A stretch of 64,000 bases of DNA. It comes from Ahrensia sp. Its GTDB lineage: Bacteria; Pseudomonadota; Alphaproteobacteria; Rhizobiales; Rhizobiaceae. Below, in pieces: positions 1-64,000 of this stretch. Each line of letters starts with the position of its first letter. The stretch's first letter is position 1. The DNA is taken from contig NZXU01000046.1 of assembly GCA_002698425.1 (NCBI GenBank), positions 1-64,000 on the forward strand, given 5' to 3'. The position numbers were made by a program, and so were the translations under genes. The notes below the pieces were generated by a model, which ran no database searches, had not been told where the DNA came from, and was given only the letters and a program-made list of their open reading frames with translations.

Positions 1-39
1 ATCATCGCTGGCGCGGCCGCCATGCGAGCAGCCTCCTGA
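1..39 (+). CDS. C-terminal end of a probable 2Fe-2S small subunit (CoxS-like), cut by the window edge
   Basis: Frame 1 is open from the window edge and ends in TGA at 37-39, giving the tail IIAGAAAMRAAS. CoxS/XdhC-type iron-sulfur subunits usually end with a CRCTGYQ...I...A-rich helix, and this tail would fit just after it. The large-subunit gene begins 11 bases downstream with a strong GAAGGAG ribosome site. A molybdenum hydroxylase of this type needs a small 2Fe-2S subunit, and none is found elsewhere in the window, so this is the natural place for it. Only 12 residues are visible, so the assignment is mainly by context. Confidence 0.4.
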   Translation: MIAGAAAMRAAS

Positions 40-50
40 AGGAGATTTCA

Positions 51-2438
51 ATGAACGCAGTGGTTGGAATCGGCTCGTCACCGAAACGCAAGGAAGACGC
101 CCGCTTCGTCCGGGGTAAAGGCACTTATGTCGCGGATATCAAGCGACCCGGTATGCTTGCAGGCGTATTTCTACGCTCCGAGCATGCTCATGCGAAGCTG
201 AACTCGATCGATGTCTCGAAGGCGCTCGCGCAGCCGGGCGTTAAAGCCGTCTACACAGGCGAGGACATGAAGGCCGATAATGTCGGCGGTTTGCCAGTCG
301 GCTGGGGCATCACCGACAAGCATGGGGATCCGATGAAGGAGCCGCCGCATCCGCCGATCGCCCAGGGCAAGGTGCGCTATGTCGGCGACGCGGTCGCCTT
401 CGTCGTCGCCGAGACGCAGGAACAGGCGGAGGCCGCGGCCGAACTGATCGAGGTCGACTATGAAGTGCTGCCCGCCGTCGTCGGCCTCGTCGACGCGCTT
501 CGTCCCGACGCGCCGCAACTCTATGACGATGTCGAGAATAATCTGTGCGCGGATTGGGATCTCGGCAATGCCGCCGCCGTCGACGCCGCCTTTCAAAACG
601 CGGCCCACGTGGCATCGATTGAACTCGTCAACAACCGGCTGATCGGCAACCCGCTCGAACCGCGCGCGGCGATCGGCGAGTTCGAATTCGCCACCGGGCG
701 CTACACGCTTTGGACGACCAGTCAGTTTCCGCATGTCGTGCGCCTGCTGATGGGCGAAGGCGTGCTGGGCATCCCGCAGCACAAGCTGCGGGTCGTCGCG
801 CCCGATGTCGGCGGCGGCTTCGGCGTCAAGCAGTTCCACTACGCCGAGGAAGCCGTGGTGACCTGGGCCGCCGGCAAGCTTGGCCGCCCGGTCAAATGGG
901 TCGCCCAGCGCTCCGAGGGCTTCGTCTCCGACGCGCATGGCCGCGACCATGTGACCGAGGCGGAACTGGCGCTCGACGAGGACGGGAAGTTTCTCGCCAT
1001 GCGGGTGAAGACGCTCGCCAATATGGGTGCCTATCTCTCCACCTTCGGGCCGAACATCCCCACCAACCTCTACGCGCCGCTGCTCTCCGGCGTGTACCAG
1101 ATCCCGTCGATCTACTGCGAAGTGAAATGCGTCTTCACCAACACCGTGCCGGTGGACGCCTATCGCGGCGCCGGACGCCCCGAAGCCACCTTCGTGGTGG
1201 AGCGGCTGGTCGACATGGCGGCGCGCGAGATGGATATCGACAAGATCGAGATCCGCAAGCGCAACATGATCCCCAAGGAAGCCTATCCCTACCAGACGCC
1301 GGTCATCGTCGAATATGACAGCGGCGATCCGCTGGGCTGCCTCGAACGGTCCGAGGAACTGGCAGACGTGGCGGGCTTCGAGGCGCGCCGCGCCGAGGCG
1401 GCCAGCCGCGGCAAATATCGCGGACTGGGTATCTCGACCTATATCGAGGCCTGCGGTCTCGCCCCTTCGCGTCTCGCCGGCCAGCTCGGCGCGCGCGGCG
1501 GTCTCTACGAGAGCGCAACCGTGCGCGTCCATCCCTCCGGCGCGGTGACGGTGCTGATCGGCACCCACAACCACGGCCAGGGCCACGAGACGACCTTTGC
1601 GCAGATCGTCTCCGACCGCCTCGGCGTTCCGTTCGAGGATATCGACATCGTCTTCGGCGATACGGACCGCGTGCAGTTCGGTATGGGCACTTACGGGTCC
1701 CGTTCGCTCGTCGTCGGCGGCGCGGCGCTGTCTCAGGCCAGCGACAAGGTCATCCTCAAGGGCCGCAAGATCGCCGCCCACCAGCTCGAAGCCTCGCTCG
1801 AAGACATCGTGTTCGAGGACGGTACCTTCTCCGTGGCCGGCACCGACCGCAAGAAGAGCTTCCAGGAAATCGCGGGGGCCGCCTATGTGCCCTTCGATTT
1901 CCCGCTCGAAACGCTTGAACCGGGGCTGGAGGAACAATCCTACTACGATCCGGTGAACTTCACCTATCCCGGCGGCGCACACTTCGCCGAGGTCGAGATC
2001 GATCCCGATACCGGTATCGTAAAGCTGGAGCGCTACACGGCGGTCGACGACGTCGGGACCATCATCAATCCGATGATCGTCGAGGGACAGCTGCACGGCG
2101 GCATCGTCCAAGGTATCGGCCAGGCGCTCTTCGAGCACGGCGTCTATGATCCCGCCTCCGGCCAGCTCCTGTCAGGCTCCTTCATGGACTACTGCATGCC
2201 GCGCGCCGACAACTTCCCGCAACTGGTTATCGAACCGCATTCGACGACCTGCGCGCACACGCCGATGGGCGTGAAGGGCTGCGGCGAGTGCGGAACGATC
2301 GGCTCGCCGGCGGCGATCATCAGCGCTGTTGTCGACGCGCTGAAGCCGCTCGGCGTCGCCCATGTCGACATGCCGGCATCCCCCAACCACATCTGGAACG
2401 TCATCCGCAACGCGCGGGCGCCGATGGCCGCGGAATAA
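51..2438 (+). CDS. Molybdopterin-binding large subunit of a xanthine dehydrogenase-family hydroxylase (form II CoxL type)
   Basis: Catalytic subunit of a three-subunit molybdenum hydroxylase that would hydroxylate a carbon next to nitrogen in a heterocycle, or oxidise an aldehyde. At 795 aa it has the usual length. Visible motifs are the GGGFGVK cofactor loop near residue 254, AYRGAGR at 370-376, and GCGECG near the C-terminus with Glu746 at the position of the catalytic base. Form I CO dehydrogenases carry AYxCSFR instead, so this is form II, for which CO is generally not the substrate. The start at 51 follows a GAAGGAG site. The FAD subunit gene follows after 10 bases and CoxG lies further on, so the genes read as one operon. 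The substrate cannot be read from sequence; the neighbouring amide hydrolases suggest an N-heterocycle. Confidence 0.9.
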
Positions 2439-2448
2439 GGACAGGATC

Positions 2449-3252
2449 ATGAGGTCTTTCAGCTATCACAAACCCGACACGGTCGACGCAGCGGTGGCCC
2501 TGCTCGCCGATGACGAGAACGCATCGGCGATCGCAGGCGGCATGACGCTGCTGCCGACCATGAAGCAACGCCTCGCCGCGCCGGACACTCTCGTCGATCT
2601 CTCGGCCATTGCCGGCATGGCCGGGATCTCCCTCGATGGCGACGTCGTCGTTATAGCCGCGATGACCCGCCACGCCGATGTGGCGGCCTCTCCGCTGGTG
2701 CAGGAGAAGCTCCCTGCCCTGGCGAGACTCGCCTCGCGCATCGGCGACCAGCAGGTTCGCCATCGCGGGACCATCGGCGGCTCCATCTCCAACAACGATC
2801 CGGCGGCCGATTATCCCGCCGCCGTCCTCGGTCTCGGCGCAGAGATCGTCACCAGCAAACGCACCATCCCGGCCGACGATTTCTTCGTCGCCATGTTCGA
2901 GACAGCGCTGGAACCCGGCGAGATCGTCACTGCGGTCCGGTTTCCCCTCCCCGATTGTGCCGCTTACGCGAAATTCGCCAATCCGGCGTCCCGCTATGCG
3001 CTCGCCGGCGTCTTCGTCGCCAAATTCGGTGACGCCATCCGTGTCGCCGTCACGGGCGCAGGCCCCTCGGTCTTCCGCGCTTCCGATATCGAAGCGGGGC
3101 TTGCCGCAAGCTTCGACGCCGCGGCGCTGGAGCGCATTTCGATCGATGCTTCGGAACTGATGTCCGACATCCATGCCGACAATGAATATCGCGCCAATCT
3201 CGTGATGGTCATGGCGCGGCGGGCCGTCTCCCTCGCGAAGCAATCCGGATAG
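2449..3252 (+). CDS. FAD-binding medium subunit of the molybdenum hydroxylase (CoxM/XdhB-like)
   Basis: Transfers electrons from the iron-sulfur subunit to an acceptor through FAD. The 267-aa product has the two FAD-contact segments of the family: AGGMTLLP near residues 29-36 and TIGGSISNNDPAADYP from about 108. The frame is open further upstream into the preceding gene, but the ATG at 2449 lies ten bases after the coxL-like stop and begins with the family-typical MRSFSYHKPDTVDAAVALL, so it is preferred. Together with the genes on either side it completes an L-M-(S) hydroxylase. Confidence in the family is high; the substrate is unknown. Confidence 0.9.
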   Translation: MRSFSYHKPDTVDAAVALLADDENASAIAGGMTLLPTMKQRLAAPDTLVDLSAIAGMAGISLDGDVVVIAAMTRHADVAASPLVQEKLPALARLASRIGDQQVRHRGTIGGSISNNDPAADYPAAVLGLGAEIVTSKRTIPADDFFVAMFETALEPGEIVTAVRFPLPDCAAYAKFANPASRYALAGVFVAKFGDAIRVAVTGAGPSVFRASDIEAGLAASFDAAALERISIDASELMSDIHADNEYRANLVMVMARRAVSLAKQSG

Positions 3253-3406
3253 GTCACCGACACGTTCAGGCGGCGGGACAGATCGCATCCCGCGAAAGAT
3301 CAACAAGAAAACTGGCTCAGCGGCTGCCGCCTTCGCGGCTGGCGCAAGGGATCCGGCGCGCATTTTAGCCGACCCTGTGCCCTATTCCGTACGGAGGACA
3401 ATTCAG

Positions 3407-4273
3407 GTGCGACAACAGGAGCGCGATGAAATTCCAGGCTTTTTCAGCTTGGGACAGGCGCAGAAAGACGCTGCCTACAACAATTCGGAGGCGGTCGAGG
3501 ACAGCGCCGAGCGGCTAAAGGACTGGGAATGCCGCAGCGCGGCCTGCCGCGAGGCTTCTGGCGCTCGGCCCGATATCCGATACGGCGAAAAGCCCAATAA
3601 CCTGATCGACTTCTTCCCGTCCGGCAGCACCAATGGACCGCTCTTCGTCTTCATCCATGGCGGCTACTGGCATCGCAACAGCAAGGAGATCTTCGGTTTC
3701 GTCTCCACCGGCCCGGGCGCCCAGGGCATCGATGTCGCCACCATCGGCTACACGCTGGCGCCGCAGGCAACGCTGACAGAAATCGTCGAGGAGGTGTTCC
3801 AGGCCCTCGTCTTCATCACGTCCATGGCGGCCGAACTCGGCTTCGACCCGGATCGCATCTATGTCGGCGGCTGGTCGGCCGGCGGCCACTTGGCGACGCT
3901 GTCGGCAAACCTGCCGATGGTTCGCGGCGTGATGTCGATCAGCGGAATATTCGATCTCGAACCGATCGCCGAAACCTACATAAACGACGAACTCAGGTTG
4001 CAGCCATCGGAAATCGAAACGCTCGCACCATCGAAAAACCTGCCGGTTCGCCCGATCCCGATCGCGCTGTTCGTCGGCGGCGACGAGCTTCCCGAATTGC
4101 AGCGCCAGTCCCGCGAATTCACGGAGCGCGCATGCGCCGAGGATCTCCTCGTGACCATGACGACGCTCACAGGCCGCAACCACTACACGATCATGGAGGA
4201 ACTGGCCGCGCCGGACGGCATGCTGACGAGCGCGCTGACCGAGATGATTAACGCCAGCGCGCCAGAGGACTGA
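3407..4273 (+). CDS. Alpha/beta hydrolase, arylformamidase (kynurenine formamidase)-like
   Basis: Probable serine hydrolase acting on an amide or formamide. It carries the oxyanion motif HGGYW (residues 84-88), the nucleophile elbow GWSAGGH with Ser157, and a C-terminal His259 in GRNHYT. HGGYW is typical of arylformamidases and related esterases. Two in-frame GTG codons are possible (3377 and 3407). The second has GGAGGA eight bases upstream and gives a 288-aa protein, so it was chosen. The gene lies between the FAD subunit and CoxG genes on the same strand, with 154 bases before it and 13 after. It may open or deacylate the product of the hydroxylase; the exact substrate is not known. Confidence 0.8.
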   Translation: MRQQERDEIPGFFSLGQAQKDAAYNNSEAVEDSAERLKDWECRSAACREASGARPDIRYGEKPNNLIDFFPSGSTNGPLFVFIHGGYWHRNSKEIFGFVSTGPGAQGIDVATIGYTLAPQATLTEIVEEVFQALVFITSMAAELGFDPDRIYVGGWSAGGHLATLSANLPMVRGVMSISGIFDLEPIAETYINDELRLQPSEIETLAPSKNLPVRPIPIALFVGGDELPELQRQSREFTERACAEDLLVTMTTLTGRNHYTIMEELAAPDGMLTSALTEMINASAPED

Positions 4274-4286
4274 TGGGGCATTTTCC

Positions 4287-4748
4287 ATGGAAATGAAGGA
4301 AGAAATCCGTATCGAGGCCCCCGTCCCCGTCGTGTTCGCGGCACTCAACGATCCCGGCGTTCTCCGGCAATGCATTCCGGGCTGCGAAGACCTCGTGGAA
4401 CAGGCCGACAACGTGATGGAGGCCAGGGTTTCGCTTCGGATCGGCCCGGTCAAGGCCCGCTTCACCGGAAAGGTCACGCTCGACACGGCCGGCGCGCCGC
4501 ATCGCTTCTCGCTCGCCGGCGAAGGCAGCGGCGGCATCGCCGGCTTTGCCAAGGGCGGCGCGGATGTCGGTCTTCGCCCTGAGGGCGAGGCAACGGTCCT
4601 CGCCTACGAAGCCAGGGCCGAAATCGGCGGAAAAATCGCCCAGCTCGGCAGCCGTCTCGTCGACTCTACCGCGCGCAAGCTGTCGGGGCAGTTCTTCGCC
4701 CGTTTCAAGGACATCGTGGAAAACGATAGCGCCGCCCAATCAGGCTGA
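4287..4748 (+). CDS. CoxG family protein (SRPBCC fold), hydroxylase maturation or membrane anchor
   Basis: The 153-aa protein begins with MEMKEEIRIEAPVPVVFAAL, the typical start of CoxG/SRPBCC proteins, and has the conserved PGCE segment near residue 31. CoxG proteins accompany CoxLMS-type hydroxylases and have been linked to membrane attachment of CO dehydrogenase. Here the protein probably assists assembly or localisation of the upstream enzyme. It is the last gene of the plus-strand unit. It lacks the long hydrophobic tail that some CoxG proteins use for membrane binding. Confidence 0.85.
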   Translation: MEMKEEIRIEAPVPVVFAALNDPGVLRQCIPGCEDLVEQADNVMEARVSLRIGPVKARFTGKVTLDTAGAPHRFSLAGEGSGGIAGFAKGGADVGLRPEGEATVLAYEARAEIGGKIAQLGSRLVDSTARKLSGQFFARFKDIVENDSAAQSG

Positions 4749-4775
4749 CGCTAGATCCGCATACACGCAGACTCC

Positions 4776-4793
4776 GAAGAGCGCGCGCTCTTC
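4776..4793 (+). terminator. Perfect 18-bp palindrome after the CoxG gene, possible transcript end
   Basis: GAAGAGCG followed by CG and CGCTCTTC forms a perfect palindrome 27 bases after the CoxG stop codon. It is followed by ACACGGAAAAAC and not by a T run, so it is not a textbook intrinsic terminator. It may still stabilise or end the hydroxylase transcript. Confidence 0.3.
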
Positions 4794-4811
4794 ACACGGA
4801 AAAACATGAAG

Positions 4812-4973
4812 TTAACAGCCCCGAGTTTGCCGGAGGCAGGTTGATATAAGCTACGCGGCCATTAGGCGAACCGCTCGCTCGCGGACGTCAAAGGGAAAAC
4901 TTGTTCGTCGTTTTGCTCATCGTGCTCCAACTTACTCAGGAGTTGGAGCCTCCCGCAAACCCGGTCCGGTTCA
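4812..4973 (-). mobile_element. Internally deleted IS3-family remnant with both terminal inverted repeats
   Basis: Two 29-base ends face each other. Read inward from the left, 4812-4840 contains CCCCGAGTTTGCCGGAGGC. Read inward from the right on the minus strand, 4973-4945 contains GACCGGGTTTGCGGGAGGC. They agree at about 20 of 29 positions, with a GTTTGC-GGAGGC core known from IS3-family ends. Between them, on the minus strand, lies the start of an IS3-type OrfA, so most of the transposase genes are gone. A 9-bp inverted repeat (4924-4932 with 4941-4949) sits at the right end. No clear target duplication is seen. The rest of the 4749-5167 gap (4974-5167) contains no gene I recognise. Confidence 0.55.
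4858..4920 (-). pseudogene. Broken IS3-type OrfA transposase start
   Basis: On the minus strand ATG at 4920 opens MSKTTNKFS and then meets a stop codon. A one-base shift restores DVRERAVRLMAA. Together these match the usual beginning of IS3-family OrfA proteins (MSK.TNKFSPEVRERAVR). The frame is lost after about 20 residues where the element has been deleted. This is a non-functional relic. Confidence 0.45.
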
Positions 4974-5167
4974 CTATGGCCGACACGAAAATCTTGGAGG
5001 GTGGCGGATGTGTCCGCGCACTTGCACCGAAAGCAGATGCCAATGCCCGCCTGACGATCGTTTTCGTAAGCCATGCTTCGTTGAAGTGCATAGTCTCAAT
5101 CTGGAGAAGAACATGGTCAGCACGGACTGACGACGTCAAATATGCCCCTAACCTCGCCATACCTATT

Positions 5168-6568
5168 TCAGGATGAAACGGCTAAGAGATAAGGGACGAC
5201 CGTGCAGCCCGTGATGCCCCGCGCGGTTTCGATAACCCTCTCCATTTCCTCGGGGCTCGCCGCCCCTGAATAACGAGCCAGTTTCCGCGCTTTCTCATCG
5301 ACCTCCGTCGAGGACAGCGGATTACCGGGGTCGCCCTTCGGCTCGTCGACGCGAGCGGAAAGATCTCGTCCATCCGTGGTATGGACCGTCACTTTTCCGA
5401 TCCAGCGTCGCGGATAGGCATCATCTACTTCCCGGTCCGGTCGCATCTCGACGCGATCGAGGAAGGTCCTGGTGCGACTGTCATCGAGAAAACCGTCGAA
5501 TTCCGCCAATCCCGCCCGCCGATGCGTTGCGATCAGGCCAAGCGTCGCGGGCATCGAAAACTTTGCCTGGTGCACTGTCCGAGGATTGGTGACAGGCCCA
5601 AGCACATCGAGCGCGCCCTGATGCACATACGCCGTGATCCGGTCTATCCTGTCCGGGCTCAAATCGTATTTCTGCATTACTTCAAGGAGGGCGTCCGCAG
5701 CCGGATGCGTATGCCGGCACGAAGAATGCCACTTGAAAGAGGTTTCCGCCAAAGCCCAGCGTGTGCCCAGCCGATCGGTCAATTTGCCGGGGTCGGCATC
5801 CAGCGACATGCCGGCGGCCATCCCCTGGGCACCTTCGAGGATGCGCTTCGCGCCGGTGAACCCTTCCGCCGCCAGATAGGCGGCGGTCACACCGTCAGCG
5901 GAAGCCTTGGCCGTATGAAGCTGCTTTGAGTCCGCAGCATCGCGAAGGAATTCCCATAAGCCGGCCGCCTGAGTTCCAGCCGACCCGATCGCGTTCAGCA
6001 TTTGATCTTTTTCCAACCCGAGAACACGTCCCGCAGCCACCGCGGCAGCGATCGTTCCCGCGGTGCCGGTGGTATGAAATATCTTGTAGTGTGACCGCCC
6101 GAGGAACTCGCCGACCCTGATCCCGACCTCGTAGCCGGCGACACATCCTGCCAGAAAATTCCGACCCGAGGCTTCCGTCGCTTGGGCTGCCGCCAGCGCC
6201 GCGGGAAACACGACGGCGGCTGGATGAAACACGGACGCGTTATGGACATCGTCCTGTTCGGAGACATGCGACGCCGCCGCGTTGACCATCGCGGCGAACA
6301 GGGGCGACGTCGTTGCCCGGCTGGTCAGGATTTCGGCCCTGCCCGATGCGGGGCCCATCTGCACGGCGAACCGCTCGATTGCCCCGACCGCACGCTGCCC
6401 CTTGCCCGACAGCGCGGAACCGATCCAGTCGACGAACAGGTCATTCAGCCGATCCAGCACTCCGGCCGGCATGTCGGCAATGTCCAGATCGGACGCGAAA
6501 CCGGCAAGCATCTCGCTTTCCGCACCGGTGGCATGCGCCATCTCCGGATTTCGTTTCGTTTGCATCAT
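5168..6568 (-). CDS. MmgE/PrpD family protein
   Basis: The 466-aa protein has the full length and overall layout of the MmgE/PrpD family, which includes 2-methylcitrate dehydratase and cis-aconitate decarboxylase. Recognisable segments are EQDDVHNASVFHPAAVVFPAALA around residue 105 and WHSSCRHTHPAADALLEVMQKY in the second half. It follows the acyl-CoA dehydrogenase gene with an 18-base gap and an AGGAGGAAGAAGG ribosome site. In Pseudomonas aeruginosa a PrpD-like gene sits in the itaconate-degradation cluster with the same partners, so an isomerase or dehydratase role on a C5 dicarboxylate is likely. The reaction cannot be fixed from sequence alone. Confidence 0.85.
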   Translation of the reverse strand: MMQTKRNPEMAHATGAESEMLAGFASDLDIADMPAGVLDRLNDLFVDWIGSALSGKGQRAVGAIERFAVQMGPASGRAEILTSRATTSPLFAAMVNAAASHVSEQDDVHNASVFHPAAVVFPAALAAAQATEASGRNFLAGCVAGYEVGIRVGEFLGRSHYKIFHTTGTAGTIAAAVAAGRVLGLEKDQMLNAIGSAGTQAAGLWEFLRDAADSKQLHTAKASADGVTAAYLAAEGFTGAKRILEGAQGMAAGMSLDADPGKLTDRLGTRWALAETSFKWHSSCRHTHPAADALLEVMQKYDLSPDRIDRITAYVHQGALDVLGPVTNPRTVHQAKFSMPATLGLIATHRRAGLAEFDGFLDDSRTRTFLDRVEMRPDREVDDAYPRRWIGKVTVHTTDGRDLSARVDEPKGDPGNPLSSTEVDEKARKLARYSGAASPEEMERVIETARGITGCTVVPYLLAVSS

Positions 6569-6586
6569 GTCCTTCTTCCTCCTGCG

Positions 6587-7747
6587 TCAGAAAGACCGCG
6601 GCAAGCCGAGAATATGTTCGGCAACATAGGAAAGGATGAGATTGGTCGATATCGGGGCGACCTGGTAGAGCCGCGTTTCGCGGAATTTCCGTTCGACGTC
6701 GTATTCCGCCGCGAAGCCGAAACCGCCATGAAACTGGATGCACGCATTGGCCGCCTCCCAGGAAGCGTCGGCGGCCAGCAGTTTGGCCATGTTCGCCTCC
6801 GCACCGCAGTCCTCGACCGCATCGAATTTCCGCGCCGCCTCGAAGCGCATCAGGTTGGCGGCTTGCGTGTTGACGTAGGAGCGGGCGATCGGAAACTGGA
6901 CGCCCTGGTTCTGCCCGATCGGCCGGTCGAAGACGATGCGCTGCTTGGTGTACCCGGTCACCTTGTCGATGAACCACCAGGCATCGCCGATACATTCCGC
7001 CGCGATCAATGTGCGTTCGGCATTCAGCCCGTCGAGGATGTAGCGAAATCCCCGCCCCTCCTCGCCGATCAGGCTCTCGGCCGGGATTTCCAGGTCGTCG
7101 AAGAACAGTTCGTTCGTCTCGTGATTGACCATGTTGCGTATCGGTTTGACCGACAGGCCGTTGCCGATCGCCGAATGCAGGTCGACGAGAAAAATCGACA
7201 GGCCCTCCGATTTCCGCTTCACCTCGGACAGAGGTGTCGTGCGCGCCAGCAGGATCATCAGGTCGGAGTGCTGGATCCGGCTGATCCACACTTTCTGGCC
7301 ATTGATGACGTAGCGGTCGCCCTTGCGTTTGGCCGTCGTCTTGATCTTGGTCGTGTCCGTCCCCGTCGTCGGCTCGGTCACGCCCATCGATTGCAGCCGC
7401 AGTTCTCCCGAAGCGATTTTCGGCAGGTAGTAATCCTTCTGGGCCGGCGAGCCGTGACGAAGCAGCGTGCCCATATTGTACATCTGCCCGTGGCAGTGGC
7501 CGGCATTGCCGCCGGAGCGGTTTATCTCCTCCATCACCACGGTCGCTTCGGTCAGGCCGAGCCCCGACCCGCCATATTGCTCCGGGATCATCGCGGCCAG
7601 CCATCCCGCGCTTGTCAACGCGTCGATGAACTCCACGGGATAAGTGGCCGCCTCGTCGTGGCGCCGGTGATATTCGGCGGGAAACTCGGCGCACAACGCA
7701 CGCAGCGCTTCGCGCATGTCCTGATGATCGTCGGCTGCGGGAATCAT
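6587..7747 (-). CDS. Acyl-CoA dehydrogenase of the itaconate-cluster type
   Basis: FAD-dependent acyl-CoA dehydrogenase of 386 aa. It has the flavin-contact segment MGVTEPTTGTDTTKIKT and the C-terminal QFHGGFGFAAEYDVERKFRETR. Where many family members carry the catalytic glutamate (EGT.EIQ), this one reads YQVAPISTNLI, so the base must lie elsewhere or the reaction differs. The frame is open upstream, but the ATG at 7747 overlaps the stop of the CoA-transferase gene as ATGA, which fixes the start. Probable substrates are methylsuccinyl-CoA or another branched C5 acyl-CoA, inferred from the neighbours. Confidence 0.88.
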   Translation of the reverse strand: MIPAADDHQDMREALRALCAEFPAEYHRRHDEAATYPVEFIDALTSAGWLAAMIPEQYGGSGLGLTEATVVMEEINRSGGNAGHCHGQMYNMGTLLRHGSPAQKDYYLPKIASGELRLQSMGVTEPTTGTDTTKIKTTAKRKGDRYVINGQKVWISRIQHSDLMILLARTTPLSEVKRKSEGLSIFLVDLHSAIGNGLSVKPIRNMVNHETNELFFDDLEIPAESLIGEEGRGFRYILDGLNAERTLIAAECIGDAWWFIDKVTGYTKQRIVFDRPIGQNQGVQFPIARSYVNTQAANLMRFEAARKFDAVEDCGAEANMAKLLAADASWEAANACIQFHGGFGFAAEYDVERKFRETRLYQVAPISTNLILSYVAEHILGLPRSF

Positions 7748-8907
7748 GGCTTGCCCTCTTTTTCGTCTGTCGGCGCGCATCCGAACTCTGACAGGATTGC
7801 GCGGGTGTGTTCACCAAGCGACGGCACGGGATCGAACCGGGGCTCCCAGGCGTCGCCCGTCACCGGTTTAAGGCCACGCATCGGGCCCGCCGGCGTGTCG
7901 AACTCACGCCAGCGCCGACGCGCGTCAAGTTGCGGGTGCTCCCACAAATCATGCATGTCATTCACGCGTGCCGTCCCTATGCCCGCCATTGCGAGCCGTT
8001 CGAGCGCCTCGCTGGTGGACAGAGACGCCAATACGCCACGAATGACCGGATCGAGGACCGCTCGATGGGCCGCGCGGCCGCTGTTCCCGGCGAAGCGGGC
8101 GTCGCTCGCCAGATCGGGCCGTTGCAAAACGTCGGTCGCGAAAACGGACCACTCCCGATCGTTCTGCAGCCCGAACAGCACCTGGCCGTCGGCCGTCTCG
8201 AACGGACCGTAGGGATAGATCGTCGCGTGGCCGGCGCCATTGCGCGACGGCGGTTCCTGACCGTCCATCGCAAAATACATCGGAAAGCCCATCCATTCGG
8301 CCATCGCCTCGAGCATCGAGACCTCGATCGTGTCGCCCTGCCCCGTCTTGTGGCGATTGAGAAGCGCCGCGAGGACTGATTGATAGGCCGTCACGCCCGC
8401 AGCGATATCGGCGATCGATATGCCAGCCTTGGCGACGCGGTCATGCGTGCCGGTGACCGACAGGAATCCCGCTTCGGCCTGGATGAGCAGATCATAGGCC
8501 TTTCGCTGCTCGTCGGGGCCGCCTCGGCCGTAACCCGATATGGAGCAGGTGATCAGGCGCGGATTGGCCTCGCGCAGACCGGCCGGATCGAGCCCCAGCC
8601 GTTCGATAGCACCCGGTGCGAGGTTCTGTATGAAGACATCCGCCTTGGACAGGATCGTTTTCAGAGCCTCGACCGCTTCAGGATCCTTGAGATCGAGGGC
8701 AAGGCTTTCCTTAGAGCGGTTCGTCCACACGAAATGGCTCGACAGGCCACGCGCCCGCGTGTCGTAGGCTCGCGCGAAATCGCCGCTGTCGGTACGCTCC
8801 ACCTTGATGACGCGCGCGCCATTGTCAGCCAGAAGCCGGGTGCAGTAGGGCGCCGCGATCGCCTGCTCGATCGAGACGACAAGGCAGCCTTCGAGCGGAC
8901 GCGTCAT
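7744..8907 (-). CDS. Class III CoA-transferase (CaiB/BaiF), candidate itaconate CoA-transferase
   Basis: Moves CoA from a donor such as succinyl-CoA to a carboxylic acid. The 387-aa protein has the family layout, and Asp167 in ISIADIAAG aligns with the aspartate that forms the acyl-anhydride intermediate in this family. It is coupled by 4-base ATGA overlaps to the hydratase gene upstream and to the acyl-CoA dehydrogenase gene downstream. CoA-transferase, hydratase and CitE-like lyase together are the three enzymes known to turn itaconate into acetyl-CoA and pyruvate. Specificity for itaconate over mesaconate or methylsuccinate is inferred from context. Confidence 0.88.
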   Translation of the reverse strand: MTRPLEGCLVVSIEQAIAAPYCTRLLADNGARVIKVERTDSGDFARAYDTRARGLSSHFVWTNRSKESLALDLKDPEAVEALKTILSKADVFIQNLAPGAIERLGLDPAGLREANPRLITCSISGYGRGGPDEQRKAYDLLIQAEAGFLSVTGTHDRVAKAGISIADIAAGVTAYQSVLAALLNRHKTGQGDTIEVSMLEAMAEWMGFPMYFAMDGQEPPSRNGAGHATIYPYGPFETADGQVLFGLQNDREWSVFATDVLQRPDLASDARFAGNSGRAAHRAVLDPVIRGVLASLSTSEALERLAMAGIGTARVNDMHDLWEHPQLDARRRWREFDTPAGPMRGLKPVTGDAWEPRFDPVPSLGEHTRAILSEFGCAPTDEKEGKP

Positions 8908-9779
8908 GCCTTGGCTCCCGTGCCGGGCGCGGCGAGGACCGCCCTTGCGGTCATCGCGACATGGCCGTCCGCGTCCGACGCCCAGAGTGCGACAGCATTG
9001 CCCTGCGGTTCCGGTTCGCCGTTGAGGTGCAGTTCCATGCCCGAAAAATGCGGCGCGCGGGCGCGAAACGCGTAGGAGGCGATTCCCGCCTCGGGCAGCT
9101 GCCGCCGGACAAGGTCCAGCAGCAAGGTCGCGATGAGCGGTCCATGCACGACCAGCCCGGGATAGCCTTCCACGCCGGTTACGTAGTCCTTGTCGTAATG
9201 GATGCGGTGTGCGTTGAAGGTGAGCGCGGAATAGCGAAACAGGAGACGTTCGTCGGGCACGACGACACGATGCCAGGCGCCGGCCTCGCGGACCTCCCGA
9301 TTTTGTCTTCCCGCAGCCCCGCCCTCGCCGCGATAGACGATGTCGTGTTCATCGGCGAGCAGCAGAGGGCCGCCATTCTCGGCAAGCGCGTGACGGACGG
9401 TCACGAAGAGAAGTGCGCCGCTCTTTCCCTGCTTTCGCTCGATCGAAAGGATCTCGGAGCGGCGTTCGAGATCCATCCCGACACGTATGGGAGCATGAAA
9501 GTCGATCCGGCTTCCTGCCCACATGCGGCGCGGCAGCTCGGGGGTCGCGGGCAGGAAATCGCCACGTATAGGGTGGCCGTCCACATCGAGTTTGGACTGG
9601 CGGTCGGATGGCAGGAAGAACAGCCAGTGCGCCAGCGGCGGAATCGCATCACCCTCACGATGGCCCGGGTCGTCGCGGTCGAGCGTAGCGCTCAGCCGGT
9701 CCAGCGGACCGGCCGCGATCCGGTCGCGGGAAGACTGCGTCAGCCCCGTGAATGAGGAATAGTCGAGGTCAGGCGACAT
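8904..9779 (-). CDS. MaoC/HTD2-like enoyl-CoA hydratase, candidate itaconyl-CoA or mesaconyl-C4-CoA hydratase
   Basis: The 291-aa double-hotdog protein has an N-terminal FAS1-type dehydratase region (DFHAPIRVGMDLERRSEI, residues 93-110). Its C-terminal hydratase motif is FNAHRIHYDKDY (188-199) followed by GYPGLVVHGP (205-214), with the conserved His/Asp. Close relatives include mesaconyl-C4-CoA hydratase and itaconyl-CoA hydratase, which hydrate to citramalyl-CoA. The stop overlaps the CoA-transferase start as ATGA, so the two are translationally coupled. With the CoA-transferase and CitE-like lyase of this locus it would complete itaconate breakdown. Confidence 0.82.
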   Translation of the reverse strand: MSPDLDYSSFTGLTQSSRDRIAAGPLDRLSATLDRDDPGHREGDAIPPLAHWLFFLPSDRQSKLDVDGHPIRGDFLPATPELPRRMWAGSRIDFHAPIRVGMDLERRSEILSIERKQGKSGALLFVTVRHALAENGGPLLLADEHDIVYRGEGGAAGRQNREVREAGAWHRVVVPDERLLFRYSALTFNAHRIHYDKDYVTGVEGYPGLVVHGPLIATLLLDLVRRQLPEAGIASYAFRARAPHFSGMELHLNGEPEPQGNAVALWASDADGHVAMTARAVLAAPGTGAKA

Positions 9780-9824
9780 CTTTCCATCTCCGTTATTCGC
9801 ATCCCGTCCGGCCGGCGCAGCATG

Positions 9825-11204
9825 TTACCCGTCGCAGCCCCGGATGATACGCTCGATTTCGAGGCCATACGCCAAAAGCATATCGTCCTCGCCGCCTGGC
9901 GCGGAAAACAGGATGCTGGTCGGCAAACCGTTGCCGTCGCGGCCGCTGGGAAGAGCGATCCCGCAGAGATCCAGGATGTTGCCCAGCACTGTATTGCGAA
10001 GGATGCGCGAATTGACTTCCATGAACAATTCGTCATCGGCTTCAAGCGGTGCAATGTCCGGCGCCACCAGCGGCGTCGTCGGCATTGCCAGCAAGGCGCC
10101 GTCCAGTTCGGCGCGAACCTTGGGTCTCTCCTCCGCTTGCATCCACTGGACTGCCAGGAGGTCATGCGCGCTCATCGTCTTGCCGACCAGCATCCTGCGA
10201 ACGACGCGGCGGTCGAGGCGCTTCACCCGATCACTCTCGATGATGTCGTGATACTGGTGGTAGGCTTCGGCGGCGGTAATCGAGCCGTGCAGTTCCGTGA
10301 CTTCGGAAGCGCGATCCAGGCATTCCAGCCTCCTGCGTTCGATCATGGCTCCCGCATCGCTCAGCGCGGTAATCGCGCGCTCGAAATTGGCTCCGACGGC
10401 ATTCTCCAGGCGGTCCATCACGATATTTGTCGGGACGACGATGCGCAGTCCGGCAACTGGCCGAGAGCTCGGACAGACCGTCTGTTCGCCGCGCATGAGC
10501 TGCGAGACCAGAACGCAGTCCATCACCGACCGGCCAAGCGGACCGATCGTGTCCAGTGTCCTCGACAGCGGGAAAACGCCCGTTTTGTCGATCCGGCCTT
10601 CGCTGGACTTGTAGCCGACAACGCCATTGAAGGAGGCCGGAACGCGGATCGATCCCCCGGTGTCGGAACCGATGGCGCAGGGCGCCAGGCCCGCGGCAAC
10701 GGCCACGCCGGCGCCGGAGGAAGATCCGCCCGGCGAGCGATGAACCTTGCTGTCGTTCGGATTGCGCGGCGTCCCGAAATGCGGATTGCAGCCCAGACCG
10801 GAATAGGCGAATTCCGTCATGTTGAGCTTGCCGAGGGTGATCATTCCACCGCGTGAGAGCCGGTCCGCGCACCGGCTGTCGCGCAGCCTGGCCGGCGCAT
10901 CGGCGAACAAGGCCGAAGCCGCGGTCGTGGGCGTTCCGGCCACGTCGATGACGTCCTTGTAGGCGACCGGCACGCCGTCGAGCAAGGACGCGGGCGCGCC
11001 CGACGCCAAGCGCGTCTTCGCCGCCGATGCCTCGCGTAGCGCACGCTGCGGCGTAATCGCGACAAAGACAGCGCGGTCGGCGTGTCGTTCGATACGCTCG
11101 AAAAGAAATGCCGTCAGTTCCACCGGACACACGCGCCCTGCCCTGAGCGCCACGCCTATCTCCGTGGCGCTCAAATCCGCGAATTGATCGATAGTCTCCA
11201 CCAC
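9825..11204 (-). CDS. Amidase signature family hydrolase (first of three)
   Basis: Hydrolyses an amide to a carboxylate and ammonia. The 459-aa protein has the full Ser-cisSer-Lys triad: Lys83 in VAYKDV, Ser161 in PGGSSSG and Ser185 in GSDTGGSIR. It starts with GTG at 11204. It is a close paralogue of the amidase half of the CobW-amidase protein further right, sharing blocks such as GVAVAAGLAPCAIG and the TGG-S segment. It lies 45 bases upstream of the hydratase gene and downstream of hyuB on the same strand. It may deamidate the half-amide released by the HyuAB ring-opening enzyme, feeding a dicarboxylate to the CoA-transferase. That role is inference. Confidence 0.9.
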   Translation of the reverse strand: MVETIDQFADLSATEIGVALRAGRVCPVELTAFLFERIERHADRAVFVAITPQRALREASAAKTRLASGAPASLLDGVPVAYKDVIDVAGTPTTAASALFADAPARLRDSRCADRLSRGGMITLGKLNMTEFAYSGLGCNPHFGTPRNPNDSKVHRSPGGSSSGAGVAVAAGLAPCAIGSDTGGSIRVPASFNGVVGYKSSEGRIDKTGVFPLSRTLDTIGPLGRSVMDCVLVSQLMRGEQTVCPSSRPVAGLRIVVPTNIVMDRLENAVGANFERAITALSDAGAMIERRRLECLDRASEVTELHGSITAAEAYHQYHDIIESDRVKRLDRRVVRRMLVGKTMSAHDLLAVQWMQAEERPKVRAELDGALLAMPTTPLVAPDIAPLEADDELFMEVNSRILRNTVLGNILDLCGIALPSGRDGNGLPTSILFSAPGGEDDMLLAYGLEIERIIRGCDG

Positions 11205-11300
11205 GATACCGGTTACCTGTCCGACAGAGACGCGCCTCCAAGAAGGCGCACGATCTGGCCCCCGGGGTTCGTTACAATCTCTTGCTTGGTTTTAAGTGCC

Positions 11301-11324
11301 CGGAGCGCGGACCGGAACGCTCCG
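11301..11324 (-). other. Stem-loop in the hyuB-amidase gap
   Basis: CGGAGCG and CGCTCCG, ten bases apart, form a 7-bp stem in the 165-base gap between hyuB and the amidase gene. No T run follows on either strand. It could attenuate or process a long transcript, or be chance in GC-rich DNA. Confidence 0.25.
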
Positions 11325-11369
11325 CTACTCCGGGTCTTTCATCACAACGGCCTGGCCGCTCGTCCGCCG

Positions 11370-13145
11370 CTACCCGGCGGCGGACATTTCGGAGCGGAGA
11401 GCCGCAGTCGCGCCTTCATCCAGACCCCATTCGTAGCCGTCATCGGCCTCTACGAGCACAACGCCATAGTCCTGACGGGCGTGTTCCGGCGTGATGAAGC
11501 CGTCGAGCACGTCATCCAGCACCTTGCCCGGATCGCGTTCCAGCGGGTCACCATAGCCGCCGCCCGACGGCGAGTAGTAGCTGACCACATCGCCGACCTC
11601 GGTGCGCAGACCCGAGAACTTCGAATATTCCTGGCGGGTCTCGCCGCTGTGGATGTTGTGGATCTCGAGCTTGCCGACAGCGCCTTCCTTGCCGCCGAAG
11701 ACGCCCCAGGGCGCATCGAGATGGCGGTCGGATTCATGCGTCATGAAACCGGGCGTCAGGTAGCGCTGCGATTTCACCACGCCCGCTCCGCCACGGAACT
11801 TGCCGGCCCCTGGGGGCACGTCGTCGCGCACCTCGTAGCGGTCGCAGATCAGCGGCAGGTGCATGCCGAGATCTTCGAGCGGGTTATTGCGCGTGTTGCG
11901 CATCAATTCCTCGACCGTGTCGGGACCGTCGGACGCCGGGCGTCCGCCCATCGCGGCTTCGTTCACTTCAAGGAACACCCAGTACTCGCCGTTCGGACGC
12001 ACGCCGGAATAGGCGGCAAAGGACAAGGTCGCCGCGTTGCCCGCCGTGCAGCGGTCGGGCAGCACTGGCGCGAGCGCCTTGATCACGAGGTCCGCCATGC
12101 GCTGGATCTGGCAGAAACGGGCCTCTGCGGCGGCCGGCGCGACCGGATTGAAGATGCTGCCCTTGGGCGCGATCACGCTGATCGGCCGGAAGGACCCTTC
12201 GTTGGCCGGGATATCGTCCGTCGACGTGTAGGTATCGAGGAGAAGCGCCCGGAACACGAAGAAGGCGGCCACCTTGGTCGAGCCGTCATAGGGCACGTTG
12301 AAGGCGGTCGGCACCTGGGGCGAAGAACCCGTCAGGTCGATTTCCACACTGTCGCCCTTGACCCGGACGCAGACCTTGATCGGCAGCGTCTTGTCACGGT
12401 TGCGCCCGTCGTCGTCGAGGAAGCCTTCGGCGAAGTATTCTCCGTCCGGTATCTTCTCGATCTCGGCCCGCATGCGGCGCTCGGTGTAGTCCATCAACTG
12501 TCGGGTCGCCTGCAGGACGGTTTCCTGCCCGTATTTCGCCATCAGTTCCTCAAACCGGCGTACCCCCAGTTCGGCCGAAGCGATCTGCGCCTCCAGATCG
12601 CCCATCACGAGGCCGGGCACGCGGGTGTTGTCGCGGATATACTTCCACATGCTCTCGTTGCGGACGCCCTCTTCGTAGAGCTTGACCCCATCGAGAAGCA
12701 TGCCCTCGGCCCACATGTCCGGGACGTCGATGATGAGGCCCGGAGTGGCGGCGCCGATATCGACATGGTGCGCGGTATTGGCGGAAAAACCAACCAGCTC
12801 GCCCTCGAAGAATACCGGCATGACGACCGCGATGTCGGGCGAATGCGAGGCCCCCTTGTAGGGATGGTTGTGCACCACGCAGTCGCCCGGCTTCCAGGCG
12901 TCCAGCGGCACGCTCTCCGCAATGCCGCGGAGATATCCAGGCAACGAACCGATATGCATCGGCGTCGAGTCGGATTCGCACAACGTGTTGAATTCGGTAT
13001 CGAAAAGGCCGGCGCCGAGATCCTGGCTTTCGCGAATGATCGACGAATAGCTCATCCGGTAGAGCACGTTGCCCATCTGCTCGGCGATGGAATGCAGCGC
13101 GCCGCCCACGACCTGCAGGGTGATCGGATCGAGTTCTTTGGTCAT
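11370..13145 (-). CDS. hyuB: Hydantoinase B / 5-oxoprolinase family subunit
   Basis: Beta subunit of an ATP-dependent ring-opening amidohydrolase, working with the product of the gene just upstream. The 591-aa protein carries the family blocks HNHPYKGASHSPD (92-104), HHVDIGAATPG (126-136) and a C-terminal GAGKFRGGAG. The family covers N-methylhydantoinase, 5-oxoprolinase and acetophenone carboxylase, so the substrate could be a hydantoin, a lactam or a related ring. It begins 11 bases after hyuA behind a GGGAGA ribosome site. The downstream amidase and CoA genes suggest the product is an acyclic amide acid. Confidence 0.9.
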   Translation of the reverse strand: MTKELDPITLQVVGGALHSIAEQMGNVLYRMSYSSIIRESQDLGAGLFDTEFNTLCESDSTPMHIGSLPGYLRGIAESVPLDAWKPGDCVVHNHPYKGASHSPDIAVVMPVFFEGELVGFSANTAHHVDIGAATPGLIIDVPDMWAEGMLLDGVKLYEEGVRNESMWKYIRDNTRVPGLVMGDLEAQIASAELGVRRFEELMAKYGQETVLQATRQLMDYTERRMRAEIEKIPDGEYFAEGFLDDDGRNRDKTLPIKVCVRVKGDSVEIDLTGSSPQVPTAFNVPYDGSTKVAAFFVFRALLLDTYTSTDDIPANEGSFRPISVIAPKGSIFNPVAPAAAEARFCQIQRMADLVIKALAPVLPDRCTAGNAATLSFAAYSGVRPNGEYWVFLEVNEAAMGGRPASDGPDTVEELMRNTRNNPLEDLGMHLPLICDRYEVRDDVPPGAGKFRGGAGVVKSQRYLTPGFMTHESDRHLDAPWGVFGGKEGAVGKLEIHNIHSGETRQEYSKFSGLRTEVGDVVSYYSPSGGGYGDPLERDPGKVLDDVLDGFITPEHARQDYGVVLVEADDGYEWGLDEGATAALRSEMSAAG

Positions 13146-13156
13146 GTCTGTCTCCC

Positions 13157-15250
13157 TCAGGTCCGTTCGATGCGGATATCGCCGTGGCCGAGCACCGTCG
13201 CGGCAAAGCCCGGCGGCACGATCGTGGTCGAGTTGTGCTGGGTAATGATCGCCGGGCCCGACACGCGGTCATCGGCAAGCAATCTGGTCCGGTCATAGCG
13301 CGGCGTCGACGTCGCGACGCCGTCGTCGAAGATGGTGTCGCGGGTGTAGAGATGCGCCTCTTCCGGATTGTGACGCCCGCCATGACCGAGGCTCGGCAGC
13401 CGCAACTGGTCGACCTGGGCGGACGCGACCACCCGCAGCGTCACGCCTTCGGTGACCTGATCGCGGAACGCATGCCCATAGGCAGCCTTGTGCGCCTCGA
13501 AGAACGAGTCGATCACGGCATGCTTGTTTTCCTGATTCAGGGCCGCGTCCGGCATTTCGGCGCGCAGTTCGAAACCCTGTCCGAGATAACGGCATTCCAT
13601 GATCTTCTGGAAATGACGCGCCTCGGGCGCAATGCCGTCCACATCGAGTTGGGCATTGGCCTCGGCGACGAGTTCGTCCGCGATTTCGTTGATGCGGGCC
13701 AGTGCCTCGTCATCGGCGTCATCGAGCGTCTTGAGCACCGAGCGGGTGTATTCGTATTTCAGATCGGTCACGAGCAGTCCCATCGCCGCCGTGATACCCG
13801 GTTGCAGGGGCGAAATCGCATTTTTCGCCCGCACCATCTCCGCCAGCGCCACGACATGGAGCGGTCCGGCGCCGCCAAATCCCATCAGCGAGAATCCGCG
13901 CGGATCGATGCCCTTGGCCACCGAGTTGGCGTTGATCGCAAGGGACATGTTGTTGTTGATGATCTTGAGAATGCCCAAGGCGGCGTCGGTGACGCTCATG
14001 CCCAACGGGCCGGCAATGTGCTCCTTGATCGCCTTTTCGGCCAGCGCCTTGTCGATCGAAAGGTCGCCGCCGAGGAAGCGTTCGGGATCGAGCCTTCCAA
14101 GCGCGACCTGTGCGTCGGTCACGGTGGGTTCGGTGCCGCCCTGGCCATAACAGGCCGGTCCGGGCATGGCGCCAGCCGAGCGGGGCCCGACGCGAAACGC
14201 GCCGCCGGCATCGACATACGCGATCGATCCACCGCCGGCGCCGATGGCGTCGATGTCGATCATCGGCGCCAGAACCGGCAGTTCCGCGACCATCGTGTCG
14301 CGCGGATTCTTGATCCGCAATTCGCCGTTCTCGATCACCGAGATATCGGCCGAAGTGCCGCCGATATCGATCGTGATGACATTGGCGCTATCGCAATGCT
14401 GGCCCGTCCAGCGTCCGCCGATCACGCCGCCGGCCGGCCCCGACAGCAGCAGGCCGATCGGCCGGGCCGCCGACTGTTCGATGGTGGAAATGCCGCCGTT
14501 CGACTGCATGATGCGTACGGTGGCGCGAATGCCGTTTTCCTGGAGGCGGCTTTCCAGACGCCGCAGATAAAGCGCCGTTTTCGGGCCGATGTAAGCGTTC
14601 ATCGCGGTCGAGCTGAAACGCTCATATTCGCGGATCACGTTCACGACCTCGGACGACGCGCAGACGAATGCGTCGGGCATCACTTCTTTCACGATCTCGA
14701 CGGCGCGCTTTTCATGCGTGTCGTTGAGAAACGAGAACAGGAAACCGACGACGACCGCGCCCATGCCGCGCTTCTTGAACAGTTCCGCGGCAGCGCGAAC
14801 CTCGTCCTCGTCGAGCGGCACATCCACCTCGCCCGTCGGCGGCGCGATCCGTTCGGTGATCGGCAACCGGTTGCGGCGCTTGACCAGCGGTTGCGACTGC
14901 CACGGCACGTCGAATTGCAGGGAGAAATTGTGCGGCCGCTTGTGGCGCGCCATATGAAGGATGTCGCGAAAGCCGCGTGTGGTCAGCATGCCGACCTCGG
15001 CGCCGTTGCGCTCGATCACCATATTGGTCGCCACCGTCGTTCCGTGAAACAGCACGTCGATGTCTCCGGGCGCCACACCCGCCAGTTTACAAACCTGCAG
15101 AACGCCGGCGACCACGCCCTCGGACTGGTCATGCGGCGTCGAAGGCACCTTGGTCACGACCACGTTCTGGTCATCGTCACCAACCGCTCTCGTGCGTTCC
15201 AGAACTATGTCGGTAAACGTACCGCCAACATCCACGCCAACCCTGATCAT
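13157..15250 (-). CDS. hyuA: Hydantoinase A / 5-oxoprolinase family subunit
   Basis: ATP-binding subunit that activates the ring amide for hydrolysis. The 697-aa protein shows the actin-like ATPase start VGVDVGGTFTDIVLE (residues 4-18), the second phosphate loop TIDIGGTSADISVIE and LLSGPAGGVIGG, the usual landmarks of HyuA. The ATG at 15250 has AGGAGG five bases upstream. It is the first gene of a minus-strand run that continues through hyuB, amidase, hydratase, CoA-transferase, acyl-CoA dehydrogenase and the PrpD-like gene. Expression is probably controlled by the divergent LysR gene and the operator-like palindrome between them. Confidence 0.92.
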   Translation of the reverse strand: MIRVGVDVGGTFTDIVLERTRAVGDDDQNVVVTKVPSTPHDQSEGVVAGVLQVCKLAGVAPGDIDVLFHGTTVATNMVIERNGAEVGMLTTRGFRDILHMARHKRPHNFSLQFDVPWQSQPLVKRRNRLPITERIAPPTGEVDVPLDEDEVRAAAELFKKRGMGAVVVGFLFSFLNDTHEKRAVEIVKEVMPDAFVCASSEVVNVIREYERFSSTAMNAYIGPKTALYLRRLESRLQENGIRATVRIMQSNGGISTIEQSAARPIGLLLSGPAGGVIGGRWTGQHCDSANVITIDIGGTSADISVIENGELRIKNPRDTMVAELPVLAPMIDIDAIGAGGGSIAYVDAGGAFRVGPRSAGAMPGPACYGQGGTEPTVTDAQVALGRLDPERFLGGDLSIDKALAEKAIKEHIAGPLGMSVTDAALGILKIINNNMSLAINANSVAKGIDPRGFSLMGFGGAGPLHVVALAEMVRAKNAISPLQPGITAAMGLLVTDLKYEYTRSVLKTLDDADDEALARINEIADELVAEANAQLDVDGIAPEARHFQKIMECRYLGQGFELRAEMPDAALNQENKHAVIDSFFEAHKAAYGHAFRDQVTEGVTLRVVASAQVDQLRLPSLGHGGRHNPEEAHLYTRDTIFDDGVATSTPRYDRTRLLADDRVSGPAIITQHNSTTIVPPGFAATVLGHGDIRIERT

Positions 15251-15440
15251 AATGCCTCCTGCTGTGCCGAACGCGCACGCCTATCCAGAACCAATCCACC
15301 AATCGAAACATCGGATCGGGCGGTTTCCCTCGATGATCCGACGAACCTGAAACCCATCGGGCAACAGCCTTCTTTCCGGCATTGATGCCGGTTGGAGATT
15401 TTTCTCTTGCGCACGTTTCCCTTGCCTTTCCTGCTTAGAT

Positions 15441-15468
15441 CATCATTTGCCGCTGGCAAAATAATGAT
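15441..15468. promoter_or_regulatory. Candidate LysR operator between hyuA and the divergent LysR gene
   Basis: TTTGCCGCTGGCAAA at 15446-15460 is a perfect 6-bp arm palindrome and fits the LysR box T-N11-A (15447 to 15459). Flanking ATCAT and ATGAT extend it imperfectly to 15441-15468. A further ATAATGAT/ATCATTTA pair spans 15461-15491. The site lies 23 bases before the LysR start and about 190 bases before hyuA, in the expected shared control region. Confidence 0.5.
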
Positions 15469-15490
15469 TGTCCCTTTATTGATATCATTT

Positions 15491-16405
15491 ATGTATCAGC
15501 AAAAATTCGACCTCAAACACTTGGCTGCCTTCGTCGCCGTCGGCGACGAACTCAACTTCCACAGGGCGGCCGAAAAGCTCGGCATCGCGCAGCCCGCGAT
15601 CAGCCGGATGATCCGCGAACTGGAGCAGCGTCTCGGCATCAAGCTGGTCGAGCGGACACCCCGCCGCGTCGCGCTCACGGAATCCGGCAACTACCTGCGC
15701 GAAGAGGCCCGGGCCATTCTCACGCGGGTCGAATTGTCCGAGCGTACGGCCAAATCGTTCGCCTCCGGCACGAAGGCGATATTGCGGCTGGCCTACATGA
15801 ATCTCGCGGGACACTCGCTCGTCCCCGACATCGTAAGCGGGTTCAGACGTGACAATCCGGACATACGTTGCGAGATGACCTACATGACCTCGCCGCTGCA
15901 GCGCGACGCGGTCCTGAAGAACGAAATCGATGTCGGATTCATCGTCGGTCCGTTTCAAAGCGTCGAGATCGATTCCCGGCCGGTAGCCCGTCATCCGCTG
16001 GTGGCCTTGTTGCCGGCGGATCATCCGCTGGGGCGAAAGGAGATGGTCACCGTCAGCGACCTCGCCGACGAACCGCTTGTTCTGGGAACGACCGAGGAAT
16101 GGCCGACACTTCGGCAGATCATCGTGAACGTCTTTCAGAGCGATGGCAAAATGCCGGCCATCGCGCAGGAGGCTTCCAGTCTGACGGGCATACTCGGACT
16201 TGTGACAGCAGGCGTCGGCCCGACAATCTTCTGCGGTGTTCCGCGATTCTGCTCGGAGCCGACTATCATCGCTCGCCGTATCGCGACCCAACAGCACGCC
16301 CATGTGGAAACACACATGATCTGGAAGAAGAACCGGATCAGCATTCCGATGCGGAAATTCCTCCGCAAGGCCGACGAGATCGCCGTGGACTATCTGGCCG
16401 GTTGA
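15491..16405 (+). CDS. LysR-type transcriptional regulator
   Basis: 304-aa regulator with an N-terminal winged helix (LKHLAAFVAVGDELNFHRAAEKLGIAQPAISRMIRELEQRLG, about residues 8-50) and an effector domain typical of the family. Upstream in-frame ATGs exist at 15392 and 15464, but the one at 15491 places the helix-turn-helix at the usual distance from the N-terminus. It is divergent from hyuA and directly precedes the CitE-like lyase gene. A LysR gene also borders the P. aeruginosa itaconate cluster, which supports control of both the hyu-amidase-CoA run and the lyase, probably in response to a dicarboxylate or its CoA ester. Confidence 0.9.
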   Translation: MYQQKFDLKHLAAFVAVGDELNFHRAAEKLGIAQPAISRMIRELEQRLGIKLVERTPRRVALTESGNYLREEARAILTRVELSERTAKSFASGTKAILRLAYMNLAGHSLVPDIVSGFRRDNPDIRCEMTYMTSPLQRDAVLKNEIDVGFIVGPFQSVEIDSRPVARHPLVALLPADHPLGRKEMVTVSDLADEPLVLGTTEEWPTLRQIIVNVFQSDGKMPAIAQEASSLTGILGLVTAGVGPTIFCGVPRFCSEPTIIARRIATQQHAHVETHMIWKKNRISIPMRKFLRKADEIAVDYLAG

Positions 16406-16481
16406 GCTTCCTCCTGCCCGCTTCGGCGGGACGGGCGAAGGGTCTTGTCCACGCCAAACGAAACCTGACGGAAATACGCGA

Positions 16482-17303
16482 ATGACTATCCTTCCCCCGG
16501 TTTGTCCCTTGTTCGTTCCCGCCGCGCGGCCCGATCGTTTTGCCAAGGCGGCGTCAAGCGGAGCAGACGCGGTGATCATCGACCTCGAAGATGCGGTCGC
16601 ACCCGGCGACAAGGACGCAGCAAGAAGCGCGGTGCGCGACCACGGCATCGCGGGCCTGCCCGTCTTCGTGCGGGTCAACGGGGCGTACACGCCGTGGCAC
16701 GACGACGACCTTGCAGCCCTCAAGGACGTATCGCTGACCGGCATCGTCCTGCCCAAAGCCGAGGACGCTGAAGCCGTCGCGCGGCTTCGTCGCGGTATTG
16801 GCCGGGACGTGCCCGTATTTCCCCTGATCGAGTCGGCGCGCGGCATGGAGTTCCGGCAGAGCCTCCTTGCGGAAGAAGGCGTCGTCTGCGCGATCTTCGG
16901 ATCGCTCGATTTCGCGCTCGACATGGGCTGCACCGCCGATTGGCAAGCGCTTTTGCCCGCGAGGATGTCGCTGGTCCAAATCTCGCGAGCCCTCGGCCTG
17001 CCCGCGCCGATCGACGGCGTGACAACGAACGTCAAGGATCTGGCCCAAACGCGGCAGGAAGCGCTCGTCGCCCGCGACCACGGGTTCGGCGGCAAACTCG
17101 CCATCCATCCGGCCCAGGTCGACCCGATCCTCGGCGCCTTCCACCCCGATAGCGACGAGGTGGCCTGGGCAAGGCGGGTGCTGGATTCGACCGCCAGTGG
17201 AAGCGACGCGGTCACCATCGTCGACGGCAAGATGGTGGACGCGCCGGTCATCAAGAAAGCCCGGGATGTTCTGCGCCGCGCAGGACAGCCGCGAACCGCC
17301 TGA
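16482..17303 (+). CDS. CitE-like CoA-ester lyase (HpcH/HpaI family), candidate citramalyl-CoA lyase
   Basis: Cleaves a 3-hydroxyacyl-CoA such as citramalyl-CoA or malyl-CoA into acetyl-CoA and a keto acid. The 273-aa protein keeps the family residues: Arg64 in FVRVNG, Glu117 in FPLIESARG and Asp143 in FGSLDFALDMG, the last two being magnesium ligands in solved relatives, plus the early block VIIDLEDAV. It follows the LysR gene by 76 bases on the same strand and is separated from the other itaconate-type genes by the hyu-amidase block. It provides the final step expected for that pathway. Confidence 0.85.
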   Translation: MTILPPVCPLFVPAARPDRFAKAASSGADAVIIDLEDAVAPGDKDAARSAVRDHGIAGLPVFVRVNGAYTPWHDDDLAALKDVSLTGIVLPKAEDAEAVARLRRGIGRDVPVFPLIESARGMEFRQSLLAEEGVVCAIFGSLDFALDMGCTADWQALLPARMSLVQISRALGLPAPIDGVTTNVKDLAQTRQEALVARDHGFGGKLAIHPAQVDPILGAFHPDSDEVAWARRVLDSTASGSDAVTIVDGKMVDAPVIKKARDVLRRAGQPRTA

Positions 17304-17338
17304 GCGCCCGACCGGCCCGCTCGGGGCTGAGAGCGGCT

Positions 17339-19810
17339 TTATGCAGAAAGCCGTTCATCGAATGCAGCCTGCACGGAAGTGCCATATCCAAGAACGAGAT
17401 CATCCTGACCCGCGAGACCGGACAGAAGGAAACTTGTCGGCATGCCGCCCCCGTCGAAACCATTCGGCATGGCAAGGCCCGGCAAGTTCAGGAAATTTCC
17501 CATCATGGTGTTGCGCAGCGTCTTGAGATTGACGCGATGGAAAAGCTCCTTGTCCGCCTCCAGCGGCGCGATAGCCGGGGCGACATGCGGCACCGTCGGC
17601 ATGGCGAACATCACGCCGTCGAAATCCGCCCTCAGTTCGGCGATGAGAGCAGCCCTGGCGCGTTGCAGCACCAACAGCTCATATGCCGTCATCTTCTTGC
17701 CGCCGAGAATCCGGTCGACCACCCGGCCGTCGACGCGCGCGACCTCCGGTCCGTCGACAAGATCGCGATGCTCCACATAGGCATCCGCCGCAGCGATGGA
17801 ACCGTAGGTAGTCGCCAGTTCGGCGGCCTTTGCGAAGGCCGGCATAGGACCGGAGCGCACGGTCGCGCCCCGCGCCTCGAGGTCGGACAGCGACGCCTCG
17901 AAATTTTTCATCACATCCGGCTCGACATCTTCGAGCACGACCGTCTCCGGGACAAAGACCGACAGTTCCGACAGCGGCCGGCGGATCACGCTCGGCCCCG
18001 CCGCTCCGCGCAAGGCGGCGTCGAGCAGGATGCAATCCTCCACCGAACGTGCCAGCGGGCCAACGGTATCGAGTGTCCGCGACAATGGGAAAACGCCTTC
18101 CGCGGAGATGCGGCCTTCTGAGGTCTTCAGACCGGTGAGGCCGTTGAAAGCCGAGGGAATGCGCACCGACCCGCCCGTATCCGTTCCGATCGCGCACGGC
18201 GCAAGGCCGGCAGCGACCGCGACGCCACTGCCCGACGACGAACCGCCCGGAGCGCGCGCTTCGTCCTTGCCGAAGGGATTGACGGGTGTGCCATGATGCG
18301 GATTGAGACCCAGTCCGGAATAGGCGAACTCGGTCAGATTGACCTTGCCGAGACTGACCATGCCGGCAGCGGCGAGATTGGCGACGACGGGCGCGTCCTT
18401 TTCTGCCGGCAGTTCGTCGCGATAGACATCGGAGCCGGCCGTTGTCGTGACGCCCTTCATGTCGAACAGATCCTTCCAGGCGACCGGAACCCCGTCGAGC
18501 GGCGACAGCGGCCGGTTGGCCAGAATTCGCTGTTCCGCCATGCGGGCCTCCTGCATCGCGCGCTCGCCGGTTACGGCGAGAAAAACCGGCGACGCCTGAC
18601 GAGCGATCCTCTCAAGCAGATATTCGGTCAGCGCAACCGGGCTGATCTCACGCGCCTGCAACGCCCTGCCGATGGAGGCGGCCGATCTTTCCGCGACTGT
18701 TTCAGGATTGGACATGGCTGCGGCACCTCGTTGTCTTGTTCGATCTCGGCCGATTGGCGGCCCGGCCGTTCTTGCGACCTCGCTCTGCCGCGCGAGGTTG
18801 CGCACCATGTCGAGGAATGCGGCAAGCGAGCGACGGATCTTCGCTTCGTCGATATCGCGGGTGATGAACACGATCCGCGACGTGCGGTCTGCATCAGGCC
18901 AGTGTTCAAGATGAAGCGGAGGATGAACGACGTGCTGCACGCCGTGCAGAATGACGGGGGTCGTGGATTCGGCGACGTTGAGAATGCCCTTCACGCGCAG
19001 GATCTTTTCGCCATGGGCATGGAGAAGCGCCGTCAGCCAGATGCCGAACGCCGTCCAGTCGATGGGATGGGGATACCGCAGCACGAAGGAATTGGTCCCG
19101 TCATCGTGGTGGTGATGATGGTGACCATGCCCATGCTCCAGCGCCTCCAGCTTGCCGGCGCTCTCCAGCCAGCGCCGCGCTTCCTCTTCGCGGCGTGTCT
19201 CATCGCCGATATCGTCGCCAAAGAGGAAATCGGCGTCAAATCCGGTTCCCGTCGAAGCGCTCACCGACGCGAAGGGATTCAATCGGTGCAAGGCCTTTTC
19301 CAGGCTTGCGATGCTCTCGCTATCGACGAGATCGGCTTTCGTGATCAGCAGACGGTCGGCTACGGAGATTTGCTTTGCCGACTCGGACTCTGTCGCGATC
19401 GTGTGCAGACCGTTTTGCGCATCGACCGTGCAAATGATGTTGGCGACCCGATAGTGGTTGCGGATGATCGGGTCGGCCGTGATCGTCGAGACGATCGGCG
19501 CCGGATCGGCCAGTCCGGTCGTCTCGATCACCACGCGGCTGAACCCGGGAATGTCGCCCTTGGCCGCCTTGTCGTGCAGACCGCGAATGGTTTCCTGAAG
19601 ATCGGAACGGATCGTGCAGCAGATGCAGCCGGATTCCAGCAGCAGCACGCCCTCTTCAACTTCTTCCAGAAGAATATGATCGAGGCCGACTTCACCGAAC
19701 TCGTTGACGATAACGGCCGTGTCCGAGAACCGCTCGCTTCTGAGCACTTCACGCAGCAGGGTCGTCTTGCCCGACCCGAGAAAGCCCGTGACGATATTGA
19801 CCGGAATCAT
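17339..19810 (-). CDS. CobW/COG0523 GTPase joined in frame to an amidase
   Basis: One uninterrupted 823-codon frame. Residues 1-340 are a complete CobW-type metal-chaperone GTPase: Walker A GFLGSGKTT (9-17), metal motif CICC (62-65), ETTGLADP (96-103), TKAD (157-160), a histidine-rich stretch (226-235) and a CobW C-terminal domain. Residues 366-823 are a complete amidase with Lys446, Ser524 and Ser548, nearly the same length as the separate amidase at 9825-11204. About 25 polar residues join them. Met366 (18715) could be an independent start, but its ribosome site is weak. CobW and amidase are normally separate genes, so this is either a true fusion or a lost stop codon. The start overlaps the previous stop as ATGA. 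Confidence 0.8.
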   Translation of the reverse strand: MIPVNIVTGFLGSGKTTLLREVLRSERFSDTAVIVNEFGEVGLDHILLEEVEEGVLLLESGCICCTIRSDLQETIRGLHDKAAKGDIPGFSRVVIETTGLADPAPIVSTITADPIIRNHYRVANIICTVDAQNGLHTIATESESAKQISVADRLLITKADLVDSESIASLEKALHRLNPFASVSASTGTGFDADFLFGDDIGDETRREEEARRWLESAGKLEALEHGHGHHHHHHDDGTNSFVLRYPHPIDWTAFGIWLTALLHAHGEKILRVKGILNVAESTTPVILHGVQHVVHPPLHLEHWPDADRTSRIVFITRDIDEAKIRRSLAAFLDMVRNLARQSEVARTAGPPIGRDRTRQRGAAAMSNPETVAERSAASIGRALQAREISPVALTEYLLERIARQASPVFLAVTGERAMQEARMAEQRILANRPLSPLDGVPVAWKDLFDMKGVTTTAGSDVYRDELPAEKDAPVVANLAAAGMVSLGKVNLTEFAYSGLGLNPHHGTPVNPFGKDEARAPGGSSSGSGVAVAAGLAPCAIGTDTGGSVRIPSAFNGLTGLKTSEGRISAEGVFPLSRTLDTVGPLARSVEDCILLDAALRGAAGPSVIRRPLSELSVFVPETVVLEDVEPDVMKNFEASLSDLEARGATVRSGPMPAFAKAAELATTYGSIAAADAYVEHRDLVDGPEVARVDGRVVDRILGGKKMTAYELLVLQRARAALIAELRADFDGVMFAMPTVPHVAPAIAPLEADKELFHRVNLKTLRNTMMGNFLNLPGLAMPNGFDGGGMPTSFLLSGLAGQDDLVLGYGTSVQAAFDERLSA

Positions 19811-20130
19811 GGCGCCGACTTCTCGATCTCCCCGATCCAGGCGTCGTCAAGCGGATCGACCGGACTGCCGCGCAATCGTTCAACCGCACCCCAGACGCTC
19901 TGGAGATCGTCGACGATCTCCTGGCGGCCGGTGGGCGAGCGGACGACATAACTCGTCGCCTGGAAATCGGAGAGTTTCATGCGCACCGCAGCCAGCGCGC
20001 GGTTCACCAACGCAGCGCGATGCAGCCGCTCGGCCCGGATGGTGCGGCGGGCCGATCCTGAAAAGGCCCGCGGGTGGGCGGAGGTCTCCGTCCAGTGCAC
20101 AGTTCCCAGCAGCCCGCATAATCCGCACAT
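19807..20130 (-). CDS. Small conserved CxxC protein, function unknown
   Basis: 107-aa protein starting MCGLCGLLGTVHWTE, with Cys2 and Cys5 forming a CxxC pair, followed by a basic helix-forming region and an acidic tail. A longer frame exists, but the ATG at 20130 has a near-perfect GAAGGAGGT ribosome site and starts at the cysteine motif. The gene sits between the imidase-like gene and the CobW gene and overlaps the CobW start by four bases, so the two proteins should be made together. It could bind metal or hand metal to the CobW GTPase. I do not know a characterised homologue. Confidence 0.65.
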   Translation of the reverse strand: MCGLCGLLGTVHWTETSAHPRAFSGSARRTIRAERLHRAALVNRALAAVRMKLSDFQATSYVVRSPTGRQEIVDDLQSVWGAVERLRGSPVDPLDDAWIGEIEKSAP

Positions 20131-20190
20131 GTTCGACCTCCTTCGGGACGAAGGGGAGCCGATCGCGGCTCCCCCTGCCATGAACCCGCC

Positions 20191-21066
20191 TTAGCGAGGG
20201 AAGCGCTTCGCGAAATCGTCGGCGATCTTGTCGAACGTCGTGAACTCGACCCCCGGATGGCTGATGATGTGATTGTAGATCCGTTCCAGCATCAGCAGGA
20301 CCTGCGGTTTGCCCGACACGTCCGGATGGATCGTCATCGTGAAGACGCCATAGTCCATCTCGCGATAGACCCAGTCGAACTGATCGCGCCACATCTCTTC
20401 GAGATGCCGCGGATTGACGAAGCCGTGGCTGTTCGGCGCCGCCTTCATGAACATCATCGGCGGAAGATCGTCGAGATACCACGACGCCGGGATCTCGATC
20501 AGATCGGTCTCCTCGCCGCGAACGAGCGGCTTCATCCACTCCTCGGCCTTCTTGGAGTAATCGATCTTGGTCCAGGTGTCGCCGACGCGCACGCGATAGG
20601 GCGTGAAGTCGTTGTGCATCAGCGAGTGGTCGTACTTGATGCCCTTCTTCAAAAGCAGCTCGTTGGAAACCGGGGAGAACTCCCACCACGGCGCGACGTA
20701 GCCGGTCGGCCGGCGGCCGCAAAGATCCTCGATCAACGCGATCGACTTGTCCATCACAGCCTCTTCCTGCTCGGGCGTCATGGCGATCGGGTTTTCGTGG
20801 CTGTAGCCGTGCATGCCGATCTCGTGGCCGGCCTCGGCCACTGCCTTCATCTGCTCGGGGAAAGTCTCGATCGAGTGGCCGGGGATGAACCACGTGGTGT
20901 CGATGCCCCAGCGCTCGAACAGCTTGAGCAGGCGCATTGACCCGACCTCGCCAGAGAACAGGCCGCGGCTGATGTCGCAGGGGCTGTCTTCGCCGCCATA
21001 AGAGCCGAGCCAGCCGCCGACCGCGTCCACATCGACGCCAAACGCGCAATAAATCTTCTTTGTCAT
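20191..21066 (-). CDS. NodB-fold polysaccharide deacetylase family hydrolase, candidate cyclic imide hydrolase
   Basis: 291-aa metal hydrolase of the PuuE/allantoinase-like branch of the deacetylase superfamily. Likely metal residues are Asp12/Asp14 in FGVDVDAV, and His86 and His90 in MHGYSHENP. It has no signal peptide, which argues against cell-wall polysaccharide as substrate. The sequence resembles bacterial imidases (cyclic imide hydrolases, about 293 aa), which open succinimide-type rings to half-amides that an amidase then hydrolyses. An amidase is indeed encoded downstream, and a metal-chaperone GTPase lies between. The start at 21066 has a GGAGG site. The family is certain; imide specificity is inferred. 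Confidence 0.75.
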
Positions 21067-21125
21067 GTCAGTGGCCTCCACTTTCCTTGATTGGTGACAG
21101 TTTTTTCATTTAGCCGGACCGGGGC

Positions 21126-22235
21126 TTACGCATCGCCGAGCACGATCGTCGCCCTCTCCGGCTTCCAGCGGAGTTCGACCGCCGATCCGTTGGTGATGTT
21201 CCGCCCCTCGATGCGCTCGCGATAGGCTTCGATGCGCATCGGAGCCATGCCGGGCAGTTCAACGCCGACATAGACGACGTGACCGACCGGCTCGAGCGCG
21301 GTGACCGTACCCTGAACCCTGTCGAGGGTTTCCTCGGCAGCCGGCTCGGAAGCGGGAACGATGTCGATATATTCGGACGGGGCAACGACCATCGCCTTCC
21401 GGCCGGCAGCCGACGATCCCTGCTTGAAGCTCGGCACGCCATAGAACGTGCCCAGCGGCGTCGTGACGGTGGCGCGGCCATCGCCCACCTCGACAAGTTC
21501 GCCGGGAATGATGCGGTTACGGCCAATGAAGCGGGCGACAAACGCTGATTGTGGTCGCGTGTAGAGTTCGAACGGCGCCGAAACCTGCTCGACCTTGCCG
21601 GAATTCATCACCACTACCCGGTCGCCCATCGACAGCGCCTCGGACTGCGCGTGGGTAACGAAGACGAAGGTGATGTTGAGTTCGCGCTGGAGGATCTTCA
21701 GTTCCTCCTGAATCGACTTGCGCAGGTTGGCGTCCAACGCACCGAGCGGTTCGTCGAGCAGCAGGATATCCGGCTCCGTGACAAGGCCGCGCGCCAGCGA
21801 AAGGCGCTGCTTCTGTCCACCGGAAAGCGCCCCTTCCTTGGCGTTTACGACGTCACCGAGTTGCAGCTTCTCGATGATCGCATCGGTGCGCTTCTTGATC
21901 TCGGCGGCACCGAGGCGGCGCACATGCAGGCCATATTCGATATTTTGGCGCACCGTCATGTGCGGAAAAATCGCGTAGTTCTGGAAGATGGTCGATGTCG
22001 GCCGCTTCTCGGTCGGCACATCGGTGAAATTCCTACCGCGTATGATCAGGTCTCCGGAGGTAATGGATTCCAGGCCCGCAATCATGCGCAGTGTCGTCGT
22101 CTTGCCGCACCCGGAGGGTCCGACAAAGGAAATGAACTCACCCCGCTTGACGCTTAGGTCGAATTCTTCGACGGCGACTGTGCCGCCGGGATAGACCTTT
22201 CGGAGTTTGACCAGTTCAAGGTCATAATCAGACAT
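21126..22235 (-). CDS. ABC transporter ATP-binding protein (spermidine/putrescine PotA type), copy 1
   Basis: 369-aa ATPase with Walker A GPSGCGKTT, signature LSGGQKQR, Walker B ILLLDEPLGALD and a C-terminal TOBE-like domain. It powers the importer encoded by the surrounding genes. The ATG at 22235 with GAGGA upstream was chosen over longer in-frame starts because it begins the family-typical MSDYDLELVKLRKVYPGG. A second, different ATPase gene starts the same operon at 27999, so the importer may use an ATPase heterodimer. It lies 59 bases before the imidase-like gene, consistent with uptake of that enzyme's substrate. Confidence 0.92.
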   Translation of the reverse strand: MSDYDLELVKLRKVYPGGTVAVEEFDLSVKRGEFISFVGPSGCGKTTTLRMIAGLESITSGDLIIRGRNFTDVPTEKRPTSTIFQNYAIFPHMTVRQNIEYGLHVRRLGAAEIKKRTDAIIEKLQLGDVVNAKEGALSGGQKQRLSLARGLVTEPDILLLDEPLGALDANLRKSIQEELKILQRELNITFVFVTHAQSEALSMGDRVVVMNSGKVEQVSAPFELYTRPQSAFVARFIGRNRIIPGELVEVGDGRATVTTPLGTFYGVPSFKQGSSAAGRKAMVVAPSEYIDIVPASEPAAEETLDRVQGTVTALEPVGHVVYVGVELPGMAPMRIEAYRERIEGRNITNGSAVELRWKPERATIVLGDA

Positions 22236-22338
22236 CGGGGATCCTCGGATTCTAGCCGGGTAAGGTGCGGACGGCCACCGGGCCCGCCCGCACAACAGTG
22301 CAGGAAAGGGCAGATCGCCCTTTCCCGTTTTCGACGGA

Positions 22339-23547
22339 TCAGGCGCTCAGGAACTCGTCCCAACGCGAGATCAGGTGGTCGTACTCGTCCGGCCACTGGT
22401 GCCAGTAGCTGACATGGCTTGCACGCTCTTCCAGCGAACCGCCGTCGCGCAGGTCGCCCTCCTTGATGCCGCGTTCCTCGGCACCCTTCCAGGGCTGACC
22501 CTCGTACCAGAAGGCATACTTGTCCGGATCCATCACGTCCTTGATCGTGGTGGTCGGCGAGTAGTAGCCCTGCTCCGACACGGTGATGCCGGGTGCGCCC
22601 GACAGCCAGTAATCGGCGTAAGCCTTGACGGCTGCGGCGTTCGGGCTGTTGGCGATCTGCGAGATGCCGATGGCCCAGGCGCGATAGCCTTCCTTCGGAA
22701 CGGCGTAGGAGCACTGGATGCCCTGCGCCTTGACCGCCATGACAGCCGGCTGCCACGCATCGGCGAGGATCATCTCGCCCGAAGCGAGCAGGTTCACCAG
22801 TTCGCCGAAATCGCCCCAGAGCGCGCGGAACTGACCGCCCTTCTTCTTGGAGATGAGGAATTTCGACGCCTCGTCGATCTCCTCGACCGACGGGTTGCCC
22901 GGGTTCGGAACATCAAGCAGTCCGAGCGAATTCATCGCCAGGATCGCCTGACCGAACGCGATCAGCGGGTCGACGTTCAGGCCGGTCTTGCCCTTGAACT
23001 TGTCGTCGAACAGCGCGGTCCATGTGTTGGCTTCTTCTGCGCTGACGAGGTCGGGGCGATAGCCGATGGAGTCGAAGTTGTAGACGGTCGGGACCATCCA
23101 CAGTTCGGTTTGCCCATCGTCCGCCCAGATCTGACCGGAAATCTGCGCGCGTGCTTCCATGCGCGGATCCGTATCCGTGAACGTCGGACGAATGCTGTTC
23201 CAGTTCGACAGGTCAGCCGTCGGGATCGGCTTGATCGTGTTCGTTTCCGTCATGGCCGGCAGACGTTCGCCGATGGTCTCCCAGCAGTCATAGGCGTTGG
23301 AGCCGGACAGCAATTCCGTCTGGGTATTCGGGAAGATGTCGGCCTTGCCCGACACCGAGCCGACGCCCGACTTGGCCTTGAAGTCATTGAGAATGCGTTC
23401 CTGGACGGTCACAGAAAGACCGACCGTGCGCAGTTCCTGATTTCCCAGTTCCTGGGCAAACAGCATCTGGGGACGCATGAAGGCGGCGCTTCCGGCCAGA
23501 GCACCAGCTCCGGCTACAAAGCCCCTTCGGGAAATTTTCGTTTTCAT
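22339..23547 (-). CDS. Periplasmic substrate-binding protein of the POT-type ABC importer, Tat-exported
   Basis: 402-aa binding protein of the polyamine-type family. The N-terminus MKTKISRRGFVAGAGALAGSAAFM has a twin-arginine motif (SRRGFV) and a hydrophobic stretch ending at an Ala-rich cleavage region, so it is exported folded. The motif VPTVYNFDSIGY marks the ligand-binding fold. A much longer open frame exists upstream, but ATG 23547 precedes the Tat signal and has a GGGAG site. It is encoded between the SDR and ATPase genes of the same operon. The ligand is unknown; the operon context suggests a cyclic imide or amide. Confidence 0.9.
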   Translation of the reverse strand: MKTKISRRGFVAGAGALAGSAAFMRPQMLFAQELGNQELRTVGLSVTVQERILNDFKAKSGVGSVSGKADIFPNTQTELLSGSNAYDCWETIGERLPAMTETNTIKPIPTADLSNWNSIRPTFTDTDPRMEARAQISGQIWADDGQTELWMVPTVYNFDSIGYRPDLVSAEEANTWTALFDDKFKGKTGLNVDPLIAFGQAILAMNSLGLLDVPNPGNPSVEEIDEASKFLISKKKGGQFRALWGDFGELVNLLASGEMILADAWQPAVMAVKAQGIQCSYAVPKEGYRAWAIGISQIANSPNAAAVKAYADYWLSGAPGITVSEQGYYSPTTTIKDVMDPDKYAFWYEGQPWKGAEERGIKEGDLRDGGSLEERASHVSYWHQWPDEYDHLISRWDEFLSA

Positions 23548-23600
23548 CGTGGAGACTCCCTGTCTTTTCAAGTCGCTAAGTTTCCTGCGAGCGCCTGCCG

Positions 23601-24353
23601 TCAGTAACGGCCGACCAGTAATCCCCCATCCACCGTCACGACTTGCCCGGTCATGTAGCGAGCCTGTTCGGAGGTGAGGAATTTTATGACATCGGCGATG
23701 TCTTCCGGCTCGCCGACGCGTCCCATGGGGATGAATTCTGCCGCTTTCTCGAGCCCCTCCGGCCCGAGCGAATGTTTCTCGGACAGGGCTTGCGCGGTCC
23801 GGATATAGCCCGGCGCGACGCCGTTCACGCGGATGCCGCTGGAGGCGAGTTCCACCGCCAGGCCGCGCACCAGCCCGACCACCCCGGACTTCGCGGCGGA
23901 GTAATGGACATGCTCGTCCCATCCATACGCGACGCCCATGATCGAGGAGAGGCAGACGACAGAGCCTTTGCCAGCCTTCTTCATCGCCGGCGCCGCGGCC
24001 CGCACCAGCCGCATCATGCCCTTCAGGTCGATGTCGAACGTGTGATCCCATTTCTCGTCGGTCATCTCGCCCAGCGGCACCTTGTGGGCGATGCCGGCAT
24101 TGCAGATGATGCAATCGAGCGCGCCGTGGTCTTTCTCGATCTCCGCGACCAGCGCGTTCGTCATGTCGGTCGAGGTAACGTCCAGGGGGTGGAAGCTCGC
24201 TGTACCGCCAGCCGCCACGATCGCGTCGGCGACTTCAGCCCCTTCTTTTTCGAGCACGTCCGTCACGAACACGCGATCGCCATTGTCGGCGAAGGCCTTC
24301 GCGGTCGCCCGCCCGATTCCTATTCCCGCTCCGGTAATGAGGACGTTTCTCAT
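23601..24353 (-). CDS. Short-chain dehydrogenase/reductase, first of a tandem pair
   Basis: 250-aa NAD(P)-dependent oxidoreductase with the TGAGIGIG cofactor loop at the N-terminus, CNAGIAH, the catalytic Ser in SSIMG and YSAAK, and the C-terminal GQVVTVDGG. It follows the second SDR gene with an 11-base gap and lies within the ABC transporter operon. It would oxidise or reduce a hydroxyl or keto group on an imported compound. It is similar in plan to its neighbour but clearly divergent, so the two probably catalyse different steps or accept different isomers. Confidence 0.9.
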   Translation of the reverse strand: MRNVLITGAGIGIGRATAKAFADNGDRVFVTDVLEKEGAEVADAIVAAGGTASFHPLDVTSTDMTNALVAEIEKDHGALDCIICNAGIAHKVPLGEMTDEKWDHTFDIDLKGMMRLVRAAAPAMKKAGKGSVVCLSSIMGVAYGWDEHVHYSAAKSGVVGLVRGLAVELASSGIRVNGVAPGYIRTAQALSEKHSLGPEGLEKAAEFIPMGRVGEPEDIADVIKFLTSEQARYMTGQVVTVDGGLLVGRY

Positions 24354-24364
24354 TCAATCCGCTC

Positions 24365-25111
24365 CTAAAGCATCACATCGCCCGAGTTGGGCCCCAGGGT
24401 TTGACCGACGTAGATTTTCGCGTCCTCGGAGGCGAGGAAGGCCACCGTCGCCGCGACGTCGTCCGGTTCGCCGAAACGTCCGAGCGGCAATTCCGAGGCC
24501 TTCCGGTTGCGCCAGTCCTCCGACAGCGCCATCACGAGTTCGGTGTTGATCGGTCCGGGCGCGACGGCGTTCACACGCACGCCCGACGCGCTGACCTCGC
24601 GCGCCATCGCCTTGGTCAACCCGATGATACCGGCCTTGGCCGCGCTGTAGTGGGTGAGCTCGACGCCGCCGATCTGACCAAGCTGGGAGGCGATATTCAC
24701 GATAACGCCGCTGCCGGCGGCCAGCATGGGCCCGATCGCCCGCCGGCATCCCAGAAAGCAGCCGCGCAGGTGAACAGCGATCATCCGGTCGAAGTCCTCG
24801 ACCTGCATGTCCTTGAGTTCGACCTGTTGCACGATGCCCGCATTGTTGACGACCAGGGAACAGGTGCCCCACGCGTCCTCGCAGGCCGCAAAGGCCTTGT
24901 CGATGTCGGCCGGGGACGACACGTCGCCAGCGACAGGGATCGCGGTGCCACCGGCCTTCTCGATCAGATCGACGGTCAGCTGCGCCGAATCCGCGTTGAG
25001 ATCCAGGACGACCACCTTCGCGCCCTCGGCCGCAACACGCAGCGCAATCGCCCTGCCGATCCCCGCCCCCGCGCCCGTGACGACGGCGTTATGGTGAGAA
25101 AGCCGGCTCAT
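24365..25111 (-). CDS. Short-chain dehydrogenase/reductase, second of a tandem pair
   Basis: 248-aa oxidoreductase with TGAGAGIG near residue 12, an acidic residue in VVVLDLNAD after the second strand (favouring NAD over NADP), VNNAGIV, and the catalytic Ser/YSAAK set. Its start overlaps the stop of the second permease gene as ATGA, so it is translationally tied to the transporter. This coupling suggests that the imported compound, or its first product, is oxidised directly. The substrate is not readable from sequence. Confidence 0.9.
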   Translation of the reverse strand: MSRLSHHNAVVTGAGAGIGRAIALRVAAEGAKVVVLDLNADSAQLTVDLIEKAGGTAIPVAGDVSSPADIDKAFAACEDAWGTCSLVVNNAGIVQQVELKDMQVEDFDRMIAVHLRGCFLGCRRAIGPMLAAGSGVIVNIASQLGQIGGVELTHYSAAKAGIIGLTKAMAREVSASGVRVNAVAPGPINTELVMALSEDWRNRKASELPLGRFGEPDDVAATVAFLASEDAKIYVGQTLGPNSGDVML

Positions 25112-25965
25112 TCGATATCTTCCTGCATGCCGATGCTGCGGACTTTCGCGCGCCGGACGGACGCCGCCATGAGCAGGCCGTAGACCGACAGCAGCGCGAA
25201 GGAGAAGAGCGTCGTCAGCACGCCGAAGGCGAACAGATTGGGATGAATTTCCACCGCGAACGTTCCGTAGATGGCGATCGGCATCGTCACCTCGGAGCCG
25301 CCGGTAAAGAGCGTCCGGGGGAACTCGTCGTAGCTCAGCGTGAAGGCGAACAGCATCGCCGACAGAACACCCGGGAAGATGAGCGGGAACGTCACCTTGC
25401 GGAACGTCCGTCCCGGAGGAACGCCGAGCGCCCAGGCGGCTTCCTCAACAGAACTGTCGAAGCGGTTGAAGATCGCCAGCATCACCAGGAACCCGAACGG
25501 ATAGGTGTAAACGACATGCAGGACGAAGGCCGTCCCCCACCAGGTGCGGGCGAAACCGAACTGGTCGGCGACGAGCGCCATGCCGAGGCCGAGCAGAACG
25601 CCCGGCACCATCATGCCGAGGACCACAAGGTAGAAGACGACGCTCGATCCCTTGAAGTGGCGGCGAAAAGCCTGAGCCGTCAGCGTTCCGAGCACGGTCG
25701 AGACGACCATGGTCGCAAACGCCAGGGTGACGGAGCGCAACAGGGCTTCGCCGATCGGTAGCGGCGCGACGCGCGACGGCGGAGCGAAACCCAGCACATG
25801 CTTGTACCAGTAGGTCGACCATTCGATGATCGGGAACTGCGGCCCGCCTTCCGGTCCCTGCTGGAAACTCAGGATCCCCATCACCATGAACGGCGCATAG
25901 AGAAACGCGATGAACAAGGCGGTGTAGGCGCCAAGGCCGATTTTCAGGAAGCTTCCGTTTTGCAT
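25108..25965 (-). CDS. ABC transporter permease (PotC type)
   Basis: 285-aa inner-membrane protein with about six hydrophobic segments. The cytoplasmic EAA loop EEAAWALGVPPGRTFRKVTFPLIFPG contacts the ATPase. It forms the translocation channel with the second permease, whose gene ends 16 bases upstream. The C-terminus ends in basic residues inside the cell. Length and loop sequence match the PotC-like permease of polyamine-type importers. Confidence 0.92.
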   Translation of the reverse strand: MQNGSFLKIGLGAYTALFIAFLYAPFMVMGILSFQQGPEGGPQFPIIEWSTYWYKHVLGFAPPSRVAPLPIGEALLRSVTLAFATMVVSTVLGTLTAQAFRRHFKGSSVVFYLVVLGMMVPGVLLGLGMALVADQFGFARTWWGTAFVLHVVYTYPFGFLVMLAIFNRFDSSVEEAAWALGVPPGRTFRKVTFPLIFPGVLSAMLFAFTLSYDEFPRTLFTGGSEVTMPIAIYGTFAVEIHPNLFAFGVLTTLFSFALLSVYGLLMAASVRRAKVRSIGMQEDIE

Positions 25966-25981
25966 CAGTTTCGCGCCCCGC

Positions 25982-26896
25982 TCACAGCTCTTTTCTCAGG
26001 TTGACCACGCGCAGGAGGCCGATGATTACGGCCGCCATCACGGCCGTGAGCACCACACCGATCACCGCGGCGAACGCCCATTTGAGCGACCCGACCTGGG
26101 TAACGATAATGTTTCCGAGCATGTTCACCTTGCGTCCGGAGAGCGCCGAGGCCGTCGCGAACTCTCCGAGCACCATGACCGACACGAAGATCGCGCCGAC
26201 AACGACACCGGGCAGGCTCAGCGGAAAGATGATCGTCCGGAAAATTCGCCAGGACGACGCACCGAGGTCTCGCGCCGCCTCGATCAGGCTGTCGTCGATG
26301 CGCGCCAGCATGAAGGCGACCGGCCCAACCATGAACACCACGTAGATCTGCACCATGCCGATGATGACGGAGAGTTCGGTGAACAGAAGCACTTCGATCG
26401 GTTGCGCGATCACGCCCAGTTTCATCAGGACGATGTTGATCGCCCCTTCCTTGCCAAGCATGGGACGCCAGGCGAGGACCCGGATCAGGAAGGATGTCCA
26501 GAACGGGATGACGCAGGTGACAAGGAGTATGGTCTGCACCGCCTTGTTACGTACATATTGACCGATGAAGAGCGCAGTCGGGTAGCCGATGACGAAGGTC
26601 AGGATCAGAACCGTCAACCAGAGCCGCAGCGTCCTGAGCAGCGCGCCGAAATAGGTTTCCGAACTGAAGAAAGTCACCCAGGACTTCACCGTCAGATCCG
26701 GCTTGATGGCGAATGTGGTCTGCGTCCAGAAGCTCACATAGAGCATCATGACCAGCGGCACGATCAGGAAGAGAACCATCCAGATGATGCCCGGCGCCAG
26801 CAGGAAATAGTGACCGTATCGGTGAAACAGCCCCTGCCGCGGTGTGCTTTGCGTAGCCTGCACAGTCTTCCCCATGGAGTTGGTTTCGGCGCTCAT
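25982..26896 (-). CDS. ABC transporter permease (PotB type)
   Basis: 304-aa permease with a polar N-terminal extension, six predicted membrane segments and the EAA loop IEAARDLGASSWRIFRTIIFPLSLPG. The ATG at 26896 overlaps the stop of the first ATPase gene as ATGA. It pairs with the PotC-type permease encoded just downstream. Its length is normal for PotB-like proteins. Confidence 0.92.
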   Translation of the reverse strand: MSAETNSMGKTVQATQSTPRQGLFHRYGHYFLLAPGIIWMVLFLIVPLVMMLYVSFWTQTTFAIKPDLTVKSWVTFFSSETYFGALLRTLRLWLTVLILTFVIGYPTALFIGQYVRNKAVQTILLVTCVIPFWTSFLIRVLAWRPMLGKEGAINIVLMKLGVIAQPIEVLLFTELSVIIGMVQIYVVFMVGPVAFMLARIDDSLIEAARDLGASSWRIFRTIIFPLSLPGVVVGAIFVSVMVLGEFATASALSGRKVNMLGNIIVTQVGSLKWAFAAVIGVVLTAVMAAVIIGLLRVVNLRKEL

Positions 26897-27999
26897 TGGG
26901 CGACCCCTCCTTCCGACGCGACGGGAACGAGGTTCCCCTCATTGTCGAAAAGCAAACCGTCGGAGGCGCTCCAACAGATCGTGCATTGCTGATCCCGCTC
27001 GTAGACCACGGGGTCCTCACGGCTAAGATGGCGCACGACCTCGAATGTCCCGCCATTGTGCAGGCGGAAAATGTAGGTGACCTGGCTTCCCATGAACTCG
27101 CTCGCGATGAAGCGGGCCGACATGCAGGCACTGTTTTCGGGCGCCGCCTCCCCCTCGGCAAGCACGCGCGCGGCGTCGAAACGCACGGCGTAGTAGCCGA
27201 GATCAGGGACTGAAGGGGGCAGCGGAAACGCGGCTTCGCCAAAGCGGAAATGCGAAGCGTCCGATCCGCCCTCCAGAATGTTGTAGGCATTGATGTATCG
27301 CGCGACGCTGATGCTGGCGGGCGTCCGGAAGATCACGTCCGGATGCTCGACCTGAAGAAGCCTGCCGCGGTCCAACACGATCATGCGGTCGCCCATGGCG
27401 ATGGCCTCGGCCTCATTGCCTGTGACATGCATGAAGGTGACGCCGAGCGCTTCGCGGATTTTTTTCAGCTCGACGGTCATGCGCTCGCGCAGATTGGCGT
27501 CAAGCGCACCGAGCGGCTCATCGAGCAGACAAATCTTCGGCTCGGTAACCAATGTGCGGGCAAGCGAAACCCTCTGCTTCTGACCGCCGGAAAGCTGGCC
27601 GACCATGCGTGCGCCCAGGTCGGAGAGACCGACCAGCGCCAACATATCCTTGACCCGCCTACTCACCACCGCCTCGTCGGCAATCGGATCGACCTCGCGG
27701 AAGCGCAAGCCGAATGCGACGTTGTCGCTGACGGACATGTGCGGAAAAAGCGCGTATTTCTGCTGGACGAAGCCCAGGTGACGCATATGCGTCGGCACGC
27801 TGGTAATATCCTGACCGTTGAGCCGGATGGAACCGGCGTCAGGCATCTCCAAACCGGCAAGAAGCCGCAGCAAGGTGGATTTGCCCGAGCCCGACGGCCC
27901 CAGAAGCGTCAGGTACTCATCCTCGCGAATGGTCAGATTGAAATCGTCGATAGCCGCCACGCCCGAGAAGGCTTTCGACAACCCCTGCACTTCCATCAT
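26893..27999 (-). CDS. ABC transporter ATP-binding protein (PotA type), copy 2, first gene of the operon
   Basis: 368-aa ATPase with Walker A GPSGSGKST, signature LSGGQKQR, Walker B ICLLDEPLGAL and a C-terminal domain distinct from that of the other ATPase. In place of the usual SVTHDQ histidine loop it reads FMHVTGNEAEA: the residue preceding the Glu is Asn and the switch histidine is displaced. The other ATPase reads FVTHAQSEA, so this copy may be catalytically weaker and the pair may be asymmetric. The start is ATG 27999 or 27996. It opens a roughly 10.7-kb minus-strand run ending at 17339. Confidence 0.9.
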   Translation of the reverse strand: MMEVQGLSKAFSGVAAIDDFNLTIREDEYLTLLGPSGSGKSTLLRLLAGLEMPDAGSIRLNGQDITSVPTHMRHLGFVQQKYALFPHMSVSDNVAFGLRFREVDPIADEAVVSRRVKDMLALVGLSDLGARMVGQLSGGQKQRVSLARTLVTEPKICLLDEPLGALDANLRERMTVELKKIREALGVTFMHVTGNEAEAIAMGDRMIVLDRGRLLQVEHPDVIFRTPASISVARYINAYNILEGGSDASHFRFGEAAFPLPPSVPDLGYYAVRFDAARVLAEGEAAPENSACMSARFIASEFMGSQVTYIFRLHNGGTFEVVRHLSREDPVVYERDQQCTICWSASDGLLFDNEGNLVPVASEGGVAQ

Positions 28000-28092
28000 C
28001 TACACGTATCCTCACTCGGCGTTCTCGATGCGGCCGACAAAAATGAAGCATAAATGCACTTCGTATGCAAAGCGAAATTTTCGGCATTCGCA

Positions 28093-28188
28093 GCCTATTT
28101 TTTAGGCGAGATTGGAGGCCGGAAGCGGCATTTTTCCGTCATTGACGGCCCAAATACGGAGAGATCATTGTATTTTGTGCGCAAATAC
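28093..28188. promoter_or_regulatory. Cluster of three short palindromes between the ABC operon and the GntR gene
   Basis: Within this 248-base divergent gap are GCCTA-N5-TAGGC (28093-28107), the perfect CCGTCATTGACGG (28136-28148) and GTATTT-N7-AAATAC (28170-28188). GntR-family operators are short inverted repeats, so one or more of these may bind the adjacent regulator. The DNA here is more AT-rich than its surroundings, as expected for promoters. No site has been matched to a known consensus. Confidence 0.4.
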
Positions 28189-28247
28189 GTTTTCGTTACC
28201 GTCCCTGAAGTATTATCAGTGCGTCAAAAGCGCGATGGAATTCGATC

Positions 28248-29270
28248 ATGGATAACAACGAATCGGACGAAGCCCGTTCGCAGCCGCGATATCTGCGGAT
28301 CGAGTCCGCACTGCACGACGCCATCAGGAACGGTCGCCTTCCGCAGGGTGCGATACTGAACGAGGGCCCGGTTGCGGATGTTTTCGGAACGAGTCGGACG
28401 CCGGCCCGCAAGGCATTGCAGGAACTGGAAGAAAAAGGCGCGTTGGCGCGTTTCAGCGGCCGCGGCTTCATTGTCACCGGCCGGTCCCGCAATCCGAGAA
28501 AGAATGCGCGGCGACTGAAGCTCTCACCCGAGATGCTGGGCCTTGAGCCCGAGACCGGCTACAAACCGCCACGTGGCGGAGCACAGCTGATCGCCGAGAA
28601 TTTCGAGAATGCGATCGTCAATGCGATGCCCTTCGGCCTCTTTCGCATAAACGAGATGGCTGCCGCCGAACATTACAATGTCAGCCGAACCATCATTCGC
28701 GAATTGCTGCAGAGGCTGCAGGACCGCGGCCTTGTCCGCAAGGACAGGCGCTCGCATTGGGTCGTCGGGCCTTTGACCGCCCGCGACGTTGCCCATTATT
28801 TCTCCATTCGCGAGAAACTCGAGCCGCTTGCGCTCGTCGAAAGCGTGCCGCAAATCGGCAATACCGAAATCCGGAAAATGTACGAAACGGCCCGTAAAAC
28901 CCTGGAATCGCGAGAAGAAATCACCAGCGACCAGGTCGACACGCTCGAAGGGGACATCCACTGGCGGCTCTTGCAGTGGACGTCCAACCGGCATCTCCTC
29001 AGAATGATCGAGCAGAGCCAGATCGCGCTGGTCGTCAACAAGGTGTTTTCCAACTCCATCGGCGGCCGACCCTTTCGCCAGCCGCTCGAAGAACACTTGA
29101 TCATCCTGGAATTCGTCATCCGGCGTTCGTTCGACGCCGCCGCATGCGCCTTGGAAGAACATTTGCGCCTGTCGGCGGACCGTACCGGCAAGCGCCTGAT
29201 GGCGCTTTCGGTTTTTCCCACCCCGGAGTTCGAGAGCTTCCTGAAACCGGAGAGCCGCTTCACCGATTGA
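28248..29270 (+). CDS. GntR-family regulator with two winged-helix segments and a C-terminal FCD-like domain
   Basis: 340-aa protein. Residues about 13-80 form a GntR winged helix (AIRNGRLPQGAILNEGPVADVFGTSRTPARKALQELEEKG...GFIV). A second winged-helix-like block follows at about 115-175 (NAIVNAMPFGLFRINEMAAAEHYNVSRTIIRELLQRLQDRGLV), and then a helical ligand domain (YFSIREKLEPLALVES...). Ordinary FadR-branch members have one DNA-binding domain and about 230 residues. It is divergent from the ABC-SDR-imidase operon and probably represses it. Its last codons overlap the 3' end of the converging binding-protein gene by 11 bases. Confidence 0.85.
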   Translation: MDNNESDEARSQPRYLRIESALHDAIRNGRLPQGAILNEGPVADVFGTSRTPARKALQELEEKGALARFSGRGFIVTGRSRNPRKNARRLKLSPEMLGLEPETGYKPPRGGAQLIAENFENAIVNAMPFGLFRINEMAAAEHYNVSRTIIRELLQRLQDRGLVRKDRRSHWVVGPLTARDVAHYFSIREKLEPLALVESVPQIGNTEIRKMYETARKTLESREEITSDQVDTLEGDIHWRLLQWTSNRHLLRMIEQSQIALVVNKVFSNSIGGRPFRQPLEEHLIILEFVIRRSFDAAACALEEHLRLSADRTGKRLMALSVFPTPEFESFLKPESRFTD

Positions 29271-30459
29271 GCGCGTTCTCCCAGCGGCGAACGAGATAAT
29301 TGTGCTCTTTCATCACCGTGTCCCACACGACCACGCGCGACATCCGGTCCTCATAGGCGCCGCCTTCACGCCGTTCGCCTTTTGAGAAGACGATTGTGCC
29401 GTCCGCGTTGCGGATGTCGCAGGCCGCCGGTTTGCCGCAATACCAGAAATCCCATTCTTCCTTCGAGAGATACGGGCGAACCGCTTTCCGCCCGGTCATA
29501 TAGGCGCCATTCTTCGACATCAGCGCGCCGGCGCGGCCCTCGCACCACCAGTTCATGTAGTCATAGGCGGCGTCCACCGCCCATGGCTCGGCCTTGATCG
29601 AAAGAGCAAGCCCGCCGAACCAGCCGCGATAGCCGGATTTCGGGGTGACCATATTGACCGGAATGTCCATCGCCCGGAGCTTTGTGAACCCCGACCACCA
29701 CAGAGACCCGATTGCCTTCTTTCCTTCGCTAAAAGCGACCACGGCCTGTGCCTCGTCGGCCCAGAGGCAGCGGAAATGGCCGGCCGAACGGTAGGAACGG
29801 ACCTTGTCGACCAGCGCGTCGATCTCCTCGAGGCTCAAATCGCCCGTGTCCTTGACGGCCAGTTCGCGCTTTTCGTGAAGCGCCAGCAACATGTCGAGGC
29901 TTCCGATCGCCGCATCGGTCTGCAGCACGACGTTTCCCGCCCATTTCGGATCCAGCAATGCGCCCCAGCCGGAGATCTCGCCCGGGTCCGCCCCGACGAC
30001 CGCGAAACTGTCGGCGTTGTGGACGGTCGGCACCATGCTGATCAGATCGGTTTCGGTGCTGCCGAGCGTGCCGTCCAGCTGAACGTAGAGGCGCTGGGAG
30101 GGATCGCTTCCGGGCGTCGAGGGCGCGGCGCCATGGATCCTTGAGGATGCGGGCAATTGCTCGATCTGATCCCACTGGCGGATGCGATTGACGTCGATCG
30201 CCCGGATCGACCCCGTCGGCCAGATCAGGTCGATGTCATGGAACCACTGATCGTATACGTCGAAACTTCCCGGATGCAGCGCGCCGCGCCGCTGCGCCGC
30301 GGTGCCGTCGAGCGAAATGAACTCGAATTCGAGGCCGAGATCCTCGATCGCGGCATCCTTCAATACCTTGACCTGGGTGACCGTGGTTCCGAGTACCCTC
30401 AGCGGCTCGCGCACGCGGTTGACGTTCGGACGGGAGAGTTCGTGGGTGGCGCCTTCCAT
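29260..30459 (-). CDS. ABC substrate-binding-protein homologue without a signal peptide
   Basis: 399-aa protein with the polyamine-type binding fold. It shares VPTVHNADS with the Tat-exported binding protein of the neighbouring operon (VPTVYNFDS) and has similar C-terminal WDFWYCGKP segments. From the best start, ATG 30459, the N-terminus MEGATHELSRPNVNRVREPLRVLG has no hydrophobic leader or Tat motif, so it should stay in the cytoplasm. The open frame extends upstream, but only into sequence antisense in character. It follows the cupin gene by 91 bases at the end of the Pxp/biotin operon. It may be a cytoplasmic sensor or scavenger protein, or may use an export route I cannot see. Confidence 0.8.
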   Translation of the reverse strand: MEGATHELSRPNVNRVREPLRVLGTTVTQVKVLKDAAIEDLGLEFEFISLDGTAAQRRGALHPGSFDVYDQWFHDIDLIWPTGSIRAIDVNRIRQWDQIEQLPASSRIHGAAPSTPGSDPSQRLYVQLDGTLGSTETDLISMVPTVHNADSFAVVGADPGEISGWGALLDPKWAGNVVLQTDAAIGSLDMLLALHEKRELAVKDTGDLSLEEIDALVDKVRSYRSAGHFRCLWADEAQAVVAFSEGKKAIGSLWWSGFTKLRAMDIPVNMVTPKSGYRGWFGGLALSIKAEPWAVDAAYDYMNWWCEGRAGALMSKNGAYMTGRKAVRPYLSKEEWDFWYCGKPAACDIRNADGTIVFSKGERREGGAYEDRMSRVVVWDTVMKEHNYLVRRWENALNR

Positions 30460-30550
30460 GGCAGAATGGCCGCGTGGTTTGTTGCGTTGCGCCGACTCAA
30501 GCACGCCGGAATTGCGATGGCAATCCGACTGCCGCCGCCGCCGGCTCCCG

Positions 30551-30871
30551 TCAGCTTTCGTCGGGCGCTTGCAGGAACTCGATCTCGACAAATGCGCACT
30601 CGAAGTCGTTCGCGTTGATGACGTCGTGCTCGACACCCGTTTCGCGGAAATACGGCACACCGTTTTTCAAGTCCGCGAGACGCCTCGTGCCGCCAGGCTC
30701 GTGCAGTTCGAGCTGTCCGTCGAAAAGCGGCACCACCACGTAGTCATATTCGTGGCGGTGCCAGCCGGTGTTGTCGCCGCGTGCGGCGAAGCGCCATTCG
30801 GTCACCCGCGTGCGGTCATTCTCGATCAGAACGGTCCCGCGGGCCGTGCCGGGTTTCGCGTCGCCACACAT
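30551..30871 (-). CDS. Small cupin-domain protein
   Basis: 106-aa single-domain cupin with the metal-binding motif pieces WHRHEYDYVVVPL (His-x-His) and a second-strand histidine in GVEHDVIN. It begins 7 bases after bioY. Small cupins of this kind bind a metal and may isomerise, oxidise or simply bind a small acid. The operon context suggests a role with the lactam/amide pathway, but no reaction can be assigned. Confidence 0.75.
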   Translation of the reverse strand: MCGDAKPGTARGTVLIENDRTRVTEWRFAARGDNTGWHRHEYDYVVVPLFDGQLELHEPGGTRRLADLKNGVPYFRETGVEHDVINANDFECAFVEIEFLQAPDES

Positions 30872-30878
30872 GGCGGCC

Positions 30879-31469
30879 TCAGCGCCCGGAAACGCCGCGC
30901 CATGCGAGCGGCAGGATCGCCGCCAGCAGCGCGAGCTTCAGGGCTTCGGCCGGGAGGAACGGGTAAAGGCCGAATTCGAGGACCGGCTTGTCCCAGCCGA
31001 TCAGCGCGCCGAGCCAGGCGAGGCCCAGAGCATAGATGGCGATGAGACCGGCAAGCGCGGCAATGGCCGCGGTAACGAGACGGCGGTCGAAACCGCGTTC
31101 GGCGAACCAACCCGTAACATAGGCCGCGACGACGAAGCCGGCGAGAAAGCCGCCCGTCGGGCCGGCCATGTAGGCCAGACCAAGGCCCTTCTCGGGCGTA
31201 CCGGCGAAGACCGGCAATCCAAGCGCACCTTCGGCGAGATAGAGCAGCACGGTCGCCGCGCCGAGGCGCGAACCGAGTGCGAAACCGAGGAACAGGACCA
31301 CGAAGGTCTGCATGGTCATCGGGACCGGGAAGAACGGGATCTGCACCTTGGCGGAAGCCCAGAGCAGCGCCGTCCCGGCGATCGCGAGGAGAACCGACTG
31401 CAGGGCGCTGCGCTTGCCGCCGAGAGCGGCATTCAGGAGCGTCGGATGCGTTGTGGCAGGTGATGTCAT
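30879..31469 (-). CDS. bioY: Biotin transporter BioY
   Basis: 196-aa membrane protein with about six hydrophobic helices and the BioY signatures VQIPFFPVPMTMQTFVVLF and GPTGGFLAGF. BioY imports biotin, alone or as the S component of an ECF transporter. It lies 20 bases after pxpC. Upstream genes in the same run encode a biotin carboxylase and a biotin carrier, so biotin uptake is co-expressed with biotin-using enzymes. No ECF ATPase (BioM) or BioN gene is nearby. Confidence 0.93.
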   Translation of the reverse strand: MTSPATTHPTLLNAALGGKRSALQSVLLAIAGTALLWASAKVQIPFFPVPMTMQTFVVLFLGFALGSRLGAATVLLYLAEGALGLPVFAGTPEKGLGLAYMAGPTGGFLAGFVVAAYVTGWFAERGFDRRLVTAAIAALAGLIAIYALGLAWLGALIGWDKPVLEFGLYPFLPAEALKLALLAAILPLAWRGVSGR

Positions 31470-31489
31470 CGTGTCTTGTCCTTTTTCCG

Positions 31490-32464
31490 TCAGGAAAGAG
31501 CTTCGCGGATTGCGTCCATTGTCTTGGCGCGGTCATGGCGTGCGGCAAGCGCCGTATCCATGTCGACCTTCACGAAACGCGTCGGCATATGCGGCTGCAA
31601 CTGGCCGATCAGGTCCATGTCGGCGGAGATCACCGTGCCGATCATGAAGTAACCGCCGCCGGACACCGCGTCGCGGTGGAGGACGATCGGCTCCGTGCCG
31701 CTCGGCACCTGCACCGAACCATAGGGGTAGCAGGCATCGGTGATGTTGGACGGATCCGCGCCCGCGCCGAAGGGCTGTTCGCGCTCGACAAATTCGAGCT
31801 TGCGGCCTCCCTGGAAGCGGTAGCCCATGCGGTCGGCCTCGTTCGCCACCTTCCAGGTGTCGTCGAAGAAATCCTTCTGTGCCTGTTCGGTGATGCGGTG
31901 CCAGTAGAGCCCCGGAAGAACACGCAGTTCCGCCGGATTACCCGGGCCACGCCGCAGGTTCTGCGGCACGCTCAAGCCTTCGCTAACGGATTTGGATCCC
32001 TTGCCGAGCGGCAGGGTATCACCCGGCTGCACCGCGCGCCCTTCGATGCCGCCAAGAGCGCCGATGGCGTAGGTGGAGCGGCTGCCGAGCATCGGCGGCG
32101 TGTTGATGCCGCCGGAAATCGCGATATACGCCCGCGCGCCGCCTTTCAGGAAATCGAAAGAGAGGACCTGTCCGGCCTTGACCGGAAAGGCTGTCCAGGT
32201 CTCGCGCGGTTCGCCGTCGACCTTCGGCGGCAGTTCCGCGCCGCAGACGGCAACCATGGCGTCCTCGGTGAATTCGAGCTCCGGCCCGACGAAAACGGAT
32301 TCGAGGCCGGCGGCACCCTCGTCATTGCCGACGAGCAGGTTGGCTGTTCTCAAGGCGAGGCGATCCATGGCGCCGCCGATCGGAATGCCGAGGTGATAAT
32401 AACCCGGCCGTCCCATGTCCTGGATTGTGGTGGCGATGCCGGCGGATATGACATTAATCGGCAT
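31490..32464 (-). CDS. pxpC: PxpC / KipA-type biotin-dependent carboxyltransferase family subunit
   Basis: 324-aa protein of the AHS2 family, homologous to the carboxyltransferase half of urea carboxylase and to the PxpC subunit of 5-oxoprolinase. Landmarks are MPINVISAGIATTIQDMGRPGYYHLGIPIGGAMD at the start and ISGGINTPPMLGSRSTY in the middle. It overlaps the end of the pxpB gene by 11 bases. In Escherichia coli and Bacillus subtilis, PxpABC opens 5-oxoproline without biotin. Here dedicated biotin carboxylase and carrier genes are added, so a carboxylation-driven reaction is more likely. Confidence 0.88.
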   Translation of the reverse strand: MPINVISAGIATTIQDMGRPGYYHLGIPIGGAMDRLALRTANLLVGNDEGAAGLESVFVGPELEFTEDAMVAVCGAELPPKVDGEPRETWTAFPVKAGQVLSFDFLKGGARAYIAISGGINTPPMLGSRSTYAIGALGGIEGRAVQPGDTLPLGKGSKSVSEGLSVPQNLRRGPGNPAELRVLPGLYWHRITEQAQKDFFDDTWKVANEADRMGYRFQGGRKLEFVEREQPFGAGADPSNITDACYPYGSVQVPSGTEPIVLHRDAVSGGGYFMIGTVISADMDLIGQLQPHMPTRFVKVDMDTALAARHDRAKTMDAIREALS

Positions 32465-33329
32465 AGAGGGCCTCCATCAGCTTGGCGTTGGTCCCGTCGA
32501 TATCGGCGTTGTACTCGTCGAGCGAGAAGCGGACGTTCTTGATGCGCGGAGCGAAGGTTCCCGCCTGCACCTCCTCGACCGCGGCGTCATATTCCTCGCG
32601 GTTGATCGGCTTCCATTTGACGATGTCGCCCGGCTTGAAGAAGACCATGAAGTCCTTGAGGTAGGAGACTTTCTGCTCGGGATCGTAGATCGGCATCGGC
32701 GTGATGCCGAACATCTGGTAGCCGCCGGCGCCGCGCACCGAGTAGATGCAGGAAAAGCAGCCGCCATAGCCGACGGTCAGGCGCGGCGTATCTGTGCGCG
32801 GGCGCAGATATTTCGGCACCTCGATCTGACGCGGCCGATCGACCATCTGGTAGAGGAACGGCAGGCCGGAAACGAAGCCGACCATCGAGACGAACCACGG
32901 CGCGCCCGAATGGGCCTCGATGAATTTTTCCACGCTGTCATAGCCGTTGATGGAGGCGGCATATTCGATGTCGGTGGCGTTGGGATCCTGGTGGCGTTCA
33001 CGGAACCGCATCAATGTCTCGTGCGTCCACGGGTCCTGGTAATAGACCGGGATCTCGATGATGCGCGTGTCGAGGACCGGCTCGGCGCTCTCGGCGGTTT
33101 CCTCCAGCCTCTTCAGTTCGGCCATCAGGTCGTCCGGATGGATCACGTCGGGATCGAACTTGATCTGGAACGAGGCATTGGCCGGGCAGATTTCGGTGAC
33201 GCCCTTGATATTGGCGTCCCGCACGGCATTCGTCATCGAAAGACTGACGAAGAACGCTTCAAGCGACATCGCCTCGTCGACTTCGACGAAGATGTGCTCG
33301 TCGCCTCCGAATGTGTAGCGGCTACTCAT
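32454..33329 (-). CDS. pxpB: PxpB / KipI-type subunit (allophanate hydrolase subunit 1 family)
   Basis: 291-aa AHS1-family protein, partner of PxpC. It contains RYTFGGDEHIFVEVDEAMSLEA at the start and YGGCFSCIYSVRGAGGYQMFGITPMPIYD in the second half, the usual KipI fingerprint. The start ATG 33329 overlaps the biotin carboxylase stop as ATGA, so a longer upstream start is unlikely. PxpB and PxpC together correspond to the carboxyltransferase region of urea carboxylase. Confidence 0.88.
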   Translation of the reverse strand: MSSRYTFGGDEHIFVEVDEAMSLEAFFVSLSMTNAVRDANIKGVTEICPANASFQIKFDPDVIHPDDLMAELKRLEETAESAEPVLDTRIIEIPVYYQDPWTHETLMRFRERHQDPNATDIEYAASINGYDSVEKFIEAHSGAPWFVSMVGFVSGLPFLYQMVDRPRQIEVPKYLRPRTDTPRLTVGYGGCFSCIYSVRGAGGYQMFGITPMPIYDPEQKVSYLKDFMVFFKPGDIVKWKPINREEYDAAVEEVQAGTFAPRIKNVRFSLDEYNADIDGTNAKLMEALYAD

Positions 33330-34720
33330 GTGGCTGAGCCTCCTTTTTGCCTGATGAGGTCGAGATTTTCTTCGAGCCACGGTTCCAGCCAGCGCGTGTG
33401 AACCGTGCTGGCACGCACGTCGTCGCTCTCGAGAAGGGCCTTGAACAGCGGCGCTGTGGTCGGCAATCCGTCGATCTGCAGTTCGTCGAGCGCGCGCTTC
33501 AACCGCATCAGCGCCTTCTCGCGGTCTTCCGCCCAGACGATGAGCTTGCCGAGCAGCGAGTCGTAGAACGGCGGAACGGCATAGCCCGGATAGAGCATGT
33601 GATCGAACCGTACGCCCGGCCCGTCGGGTGCGAGCAATTCGCCGACCACGCCCGGAAACGGCATGAAGTTGTTGGCCGGGTCCTCGGCGTTCAGGCGCAC
33701 CTCGATGGCGTGACCGGAACGAGCTATCTGATCCTGACGCACGCGCAGCTTGCTGCCGCCCGCGATCGCGATCATCTCCGCCACCAGATCGGCCCCGCAG
33801 ATCATCTCGGTGACCGGGTGCTCGACCTGGATGCGGGTGTTCATCTCGATGAAATAGAATTCGCCCGTCGCGTCGTCATAGAGATACTCGATCGTGCCGG
33901 CGCCCTTGTAGCTCACGGCGCTGGCCAGCGCGACGGCGGACCGGCACAGCTGCTCGCGAACGTCTTCGGCCAACACGACCGAAGGCGCTTCTTCCCAGAC
34001 CTTCTGCCGGCGGCGCTGCAACGAACATTCGCGCTCGTAGAAATGGACCACGTCCTCGCCATCGCCGAGCACCTGCACTTCGATGTGGCGCGCGCGCTCG
34101 ATGACCTTTTCGACATAGATGCCGCCATCGCCAAACGCGGCCTTCGCCTCGGAGGACGCCTGCGGCGCGAGCGTGCGGAATTCGGCCACGTCATGGGCGA
34201 TGCGGATGCCGCGGCCGCCACCCCCGGCGGCGGCCTTGATCATGACCGGAAAGCCGATATGCGCGGCGAGATGGGCGGCCTCGTCCATGTCTTCGATGAC
34301 ACCGTCGCTGCCCGGCACGGTCGGCACCTGCGCCTTCTTCGCCTCGGCCCGCGCGGCGGCCTTGTCGCCCATCAGGCGGATCGTGTCTCCGCTCGGACCG
34401 ACGAAGATCAGACCGGCCTCCGCGACAGCGTCTGGAAAGGCGGCATTCTCTGCGAGGAAGCCGTATCCCGGATGGATCGCGTCAGCCCCTGTGTCCTTTG
34501 CAGCTTTCAGGATCGCCGGGATATCAAGATAGGATTTCGCGGCCTGCGGAGGCCCGATATTGACCGCTTCGTCGGCCATCCGCACGGCGCGACTGTCCTT
34601 GTCGGCGTCACTGTGCACCTGCACGGTCGCGATGCCGAGATCGCGCGCGGCCCTGATGATGCGAACCGCGATCTCGCCGCGATTGGCGATAAGCAGTTTC
34701 CTGATATTGCCCTGCGTCAC
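33326..34720 (-). CDS. Biotin carboxylase (AccC-like), dedicated to the Pxp cluster
   Basis: 464-aa ATP-grasp enzyme that carboxylates biotin on the carrier protein. It has the full domain set: N-terminal IRKLLIANRGEIAVRIIRAARD, glycine-rich loop GGGGRG (166-171), and the active-site segment EMNTRIQVEHPVTE (292-305). It starts with GTG seven bases after the biotin carrier gene and is coupled to pxpB by ATGA. The setting makes it a lactam/amide carboxylase component and not the fatty-acid acetyl-CoA carboxylase, which should be encoded elsewhere. Confidence 0.92.
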   Translation of the reverse strand: MTQGNIRKLLIANRGEIAVRIIRAARDLGIATVQVHSDADKDSRAVRMADEAVNIGPPQAAKSYLDIPAILKAAKDTGADAIHPGYGFLAENAAFPDAVAEAGLIFVGPSGDTIRLMGDKAAARAEAKKAQVPTVPGSDGVIEDMDEAAHLAAHIGFPVMIKAAAGGGGRGIRIAHDVAEFRTLAPQASSEAKAAFGDGGIYVEKVIERARHIEVQVLGDGEDVVHFYERECSLQRRRQKVWEEAPSVVLAEDVREQLCRSAVALASAVSYKGAGTIEYLYDDATGEFYFIEMNTRIQVEHPVTEMICGADLVAEMIAIAGGSKLRVRQDQIARSGHAIEVRLNAEDPANNFMPFPGVVGELLAPDGPGVRFDHMLYPGYAVPPFYDSLLGKLIVWAEDREKALMRLKRALDELQIDGLPTTAPLFKALLESDDVRASTVHTRWLEPWLEENLDLIRQKGGSAT

Positions 34721-34727
34721 GGTCGCC

Positions 34728-34967
34728 TCAGTCGAGCTCGGCGATCACCTGGCCTGCCATGACCGGTTCTTCATCGCCAATTGGAAATCCGGAAATCGTG
34801 CCATCGGCGTCGGCCTTCACCTCGTGGAAGGTCTTCATAACCTCCACGAGACCGATCGTGTCGCCCTTTGCCACCACGTCGCCAACGTCCTTGAACGGCG
34901 GCTGGTCTGGCGCCGGTTTGCGGTAGAATGTTCCCGGGATCGGGGATTTGACCTCGTGCTTTGCCAT
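34728..34967 (-). CDS. Biotin carboxyl carrier protein, short form
   Basis: 79-aa biotinyl domain with Lys45 in EVMKTFHEV as the biotinylation site. The usual motif is MKM; the MKT variant also occurs in urea-carboxylase-type proteins. It has no long N-terminal linker, unlike the fatty-acid BCCP. A GGAGA ribosome site precedes ATG 34967. It shuttles carboxybiotin between the carboxylase and the PxpBC transferase. Confidence 0.9.
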   Translation of the reverse strand: MAKHEVKSPIPGTFYRKPAPDQPPFKDVGDVVAKGDTIGLVEVMKTFHEVKADADGTISGFPIGDEEPVMAGQVIAELD

Positions 34968-35002
34968 CGAACTTCTCCTGTCTGGATTTTGGACGCCCCG
35001 TG

Positions 35003-35731
35003 TCAGGCCGCCTCCAACTCGCCAACTGCCTGCTTGACCGCGCGTGCGATCTCGACCGCATTCGGCGTATCGGAGTGAACGCAGATCGTCTCGGCGCGCA
35101 CGGATACGGGCTGGCCGTTGATGGAACTGATCTTGCCCTCGCGCGCGGCCGAAACGGAACGCGCGGCGGCGGCCTCCGGCTCGACGGCGTGATGCTCGCG
35201 CGTGATGATGAGCCCACCCTTGTCGTCATAATCGAGATCGGCGAAAAACTCCGCCTGGAAGCCGACGCCGCGGGCCGTGTAGATTTCCTCGTGCAAGGTC
35301 CCCGCCAGTCCGAGAACTGGAACTTGAAAGATCTCGGCGGCGTCCGCGACAGCCTGGGCAATATGCTCCATGCGCGCCGCCATTCCGTAGAGAGCGCCAT
35401 GCGGCTTCAAATGCGACAGCGGCAGACCGACGATATCGAGGAAACCCTTCAGGGCGCCAATCTGGTAGATGATGATGTTGAACATCTCGTCGCGGTCGAT
35501 CTTCATCTCGCGGCGGCCGAAGCCCGACAGGTCCGGCAGCGAGAAATGCGCGCCCACTTTCACGCCGTGCTCCCCGGCCAGTTCGACCGTGCGCCGCATG
35601 TGATTGGGATCGGAACCGTGAAAGCCGCAGGCGACATTGGCCTGCGTGATGAGGGGCATCATCCCCTCGTCGTCACCCATCTTGTAGAGCCCGAAGCTCT
35701 CGCCCATGTCACAGTTGATTTCCACCGACAT
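35003..35731 (-). CDS. pxpA: PxpA / LamB-YcsF family lactam-opening subunit
   Basis: 242-aa protein with the family start VEINCDMGESFG (3-14) and the ANVACGFHGSDP motif (31-42) containing His38. LamB/YcsF proteins hydrolyse activated cyclic amides such as 5-oxoproline, and fungal LamB is needed for 2-pyrrolidinone use. ATG 35731 has GGAGG upstream and was chosen over a longer frame. It is the first gene of the operon, divergent from a LysR gene across a 303-base gap. Confidence 0.9.
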   Translation of the reverse strand: MSVEINCDMGESFGLYKMGDDEGMMPLITQANVACGFHGSDPNHMRRTVELAGEHGVKVGAHFSLPDLSGFGRREMKIDRDEMFNIIIYQIGALKGFLDIVGLPLSHLKPHGALYGMAARMEHIAQAVADAAEIFQVPVLGLAGTLHEEIYTARGVGFQAEFFADLDYDDKGGLIITREHHAVEPEAAAARSVSAAREGKISSINGQPVSVRAETICVHSDTPNAVEIARAVKQAVGELEAA

Positions 35732-35889
35732 GATGAGCCTCCAATTTTCCGTCAGACCTGCCACGAGCGGATGCGGCAGGCAATGTCCGATCCCGAAACG
35801 ATAATGAAGAAACTCGGCACACGTAAAATATGATTATAGCGATGGCATTTTCTGATTTTTTGATATTGTGACCTCGCGGAGGAACTCGC

Positions 35890-36042
35890 GTGAAGGACCT
35901 TGCGATCTCAACCGCCGAAGGCAAAAGAACTGGAAAAAATCACGAAATCGAGTTTCCCGGGATCCGTTTAGAGGTCGCAAGCGGACAGCCGCCGACGCAG
36001 GATTTCAGATTTTTCGATGTGGAATATCAATTAAATGAATGA
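35890..36042 (+). CDS. Possible 50-codon leader ORF before the LysR gene
   Basis: GTG at 35890 has a GCGGAGGA site nine bases upstream and opens a 50-codon frame rich in charged residues that ends in TGA at 36040-36042, overlapping the LysR start by eight bases. This overlap would couple its translation to that of the regulator. It lies in the otherwise gene-free interval 35732-36034, whose left half is AT-rich promoter DNA. The coding character is uncertain and I recognise no family. Confidence 0.25.
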   Translation: MKDLAISTAEGKRTGKNHEIEFPGIRLEVASGQPPTQDFRFFDVEYQLNE

Positions 36043-36943
36043 ACCCTCGATCCGCCAACTTCGCTACTTCATCGCGGTCGCCAATGCGGGCCAGATCTCG
36101 CGCGCCGCGGTGGAACTCAACGTCTCCCAGTCGGCGGTGACGACGGCGGTCAAACAACTCGAGGAGATCGTCGGCGCGCAACTGTTGTCACGCCATGCAA
36201 ACGGCGTCGCCCTCACCTTCGAGGGCAATATCTTTCTCGATCATGCCCACCGGGTGATGGCTGCCGTCGACGAGGCGGTGAGGTCGCCGAGCCGCCTGCG
36301 CGACGACGTGACGGGCAGGCTCCGGCTGGCCATGACCTACACCGTCGCCGGCTATTTCATCCCGCCCTATATCGAGCGTTTCACGCGGGCCTTTCCAGGC
36401 ATAGACCTGAAACTGACGGAAGCGCCGCGCAACGCCATTGAAGACGGGCTTGTTTCCGGCACCTTCGATCTCGCCGTGATGCTGACCTCCAACATCGTCG
36501 ATCAGGAAGGCATTTCCTACGACACGCTTATACAGTCCCGGCGCCGGCTCTGGTTGCCTTCGCAGCACAAGCTGCTCGGCTACGCCTCGGTGTCGCTGCA
36601 GGATATCGCCAAAGAGCCTTACATCATGCTGACTGTCGACGAGGCCAGCAACACGGCCCAGCGCTACTGGAACCGGACAAGCCTGCGCCCGCAGACAATC
36701 TTCCGCACCTCCTCCGTCGAGGCCGTGCGCTCGATGGTGGCAAACGGCATGGGCGTTACAATCCTGTCCGACATGGTCTACCGCCCATGGTCGCTCGACG
36801 GCCGCCGCGTCGAAGTCGTTTCGCTGGTCGACCACGTGCCGTCGATGGATGTCGGCCTCGCCTGGGCAACCAATGTCGGGCAGAATACCGCCGTCACGGC
36901 CTTCCGCGAATTCATGCACTTGCGGTCCGTGCAGGATCGCTGA
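36035..36943 (+). CDS. LysR-type transcriptional regulator
   Basis: 302-aa regulator with helix-turn-helix QISRAAVELNVSQSAVTTAVKQLEEIVG (about residues 18-45) and a standard effector domain. It is divergent from pxpA and convergent with the second hyuA, which ends 31 bases past its stop. The most likely target is the pxpA-to-binding-protein operon. The inducer is probably the lactam or the amino acid released from it. Confidence 0.9.
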   Translation: MNEPSIRQLRYFIAVANAGQISRAAVELNVSQSAVTTAVKQLEEIVGAQLLSRHANGVALTFEGNIFLDHAHRVMAAVDEAVRSPSRLRDDVTGRLRLAMTYTVAGYFIPPYIERFTRAFPGIDLKLTEAPRNAIEDGLVSGTFDLAVMLTSNIVDQEGISYDTLIQSRRRLWLPSQHKLLGYASVSLQDIAKEPYIMLTVDEASNTAQRYWNRTSLRPQTIFRTSSVEAVRSMVANGMGVTILSDMVYRPWSLDGRRVEVVSLVDHVPSMDVGLAWATNVGQNTAVTAFREFMHLRSVQDR

Positions 36944-36974
36944 TGTTTCGGACGCGGCGCCGACCGCCGGGCCC

Positions 36975-39062
36975 CTAGGCCGCGGCGGACTGGCTGGTGA
37001 TGATATAGACGCCGGTCTCGTGCAGGTCGGCGACCCAGCCGGGTTCGATCACCAGCGTCGTCGTCACCTCCTCGATGACCGCAGGCCCCTCCACGCGGTC
37101 GCCCGCGCCAAGCAGGTCGCCGTCATAGATCCTGGTCTCGGTGGTCTCGCCGGAGGCATCGAAAACCATCGCACGGGTGCCCTTCACGGCGGTCTCAGCG
37201 CCCTTCCCCTCGGCGATCATCATCTGGTCGGGATTGTCGACATACCCCTGGATCGTGCTTTCGATATTCACCACCTCGACGGCGCTGTGCGGCTCGTCAT
37301 AGGTGTAGAGCTCCTTGTGGCGGGCGTGGAACGCTTCCTTGATCCGGGCCAGCGCCGCCTCGTCCACCTCGAACGCGTCGATATCGACCGTGCATTCGTG
37401 CACCTGGCCGACATATCGCATGTCGAGGCTGCGACGGATCGAAATGCGGTCTTCCCCGAAATCGTCCGACTTGAGGTCGGCGATACCGCGCGCTTCCAGC
37501 CCCTCGAACAGATCATTGAGCTTTTTCGCGGTCTCGGCGCCTTCCAGACGCATCGGCGCCGGCGACATGTAGTTGTACTTCACGTCGGAGATGATCTGTC
37601 CGTAGGCGCACAGGCCGGAGGCAAGCTTGGAGACCAGGACCTTGCGCGTCCCGATTTCGCGGGCGAGCGCAGTGATATGCGCGCCGGTCGCGCCGCCGGC
37701 TCCCATCAGAACGAAGTCGCGCGGATCGTAACCGCGCTCGACGGAAACGCGGCGAATGCCGTTGACCATGTTGCTGTTGACGATGGTGAACATGCCATAG
37801 GCGGCCTTCTCCACCGTGATCCCGAGCGGGTCCGCGAGCTTCTGCTTGATGGCGTTGTAGGCTTTTTCCCGGTCCAGCGGCAGGCGACCGCCGACGAGCC
37901 CGTCGGAATTGAGATAGCCGAGGATCAGATTGGCGTCGGTCGTCGTCGGATTGTCGCCGCCCTGGCTGTAGCAGGCCGGCCCCGGTTCCGAACCGGCCGA
38001 TTGCGGCCCCATCTGCAGCAGGCCCATCTCGTCGATCCAGCCGATCGAGCCGCCACCGGCGCCGAGCGTCTCGACCTGGATCATCGGGATCCCGATTCGG
38101 TAGCGCAGGAAGTCGATGTTCTTGTTGATGTTGGCCTTCCCGTCCTTCGTCAGGGTGATGTCGAAGGACGTGCCGCCCATGTCGATGGTTATGATGTTCT
38201 TCTCGTTCCAGGGCTCCCCGACATGGAGCGCCGCCTGCGGGGCGGATGCCGGGCCGGAATTGATCGCGTAAACGGACTGGTCGGAGACCACGTCGCCCTT
38301 GGCGAGCCCGCCGTTCGACTGGAAGTAGCGCACCGGGTTCTTTGCGCCGAGCGACGCGAAATAGCGGTCCACCGCATCCACGTAACGGCGCAGGATCGGC
38401 GCCAGATACGCATTGACCACGGCGGTCGAGGTACGGGTGTATTCGCGCACCTGCGGGTAGAGTTGCGAGCCGACGGTCAGCGAGACATCCGGCATCATTT
38501 CGCGCACGATCCGCGCTGCGCGCATTTCGTGATCGGGATGCAGGACCGACCAGACGAACGAGATCGCAACCGACTCCACGCCCTGGCTGAGGAAATGCTC
38601 GCACGCTTCGCGGACATCGTCCTCGTTAAGCGGCGTGTGCACCGAACCGTTGGAGATGACCCGCTCGCGTATGCCGCGGCGCAGATAGCGCGGCGCCAGC
38701 ATTGTCGCCGGCGGATATTCCGGGTCGTAACGGTAACCGTCTTCCTTGTGGCCGAGCCGGATCTCGATGCTGTCCTCGTGGCCCTTGGTCGCCAGCAACG
38801 CCGTCTTGGCACCCGAATGGGTGATCAGCGCGTTCAGCGCGACCGTCGTGCCGTTGATGCACAGATCGGAATTGGAGACGATTTCGGCCGCGGAGATGCC
38901 GGTCTGCTCGGTGATCAGGTCGAGCCCGTTGCGGATCGCCTGGGTCGGATCGGACGGTGTCGACAGCGCCTTGAACAGCCGGACATTGCCGTTCTTCTCG
39001 GCCAGGACGAAATCGGTGAAGGTGCCGCCGGCGTCGATGCCGAGACGAAATTGCGTGCGCAT
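36975..39062 (-). CDS. hyuA: Hydantoinase A / 5-oxoprolinase family subunit, second copy
   Basis: 695-aa ATP-dependent ring-opening subunit with FRLGIDAGGTFTDFVL at the start, TIDMGGTSFDITL and a GPASAP segment in the ATPase core. It is only distantly similar to the copy at 13157-15250. ATG 39062, after a GAGGAAG site, was chosen over an upstream extension. It follows hyuB by 22 bases, the reverse gene order of the first pair. This points to independent origin of the two pairs and not a local duplication. Confidence 0.92.
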   Translation of the reverse strand: MRTQFRLGIDAGGTFTDFVLAEKNGNVRLFKALSTPSDPTQAIRNGLDLITEQTGISAAEIVSNSDLCINGTTVALNALITHSGAKTALLATKGHEDSIEIRLGHKEDGYRYDPEYPPATMLAPRYLRRGIRERVISNGSVHTPLNEDDVREACEHFLSQGVESVAISFVWSVLHPDHEMRAARIVREMMPDVSLTVGSQLYPQVREYTRTSTAVVNAYLAPILRRYVDAVDRYFASLGAKNPVRYFQSNGGLAKGDVVSDQSVYAINSGPASAPQAALHVGEPWNEKNIITIDMGGTSFDITLTKDGKANINKNIDFLRYRIGIPMIQVETLGAGGGSIGWIDEMGLLQMGPQSAGSEPGPACYSQGGDNPTTTDANLILGYLNSDGLVGGRLPLDREKAYNAIKQKLADPLGITVEKAAYGMFTIVNSNMVNGIRRVSVERGYDPRDFVLMGAGGATGAHITALAREIGTRKVLVSKLASGLCAYGQIISDVKYNYMSPAPMRLEGAETAKKLNDLFEGLEARGIADLKSDDFGEDRISIRRSLDMRYVGQVHECTVDIDAFEVDEAALARIKEAFHARHKELYTYDEPHSAVEVVNIESTIQGYVDNPDQMMIAEGKGAETAVKGTRAMVFDASGETTETRIYDGDLLGAGDRVEGPAVIEEVTTTLVIEPGWVADLHETGVYIITSQSAAA

Positions 39063-39084
39063 TGTTCTTCCTCTTTTCCGGAAC

Positions 39085-40836
39085 TCAGGCGCTGGCGCGC
39101 AGGGCCGCGGTTGCGTCCTCGTCGATGGCCAGTGTCGCGCGATCGGCAATCACCACGCCGTAATCGAGCCTGGCGCCCTCGATGCTGACGAGGCCGTTGC
39201 GGACATCGTCCACCACTTTCGCCGGATCGCGTTCGAAGGCCTGTCCGAAACCGCCGCCGCCGGGGTTCATGTTCGCCGCCCGCTCGCCGGGCTGGATGGT
39301 TTCGATGACATTGTCCGTGATGATCCGCGTTTCCCCGTTGCGGGTGACTTCGAGGCGGCCGACCTTCTTGTCCACCATGGTGGAACTCGCGCCGGCCGCG
39401 CCCATTGCCGGAATGCGGCGGCCCTCGCCGAAGGTGATCAGCGTCATCGGGCTGTCGAGCGGCTCCACCTCCCAGCGCGTGCCGGAACCGCCGCGATGCT
39501 TGCCGGCGCCGCCGGAGTCCTCCATCAGGCCGTATTCGTGGATGATGATCGGGTAGCTGTGTTCAAGCATCTCGATATCGCCGGAGGTCAGCGCGCCGAA
39601 ACAGCATTCCGGTCCGCAGGCATGCCAGCCATCCTGTGTCGCCGTTGCGCCGGCGCCCGAGATGATCGAGGCGAGCACCATGGTGACGTATTCTTCGTCG
39701 TGACGCTTGTCCCACCCCGCGATGTTGCAGCCATTGGCGTGCCCCCAACTCGCCGAGACCTTGTCGGGCGCGGCCTGCTCGAAGGCCAGCCGCACCGCAT
39801 CGGTCAGCGTTTCCATCGGCGTGGTCGTACAGTTCATGTGCGGGGCCGGCGACCGCGCGTTGCACAGCGTGCCCTTCGGCCCCATGTCCACCGTCACGTT
39901 GCGGTAGAGCCCCTCATTGTAGGGCGGAGGCAACTGGGCGAACATCATCAGCCCGAGATACACGCCGGAATAGCTGTTACCCTCGTAACTGTTGATGAAA
40001 TACGGGATCTGCGGCGGGCTCTCGATCGCGATATGGCAGTTCGGCCCCTCGATGGTCACCGTCGCGGTGATCTCGAAATCGCCGAACCCGTGGCCGGCAT
40101 CCTCGAGGATGGCGGTTCCCTTGTAGGTTCCGTCCGGAACCTCGGCGATCAGCGTATTCATGTGCTTGTTCGCCATGTCGAGCAGGACCTCGATACAGTC
40201 CTGCACGGTCTGCTTGCCATATTTGTCGAGCAGCGCGATCAGGTTGCGCGCGCCCACCTGGCAGGCTCCGATCAGCGCATTGAAGTCTCCCTCCTGGTCG
40301 CGGCGCGCGCGCATGTTGGTGAGGAGCATGTTCAAGATATCGTTGCGCGGCTTGCCCTTGTCCCAGATCTTGATCGGCGGGATGCGCAGGCCCTCGGCGA
40401 AGATTTCCTTGGCATCGGGATTGTAGCCGGCCGGCACCGGGCCGCCGATATCGGTCAGATGACCCTTGCACACCGTCCAGAACACCAGTTCGCCGTGGTA
40501 GAACACCGGGTAATACATGCAGGTGTCGATGATATGGCTGCCGGCATAGTCCGGATCGTTGTGGAGGATCAGGTCGCCTTCATGGATGTCGCCGGCAAAG
40601 AAGCCGTCGACCGCCTTCATCGCCGGCACCAGGCTTCCCAGATGGATCGGGATGTCCTGTCCCTGCAGGATCATCTCCGGCGTATGGTTGAACAGCGCCG
40701 TTGAATAGTCGTGCGCGAGGTTGAAGACCGAGGATCGCGCGGTCTGCTCCAGGGCGAGCGTCATCTCGCGCTGGGTCGTTTCCAGCACGCCCCGGACGAC
40801 CGATAGCGTAATCGGATCGACGTCTGTACGGCTCAT
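39085..40836 (-). CDS. hyuB: Hydantoinase B / 5-oxoprolinase family subunit, second copy
   Basis: 583-aa partner of the downstream HyuA. It contains HNDPDYAGSH (92-101), GHLTDIGGP (125-133) and a late GGAGKHRGGSG. The open frame runs on upstream for 160 codons, but ATG 40836 has GGAGG before it and begins the family-typical MSRTDVDPITLSVVRG, so the extension is rejected. It is divergent from an AraC regulator about 230 bases away. Likely substrates are hydantoins, N-methylhydantoin or 5-oxoproline analogues. Confidence 0.92.
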   Translation of the reverse strand: MSRTDVDPITLSVVRGVLETTQREMTLALEQTARSSVFNLAHDYSTALFNHTPEMILQGQDIPIHLGSLVPAMKAVDGFFAGDIHEGDLILHNDPDYAGSHIIDTCMYYPVFYHGELVFWTVCKGHLTDIGGPVPAGYNPDAKEIFAEGLRIPPIKIWDKGKPRNDILNMLLTNMRARRDQEGDFNALIGACQVGARNLIALLDKYGKQTVQDCIEVLLDMANKHMNTLIAEVPDGTYKGTAILEDAGHGFGDFEITATVTIEGPNCHIAIESPPQIPYFINSYEGNSYSGVYLGLMMFAQLPPPYNEGLYRNVTVDMGPKGTLCNARSPAPHMNCTTTPMETLTDAVRLAFEQAAPDKVSASWGHANGCNIAGWDKRHDEEYVTMVLASIISGAGATATQDGWHACGPECCFGALTSGDIEMLEHSYPIIIHEYGLMEDSGGAGKHRGGSGTRWEVEPLDSPMTLITFGEGRRIPAMGAAGASSTMVDKKVGRLEVTRNGETRIITDNVIETIQPGERAANMNPGGGGFGQAFERDPAKVVDDVRNGLVSIEGARLDYGVVIADRATLAIDEDATAALRASA

Positions 40837-41064
40837 GGCAAGTATCCTCCACGCTGAGATGGCCCGATCGCGCATTCCCTGCCGCGGGGGTGCGGCGAAA
40901 CACGCAGTATCGACAAACATGCTCCGATCCTTTCGGCCGGTCTTGACGCAGGAGGAACAATCGCTTGACGCCGGGAGAAGAAACGCGGGCGCGAGCTGCC
41001 GCTTGTCCCCTCGCCCCGCCGGCCTTACACTCCCGCGAAGACGAACCGGGAACCCGATGTCGCG

Positions 41065-42012
41065 ATGGCATGGACTGCCCATACGACGGACCATATCGCA
41101 CCGCTCGAGCGCGCCGCCGCATGGAGCGCGGTGATCGCGAATGTCTACTTCCCGCTGCAGTTGACCTACCGGTCGGCCGACCGGTTCCGCGGCGATCTCA
41201 CCACACGGTCGCTGGGCTCCGTCGGACTGTCGCGGCTGCGCACGGAACCGCTGCAGTATGAGCGTCTCCCGCGCCATATCGGGCGGACGACCGAGGAAGA
41301 GTTCCTGATCACCCTTCCGCAAAGAAGCCCGATCGTGTTCCGGCAGATGAATCGCGAGGTGCGATGCGATGCCGGCGGATTCATCCTCGAGCGCGGCGAC
41401 GCGCCCTACCGGTTCTCATATGAGGACAGCAACGATCTGCTCGTGCTCAAGGTGCCGAAGACACTGCTTGCCGGCTATGTGCCCGAACCTGACAGGCACT
41501 GCGCCAAGGTTTTCGACGGACGCTCGGGCATGGGAGGCCTGTTCTCGTCGACCGCCCGGCGCCTGTACCGGCAGGAAATCGGCTCCATCGCCGCGCCCGT
41601 CGTGAGCCGCCACCTGCTGGAACTGCTGACGCTTGCGCTGGAGGATCCGGGGGCCGCCGAACCGGACACGCTTTCTTCGGTACGGGCCGCGCATCTGCGA
41701 CGCGCAGAGGAGTTCATACAGTCGAACCTGACCGATCCGTCGCTGACACCTGAGCTGATCGCCAATGCCTGCGGCATTTCCAAGCGCTACCTGCACGACC
41801 TGTTCCGGGACGTGAACGGAACAGTCTCCCAGCAGATCCGCGATCAGAGGCTGGTCGCGGCGCGCAACATGCTCGAAGTCGCGCGCAATCGCACCATTGC
41901 CGATATCGCCTATCGCTTCGGCTTCAGCGACCAGGCGCAATTCTCGCGCCTGTTCAAGGCCCGTTTCGGCCAGACACCGTCGGAATACCGTTCCAGATCG
42001 GCAAGCGTCTAA
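41065..42012 (+). CDS. AraC-family transcriptional regulator
   Basis: 315-aa activator with an N-terminal effector domain and a C-terminal double helix-turn-helix from about residue 210 (IANACGISKRYLHDLFRD and IADIAYRFGFSDQAQFSRLFKARFGQTPSEYR). It is divergent from the second hyuB and probably activates hyuBA. It converges on a LysR gene with only six bases between the stops. Confidence 0.92.
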   Translation: MAWTAHTTDHIAPLERAAAWSAVIANVYFPLQLTYRSADRFRGDLTTRSLGSVGLSRLRTEPLQYERLPRHIGRTTEEEFLITLPQRSPIVFRQMNREVRCDAGGFILERGDAPYRFSYEDSNDLLVLKVPKTLLAGYVPEPDRHCAKVFDGRSGMGGLFSSTARRLYRQEIGSIAAPVVSRHLLELLTLALEDPGAAEPDTLSSVRAAHLRRAEEFIQSNLTDPSLTPELIANACGISKRYLHDLFRDVNGTVSQQIRDQRLVAARNMLEVARNRTIADIAYRFGFSDQAQFSRLFKARFGQTPSEYRSRSASV

Positions 42013-42018
42013 CGGCCT

Positions 42019-42954
42019 TCACGACCGGGCGTTCTCCGCGATAATCGCCGGCCAGTTCCCGCTGCGCACCAGTTTCCGGAAGATCTCGCCCAACAGTGCG
42101 CCGGTTGCGAAGCTGGCGCGCGGACGGATCGCGTCGTGGCGCGACGCCAGGTGCACCGTCCATTCCATGGCCGGACGCGTGATTTCCAGCGCCACGATCC
42201 GGTCACTGCATGCGTAGGTCGAGATCAGGAAACGCGGCAGGATCGTGCAGTAACCGGCGCTGACGAGGCCAAACAGCCCCGGCAGTGAATCGATGTCCGC
42301 CACGACATTCGGCATCAGTCCCTCCGCCCGGCAGTGGGACTCGATATGCCTGCGGATCGAGTGGCTGGCATTTGGAAGCACGAGACGAAGATCTGCGACC
42401 TCGTCGAGCCGCACGCGCCTGCGGGCGGCCAGTGCATGGTCCGCCGGCACGAGCAGGTGCAGCTTCTCCTGCAGGATCGGCTCGCTGCGCAGACCGGCCA
42501 TCGGTTGAATATCGTAGAGAACGGCGAGGTCGAGCTTTCCAAGCTGCAACTGTTCGGCAAGGACGCCGCTCATGGCCTCGACGATATGCAACCGGACTTG
42601 CGGATAGCGCGCCTCCAGAACCGGGACCAATTCCGGGACGACACCGCCGGCAACCGTCGTGGGCAGGCCGAGGCGGACGGTCCCGATCGGCTCCTTCGAC
42701 AAGTCCTTGACCACCGACTGGATCTCGGCGACGTCGCGAACGACGTCGAAGGATTTCTCCAGCACGTATCGCCCCTCCTCCGTCAGCGACGACCCCCTGG
42801 AGTGTCGCGTGACGAGCCTGACCCCAAGTTCATCCTCCAGCCGCTGCAGAGACGCGGTCAGTGCGGGCTGGGTCAGATGCAGCAGCCGCGCCGCAGCCGA
42901 CAGGCTTCCGGTCTCGGCGATGCCGATCAGCGCGCGCAAGTCCCTGAGTTCCAT
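42019..42954 (-). CDS. LysR-type transcriptional regulator
   Basis: 311-aa regulator whose helix-turn-helix is GSLSAAARLLHLTQPALTASLQRLEDELG (about residues 16-44). Longer in-frame starts exist, but ATG 42954 gives the canonical MELRDLRALIGIAETGS start. It is divergent from the cyclase-amidase genes, and two 12-bp direct repeats lie in the 201-base gap between them. It probably controls those genes. Confidence 0.9.
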   Translation of the reverse strand: MELRDLRALIGIAETGSLSAAARLLHLTQPALTASLQRLEDELGVRLVTRHSRGSSLTEEGRYVLEKSFDVVRDVAEIQSVVKDLSKEPIGTVRLGLPTTVAGGVVPELVPVLEARYPQVRLHIVEAMSGVLAEQLQLGKLDLAVLYDIQPMAGLRSEPILQEKLHLLVPADHALAARRRVRLDEVADLRLVLPNASHSIRRHIESHCRAEGLMPNVVADIDSLPGLFGLVSAGYCTILPRFLISTYACSDRIVALEITRPAMEWTVHLASRHDAIRPRASFATGALLGEIFRKLVRSGNWPAIIAENARS

Positions 42955-43004
42955 TGCCAACCGTCTTTCCTGGCCGCGCTCACACTGCATTGCACGCCGC
43001 GAGC

Positions 43005-43081
43005 CATAAATCCTGATGATACCTGCCATCCGGAATACGGCAATTGTCACGTCGAATTTTCTCGGGAAGCATAAATCCTGA
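43005..43081. promoter_or_regulatory. Two identical 12-bp direct repeats before the cyclase gene
   Basis: CATAAATCCTGA occurs at 43005-43016 and again at 43070-43081, 65 bases apart (about six helical turns), in the divergent gap between the LysR gene and the cyclase gene. Exact repeats of this length in a short regulatory interval suggest paired operator sites on the same face of the helix, possibly with looping. Confidence 0.45.
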
Positions 43082-43155
43082 ATATGGGCGGCATGTCAGC
43101 ATCCGGGAAAAACCGTCTGCGCAGCCGCCCGGCGCCGCAACAGGAAGGACCTGCC

Positions 43156-43860
43156 ATGACCAAGCGCATCATCGATCTCAGCCTCACGGTCGAAGACAAC
43201 ATGCCGGCACACAAGCTGTTTCAGAGCCCGGTCTATCTGAAAGCGTTGACGCACGAGAGTACCTTGTCGTTCGGGCTTGGCGTCGAAGGCGATCCGATGA
43301 CCTTCCAGACGAACTTCATTGGCATGCTCGATCATGTCGGCACGCATGTGGACGCCTTTCTCCACGTCAATCCGAAGGGATTGCCGATCAACGAGATGCC
43401 GCTCGACCTGTTCATGGGCAAGGCCGTGTGTTTCGATCTGCGCCATATCGGCGATTTGGAGGACATCACGGCAGAACACATGACGGAAGCCGAAAAGGCT
43501 GCGGGCGTCAGCGTCGATGGTCATATCGTGTTGCTGTGCACCGGCTTTCACAATCGCAACTGGGGCGACCGAAAGCAGATCGTCTGGGGCAATCCGGGTC
43601 TGACTGTCGAGGCCACCCGATGGTTGCACGAGCGCGGTTCGCGCATGCATGGCGTAGAGGGCCCCTCGACCGACAAGCCGAGCGACAACATCTTTGCGCA
43701 ACACCGGCTGTGCAGGGATCTCGGCATCTCGCACTACGAATGGCTGGTCAATCTGGAGGAACTGGTCGGCAAGGGCGAGTTCGAATTCTTCGGCCTGCCA
43801 ATCAAGTTCAAGGACGGATCCGGCTCCCCGGTTCGCGCCGTCGCCATCCTGGACGAATAG
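43156..43860 (+). CDS. Cyclase-family metal hydrolase (KynB-like)
   Basis: 234-aa protein of the cyclase/kynurenine formamidase family, with the metal motif H-x-GTH-x-D-x-x-x-H at His60, His64, Asp66 and His70. Such enzymes hydrolyse formamides, isatin or other cyclic and linear amides. ATG 43156 has AGGAAGGA upstream; earlier in-frame ATGs lie within the control repeats and are less likely. An amidase gene follows 34 bases later. This is the second predicted arylformamidase-type activity in the region, after the unrelated alpha/beta hydrolase at 3407-4273. Confidence 0.85.
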   Translation: MTKRIIDLSLTVEDNMPAHKLFQSPVYLKALTHESTLSFGLGVEGDPMTFQTNFIGMLDHVGTHVDAFLHVNPKGLPINEMPLDLFMGKAVCFDLRHIGDLEDITAEHMTEAEKAAGVSVDGHIVLLCTGFHNRNWGDRKQIVWGNPGLTVEATRWLHERGSRMHGVEGPSTDKPSDNIFAQHRLCRDLGISHYEWLVNLEELVGKGEFEFFGLPIKFKDGSGSPVRAVAILDE

Positions 43861-43894
43861 CGCCCTGCCCGGCCAAATCGGGAGAGCCGCCCGG

Positions 43895-45289
43895 ATGTCG
43901 GATCTTTCCTTCATGACGCTGCATGAGTTGAGCGACGCGATAGCGCGCAAGGCGATTTCGCCTGTCGAACTGCTCGACGACGTGATCGCTCGCTACGAGT
44001 CGCTCGAACCGCGCCTCAACATGTTCGTCCATGTCGATTTCGAATCCGCGCGGCGCGAGGCACAGGCTTCGGAAGCGCGTGTCATGGCCGGTGAAAGGCT
44101 TGGCCGGTTGGACGGCATTCCGACGTCGATCAAGGATCTGATCGCGGTCGGCGGCATGCCGCAGCGATCCGGTTCGCGGGCAACGAACGACGCCCCCGTC
44201 GGAACTGACGCGCCTGCGGTTCGGCGACTTCGTGCTTCGGGCGCGGTCATCCTCGGCAAATCGACGACCACGGAATTCGGCTGCAAGGCCGTCAGCAACA
44301 GCCCGCTGACCGGGATTACGCGAAACCCGTGGAACACCGCGCTGACGACGGGCGGCTCCAGTTGCGGCGCGGCCGCGATGGTCGCCGCGGGCCTTGTCCC
44401 CTTTGCCATCGGTACCGATGGCGGCGGCTCGGTTCGCATTCCCGCCGCCATGTGCGGCCTGTTCGGCATCAAGGCGCAGTTCGGACGGGTTCCGGTGTTC
44501 CCTACCTCCGCGACGCCGACGCTGGCGCATGTCGGTCCGCTCACGCGCAATGCCGAGGATGCAGCCCTTGTCCTCTCTACGATTGCCGGATTCGACGGGC
44601 ATGATCCCTTTGCGGTCAGGGAAGACCTCCCCTCTTTCCGCCCGGCGGCGAAACCGTTGCACGCAATGAAGATCGCCTGGAGCCCGACGCTTGGATATGG
44701 CCGGATCGATCCGGATGTGGCCGCACTTGCAGAACGGGCCGTTTCGACGATCGCGGAAATGGGCGTCGAAGTGAACCTTGTGGAGACGGTCATGGACGAC
44801 CCGATCGACCTCTGGACGGCGGAGTTCTATGCCGGTGTCGGCACCAGGCTGAGGGATACCGTCGCGACACAGCCGGACCTGCTTGACCCGGTCGTGCTCG
44901 ATCTTCTGACGGATGCGCTCGAGCAGGACATGCGCAGCTATTACGAAAGCGTCTTCGCCCGCTATGCCTTCCGCGAAAAGATGCGGGCCTTCTTCGAGGA
45001 ATACGATCTCCTGCTGACCCCAACCGTTCCCGTCACGGCATTCGGCGCCGAGCTCGACATCCCCCCGGGATATGAAGACAAGAATGCCGTCTCCTGGGCG
45101 ACGTACACATATCCGTTCAATCTCACCGGCCAGCCGGCCGCCTCGCTGCCGGTCGGCTTCACCGAAGCCGGCCTTCCCGTCGGGCTGCAAGCCGTGGCAG
45201 CAAGCCACGACGAGGCATCCATTTTCGCGCTTGCCGCTGCCTATCAGGCGCATGCGCCGAATGACCGGCGCCCGGATATCGGCCGTTGA
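43895..45289 (+). CDS. Amidase signature family hydrolase (third of three)
   Basis: 464-aa amidase with Lys80 in TSIKDL, Ser155 in TGGSSCG and Ser179 in GTDGGGSVR, the complete catalytic triad. It differs from the other two: the first glycine-rich block has Cys in place of Ser, and the flanks are divergent. It follows the cyclase gene closely with a GGGAGA site. It would hydrolyse the open-chain amide formed upstream in the pathway. The specific substrate is unknown. Confidence 0.9.
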   Translation: MSDLSFMTLHELSDAIARKAISPVELLDDVIARYESLEPRLNMFVHVDFESARREAQASEARVMAGERLGRLDGIPTSIKDLIAVGGMPQRSGSRATNDAPVGTDAPAVRRLRASGAVILGKSTTTEFGCKAVSNSPLTGITRNPWNTALTTGGSSCGAAAMVAAGLVPFAIGTDGGGSVRIPAAMCGLFGIKAQFGRVPVFPTSATPTLAHVGPLTRNAEDAALVLSTIAGFDGHDPFAVREDLPSFRPAAKPLHAMKIAWSPTLGYGRIDPDVAALAERAVSTIAEMGVEVNLVETVMDDPIDLWTAEFYAGVGTRLRDTVATQPDLLDPVVLDLLTDALEQDMRSYYESVFARYAFREKMRAFFEEYDLLLTPTVPVTAFGAELDIPPGYEDKNAVSWATYTYPFNLTGQPAASLPVGFTEAGLPVGLQAVAASHDEASIFALAAAYQAHAPNDRRPDIGR

Positions 45290-45305
45290 ACCCGTCAGGC
45301 TGGTG

Positions 45306-45932
45306 TCAGGTCGCCGCGGCTTGAACAATCCGGTCCAGATCGGACACGCCGATCAAATCGGCATATTTCTGGTCCATGTCGAACAGGTTGGCATCATGCG
45401 CAGGAAGCGAGCGGTCTCCGACGCAATCCGAGAGGACAAAGGGACGGAAATTGTGGCTGACGGCATCGACGACGCTCGCTCGAACGCATCCGCTCGTCGT
45501 GCAGCCGGCGACGACGATGGTGTCGATCCCGCGTTCCCGCAAACTGTCGGCCAGACCGGTTCCGAAGAAAGCCGACGCCTGCGTCTTGCGGATGACGAGA
45601 TCCTCCTCGCGCGGTTCGAGGAAGTCGACGACCTGGCTTTCGAAACAGTCCTCCGTCAGGCCTTTTAGCGTCGGCACCTTTTCGCACCAGACGCCGGCAT
45701 CGGACCCGTCATCGGCATAGACGATCCGCGTAAACACGACCGGCAACCCGGCTTGCCGCCATAGCTCCAGAGCGGCAACGAAGCGCTGCGCCGCTTGGAG
45801 GCTGTTCCCGCCTCCGAATTTTTCGGGATTCACGAAGCCGTTGACGAAGTCGACCGCCAGAAGCGCCGGCCTGCGCCCGGGAGCGAGACGGTGCCCGAAC
45901 CCCTGCGATCGATACAGTTTAGTCTCATCCAC
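45306..45932 (-). CDS. Isochorismatase-family cysteine hydrolase, N-carbamoylsarcosine amidohydrolase-like
   Basis: 208-aa hydrolase with the cysteine triad Asp28 (AVDFVNGF), Lys116 (RKTQASAFFGT) and Cys149 in GCTTSGCVRASVVDA. The GCTTSGCVRAS block is typical of N-carbamoylsarcosine amidohydrolase and close amidohydrolases, which release ammonia and CO2 from a carbamoyl amino acid. The GTG start has GGAGG nine bases upstream. It converges with the amidase gene. With HyuBA nearby it could form an N-methylhydantoin to sarcosine route, but this is inference. Confidence 0.82.
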   Translation of the reverse strand: MDETKLYRSQGFGHRLAPGRRPALLAVDFVNGFVNPEKFGGGNSLQAAQRFVAALELWRQAGLPVVFTRIVYADDGSDAGVWCEKVPTLKGLTEDCFESQVVDFLEPREEDLVIRKTQASAFFGTGLADSLRERGIDTIVVAGCTTSGCVRASVVDAVSHNFRPFVLSDCVGDRSLPAHDANLFDMDQKYADLIGVSDLDRIVQAAAT

Positions 45933-46192
45933 GGGCCATATCCTCCGGAAACCGGCATAGATACCGGCATTGTATGATTCCCGATCGGAAAGAGCTACGG
46001 AATTGAATACTCTTTGTTGGGCACGCTGGCCGTTTCCAGCCAGGCGATCACAACGTTACCGCTTTGGAACCAAACCGAAGTCGGTCAGGCTGATATCCGC
46101 AGCGCGTTGGATCGCAAAATCGGTTCAAAGTCGCCTTTTCAGGATCCGCAAATCCCTGGCAGGCAAATTATCAGCTAAACCATTGAATTTGC

Positions 46193-46268
46193 TGGTGCCC
46201 CCGCACGGACTCGAACCGCGGACCCTCTGATTACAAATCAGATGCTCTACCAACTGAGCTACAAGGGC
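46193..46268 (-). tRNA. tRNA-Thr(UGU)
   Basis: A full cloverleaf reads on the minus strand: acceptor GCCCTTG pairs with CGGGGGC, D-arm GCTCAGTTGGTAGAGC, anticodon stem TCTGA/TCAGA with loop TTTGTAA (anticodon TGT at 46235-46233), T-arm CGCGG-TTCGAGT-CCGTG, and an encoded CCA end. The 3' end faces the catabolic region at lower coordinates. The 260 bases between it and the isochorismatase-type gene hold no gene or integrase that I can see. Confidence 0.97.
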
Positions 46269-46362
46269 ACATGCTGCACGCGATACGAATATATATGTAA
46301 GCTGTAAAGAGACTATTTCGATACGCTGTGTTAAGCGCCGTCGCGAAAATTTGAACGAAAGC

Positions 46363-47136
46363 ATGACGATGAATCCCGACTCCATCGCCTTCCTGTCATC
46401 GGACACGCCGGAATCGAGAGAAGCCGCGGCGCTGCTGTCCGCCCTTTACGGGCAGGAATCGATCGAGGAAGCCGAAACGATCGTGGCGCTGGGCGGCGAC
46501 GGCTTCATGCTGCAAACGCTTCACCGCTTCATGAACACGGGCAAGCGCATCTACGGGATGAACCGCGGCTCGGTCGGCTTCCTGATGAACGATTTCCGCG
46601 AGGACGGGCTGCGCGAGCGGATCGCGGCGGCCGAACCGGAGACGATCAGGCCGCTGCGCATGCGCGCCGAGGACATGAACGGCGAAGTTGTCGAGGCTTT
46701 CGCGATCAACGAGGTCTCGCTGTTCCGGCAATCCTACCAGGCCGCCAAGATCGCCATTCACGTCGACGGGAAGGAACGTCTCGCCGAACTGATCTGCGAC
46801 GGCGTCATGCTGGCGACCCCGGCCGGTTCGACGGCCTATAATCTCTCGGCGCAGGGGCCGATCATCCCGATCGACGCGCCGCTCTTGGCGTTGACGCCGG
46901 TCAGCCCGTTCCGGCCGCGGCGCTGGCGCGGCGCTCTTTTGCCGAACCAGGTTTCCGTCACCTTCACGGTCCAGGAACCGGTGAAACGCCCGGTCAACGC
47001 GGTCGCGGACCATACCGAGGTCAAATCCGTGCGCACCGTCCGCATCGAGGAAGCGCGCGACGCCACCGCAACCATCCTGTTCGACGGCTCCCACTCCTGG
47101 GACGAGCGGATCCTGGCCGAACAGTTCCGCTATTAA
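46363..47136 (+). CDS. nadK: NAD kinase
   Basis: Phosphorylates NAD to NADP. The 257-aa protein has the GGDG nucleotide motif (residues 44-47), [10 protein letters not shown], and the second conserved block [22 protein letters not shown] with the family's GSTAY. Start choice is ATG 46363 or 46369; neither has a strong ribosome site. The length fits alphaproteobacterial NadK. It starts 95 bases from the divergent tRNA. Confidence 0.95.
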
Positions 47137-47160
47137 AAAACCCGGCGGTGAACCGCCGGG
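47135..47160 (-). terminator. Intrinsic terminator of the fasciclin gene
   Basis: CCCGGCGGT and ACCGCCGGG form a 9-bp stem with a two-base loop (47141-47160). Read on the minus strand it is followed by TTTTTT, so it ends transcription of the fasciclin gene 27 bases after its stop. The last bases overlap the nadK stop codon. Confidence 0.85.
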
Positions 47161-47186
47161 CCATGCGTTGGATCAGGCGCGACGCG

Positions 47187-47672
47187 TCAGAGCACGCCTT
47201 CCGGCACGATCACCTTGTCGATGACGTGGATGACGCCGTTGGACGTCTCGATATCCGCCGCGGTGACGTTCGCATCGTTGACCATCGGGCCATTGTCGAG
47301 ATCGATCGTGACGTCCGAGCCCTGTACGGTCGCGACCATGGCGTCGTCGGTCAGGTCGGACGACATCACCTTGCCCGGTACGACGTGGTAGGTGAGAACC
47401 GCCGTCAGCTTGTCCTTGTTTTCGGGCTTGAGCAGTTCGTCGACGGTGGAGCCGAGCGCGGCGAATGCATCGTCCGTGGGAGCGAACACCGTGAACGGGC
47501 CCTCGCCCTTCAGCGTGTCGACAAGCCCTGCGGCCTGTACCGCTGCAACCAGGGTCTCGAAATCCGCATTGCCGGCCGCCGTGTCGACAATGTCCTTGTC
47601 CATGGCCAGCGACGTGCCGGTGCCAAGCGCCAGAACCATGGCCGAAAAAAGAGCGGTCTTGATCGGTTTCAT
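47187..47672 (-). CDS. Exported fasciclin-domain protein
   Basis: 161-aa protein with a signal peptide (about residues 1-23, ending at SLA) and one FAS1 domain containing [24 protein letters not shown] and [19 protein letters not shown]1 proteins are secreted or periplasmic adhesion-type proteins; the bacterial role is poorly defined. It has an AGGAGGT ribosome site and its own terminator, so it is probably monocistronic. Confidence 0.92.
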
Positions 47673-47933
47673 TGATTACCTCCTGTTGATAGGATGTCTC
47701 GTGACATCGCCTTGGTTACGCGGAGGCGGAAACGGCGGATTACGAATTTTGCGAAAAGACGCTACGTAACTCTTCGCTTTTATTACCGTTGCATGTCACA
47801 ATTCGCGCCCTAAAGCGCTGAAATCCCGGGCTTTCGGTTGACTTTCGGCCGGCAAAAGCCTAGGCGACACGCGAACGCACGGCAGTTTCCGGGCGATTTC
47901 ATCCGTATTCGATTTGCGAAACGTGGATATCCA

Positions 47934-49379
47934 TTGACATCTTTCTCAGAACTCGGACTTTCCGATAAAGTCCTGAAGGCCGTAGAGGCCGCCGGTTACA
48001 CGCAACCGACGCCGATCCAGGAACAGGCCATTCCGCACGCGCTCGAGGGCAAGGACGTCCTCGGCATCGCCCAGACGGGCACAGGCAAGACCGCCGGCTT
48101 CGTACTCCCGATGATCACGCGCCTCGAACGGGGCCGCGCCCGGGCGCGCATGCCGCGCACGCTGATTCTCGAGCCGACCCGCGAACTCGCGGCCCAGGTC
48201 GAGGAAAACTTCAATAAATACGGCGTCAATCACAAGCTGAATGTCGCTCTGCTGATCGGTGGCGTATCCTTCGAGGAACAGGACCGCAAGCTGCAGCGCG
48301 GCGTCGATGTGCTGATCGCAACGCCCGGCCGCCTGCTCGACCATTTCGAGCGCGGCAAGCTGCTGCTGACCGGCGTCGAGATCCTCGTCATCGACGAGGC
48401 GGACCGCATGCTCGACATGGGCTTCATCCCGGACATCGAGCGCATCTGCAAGCTGATCCCCTTCACCCGCCAGACGCTGTTCTTCTCGGCGACCATGCCG
48501 CCGGAGATCACTCGCCTCGCCGACCAGTTCCTGCACACGCCCGTACGCGTGGAAGTGTCGCGCGCCGCGTCGACCGCGACGACGGTCGAACAGAAGCTGC
48601 TCGGCGTCTCGAAGAAGGACTACGAGAAGCGCGCCGCCCTGCGTGACCTGATCCGCAACCAGGTCAATTTGAAGAACGGCATCATCTTCTGCAATCGCAA
48701 GCGCGATGTCTCCGACCTGTTCCGCTCGCTCGAACGGCACGGTTTCTCCGTCGGCGCGCTGCATGGCGACATGGACCAGCGCTCGCGCATGGCGATGCTC
48801 GCCGGCTTCAAGGACAACAAGATCCAGCTGCTGGTCGCCTCCGACGTCGCGGCGCGCGGTCTCGACATCCCCGATGTCAGCCACGTCTTCAATTTCGACG
48901 TGCCGATCCATGCCGAGGACTATGTCCACCGCATCGGCCGCACCGGCCGCGCCGGCCGTGAGGGCCATGCCTTCACCCTGGTCGCAAAGCCGGACATGAA
49001 GCATCTGGAAGCGATCGAGAAGCTGATCTCCACCGAGATCGATTGGCTCGAGCCCATTCCGGAAGTCAGCGCCGACGAGGAAGAAACCGACACCAGGCGC
49101 GGCCGGGGCCGCGACAAGGGCGGAAAGCGCGAGCGCGGCGACAAGCGCGGCAAGCGTGGCGGCAAGGACCGCGAGGCGCGTGCGGAGGAAGCCTCCGAGG
49201 CGCCCGTCGCCGAGGTCGTCGCCGCCGAAGAACCGCAGCGCCCTCAGGAAAAGCGCGACGCCAATCGTCCCGAACAGAAGCGCGACCGCAAGGAACGCCG
49301 CCGTCATAACAATGATGACGGGCCGATGCCGGTCGGTTTCGGCGAGGATATCCCGGCCTTCATGATGAACGGCCAGTAG
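47934..49379 (+). CDS. DEAD-box ATP-dependent RNA helicase (RhlE-like)
   Basis: Unwinds RNA in ribosome assembly or RNA decay. The 481-aa protein has a Q motif, Walker A AQTGTGKT (46-53), PTRELA, TPGRLLD, DEAD (154-157), SAT (185-187) and HRIGRTGR, followed by a highly charged tail rich in Arg, Lys, Glu and Ala. The start is probably TTG 47934, giving LTSFSELGLSDKVL; an upstream ATG at 47838 would add 32 atypical residues. It is followed by a strong bidirectional terminator. Confidence 0.92.
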   Translation: MTSFSELGLSDKVLKAVEAAGYTQPTPIQEQAIPHALEGKDVLGIAQTGTGKTAGFVLPMITRLERGRARARMPRTLILEPTRELAAQVEENFNKYGVNHKLNVALLIGGVSFEEQDRKLQRGVDVLIATPGRLLDHFERGKLLLTGVEILVIDEADRMLDMGFIPDIERICKLIPFTRQTLFFSATMPPEITRLADQFLHTPVRVEVSRAASTATTVEQKLLGVSKKDYEKRAALRDLIRNQVNLKNGIIFCNRKRDVSDLFRSLERHGFSVGALHGDMDQRSRMAMLAGFKDNKIQLLVASDVAARGLDIPDVSHVFNFDVPIHAEDYVHRIGRTGRAGREGHAFTLVAKPDMKHLEAIEKLISTEIDWLEPIPEVSADEEETDTRRGRGRDKGGKRERGDKRGKRGGKDREARAEEASEAPVAEVVAAEEPQRPQEKRDANRPEQKRDRKERRRHNNDDGPMPVGFGEDIPAFMMNGQ

Positions 49380-49401
49380 GGTCTGCGCACATCTTCAAAC
49401 G

Positions 49402-49430
49402 AAAAAGCCCGGGCATGCCCGGGCTTTTTT
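49402..49430. terminator. Bidirectional intrinsic terminator between helicase and sufA
   Basis: AAGCCCGGGCATGCCCGGGCTT is a perfect palindrome flanked by A5 on the left and T6 on the right, so it can end the helicase transcript (plus) and the suf transcript (minus). Confidence 0.92.
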
Positions 49431-49452
49431 CATGTCTGGCAGGAAAGCCGCG

Positions 49453-49830
49453 TCAGAGCGCGCCCCGCGCCTCGGCCAGCTTCTGCAAGTCGGCCGGCTG
49501 CAGCTCAACGGATTCGCCGCAGCCGCAGGCCGACGATTCGTTCGGGTTCTTGAACACGAAGCCGGTGCGCAGTTTCGTCACCTCGAAATCCATCTCGGTG
49601 CCGAGCAGATAGAGCATCGCCGCCGGATCGACCCACAGATGCGCCCCGTCATGCTCGATATGGTCATCCTTGGCATCGGGTTCGGTGACGAGATCGACCG
49701 TGTATTCCATCCCGGCGCAGCCACCCTTCTTGATGCCGACGCGCACACCGTGGGCGTTCCCGCGTGATGCAACGATCTCCTTCACGCGATCCGCGGCGGC
49801 GTCTGTCATGGTCATGATTGCAAGGGCCAT
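49453..49830 (-). CDS. sufA: Iron-sulfur assembly scaffold/carrier SufA (HesB/IscA family)
   Basis: 125-aa A-type carrier that hands Fe-S clusters to apoproteins. The three ligand cysteines are present: Cys38 in GGCAGMEY and Cys102 and Cys104 in ACGCG. It is the last gene of the suf operon, after sufT, in the order usual for Hyphomicrobiales. Confidence 0.93.
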   Translation of the reverse strand: MALAIMTMTDAAADRVKEIVASRGNAHGVRVGIKKGGCAGMEYTVDLVTEPDAKDDHIEHDGAHLWVDPAAMLYLLGTEMDFEVTKLRTGFVFKNPNESSACGCGESVELQPADLQKLAEARGAL

Positions 49831-49898
49831 CTGAATATCCCTGTTTGCACTCGTCTTAATCTGGTGATGCGGCGCTGCATCCGCAACCGCGGCGCGGT

Positions 49899-50300
49899 TC
49901 AGTACCAGCCCACCGCGATCTGCGCTTCTTCCGACATGCGGTCCGGCGTCCAGGGCGGGTCGAACACCATCTCGACCTCGACATCCATCACGCCTTCGAC
50001 CGTGCGCACCGCGTTTTCCACCCAGCCGGGCATCTCGCCGGCGACCGGGCAGCCCGGCGCGGTCAGGGTCATGTCGATCTTGACCGTGCGGTCGTCCTCG
50101 ATGTCGACCTTGTAGATCAGGCCGAGCTCGTAGATATCCGCCGGGATTTCCGGGTCGTAGACGGTCTTCAGGGCCGAGACGATATCGTCCGTCATGCGCG
50201 CCAGTTCCTCGCGCGGCAGGGCCGACGCGGCAGCCGCATCGTCATTGGCAGGCTGCGCCTGCGCTTCCACCTGTTCTTCCGGCTTGTGCTGTTCGTCCAT
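49899..50300 (-). CDS. sufT: SufT (DUF59/MIP18 family) Fe-S maturation protein
   Basis: 133-aa protein with a charged N-terminal extension of about 35 residues. The MIP18 core is VYDPEIPADIYELGLIYKV and TLTAPGCPVAGEMPGWVENAV, including the conserved cysteine. DUF59 proteins assist maturation of Fe-S proteins. It lies 12 bases after sufS; in Agrobacterium the same position is called sufX. Confidence 0.92.
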   Translation of the reverse strand: MDEQHKPEEQVEAQAQPANDDAAAASALPREELARMTDDIVSALKTVYDPEIPADIYELGLIYKVDIEDDRTVKIDMTLTAPGCPVAGEMPGWVENAVRTVEGVMDVEVEMVFDPPWTPDRMSEEAQIAVGWY

Positions 50301-50312
50301 TTTCCTGTCCTC

Positions 50313-51548
50313 TCAGCCGAAGAAGCTTCGCGCCTTTTCCAGCGCCTCGGCCAGAACGTCGATTTCCGCCTTGGTGTTATACATGGCGAAGGATGCCCTG
50401 CATGTCGAGGTCACGCCGAACCGCGTCAGCAGCGGCTGCGCGCAATGGGTGCCGGCGCGCACCGCGACGCCGGAGCGGTCGATCAGCATCGACACGTCAT
50501 GCGCGTGGATGCCCTCCATCTCGAAGGAGACGATGGCGCCCTTGCCCGGCGCGTCGCCGATGATGCGCAGCGAATTGATCCGCCCGAGTTGCTCATGCGC
50601 GTAGGCTTTCAGCTCAGCCTCATGCGCGGCGATCGCCTCGCGGCCGATCCCGTCCATATAGTCGAGCGCGAAACCCAGCCCGATCGCCTGCACGATCGGC
50701 GGCGTGCCCGCCTCGAAACGATGCGGCGGCTCGTTATAGGTGATCTTGTCGACGGTCACTTCGCCGATCATCTCGCCACCGCCCTGGAACGGCCGCATGG
50801 CTTCCAGCCGGTCGGTCTTGCCATACAGCACGCCGATGCCCGACGGGCCGTAGACCTTGTGTCCGGTGAAGACATACCAGTCGCAGTCGAGATCCTGCAT
50901 GTCGACCGGCATGTGCACCGCGCTCTGGCTGCCGTCGACCAGTACCGGAATGCCGCGCTCATGCGCGATCCGGCAGATTTCCTTCATCGGAACGACGGTG
51001 CCGAGCACGTTAGACATATGCGTGATGGCGACCAGCTTGGTGCGCTCGGTCAGGCAGGCCGTGAACGCCTCGATGTCCAGGGCGCCGTCGTCGGTGACCG
51101 GTGCGAAGACCAGCTTCGCGCCCTGCCGCTCCCGGATGAAGTGCCACGGCACGATATTGGCGTGATGCTCCATGATCGAGACAACGATCTCATCGCCCTC
51201 GCCGATATTGGGCATGCCCCAGCCATAGGCGACGGTGTTGATCGCCTCGGTCGCGTTCTTGGTGAAGACGATGTTGTCCGACGACTCGGCGTTCAGGAAC
51301 CGCCGAACCTTCTCGCGCGCCGCCTCATAGGCGTCTGTGGCGGCGTTCGACAGGAAATGCAGGCCGCGATGCACATTGGCGTATTCGGTCTCATAGGCGG
51401 CCGTCACCGCATCGATCACCTGGCGCGGCTTCTGGGCCGACGCACCATTGTCGAGATAGACGAGCGGCTTGCCATGCACCTCGCGCGACAGGATCGGAAA
51501 ATCCGCCCTGATCGCCTCGACGTCATAGGCTGGTGTCTTCGCATCCAT
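50313..51548 (-). CDS. sufS: Cysteine desulfurase SufS (class II)
   Basis: 411-aa PLP enzyme that takes sulfur from cysteine for Fe-S clusters. The PLP lysine is Lys231 (FTGHKVYGPSGIG) and the persulfide cysteine is Cys369 in RAGTHCAQPLL. It starts two bases after the sufD stop, so the two are tightly coupled. A second desulfurase gene of another subtype heads the operon. No SufE gene is seen. Confidence 0.95.
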   Translation of the reverse strand: MDAKTPAYDVEAIRADFPILSREVHGKPLVYLDNGASAQKPRQVIDAVTAAYETEYANVHRGLHFLSNAATDAYEAAREKVRRFLNAESSDNIVFTKNATEAINTVAYGWGMPNIGEGDEIVVSIMEHHANIVPWHFIRERQGAKLVFAPVTDDGALDIEAFTACLTERTKLVAITHMSNVLGTVVPMKEICRIAHERGIPVLVDGSQSAVHMPVDMQDLDCDWYVFTGHKVYGPSGIGVLYGKTDRLEAMRPFQGGGEMIGEVTVDKITYNEPPHRFEAGTPPIVQAIGLGFALDYMDGIGREAIAAHEAELKAYAHEQLGRINSLRIIGDAPGKGAIVSFEMEGIHAHDVSMLIDRSGVAVRAGTHCAQPLLTRFGVTSTCRASFAMYNTKAEIDVLAEALEKARSFFG

Positions 51549-51550
51549 GA

Positions 51551-52822
51551 TCAGGCATGCACCTCAAGCCAGCGGTCGATCCGCGTTTCCAGCGCCTCGA
51601 TCAGCGCATCGTCATCGAGTTCCTCGACGATCTCGGCGACAAAGGCCTTGATCAGCAGGCCGCGCGCGGACTTCTCGGAAATGCCCCGCGCCATCAGGTA
51701 GAACAGGTGGTCCTCGTCGATCTCGGCGACCGTCGCGCCATGGGCGCAGACAACGTCGTCGGCGAAGATCTCGAGTTCCGGCTTGGTCGAGAAGCCGGCG
51801 TCGTCGGACAGGAGCAGCGTGTTGCAGGCCATCTGCGCATCGGTCTTCTGGGCGATCCGGTCGACGCGGATCTGGCCCTGGAAGACGCCCTGCGCCTTGC
51901 CGGTGACCACGTTGCGCACGGTCTCCGTCGAGGTCGTGTTCGGCACCAGATGGCCGAGCGACAGCGTCACGTCGCAATGGGCCTTGTCGCCGATCAGATT
52001 GACCGCCCGGAAGGTCAGGTCCGCGCCCTCGCCCAAAACGTCGCCATTGATTTCCTGGCGAACCACCTTGCCCGACAGATTGACGATGAAGAGCGTCAGC
52101 CTGGCGTCTTCCTCCATCGTCACGTTCATCTGCGAAAGATGCGTCGCGGCGTCGCCCGCTTCCTGGACTGTCACCCAGAGCGCTTCAGAGCCCTTGCGCA
52201 GCTTCAGTTCGGTCACGGCCGTTTCCAGGACCTCGGCGTCGCTGCCCGCATGCCGGTCGAAGAACGTAACCTTCGCGCCTTCGCCGATGGTGACCGAGTT
52301 GCGGGTGTGAATCTGGCCGCCATCATGCAGCGTCTGCAATTCCACCGGTTTCGCTATGGTCGCGCCGCCTTCGACATTGATGACGAAGCCGTCGGTCACG
52401 AAGGCAGAGTTGATCAGCCCGGTCGCGTCATGCACGCCGTGGTCATACACGCTCACGCCGGACACATCGGCCCTGAGCGCATCGGACATCGAGCCGACCG
52501 TCACACCCTCGACCGGCTCCGTCGCGGCGACTTCGCCGTTGCGCAGCACCAGCCGCGCGGTGCCTTCGATGATCCGCTCCAGTTCCCCGGCGCCGCCCGA
52601 CGGGGCAATCGCCGGCACCGTGGCCAGCAGCCGGCGCAGGTCTGTGTAGTGCCACGCCTCGACGCGCCGGGTCGGCAGGCCGTTTTCCTTGATCGCCTGG
52701 ATGGCGCGGTCGCGCAGCTTCACCATCTCGGCATTGCCGGGCAGTGAACCGAATTGCGCGCCGAACTGGTCGACAAGCGCCGTCTCGGCCGCCGTCAGCG
52801 GCAGTTTCGACTGGACAGTCAT
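51551..52822 (-). CDS. sufD: Fe-S cluster assembly protein SufD
   Basis: 423-aa partner of SufB and SufC in the scaffold complex. It has the beta-helix core (VEGGATIAKPVELQTLHD...HTRNSVTIGEGAKVTFFDRH) and the C-terminal block FADDVVCAHGATVAEIDEDHLFYLMARGISEKSAR typical of SufB/SufD. ATG 52822 follows a GAAGGAG site; an upstream extension reads into sufC and is rejected. Confidence 0.94.
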   Translation of the reverse strand: MTVQSKLPLTAAETALVDQFGAQFGSLPGNAEMVKLRDRAIQAIKENGLPTRRVEAWHYTDLRRLLATVPAIAPSGGAGELERIIEGTARLVLRNGEVAATEPVEGVTVGSMSDALRADVSGVSVYDHGVHDATGLINSAFVTDGFVINVEGGATIAKPVELQTLHDGGQIHTRNSVTIGEGAKVTFFDRHAGSDAEVLETAVTELKLRKGSEALWVTVQEAGDAATHLSQMNVTMEEDARLTLFIVNLSGKVVRQEINGDVLGEGADLTFRAVNLIGDKAHCDVTLSLGHLVPNTTSTETVRNVVTGKAQGVFQGQIRVDRIAQKTDAQMACNTLLLSDDAGFSTKPELEIFADDVVCAHGATVAEIDEDHLFYLMARGISEKSARGLLIKAFVAEIVEELDDDALIEALETRIDRWLEVHA

Positions 52823-52844
52823 CCGTCGTCTCCTTCCGCTTTGA

Positions 52845-53600
52845 TCAGGCCGCTTCGTTGATGATGTCGGCGTAGCCATTGGCCTCGAGTTCGAGCGCCA
52901 GGGACTTGTCGCCGGTCTTGACGATCCGGCCGCGCGACAGGACATGCACCGTGTCCGGGACGATATAGTCGAGCAGGCGCTGGTAATGCGTGATGACGAT
53001 GGTCGCGCGGTCCGGCGAGCGCAGCGAGTTCACGCCGTCGGACACGACCTTCAGCGCATCGATGTCGAGGCCGGAATCGGTTTCGTCCAGCACGCAGAGC
53101 TTCGGCTCCAGCAGCTTCATCTGCAGGATTTCGGCGCGCTTCTTCTCGCCGCCGGAAAAGCCGACATTGAGCGGGCGCTTCAGCATCTCCATCGAGATGT
53201 CGAGGCTGCCGGCGGCTTCCTTGACGAGGCGGATGAAGTCCGGCGTCGTGAGTTCGTCCTCGCCGCGCGCCTTGCGCTGCTCGTTCATCGCGACCTTCAG
53301 GAACTGCATGGTCGCCACGCCCGGGATCTCCATTGGATACTGGAAGGCGAGGAAGATGCCGGCGGCGGCACGCTCGGCCGGGTCCATTTCGAGGATGTTC
53401 TCACCATTGTAGACGATCTCGCCCTCGGTGACCTCGTAGTCGTCGCGGCCGGCGAGAATATAGGACAGGGTCGACTTGCCCGACCCGTTCGGCCCCATGA
53501 TGGCAGCCACCTCACCCGCCTTCACGGAGAGGTTCAGCCCCTTGATGATTTCCGTGCCGTCTTCCGCGATGCGGGCGTGCAGGTTCTTGATCTCAAGCAT
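52845..53600 (-). CDS. sufC: Fe-S assembly ATPase SufC
   Basis: 251-aa ABC-type ATPase with Walker A GPNGSGKST (36-44), signature GFSGGEKKR and LCVLDETDSGLDID. It drives the SufBCD scaffold. Unusually, it is separated from sufB by about 900 bases containing a small nuclease gene and two repeat elements. Confidence 0.96.
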   Translation of the reverse strand: MLEIKNLHARIAEDGTEIIKGLNLSVKAGEVAAIMGPNGSGKSTLSYILAGRDDYEVTEGEIVYNGENILEMDPAERAAAGIFLAFQYPMEIPGVATMQFLKVAMNEQRKARGEDELTTPDFIRLVKEAAGSLDISMEMLKRPLNVGFSGGEKKRAEILQMKLLEPKLCVLDETDSGLDIDALKVVSDGVNSLRSPDRATIVITHYQRLLDYIVPDTVHVLSRGRIVKTGDKSLALELEANGYADIINEAA

Positions 53601-53616
53601 TCTTCATTTCCTTTTC

Positions 53617-53808
53617 CCGTCATTCCGGGGCCGCATTCTCTTTTTCGTCATTCCGGGGCCGCGAAGCGGAACCCGGAATCCAGAGCCGTGCGCCCTGCGG
53701 TATTTTTGGCCGTCGAAAGCCATGAATTCCGTCATCCACGAACCAGCCTCGGTCTCGAAACTCTCGGTTCTGGATTCCGGGTTGCGCTCTGCGCCCCCGG
53801 AATGACGG
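53617..53808. repeat. Composite inverted repeat, copy A (between sufC and the GIY-YIG gene)
   Basis: A short half-arm, CCGTCATTCCGGGGCCGC (53617-53634), precedes a long inverted pair: left arm 53646-53687, starting CGTCATTCCGGGGCCGCG and ending CCCGGAATCCAGAGCC, and right arm 53766-53808, starting GGTTCTGGATTCCGGGTTG and ending CCGGAATGACGG. Each arm is itself partly palindromic (ATTCCGGG...CCCGGAAT). The 78-base spacer is unrelated to that of copy B. Confidence 0.85.
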
Positions 53809-53839
53809 CTCCATCGTCTATTCTCCGGCACTCTTTCCT

Positions 53840-54166
53840 TCACTCACCACGTGCACGTATCGCCTCCGACGGATTATCGCGCTCATAGCAAACTTCATAC
53901 AGATCCAGCCAATCGGGATTAAATCCCTCGATCAGTTCGAGCTTCCATGCCCGGCGATATGTCTTCAGCTTCTTTTCTCTCTCGATCGCTTCGACGATGT
54001 TGTCATGCCGCTCATACCAAACCAGCGTCTTGCACCCGTATTTCGAAGTAAAGCCCGGCGTTTCTCCGCTACGATGCTCATAGGCTCTGCCCTGCAGATC
54101 GCTGGTCACTCCGACATAGATGGTCCCGTTTCGCTTCGACGCCATCATGTACACCCAGCCAGTCAC
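53840..54166 (-). CDS. Small GIY-YIG nuclease-family protein
   Basis: 108-aa single-domain protein of the UPF0213/GIY-YIG type. VYM (5-7) and YVG (17-19) form the two-strand signature, Arg27 and His31 lie on the first helix, and Glu62/Glu64 supply the metal-binding acid. The family cleaves DNA, but functions of these small stand-alone members are largely unknown. It sits inside the conserved suf operon and is bracketed by two copies of the same composite repeat, which suggests it arrived with them. Confidence 0.9.
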   Translation of the reverse strand: MTGWVYMMASKRNGTIYVGVTSDLQGRAYEHRSGETPGFTSKYGCKTLVWYERHDNIVEAIEREKKLKTYRRAWKLELIEGFNPDWLDLYEVCYERDNPSEAIRARGE

Positions 54167-54177
54167 TACTTACCTCG

Positions 54178-54362
54178 CCGTCATTCCGGGACCGCCTCTT
54201 TCTCCCTCGTCATTCCGGGGCCGCGCAGCGGAACCCGGAATCCAGAGCCGAGCGTTTCGTCAATTCACTCCGATCAGAATTCTCATGTCCAACATCGTCA
54301 TCATTTTCTTCCATCTCTCGGGTCTGGATTCCGGGTTCCGCAAAGCGGCCCCGGAATGACGG
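54178..54362. repeat. Composite inverted repeat, copy B (between the GIY-YIG gene and sufB)
   Basis: Same architecture and orientation as copy A, 562 bases away: half-arm CCGTCATTCCGGGACCGC (54178-54195), left arm 54208-54249 and right arm 54321-54362. The outer arms are nearly identical to copy A, while the spacer differs. The interval 54167-54504 holds this element and no further gene. Confidence 0.85.
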
Positions 54363-54504
54363 TTTGCGCTCAGCGCTAAAACCCCGCCAGTCCCGACAGA
54401 AAGGACACTATGCGCCCAATCCAGCTTTTCTCGTTCCGTTCCTTCAGAAACCGGTAGCGCTCCGGTTTTTCTTTTTCCCTATGTTCCTTCACTTCCGACA
54501 AGCG

Positions 54505-55974
<1,470 letters not shown>

Positions 55975-56053
55975 AACGAACTCCGTTCTTGCATTCTCGT
56001 TCCGGCCGGTGCCGGCATGACGTGCCTATCCGTGGAGATAGGTGATAAGGCAG

Positions 56054-56070
56054 TTTTGAAAAGTTCTAAA
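56054..56070. promoter_or_regulatory. Candidate Irr/ICE iron-control box upstream of sufB
   Basis: TTTTGAA-AAG-TTCTAAA is a 7-3-7 inverted repeat with one mismatch. It resembles the rhizobial iron control element (TTTAGAA-N3-TTCTAAA). It lies 80 bases before sufB in the gap after the first desulfurase gene. Irr and RirA are known to regulate suf genes in Agrobacterium and related bacteria. Confidence 0.5.
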
Positions 56071-56116
56071 GTGAAAAATATGACTTTCTGACATATGTTT
56101 TCCCGAAGCGCTTTTC

Positions 56117-57307
56117 TCAAGCCCTTTCGAGGCGATTTTCCGGGCGTGCCCGTGCGACAATTTTGTGGAAGGCTTCGCCGAACTTCGCGACGGCGTCCTC
56201 TCCGGTTTCACGGCCAAAGGAAACGCGTATCGCGCCTTCATCCGAATTGACGTCCATCGCCGTGAGCACGTGGCTGCGGCCGACCTTTCCTGACGAGCAG
56301 GCTGAGCCGGCGGAGACGGCGATCCCCGCCAGATCGAAGGCGATCTGCATCGTCTCGGCCTTGAGGCCCGGAATGGTGAAGAACAGCGTGTTCGCCAGGC
56401 GCGGCGCATCCGCGCCATGGATGATCGCGTCCGGCGCGATGTCGAGGATCGTCCGCTCGAACCGGTCGCGGATCCCGGCGCGGTCCCCGAACTGCGCGAC
56501 CGTCTCCGCGGCCACCTCGGCCGCCGCGCCGAAGCCGGCGAGATTGGCGACGGCCTCGGTGCCGCCGCGATGCCCGCGTTCCTGTCCGCCGCCCGCGATC
56601 AGCGGCATCGGCATCATCAGGTCGGACGCCGCGACGAAAGCGCCGGCCCCATTCGGCCCGCCGATCTTGTGCGAGGAAAGGATGAGGTAATCGCCGCATC
56701 CCTCTGTAATGTCGATGGAAACGCGACCCAGCGCTTGCACGGCGTCGACCACCAGAACGCCGCCCTTGGCCTTCACCAGCGCCGCGATCTCGCTCACCGG
56801 CTGGATCACGCCGGTCTCGTTATTGGCCCAGTGGACGGCGACCAGCGGCAGGCCGGCCTTGCTGTCATGGCCGTCAAGCGCTGCCTCCAACGCGCCGAGA
56901 TCGAGAAGACCCGACGCCTGCACCGGCACCGTCTCGACCGCGTTCTTCGCGAATCGCCCGCCAGCGAGCATGCAGGGATGGTCCGCCGCGCAGACATAGA
57001 GCCGCGAAAAGGTGAGCGGCGACCGGCCGAAGGAATAATTCGGCGTCAGAAGCGTCGCGGCGGCCTCGGTCGCGCCCGAGGTGAAGACCACATGGTCCGG
57101 CTTCGCGTTGACCAGCGCCGCGACGCTGCGCCGCGCCTTTTGCACCAGCGCCCGGGCCGCCCGGCCCGCGCCGTGTACGGAAGACGGATTGGCGTCATTG
57201 TCGAGCGCGGAAATCATCGCCGCGCGCGCCTCGCCCAGAAGCGGCGCGGACGCATTGTAATCCAGGTAAATGGCCTGCTTTCCCGTCGCCATGGCCAAGA
57301 CTTCCAT
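56117..57307 (-). CDS. Cysteine desulfurase, class I (NifS/IscS-like), first gene of the suf operon
   Basis: 396-aa PLP enzyme with Lys214 in SSHKIGGPNG and Cys337 in SAGSACSSGKVG, the longer flexible cysteine loop of class I desulfurases. In Agrobacterium the equivalent gene is sufS2, which heads sufS2-B-C-D-S1-X-A, the same order as here. ATG 57307 has AAGGA seven bases upstream. It is divergent from an alpha/beta hydrolase gene. The reason for two desulfurases in one operon is not evident from sequence. Confidence 0.92.
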   Translation of the reverse strand: MEVLAMATGKQAIYLDYNASAPLLGEARAAMISALDNDANPSSVHGAGRAARALVQKARRSVAALVNAKPDHVVFTSGATEAAATLLTPNYSFGRSPLTFSRLYVCAADHPCMLAGGRFAKNAVETVPVQASGLLDLGALEAALDGHDSKAGLPLVAVHWANNETGVIQPVSEIAALVKAKGGVLVVDAVQALGRVSIDITEGCGDYLILSSHKIGGPNGAGAFVAASDLMMPMPLIAGGGQERGHRGGTEAVANLAGFGAAAEVAAETVAQFGDRAGIRDRFERTILDIAPDAIIHGADAPRLANTLFFTIPGLKAETMQIAFDLAGIAVSAGSACSSGKVGRSHVLTAMDVNSDEGAIRVSFGRETGEDAVAKFGEAFHKIVARARPENRLERA

Positions 57308-57486
57308 CAATTTCCTTGAATTCTGCAGTCCAAACGCCTTAAGACAGCGGCTCCGCGTGAACCGACACGCCAGTTTGGAAGCTTTCCGATTGTCTTAGAG
57401 ATGCCACCCGCTACCGTCAACCGACCGGATTTCCACTTGGAGAAGCCGGTTTGCGGGCGGGTGGGCAGCCCCGTTACGGAGTACAC

Positions 57487-58161
57487 ATGCCAGAGGTGAT
57501 TTTCGCCGGTCCCGCCGGTCGGCTCGAGGGCCGCTACCAGCCTTCCACGGAAAAGAACGCGCCGATCGCGATGGTTCTTCATCCGCATCCGCAGTTCGGC
57601 GGCACGATGAACAACCAGATCGTCTACAACCTGTTCTACATGTTCCAGAAGCGCGGCTTCACCACGCTCCGTTTCAACTTCCGCGGCATCGGCCGCAGCC
57701 AGGGCGAGTTCGACCATGGCGCGGGCGAACTCTCCGACGCCGCCGCGGCGCTCGACTGGGTGCAGTCGCTGCATCCGGATTCGAAATCCTGCTGGATCGC
57801 CGGCTATTCCTTCGGCGCGTGGATCGGCATGCAGCTCTTGATGCGCCGCCCCGAGATCGAGGGCTTCCTGTCGATCGCGCCGCAGCCCAACACTTACGAT
57901 TTCTCGTTCCTGGCGCCCTGCCCCTCCTCCGGCCTGATCATTCACGGCTCGGAAGACAAGGTCGCCCCGCCGAAGGACGTCCAGGGCCTGGTCGACAAGC
58001 TGCACACGCAAAAGGGCATCCTGATCACCCAAAAGACGCTGGAAGGCGCCAACCACTTCTTCACGGACCAGACCGAGACGCTGATGGCCGAATGCGAGGA
58101 CTATCTCGATGCGCGGCTGCGCGGCGAACTCGTTCCCGAGACCGTCAAGCGCCTGAAGTAG
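57487..58161 (+). CDS. Alpha/beta hydrolase
   Basis: 224-aa protein with HPHPQFGGTMNN (oxyanion region), nucleophile elbow GYSFGAWIG containing the Ser, the acid in HGSEDKVAPP, and His in EGANHFFT. It is of the YcjY/CocE-like small hydrolase type common beside suf genes in Hyphomicrobiales. ATG 57487 gives the typical MPEVIFAGPAGRLEGRY start. The substrate is unknown. Confidence 0.9.
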   Translation: MPEVIFAGPAGRLEGRYQPSTEKNAPIAMVLHPHPQFGGTMNNQIVYNLFYMFQKRGFTTLRFNFRGIGRSQGEFDHGAGELSDAAAALDWVQSLHPDSKSCWIAGYSFGAWIGMQLLMRRPEIEGFLSIAPQPNTYDFSFLAPCPSSGLIIHGSEDKVAPPKDVQGLVDKLHTQKGILITQKTLEGANHFFTDQTETLMAECEDYLDARLRGELVPETVKRLK

Positions 58162-58173
58162 CGCCGAGCCCGG

Positions 58174-59811
58174 TCAGGGCGCGATCCGGTACATCCTGAG
58201 CAGCAGGTCGTTGCCGTTCGAATAGTTGATGCCGCCGATCTCGGCGATCTGGCTCAGCGAACGGCCGCCTGCCTCCACCCGGTCCTGCAACGCCTTCGCA
58301 TCGCGCCCCGGCACGACGCCGACGGCGCATGCGGGGTTCGCCAGCAGGTGGTCGGCGACGCCGGTCACGCTGGTCAGCAGCGTGTCGGTTTCGGTCAGGA
58401 AGACAAGGCTCGGCTCATGGAAGCCTGCCGAGGCGAGACGCGCCTCCGGACAGGGTTTGTTGGCCCCGAACGCCAGCGCGATGCGCGGCGAGATCCAGAT
58501 GCGCTGGAAGGACGGCGCGACAAAGGTGAACAGCAAGCTGTAGGTGATCACGCCGGCGGCCAGCGCATAGGCGACGCGCCGCAACTCCACCCGCCCCTTG
58601 CGCGGAAAGGCGAAGTAGCCGGCCGTCAGCGCCGCGACGCCTGCGACGATCCCGGCGCCGCTTGCGCCGCTGCCGAGATAGATCGGACCCAGCACGGCGA
58701 GCGCCGCCAGCCCGAGACTGACGACGATTTGGCCGAGGATCGCCAGCCAAAAGAACAGTTTCTGCCAGCGCCACAGCGGAACGGAGACAAAATCGGCGGC
58801 CGAAACCGCGGCCCAGCCCGCCATCAGCGCCAGCGCCGGATAGGCCGGCAGAAGATAGTGCGGCAGCTTCGTCGGCAGGGCCTCGAAGAGCAGCCAGAAC
58901 GGGATATAGGAGCACAACAGGAACATCAGGCGCGCATCGCTCCGCGCCTTGCGCAGCGCCATCAGGCCGGCGCCCAGCAGCAACACGCCGAACGGCCAGA
59001 CATAAAGGCCGTAGGTCAGCATGTAATAGCCGGGCGGCGCGCCGTGCGATTCCTGCGACTGGGCGACCTTGCCGAGCAGGTCCTTGCCCACCGCTTCCTG
59101 CCAGAACGCCCCGCCGCTCTTCCAGGAGATCGCCGCAAGCCAGGGCAGCGCGATCAGCGCGACAACGCCCAATCCCGGCAGAACCCGGAGATTCCGCAGC
59201 CAGCGGATATCCCGCTCCATCACCCACAGCGCCGCCACGGTCAGCACCGAAAGAAGCGGCGCGATCGGTCCCTTGACGAGGATAGCCAATCCTTGCGCGA
59301 CCCAGAACGCCCAGAACAGGTGGCGCGGCACCGCCTCGCCCTGCCGGGAGCGGAAATGGACCTGCGCCAGCGCGCCCTGCGCCGTCACCGTGAAGGCCAG
59401 AAGCATCGCGTCCGTCTTGGCGATATGTCCCTCGAAGGCGAGGCCGAACGTGCCGGCGAGCAGCAGACCGGATATCAGCCCGGCTTGCGGGCCGAACAGC
59501 CGCGATCCGGTCCAGCAGGTCGCCAGCACGGCGGTGACCGCGCCGAGGACGGAAACGAGGCGATACACCCAGATCGAGGCATCCGCGCCCTGCCCGCTCA
59601 GCGCCAGCGCCGCCGATTGTAGCCAGTAGATGCCGACGGGTTTCTTGTAGCGCGACTGCTCCTGCAGCCGGATGTCGACGTAATCGCCGGTCTCCGCCAT
59701 CTGCTTCGTCGCCTGCACATAGCGAGCTTCGTCGCGGTCGATCGGCGGCATGGTCGATATGCCGGGCGCGGCGACCAGAAGCGTGACGATGAGGAGAATC
59801 AGATAGCGCAT
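58174..59811 (-). CDS. Glycosyltransferase family 39 protein (ArnT-like)
   Basis: 545-aa multi-spanning membrane protein with the N-terminal DRDEARYVQATKQM loop, which carries the catalytic acidic residues of GT39/ArnT enzymes, about ten to twelve hydrophobic helices, and a periplasmic C-terminal domain. It would transfer a lipid-linked sugar to lipid A or another surface acceptor. ATG 59811 is preferred to a TTG two codons earlier. It converges on the hydrolase gene with 12 bases between them. Confidence 0.85.
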   Translation of the reverse strand: MRYLILLIVTLLVAAPGISTMPPIDRDEARYVQATKQMAETGDYVDIRLQEQSRYKKPVGIYWLQSAALALSGQGADASIWVYRLVSVLGAVTAVLATCWTGSRLFGPQAGLISGLLLAGTFGLAFEGHIAKTDAMLLAFTVTAQGALAQVHFRSRQGEAVPRHLFWAFWVAQGLAILVKGPIAPLLSVLTVAALWVMERDIRWLRNLRVLPGLGVVALIALPWLAAISWKSGGAFWQEAVGKDLLGKVAQSQESHGAPPGYYMLTYGLYVWPFGVLLLGAGLMALRKARSDARLMFLLCSYIPFWLLFEALPTKLPHYLLPAYPALALMAGWAAVSAADFVSVPLWRWQKLFFWLAILGQIVVSLGLAALAVLGPIYLGSGASGAGIVAGVAALTAGYFAFPRKGRVELRRVAYALAAGVITYSLLFTFVAPSFQRIWISPRIALAFGANKPCPEARLASAGFHEPSLVFLTETDTLLTSVTGVADHLLANPACAVGVVPGRDAKALQDRVEAGGRSLSQIAEIGGINYSNGNDLLLRMYRIAP

Positions 59812-59942
59812 GGACAACCGGTCAGTGACATCCGACGCGCGCCGCGGCGCGTCTCAGGCCCCGTGCGGACGATCCCGCCGCGCGGATCAAGGCCTCTCCG
59901 CTACTACGCGTGCCCATCCGCCAAGGCAAGCTTGCGGACCGC

Positions 59943-61070
59943 TCAGCGAGGATCGGCGACAACGCCGCCGGTCACCGGCTCGCGGCATCCGGTCGTCGTC
60001 GGGAAGGTCAGCGCCAGCCCCTTGCGGGCGCGCACGGCGAGATAGGCCCAGGCCTCCGCCTCCATCATGTCGGGATTGAACCCGGCCTCTCCGGCGGTGA
60101 CGATCCGCGCCGCGCCGCCCGCCGCCGAGCGAAGCGCATCCATGATCGCGCCGTTGCGCGCGCCGCCGCCCGATACGATCCACAGCGCCGGCGCAGTCTC
60201 GATCTTCTCCGCCGCCCTGGTGATCGCCGCCGCGGTCAGAACGGAAAGCGTCGCCGCCCCGTCGGACAATTCCATGCCCGCCATCCCGTCCAGGGTGAAA
60301 TCGCCGCGGTCGAGCGATTTCGGCCCGCCCTTGGCGAAGAAAGGCGCCGACAGATAGCGCTCCACCACCGCCATGTCGGCGCTGCCCTCGCTGGCGATCC
60401 GGCCGCCATCGTCGAACGGGATGCCGGCATTCTGCTCCACCCACTGGTCGATCAGCGCATTGCCGGGCCCGCTGTCGAATGCGGCCGGCGGCGCGCCCGG
60501 CGCGACGAAGGTGACATTGGAGATCCCGCCGATATTGACGAAGGCGACCGACCCGAAACCCGGCTCCAGCGCCGCCGGCAGTCCCGCCGCCAGCGCGGCA
60601 TGATAGACGGGCACCAGAGGCGCGCCCTGCCCGCCATGCACCATGTCGTTGGCGCGCATGTCGGAAACGACGGAAATGCCCGTCTCGCGCGCCAGCAGCG
60701 CCCCGTCGCCGATCTGCACGGTCAGCGCCCTTTCAGGCCTGTGCAGCACCGTCTGCCCGTGGAAGCCGATCACGTCGATCTTGTCGCCGCTCAGGCCATG
60801 CTTGCCGAGGAACGCCCGGACGGCGTCCGCGTGGCGCAATGTCAGGTCCCGTTCCAGTTCCGCCAGTTCGCCGGGCCGTTCCCCGCGTTCGCCGATCGCC
60901 TGCGCGTCCCTCAGCCCCTGTTCGATCCTGCGCCTGAAAGCCGGATCGTAAGGCACGGAAAGCCACGGCCCGCACTGCCCGACGCGAATGCCGTCAGTCT
61001 CGATCAAGGCGACATCGATGCCGTCCATCGATGTGCCGCTCATCAGCCCGATCGCCCGCATCGGCCGCAT
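59943..61070 (-). CDS. anmK: Anhydro-N-acetylmuramic acid kinase
   Basis: 375-aa kinase of peptidoglycan recycling that opens and phosphorylates anhydro-MurNAc. The N-terminal GLMSGTSMDGIDVALIE and GFHGQTVLHRP are diagnostic. ATG 61070 has AAGGAGAGG upstream. It is divergent from tyrS with 97 bases between them, the usual pairing in Hyphomicrobiales. Confidence 0.95.
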   Translation of the reverse strand: MRPMRAIGLMSGTSMDGIDVALIETDGIRVGQCGPWLSVPYDPAFRRRIEQGLRDAQAIGERGERPGELAELERDLTLRHADAVRAFLGKHGLSGDKIDVIGFHGQTVLHRPERALTVQIGDGALLARETGISVVSDMRANDMVHGGQGAPLVPVYHAALAAGLPAALEPGFGSVAFVNIGGISNVTFVAPGAPPAAFDSGPGNALIDQWVEQNAGIPFDDGGRIASEGSADMAVVERYLSAPFFAKGGPKSLDRGDFTLDGMAGMELSDGAATLSVLTAAAITRAAEKIETAPALWIVSGGGARNGAIMDALRSAAGGAARIVTAGEAGFNPDMMEAEAWAYLAVRARKGLALTFPTTTGCREPVTGGVVADPR

Positions 61071-61167
61071 GTCCGTCCTCTCCTTGTCCACACTCGCCCT
61101 TTAGTGCTAAAGCCCCGCCGCGCCAACAAGAAGCCGGCGCATTCTCCCAATCCTGCAGGCAAGCATC

Positions 61168-62418
61168 ATGTCCGGTTACAAGTCCGATTTCCTTCGCACC
61201 CTCAACGAGCGCGGTTTCATCCACCAGATTTCCGATGAAACGGGCCTCGACGATCTGCTCTGCAAGGAAACCGTCACGGCCTATATCGGCTTCGACCCGA
61301 CCGCATCGAGCCTGCACGCCGGATCGCTCATCCAGATCATGATGCTGCACTGGTTCCAGCAGACCGGCCACCGCGCGATCTCCCTGATGGGAGGCGGCAC
61401 CGGCATGGTCGGCGACCCCTCCTTCAAGGACGAGGCGCGCCAGCTGATGACGGTCGAGAAGATCGAGGACAACATCGCCTCGCTAAAGCGCTGCTTCGCC
61501 AACTATCTCGATTACGAGGCCGGCGACCGCGCGGCGCTGATGATCAACAACGCCGACTGGCTGCGTTCGATCAACTACCTGGAATTCCTGCGCGATGTCG
61601 GCCGCCATTTCTCGGTCAACCGCATGCTGTCCTTCGACAGCGTCAAGACGCGGCTCGACCGCGAGCAGTCGCTGTCCTTCCTGGAATTCAACTACATGAT
61701 CCTCCAGGCCTATGACTTCGTCGTGCTGAACGAGCGCTATGGCTGCCGCCTGCAGATGGGCGGCTCGGACCAGTGGGGCAACATCGTCAACGGCATCGAC
61801 CTCGGCCACAAGCTCGGCACACCGCAGCTCTACGCGCTGACCTCGCCGCTGCTGACCACCTCGTCGGGCACCAAGATGGGCAAATCGGCGACCGGCGCGA
61901 TCTGGCTCAATCCGGAAATGCTGTCGGCCTATGATTTCTGGCAATATTGGCGCAACACCGAGGACGCCGACGTATCGCGCTTCCTGAAGCTCTACACAAC
62001 GCTGCCGATGGACGAGATCGCGCGGCTCTCCGCGTTGGACGGATCGGAGATCAACGAGGTCAAGAAGATCCTCGCCACCGAGGTCACCGCCATCCTGCAC
62101 GGACGCGACGCCGCCGAACAGGCCGCGGAAACCGCGCGCAAGACCTTCGAGGAAGGCGGCCTGTCGGAAAACCTGCCGACGATCGAGGTTCCCGCATCGG
62201 ACCTCAAGGCCGGGATCGGCATGCTCGGCGCTTTCGTCCAGGCGGGCTTCGCCGCTTCGAACGGCGAGATGCGCCGTCACGTCAAGGGCGGCGCGGTCCG
62301 CGTCAATGACGGCCAGGTCAGCGACGAGCGCATGACGCTCGACGAGTCGCATCTGCGCGACGGCGTCATCAAGCTCTCGCTCGGCAAGAAGAAGCACGTT
62401 CTGGTCAAGCCGGTCTGA
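61168..62418 (+). CDS. tyrS: Tyrosyl-tRNA synthetase
   Basis: 416-aa class I synthetase. The HIGH-type motif is HAGS (residues 50-53), the substrate region is [17 protein letters not shown], the KMSKS loop reads KMGKS (236-240), and a C-terminal S4 RNA-binding domain ends in [17 protein letters not shown]. Length and motifs are those of bacterial TyrRS. Confidence 0.97.
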
Positions 62419-62432
62419 CTTGGTCTGTCGGC

Positions 62433-64000
62433 TTAGCGAAACTCGAAGATTGAGCGGAACACGCCGGGCGCGATCGCGGAGAGCGGATTGACCGTGATCT
62501 TCGGTTTTTTCATGTCGCCTTCGAGCAGATAGGTCACGCCGATCAGCGCCCTGTCGCGGCCGTTGCCGAGCACCAGCCCGAGGATCGGAATACCCGGGAG
62601 CAGGCTGTTGGCCGCGTAGGCGGGCATGAAGGTGCCGGCGATGCGCATCCGGTCGTTCTTGTCGTAGAGCGTGCCCCTGAAGGTCGAGCCGACCAGCGGG
62701 CCGCGAATGGCCCCGTCCTTGATGTCCAGCCGATAGGGAGAAATGGTCAGCGTCGCGGATGCGCGGTCGAACTCGACCTCGCGCGTGTCGATGTCGCGCC
62801 TGATCGCCTCGTTCAGGCTGGCTCCCCCGTCCGATTTCGACGAAACCAGCGCGTTCAGCCTCGGCTCGTCGAAAATGCGGAAATCCGTCATGTCCGCCGT
62901 TCCGGTCAGCGTGTCTTCGCCGACGGCCTTGAGCGAGAGGTTCATAATGCCGCCGCGAACCTGGCCGTAAATATCGAGGAAGCGCAGGATCTCACCCGCA
63001 TCTAGAGACTCGCCCCTGATCGTGCGTTTGGCGGCCGCGCCCTTCAGCGCCACCGAAATAGGGAAGCCGCTGCGGGTCATGGCCGTCGCCGTTACCTCGA
63101 CGACGTCGCTGCCGTCATATTGCATGCGAACCTTGACGTCGCGCAGATACTCGTCGCCGAAGCCGGTCACCTTGCCGATCGACGCATTGAGCTCCACGGG
63201 AACGCCTTCCTCGTGCTCCTTCGCCTTCAAGGTCTCGCGGACATGGCGAATGAGCGCGCGCGCGTCGAAGGACTTTCCGGTGACATTGACAAGGAAGCCC
63301 TTGCCCTTGGCCTCGACATCGACCGCGACATCGTCGCCCTTGTTCAGCTTGACCTTGGCGAAGCGGGCGTTCTGCAGGCCGTCCTTGCCCACCGTGATGT
63401 CGCCCTCGGCGGAAAAGCTCGGCCCGTCCAGCTTGAATTCGTTGATGCGGGTCTCGTCGTCCGACAGGACGAGATCGAAACTCGTCTTTGCGTCGATCCC
63501 GCTTCCCTTGGACCAGCCGATCCAGGGCAGCGACAGTTTCGCGCGGGACAGATCCGCTTCGACAGCCATCGGCTCGCCCTCCTCGCCCGACTTGACGCTC
63601 ACCGGCGTGGTGCCGAACACCAGCGTGTCCAGCCCGGATGCGATGCGTTTGCGGTCGTCGTCTGTCAGGTTCAGCACGATGTCGCGCGAGGATTGCGAGA
63701 CGCCGCCAAAGGGCTGGACCATGACAATGTTGGCGGGAACGCCGTCGATCTTGCCGCTGACGTCGATATCCGCCTGGGTCCGGTCGATGACGATCCGGCC
63801 GTCCATCTCGGACAGCATCCGCCCCTCGAACGGCGTCGAAATCGCCGCATCCTTGAGGTCGAGAATGACATTCCATTCGAGCGGCGGCGTATCCTCGCGC
63901 GGATTGAGGACGAACTGCATCGTCACGCGCGCATCGGCAAGGCCGGACAGCTCATCCGGCTCGTAGTCGCGATACTGCTGGGCGCTGATCGGCCGATAGG
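62433..64000 (-). CDS. AsmA-like / DUF3971 protein, 5' part beyond the window
   Basis: The frame is open from the stop at 62433 to the window edge, 522 codons, so the start lies outside; GTG 63926 is only an internal codon. The sequence is beta-rich with repeated amphipathic strands (GRIVIDRTQADIDVSGKIDGVPANIVMV and similar) and a C-terminal AsmA-type end (GTFMPAYAANSLLPGIPILGLVLGNGRDRALIGVTYLLEG). Such proteins span the periplasm and are linked to phospholipid transport to the outer membrane. No signal sequence is visible because the N-terminus is missing. Confidence 0.85.
   Translation of the reverse strand, partial: YRPISAQQYRDYEPDELSGLADARVTMQFVLNPREDTPPLEWNVILDLKDAAISTPFEGRMLSEMDGRIVIDRTQADIDVSGKIDGVPANIVMVQPFGGVSQSSRDIVLNLTDDDRKRIASGLDTLVFGTTPVSVKSGEEGEPMAVEADLSRAKLSLPWIGWSKGSGIDAKTSFDLVLSDDETRINEFKLDGPSFSAEGDITVGKDGLQNARFAKVKLNKGDDVAVDVEAKGKGFLVNVTGKSFDARALIRHVRETLKAKEHEEGVPVELNASIGKVTGFGDEYLRDVKVRMQYDGSDVVEVTATAMTRSGFPISVALKGAAAKRTIRGESLDAGEILRFLDIYGQVRGGIMNLSLKAVGEDTLTGTADMTDFRIFDEPRLNALVSSKSDGGASLNEAIRRDIDTREVEFDRASATLTISPYRLDIKDGAIRGPLVGSTFRGTLYDKNDRMRIAGTFMPAYAANSLLPGIPILGLVLGNGRDRALIGVTYLLEGDMKKPKITVNPLSAIAPGVFRSIFEFR

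Follow-up and report, generated by a model that had tools for sequence, protein, structure and literature searches.

CGTC REPs are a described class of bacterial REPs with a CGTC head, an 8-9 bp stem that begins with AT, a 4-5 nt loop and a CCA tail (PMC3733652, Di Nocera et al. 2013). They occur mostly as paired units, predominate in alphaproteobacteria and have also been reported in Neisseria and Bacteroidetes (PMC3733652). Di Nocera et al. sought genes for tyrosine and other transposases, described these repeats as apparently lacking a dedicated transposase, and left their mode of spread open (PMC3733652). Their text makes no mention of 'GIY-YIG', the main text of RepRanger 2025 (PMC12306157) contains none of 'GIY', 'nuclease' or 'transposase', and we found no paper linking GIY-YIG or DUF559 with REPs in the open-licence literature, a body of work that does not include preprints. 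Here we describe a locus in which a small GIY-YIG nuclease gene sits between arms of the CGTC type, within a 64,000-nt stretch of DNA that we refer to as the window. We read this locus as a REPtron-like unit in which a UPF0213-type GIY-YIG nuclease would be the dedicated partner of CGTC REP hairpins, and we infer that it acts through binding, cutting and repair; we put the probability of this reading at about two in three (0.68).

The nuclease gene lies in the 904-nt gap between sufC and sufB (53601-54504; Table 1). On each side of it stands a composite consisting of an 18-nt half-arm and then an inverted pair of 38-nt arms, and composites A and B together enclose a single ORF, that of the nuclease, which has GAGG immediately 5' of its GTG, on inspection a possible ribosome-binding site. 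The inverted pairs are 88% complementary in A (53646-53688 / 53765-53807) and 91% complementary in B (54208-54252 / 54317-54361), and the arm bodies are 86 and 78 nt apart, respectively. Between composites, the left arms are 96% identical over 48 nt and the right arms 88%, while the spacers are unrelated, which agrees with the first-pass annotation's description of two direct copies of a half-arm plus inverted pair around the gene. The repeat search of the window returned no repeat family covering either spacer. The sequence GTCATTCCGGG occurs six times in the 64 kb, always at the GIY-YIG locus, against 0.04 expected from shuffles, and a scan of both strands for a CGTC or TGTC head, a stem of at least 7 bp and a CCA-like tail recovered exactly the four full arms of the two composites. 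As single-stranded DNA the composites have folding z-scores of -6.2 and -10.4, and each left arm alone makes a complete hairpin, with unpaired CGTC, an 8-bp stem, a bulge, an inner CCGC/GCGG stem and unpaired CCAG.

Table 1. Features of the nuclease locus and its flanking genes, in window coordinates.
Feature	Position	Strand	Basis and remarks
sufC (flank)	52845..53600	-	ORF and comparison with relatives
Half-arm, composite A	53617..53634	+	CGTC head and 5' hairpin half only
Full CGTC hairpin arm, composite A left	53646..53683	+	CGTC...CCAG; repeat search, folding, arm scan
Spacer of pair A	53684..53769	.	Unrelated to spacer B; covered by no repeat family
Full CGTC hairpin arm, composite A right	53770..53807	-	Repeat search, arm scan
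GIY-YIG nuclease gene	53840..54166	-	108 aa, GTG start; ORF call and Pfam PF01541 (E 5.9e-15)
Half-arm, composite B	54178..54195	+	11 nt from the nuclease gene start codon
Full CGTC hairpin arm, composite B left	54208..54245	+	Repeat search, folding, arm scan
Spacer of pair B	54246..54323	.	Repeat search
Full CGTC hairpin arm, composite B right	54324..54361	-	Repeat search, arm scan
sufB (flank)	54505..55974	-	ORF and comparison with relatives

Set beside the published definition, the window arms have the unpaired CGTC head (TGTC and CCTC are also allowed), an 8-bp stem whose first pairs are A-T and T-A, and an unpaired CCAG tail. Where CGTC REPs have a loop of 4-5 nt, the window arms have a bulge, then an inner stem of 4 bp closed by a 3-nt loop; loop variants have been reported for these REPs (PMC3733652), and in other Rhizobiaceae the 30-nt arms carry loops of 5 nt. 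Exact-pattern arms number one to nine per genome in the six of 12 genomes that have any, and arms of the 30-nt type reach up to 90 per genome in other Rhizobiaceae.

The window protein matches the Pfam GIY-YIG family (PF01541) at 55.8 bits, with a cut-off of 22.6 and an E value of 5.9e-15. This is its sole Pfam match, with no NUMOD, transposase or other domain found by Pfam besides GIY-YIG, and NCBIfam returned no model at E 0.001. Y6, Y17, R27, E64 and N83 are invariant in 33 aligned GIY-YIG sequences, and we take these conserved Y, Y, R, E and N of the family to be the predicted catalytic residues. When an AlphaFold2 model of the protein (mean pLDDT 89.3) was used in a fold search, 1zg2 (UPF0213) was the sole match below E 0.001 (E 1e-4), followed by 1ywl and Slx1 at E 0.02-0.05 (Slx1 at E 0.05, probability 0.99). 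Slx1 is a nuclease that acts on branched DNA. By sequence and modelled fold, the window protein is a stand-alone UPF0213-type GIY-YIG nuclease of predicted activity.

The arrangement recurs well beyond the window. We called a gene framed if an inverted repeat scoring at least 16 spanned it, within ~200 bp on each side. A search of the genome collection with the window protein gave a first, alphaproteobacterial set of 53 loci, of which 51 were counted and two at contig ends dropped; 27/51 of these GIY-YIG loci were framed, compared with 0/1020 random intervals of the same loci. The first-pass annotation's idea of a REP-like unit with a GIY-YIG nuclease as its sole protein, likened there to REP-associated transposases, is well supported outside the window too. 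A second set, made up of paralogs and the best-scoring Rhizobiaceae loci (34 after one contig-end drop), had 23/34 framed vs 0/680 intervals, or 22/33 without the one locus that duplicates the first set. Framing was also found in a further alphaproteobacterial sample (14/30 vs 1/600), in a Bacteroidota sample (10/29 vs 0/580) and in named records of the plasmid collection (13/17 vs 7/340). Loci dropped at contig ends were L048, L057 and L127 in the first and second sets and L198 and L244 in the further samples. The centre genome of the further alphaproteobacterial sample is named Bordetella, and we treated the sample as alphaproteobacterial because its DNA is 85-89% identical to Brevundimonas. 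The Bacteroidota sample was drawn from the phylum of a Flavobacteriaceae MAG (the phylum of G312), which we take to be Bacteroidota; Por_Secre_tail, which is typical of Bacteroidota, was present in 2/10 proteins tested from the sample. We consider the association of gene and arms well shown in the alphaproteobacterial and Bacteroidota samples. A CGTC/TGTC-like tag, by a loose pattern, accompanies 19/27 framed loci of the first set and 21/22 of the second set without the duplicate; most exceptions are Sphingomonas-type loci, and Sphingomonas arms have no CGTC tag. The remaining 24/51 loci of the first set have no spanning inverted repeat at score 16, and since about half of the GIY-YIG loci are thus unframed, some members may act otherwise or have lost their arms.

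Could REPs simply be insertion hot spots, and the gene one of many passengers? REPs have been reported as targets of insertion sequences (PMC1525189), and the sufB-sufC junction harbours varied unrelated small genes, both of which would fit. But other ORFs in the same first-set loci are framed in only 1/177 cases (1/104 for ORFs with intergenic space on both sides), the exact arm pattern is rare genome-wide yet found at the gene, and, as described below, arms match the gene copies they accompany and unit copies begin at arms. This passive explanation was already disfavoured and we regard it as very improbable.

Individual records show how the arrangement varies. The GIY-YIG gene of Aeromonas caviae has CGTC arms on both sides. 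Among named records without framing, Photobacterium has arms on one side and Rhizobium tumorigenes on one side at a distance, Spirosoma has a pair on the left and a short match on the right, and no arms were found at the Planktothrix gene. The GIY-YIG gene of Neisseria gonorrhoeae is surrounded by CGTCATTCCCGCGCAGGCGGGAATC-like CGTC repeats, presumably of the dRS3 kind, and may be the partner of this dRS3-type neisserial repeat; in NZ_CP119140.1 (L176), six CGTC repeats lie within 300 bp either side of it. In the Bacteroidota sample, one locus (L326, G671:C86:44000-47500) holds three tandem GIY-YIG copies, which are spaced by ~420 bp and share 89-93% identity; recombination between repeats may have amplified them.

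Across 12 genomes the exact arm pattern gave 28 matches, all in six genomes, and the reversed control pattern gave none. Those six genomes have 17 GIY-YIG matches, and 11 of the 28 arms stand no more than 250 bp from one of them, where the fraction of sequence concerned would predict ~0.02; in G002 (4.0 Mb) the sole two exact-pattern arms flank a GIY-YIG gene. A repeat that was common genome-wide and unenriched near GIY-YIG genes would have counted against the original proposal; with 28 arms in 6/12 genomes and 11 of them near the gene, we see the reverse. Arms are also matched to particular gene copies. For ten of the eleven GIY-YIG copies in G440, the match between a copy's own left and right arms averages 17.7, vs 9.4 for those of others, a value reached in 5/20,000 permutations; the copy's own partner arm is strictly the best in 6/10 copies, with 4/10 not best-matched to their own. 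This matching resembles the RAYT rule of one gene per REP type (PMC6006769). Across 50 distinct 30-nt arms, standard pairs fill 96.9% of 450 pair cells, where shuffles reach 78.3% and slid controls at most 51%, and 6/9 stem pairs vary on both sides, a count for which the search pattern fixed the outer stem and left the five inner pairs free. The pairing kept across these arms indicates that the arm hairpin is under selection. We also considered the arms as a terminator or regulator only; their match to gene copies, and their position at the limits of unit copies, led us to reject this as the whole explanation.

The presence of the gene also goes with the number of arms. Of 199 Rhizobiaceae genomes, 99 have a GIY-YIG match, and at least three 30-nt arms are found in 48/99 of these vs 10/100 without the gene (Fisher 1.3e-9, kinship uncorrected; control pattern 0). 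There are exceptions on both sides: 7/100 genomes without a detected gene have at least five arms, and 37/99 with the gene have no 30-nt arms. Within one genus of five genomes, the gene is present in three (G167, G229, G901) and absent in two (G281, G081), and pieces matching a query of two arm pairs number 85, 47 and 59 in the former and 13 and 16 in the latter; these pieces were counted on both strands and so are not copy numbers. Among the matches listed for the two genomes without the gene (6/13 in G281, 7/16 in G081), there is one arm pair, in G081. Co-occurrence of this kind would also be seen if the enzyme removed or tamed REP cruciforms and was kept where REPs abound, with the arms regulating its expression. 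Such a maintenance role gains from the Slx1-like fold and from the position of a half-arm in the window, at 11 nt from the start codon, but it leaves unexplained both the different arms of different gene copies in G440 and the whole-unit copies that start at arms in G174 (see below), and we think it distinctly unlikely.

We also looked for a hidden RAYT partner. A match to the RAYT family, Y1_Tnp, exceeds the cut-off in 1/24 genomes, and the five genomes of the genus above have no match at all; a RAYT partner was rejected on these grounds. The sole match over the cut-off (G071:C7:54549-54905, L318) contains one in-frame TAG and comes from a genome with 86 30-nt CGTC arms.

Copies of the unit within genomes suggest where its ends lie. 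When four of the seven GIY-YIG copies of G174 were aligned, similarity began at CTTCGTC in 4/4 and ended at GACGAAG in 3/4, the fourth being cut within the right arm, and the flanks beyond the units differ, apart from a CTCCC/GGGAG palindromic repeat, of the kind seen round DUF559 genes, that L340 and L353 share upstream of the unit. In G205, two units reach from the outer CGTC at one end to the outer CGTC at the other. The two loci compared in G166 have nearly identical arms and gene, with unrelated spacers and flanks, a mosaic that looks like conversion between copies. Of the ten paralog pairs checked for arm-bounded copies, G174 and G205 were thus clear and G166 mosaic; G679, G671, G792 and G803 were tandem or complex, G729 proved to be two ends of one contig (99.96%), similarity in G440 was confined to part of the gene, and G756 gave nothing. 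Arm pairs away from the gene show related features. G167 contains dispersed pairs with near-identical arms and very different spacers, and 4/4 relatives lack two of its arm pairs at the orthologous intergenic sites, where the flanks are ~75-88% identical; at one of the two sites, two relatives have other sequence instead. Between Shinella HZN7 and WSC3-e, one intergenic region differs, but the other strain has another repeat there. In the same two strains (L189/L190, ~95% identical), the arm pair left of the GIY-YIG gene has conserved arms and a very different spacer, as if the spacer had been converted from another pair. No target-site duplication and no base-exact empty site was found at the G167 sites, in the Shinella pair or at the sufB-sufC junctions. 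Within Sphingomonas, Brevundimonas and Rhizobium, congeners have the GIY-YIG gene in the same place, as is reported for RAYT genes, so it is often stable rather than mobile.

These copies might instead be the work of a homing-type selfish gene, a free-standing homing nuclease that would use REPs as its target and only travel with them, the REPs having another means of spread. The GIY-YIG fold is one of homing nucleases (PMC1564403), and the G166 loci look as if a gene had passed by copying from one REP site to another. Against this, arms are fewer where the gene is missing, they match the gene copy that they frame in G440, and the window protein has no Pfam domain besides GIY-YIG. On balance we consider homing of this kind unlikely.

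We favour the dedicated-partner reading, and speculate that it might operate as follows. The enzyme would recognise the hairpin of its cognate arm, folded from single-stranded or supercoiled DNA, and would nick or cut near the CGTC/CCA base. GIY-YIG enzymes hydrolyse DNA and form no covalent protein-DNA link, so copying would be left to host repair, which might restore the broken end with another REP locus as template or let it be captured elsewhere. In this way arms and arm pairs (REPIN-like units) could spread, with arms homogenised and spacers unrelated, and now and then a whole arm-gene-arm unit would be copied. Recognition and cutting of the hairpin would yield matched arms and covariation, and the repair-copy step would yield identical arms with unrelated spacers as well as occasional unit copies.

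The site itself deserves comment. The first-pass annotation saw a conserved sufB-sufC junction split at this point, and the window does have a GIY-YIG gene in the gap there, but in the family this junction is a variable cargo site rather than a conserved one. Among relatives whose junctions were compared, those of L147, L148, L150 and L157 are ~75-115 nt; the closest relative, L146 (SufC 96%, SufB 98%), has a junction of ~560 nt with other sequence and no GIY-YIG match. More widely in Rhizobiaceae, several hundred nt of varied sequence occupy the junction in some members (the window, L146, L149, L151-L154, L173, L174), and in relatives it houses various unrelated small ORFs. The near relatives' junction is either short or holds other cargo, and none provides a base-exact empty site. 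The nuclease gene without repeats at this site in relatives had been named as a finding that would weigh against the unit; instead, 13/13 inspected sufB-sufC genes have CGTC-type arms on at least one side; by coordinates, five further genomes also have a GIY-YIG gene beside sufB. The 13 genes carry different, lineage-specific arm families, with Azospirillum, Shinella and relatives, Roseitalea and relatives, and Ahrensia each having their own. On a GIY-YIG tree, built on few alignment columns, the sufB-sufC location requires five changes, at least three of them forced, so the junction was probably entered more than once.

DUF559 (PF04480) was meant as a control family, chosen because one such gene adjoins sufC and sufB in Sphingomonas parapaucimobilis, where it is located between the two. 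Alphaproteobacterial DUF559 genes turned out to be framed by a CTCTCCC/GGGAGAG palindromic repeat, at 14/30 loci vs 0/600 intervals. The repeat family is roughly CCCTCTCCC...GGGAGAGGGTTAGGGTGAGGG (L362-L391, for example L381, L384, L378 and L371; also L003:1838-2248). DUF559 and its repeat are possibly a second REP-nuclease pair, and their framing hints at a wider rule of REP-associated nucleases. It is tempting to suppose that REPs are spread by more than the HUH RAYT class, namely by several unrelated small nucleases, each with its own repeat superfamily (GIY-YIG with CGTC, DUF559 with CTCTCCC), through cutting and repair copying, or 'REP homing'; we hold this tentatively, at somewhat less than even odds. 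Because such nucleases are hydrolases they would cut, and repair would copy the repeat, which would explain identical arms around unrelated spacers.

Framing in many bacteria suggests that the GIY-YIG enzyme is the missing partner that spreads CGTC REPs. Since the nuclease is framed by its repeats and has diversified with them, a single small protein and a single hairpin would be enough to put the question of their spread, left open in 2013, to a direct test. If the reading holds, it also points to a role for the many genes whose sole annotation is 'GIY-YIG nuclease family protein', and it may extend to DUF559.

How, then, does the locus compare with known systems? It has the inverted ends of an insertion sequence, but no known transposase domain by Pfam. 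It shares a nuclease fold and mobile genes with free-standing GIY-YIG homing endonucleases and differs from them in that the window protein carries no NUMOD or other Pfam domain and is flanked by its own arms. Within the GIY-YIG superfamily it is like UPF0213 and Slx1-like proteins in sequence and fold (PMC1564403; PDB 1zg2, 1ywl); the string 'palindrom' is absent from the text of PMC1564403, and the sections consulted yielded no link between GIY-YIG and repeats. It resembles the CGTC REP families in the CGTC head, the AT-starting stem, the CCA tail and the mostly paired units, and differs in the bulge and inner 4-bp stem of the window arm and in having an enzyme, no dedicated one being reported for those families (PMC3733652). 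With the REPtron (RAYT/TnpA-REP, HUH-Y1) it shares a layout in which a single small enzyme gene has REPs or REP pairs on either side, usually with one gene to each REP type and several types in a genome; also shared are a stable gene with dispersed repeats and a tagged hairpin with an unpaired head (PMC6006769, PMC3733652). The differences are that RAYT is an HUH-Y1 enzyme with a GTAG tag (PMC6006769, PMC3733652), whereas here we find GIY-YIG with a CGTC tag, and that Y1_Tnp is not over the cut-off in 23/24 genomes here. Since enzyme fold and tag differ, the unit would be REPtron-like in its working and not a REPtron by membership. If so, it would stand beside the REP/RAYT paradigm as a second, mechanistically different solution, one of cut and repair.
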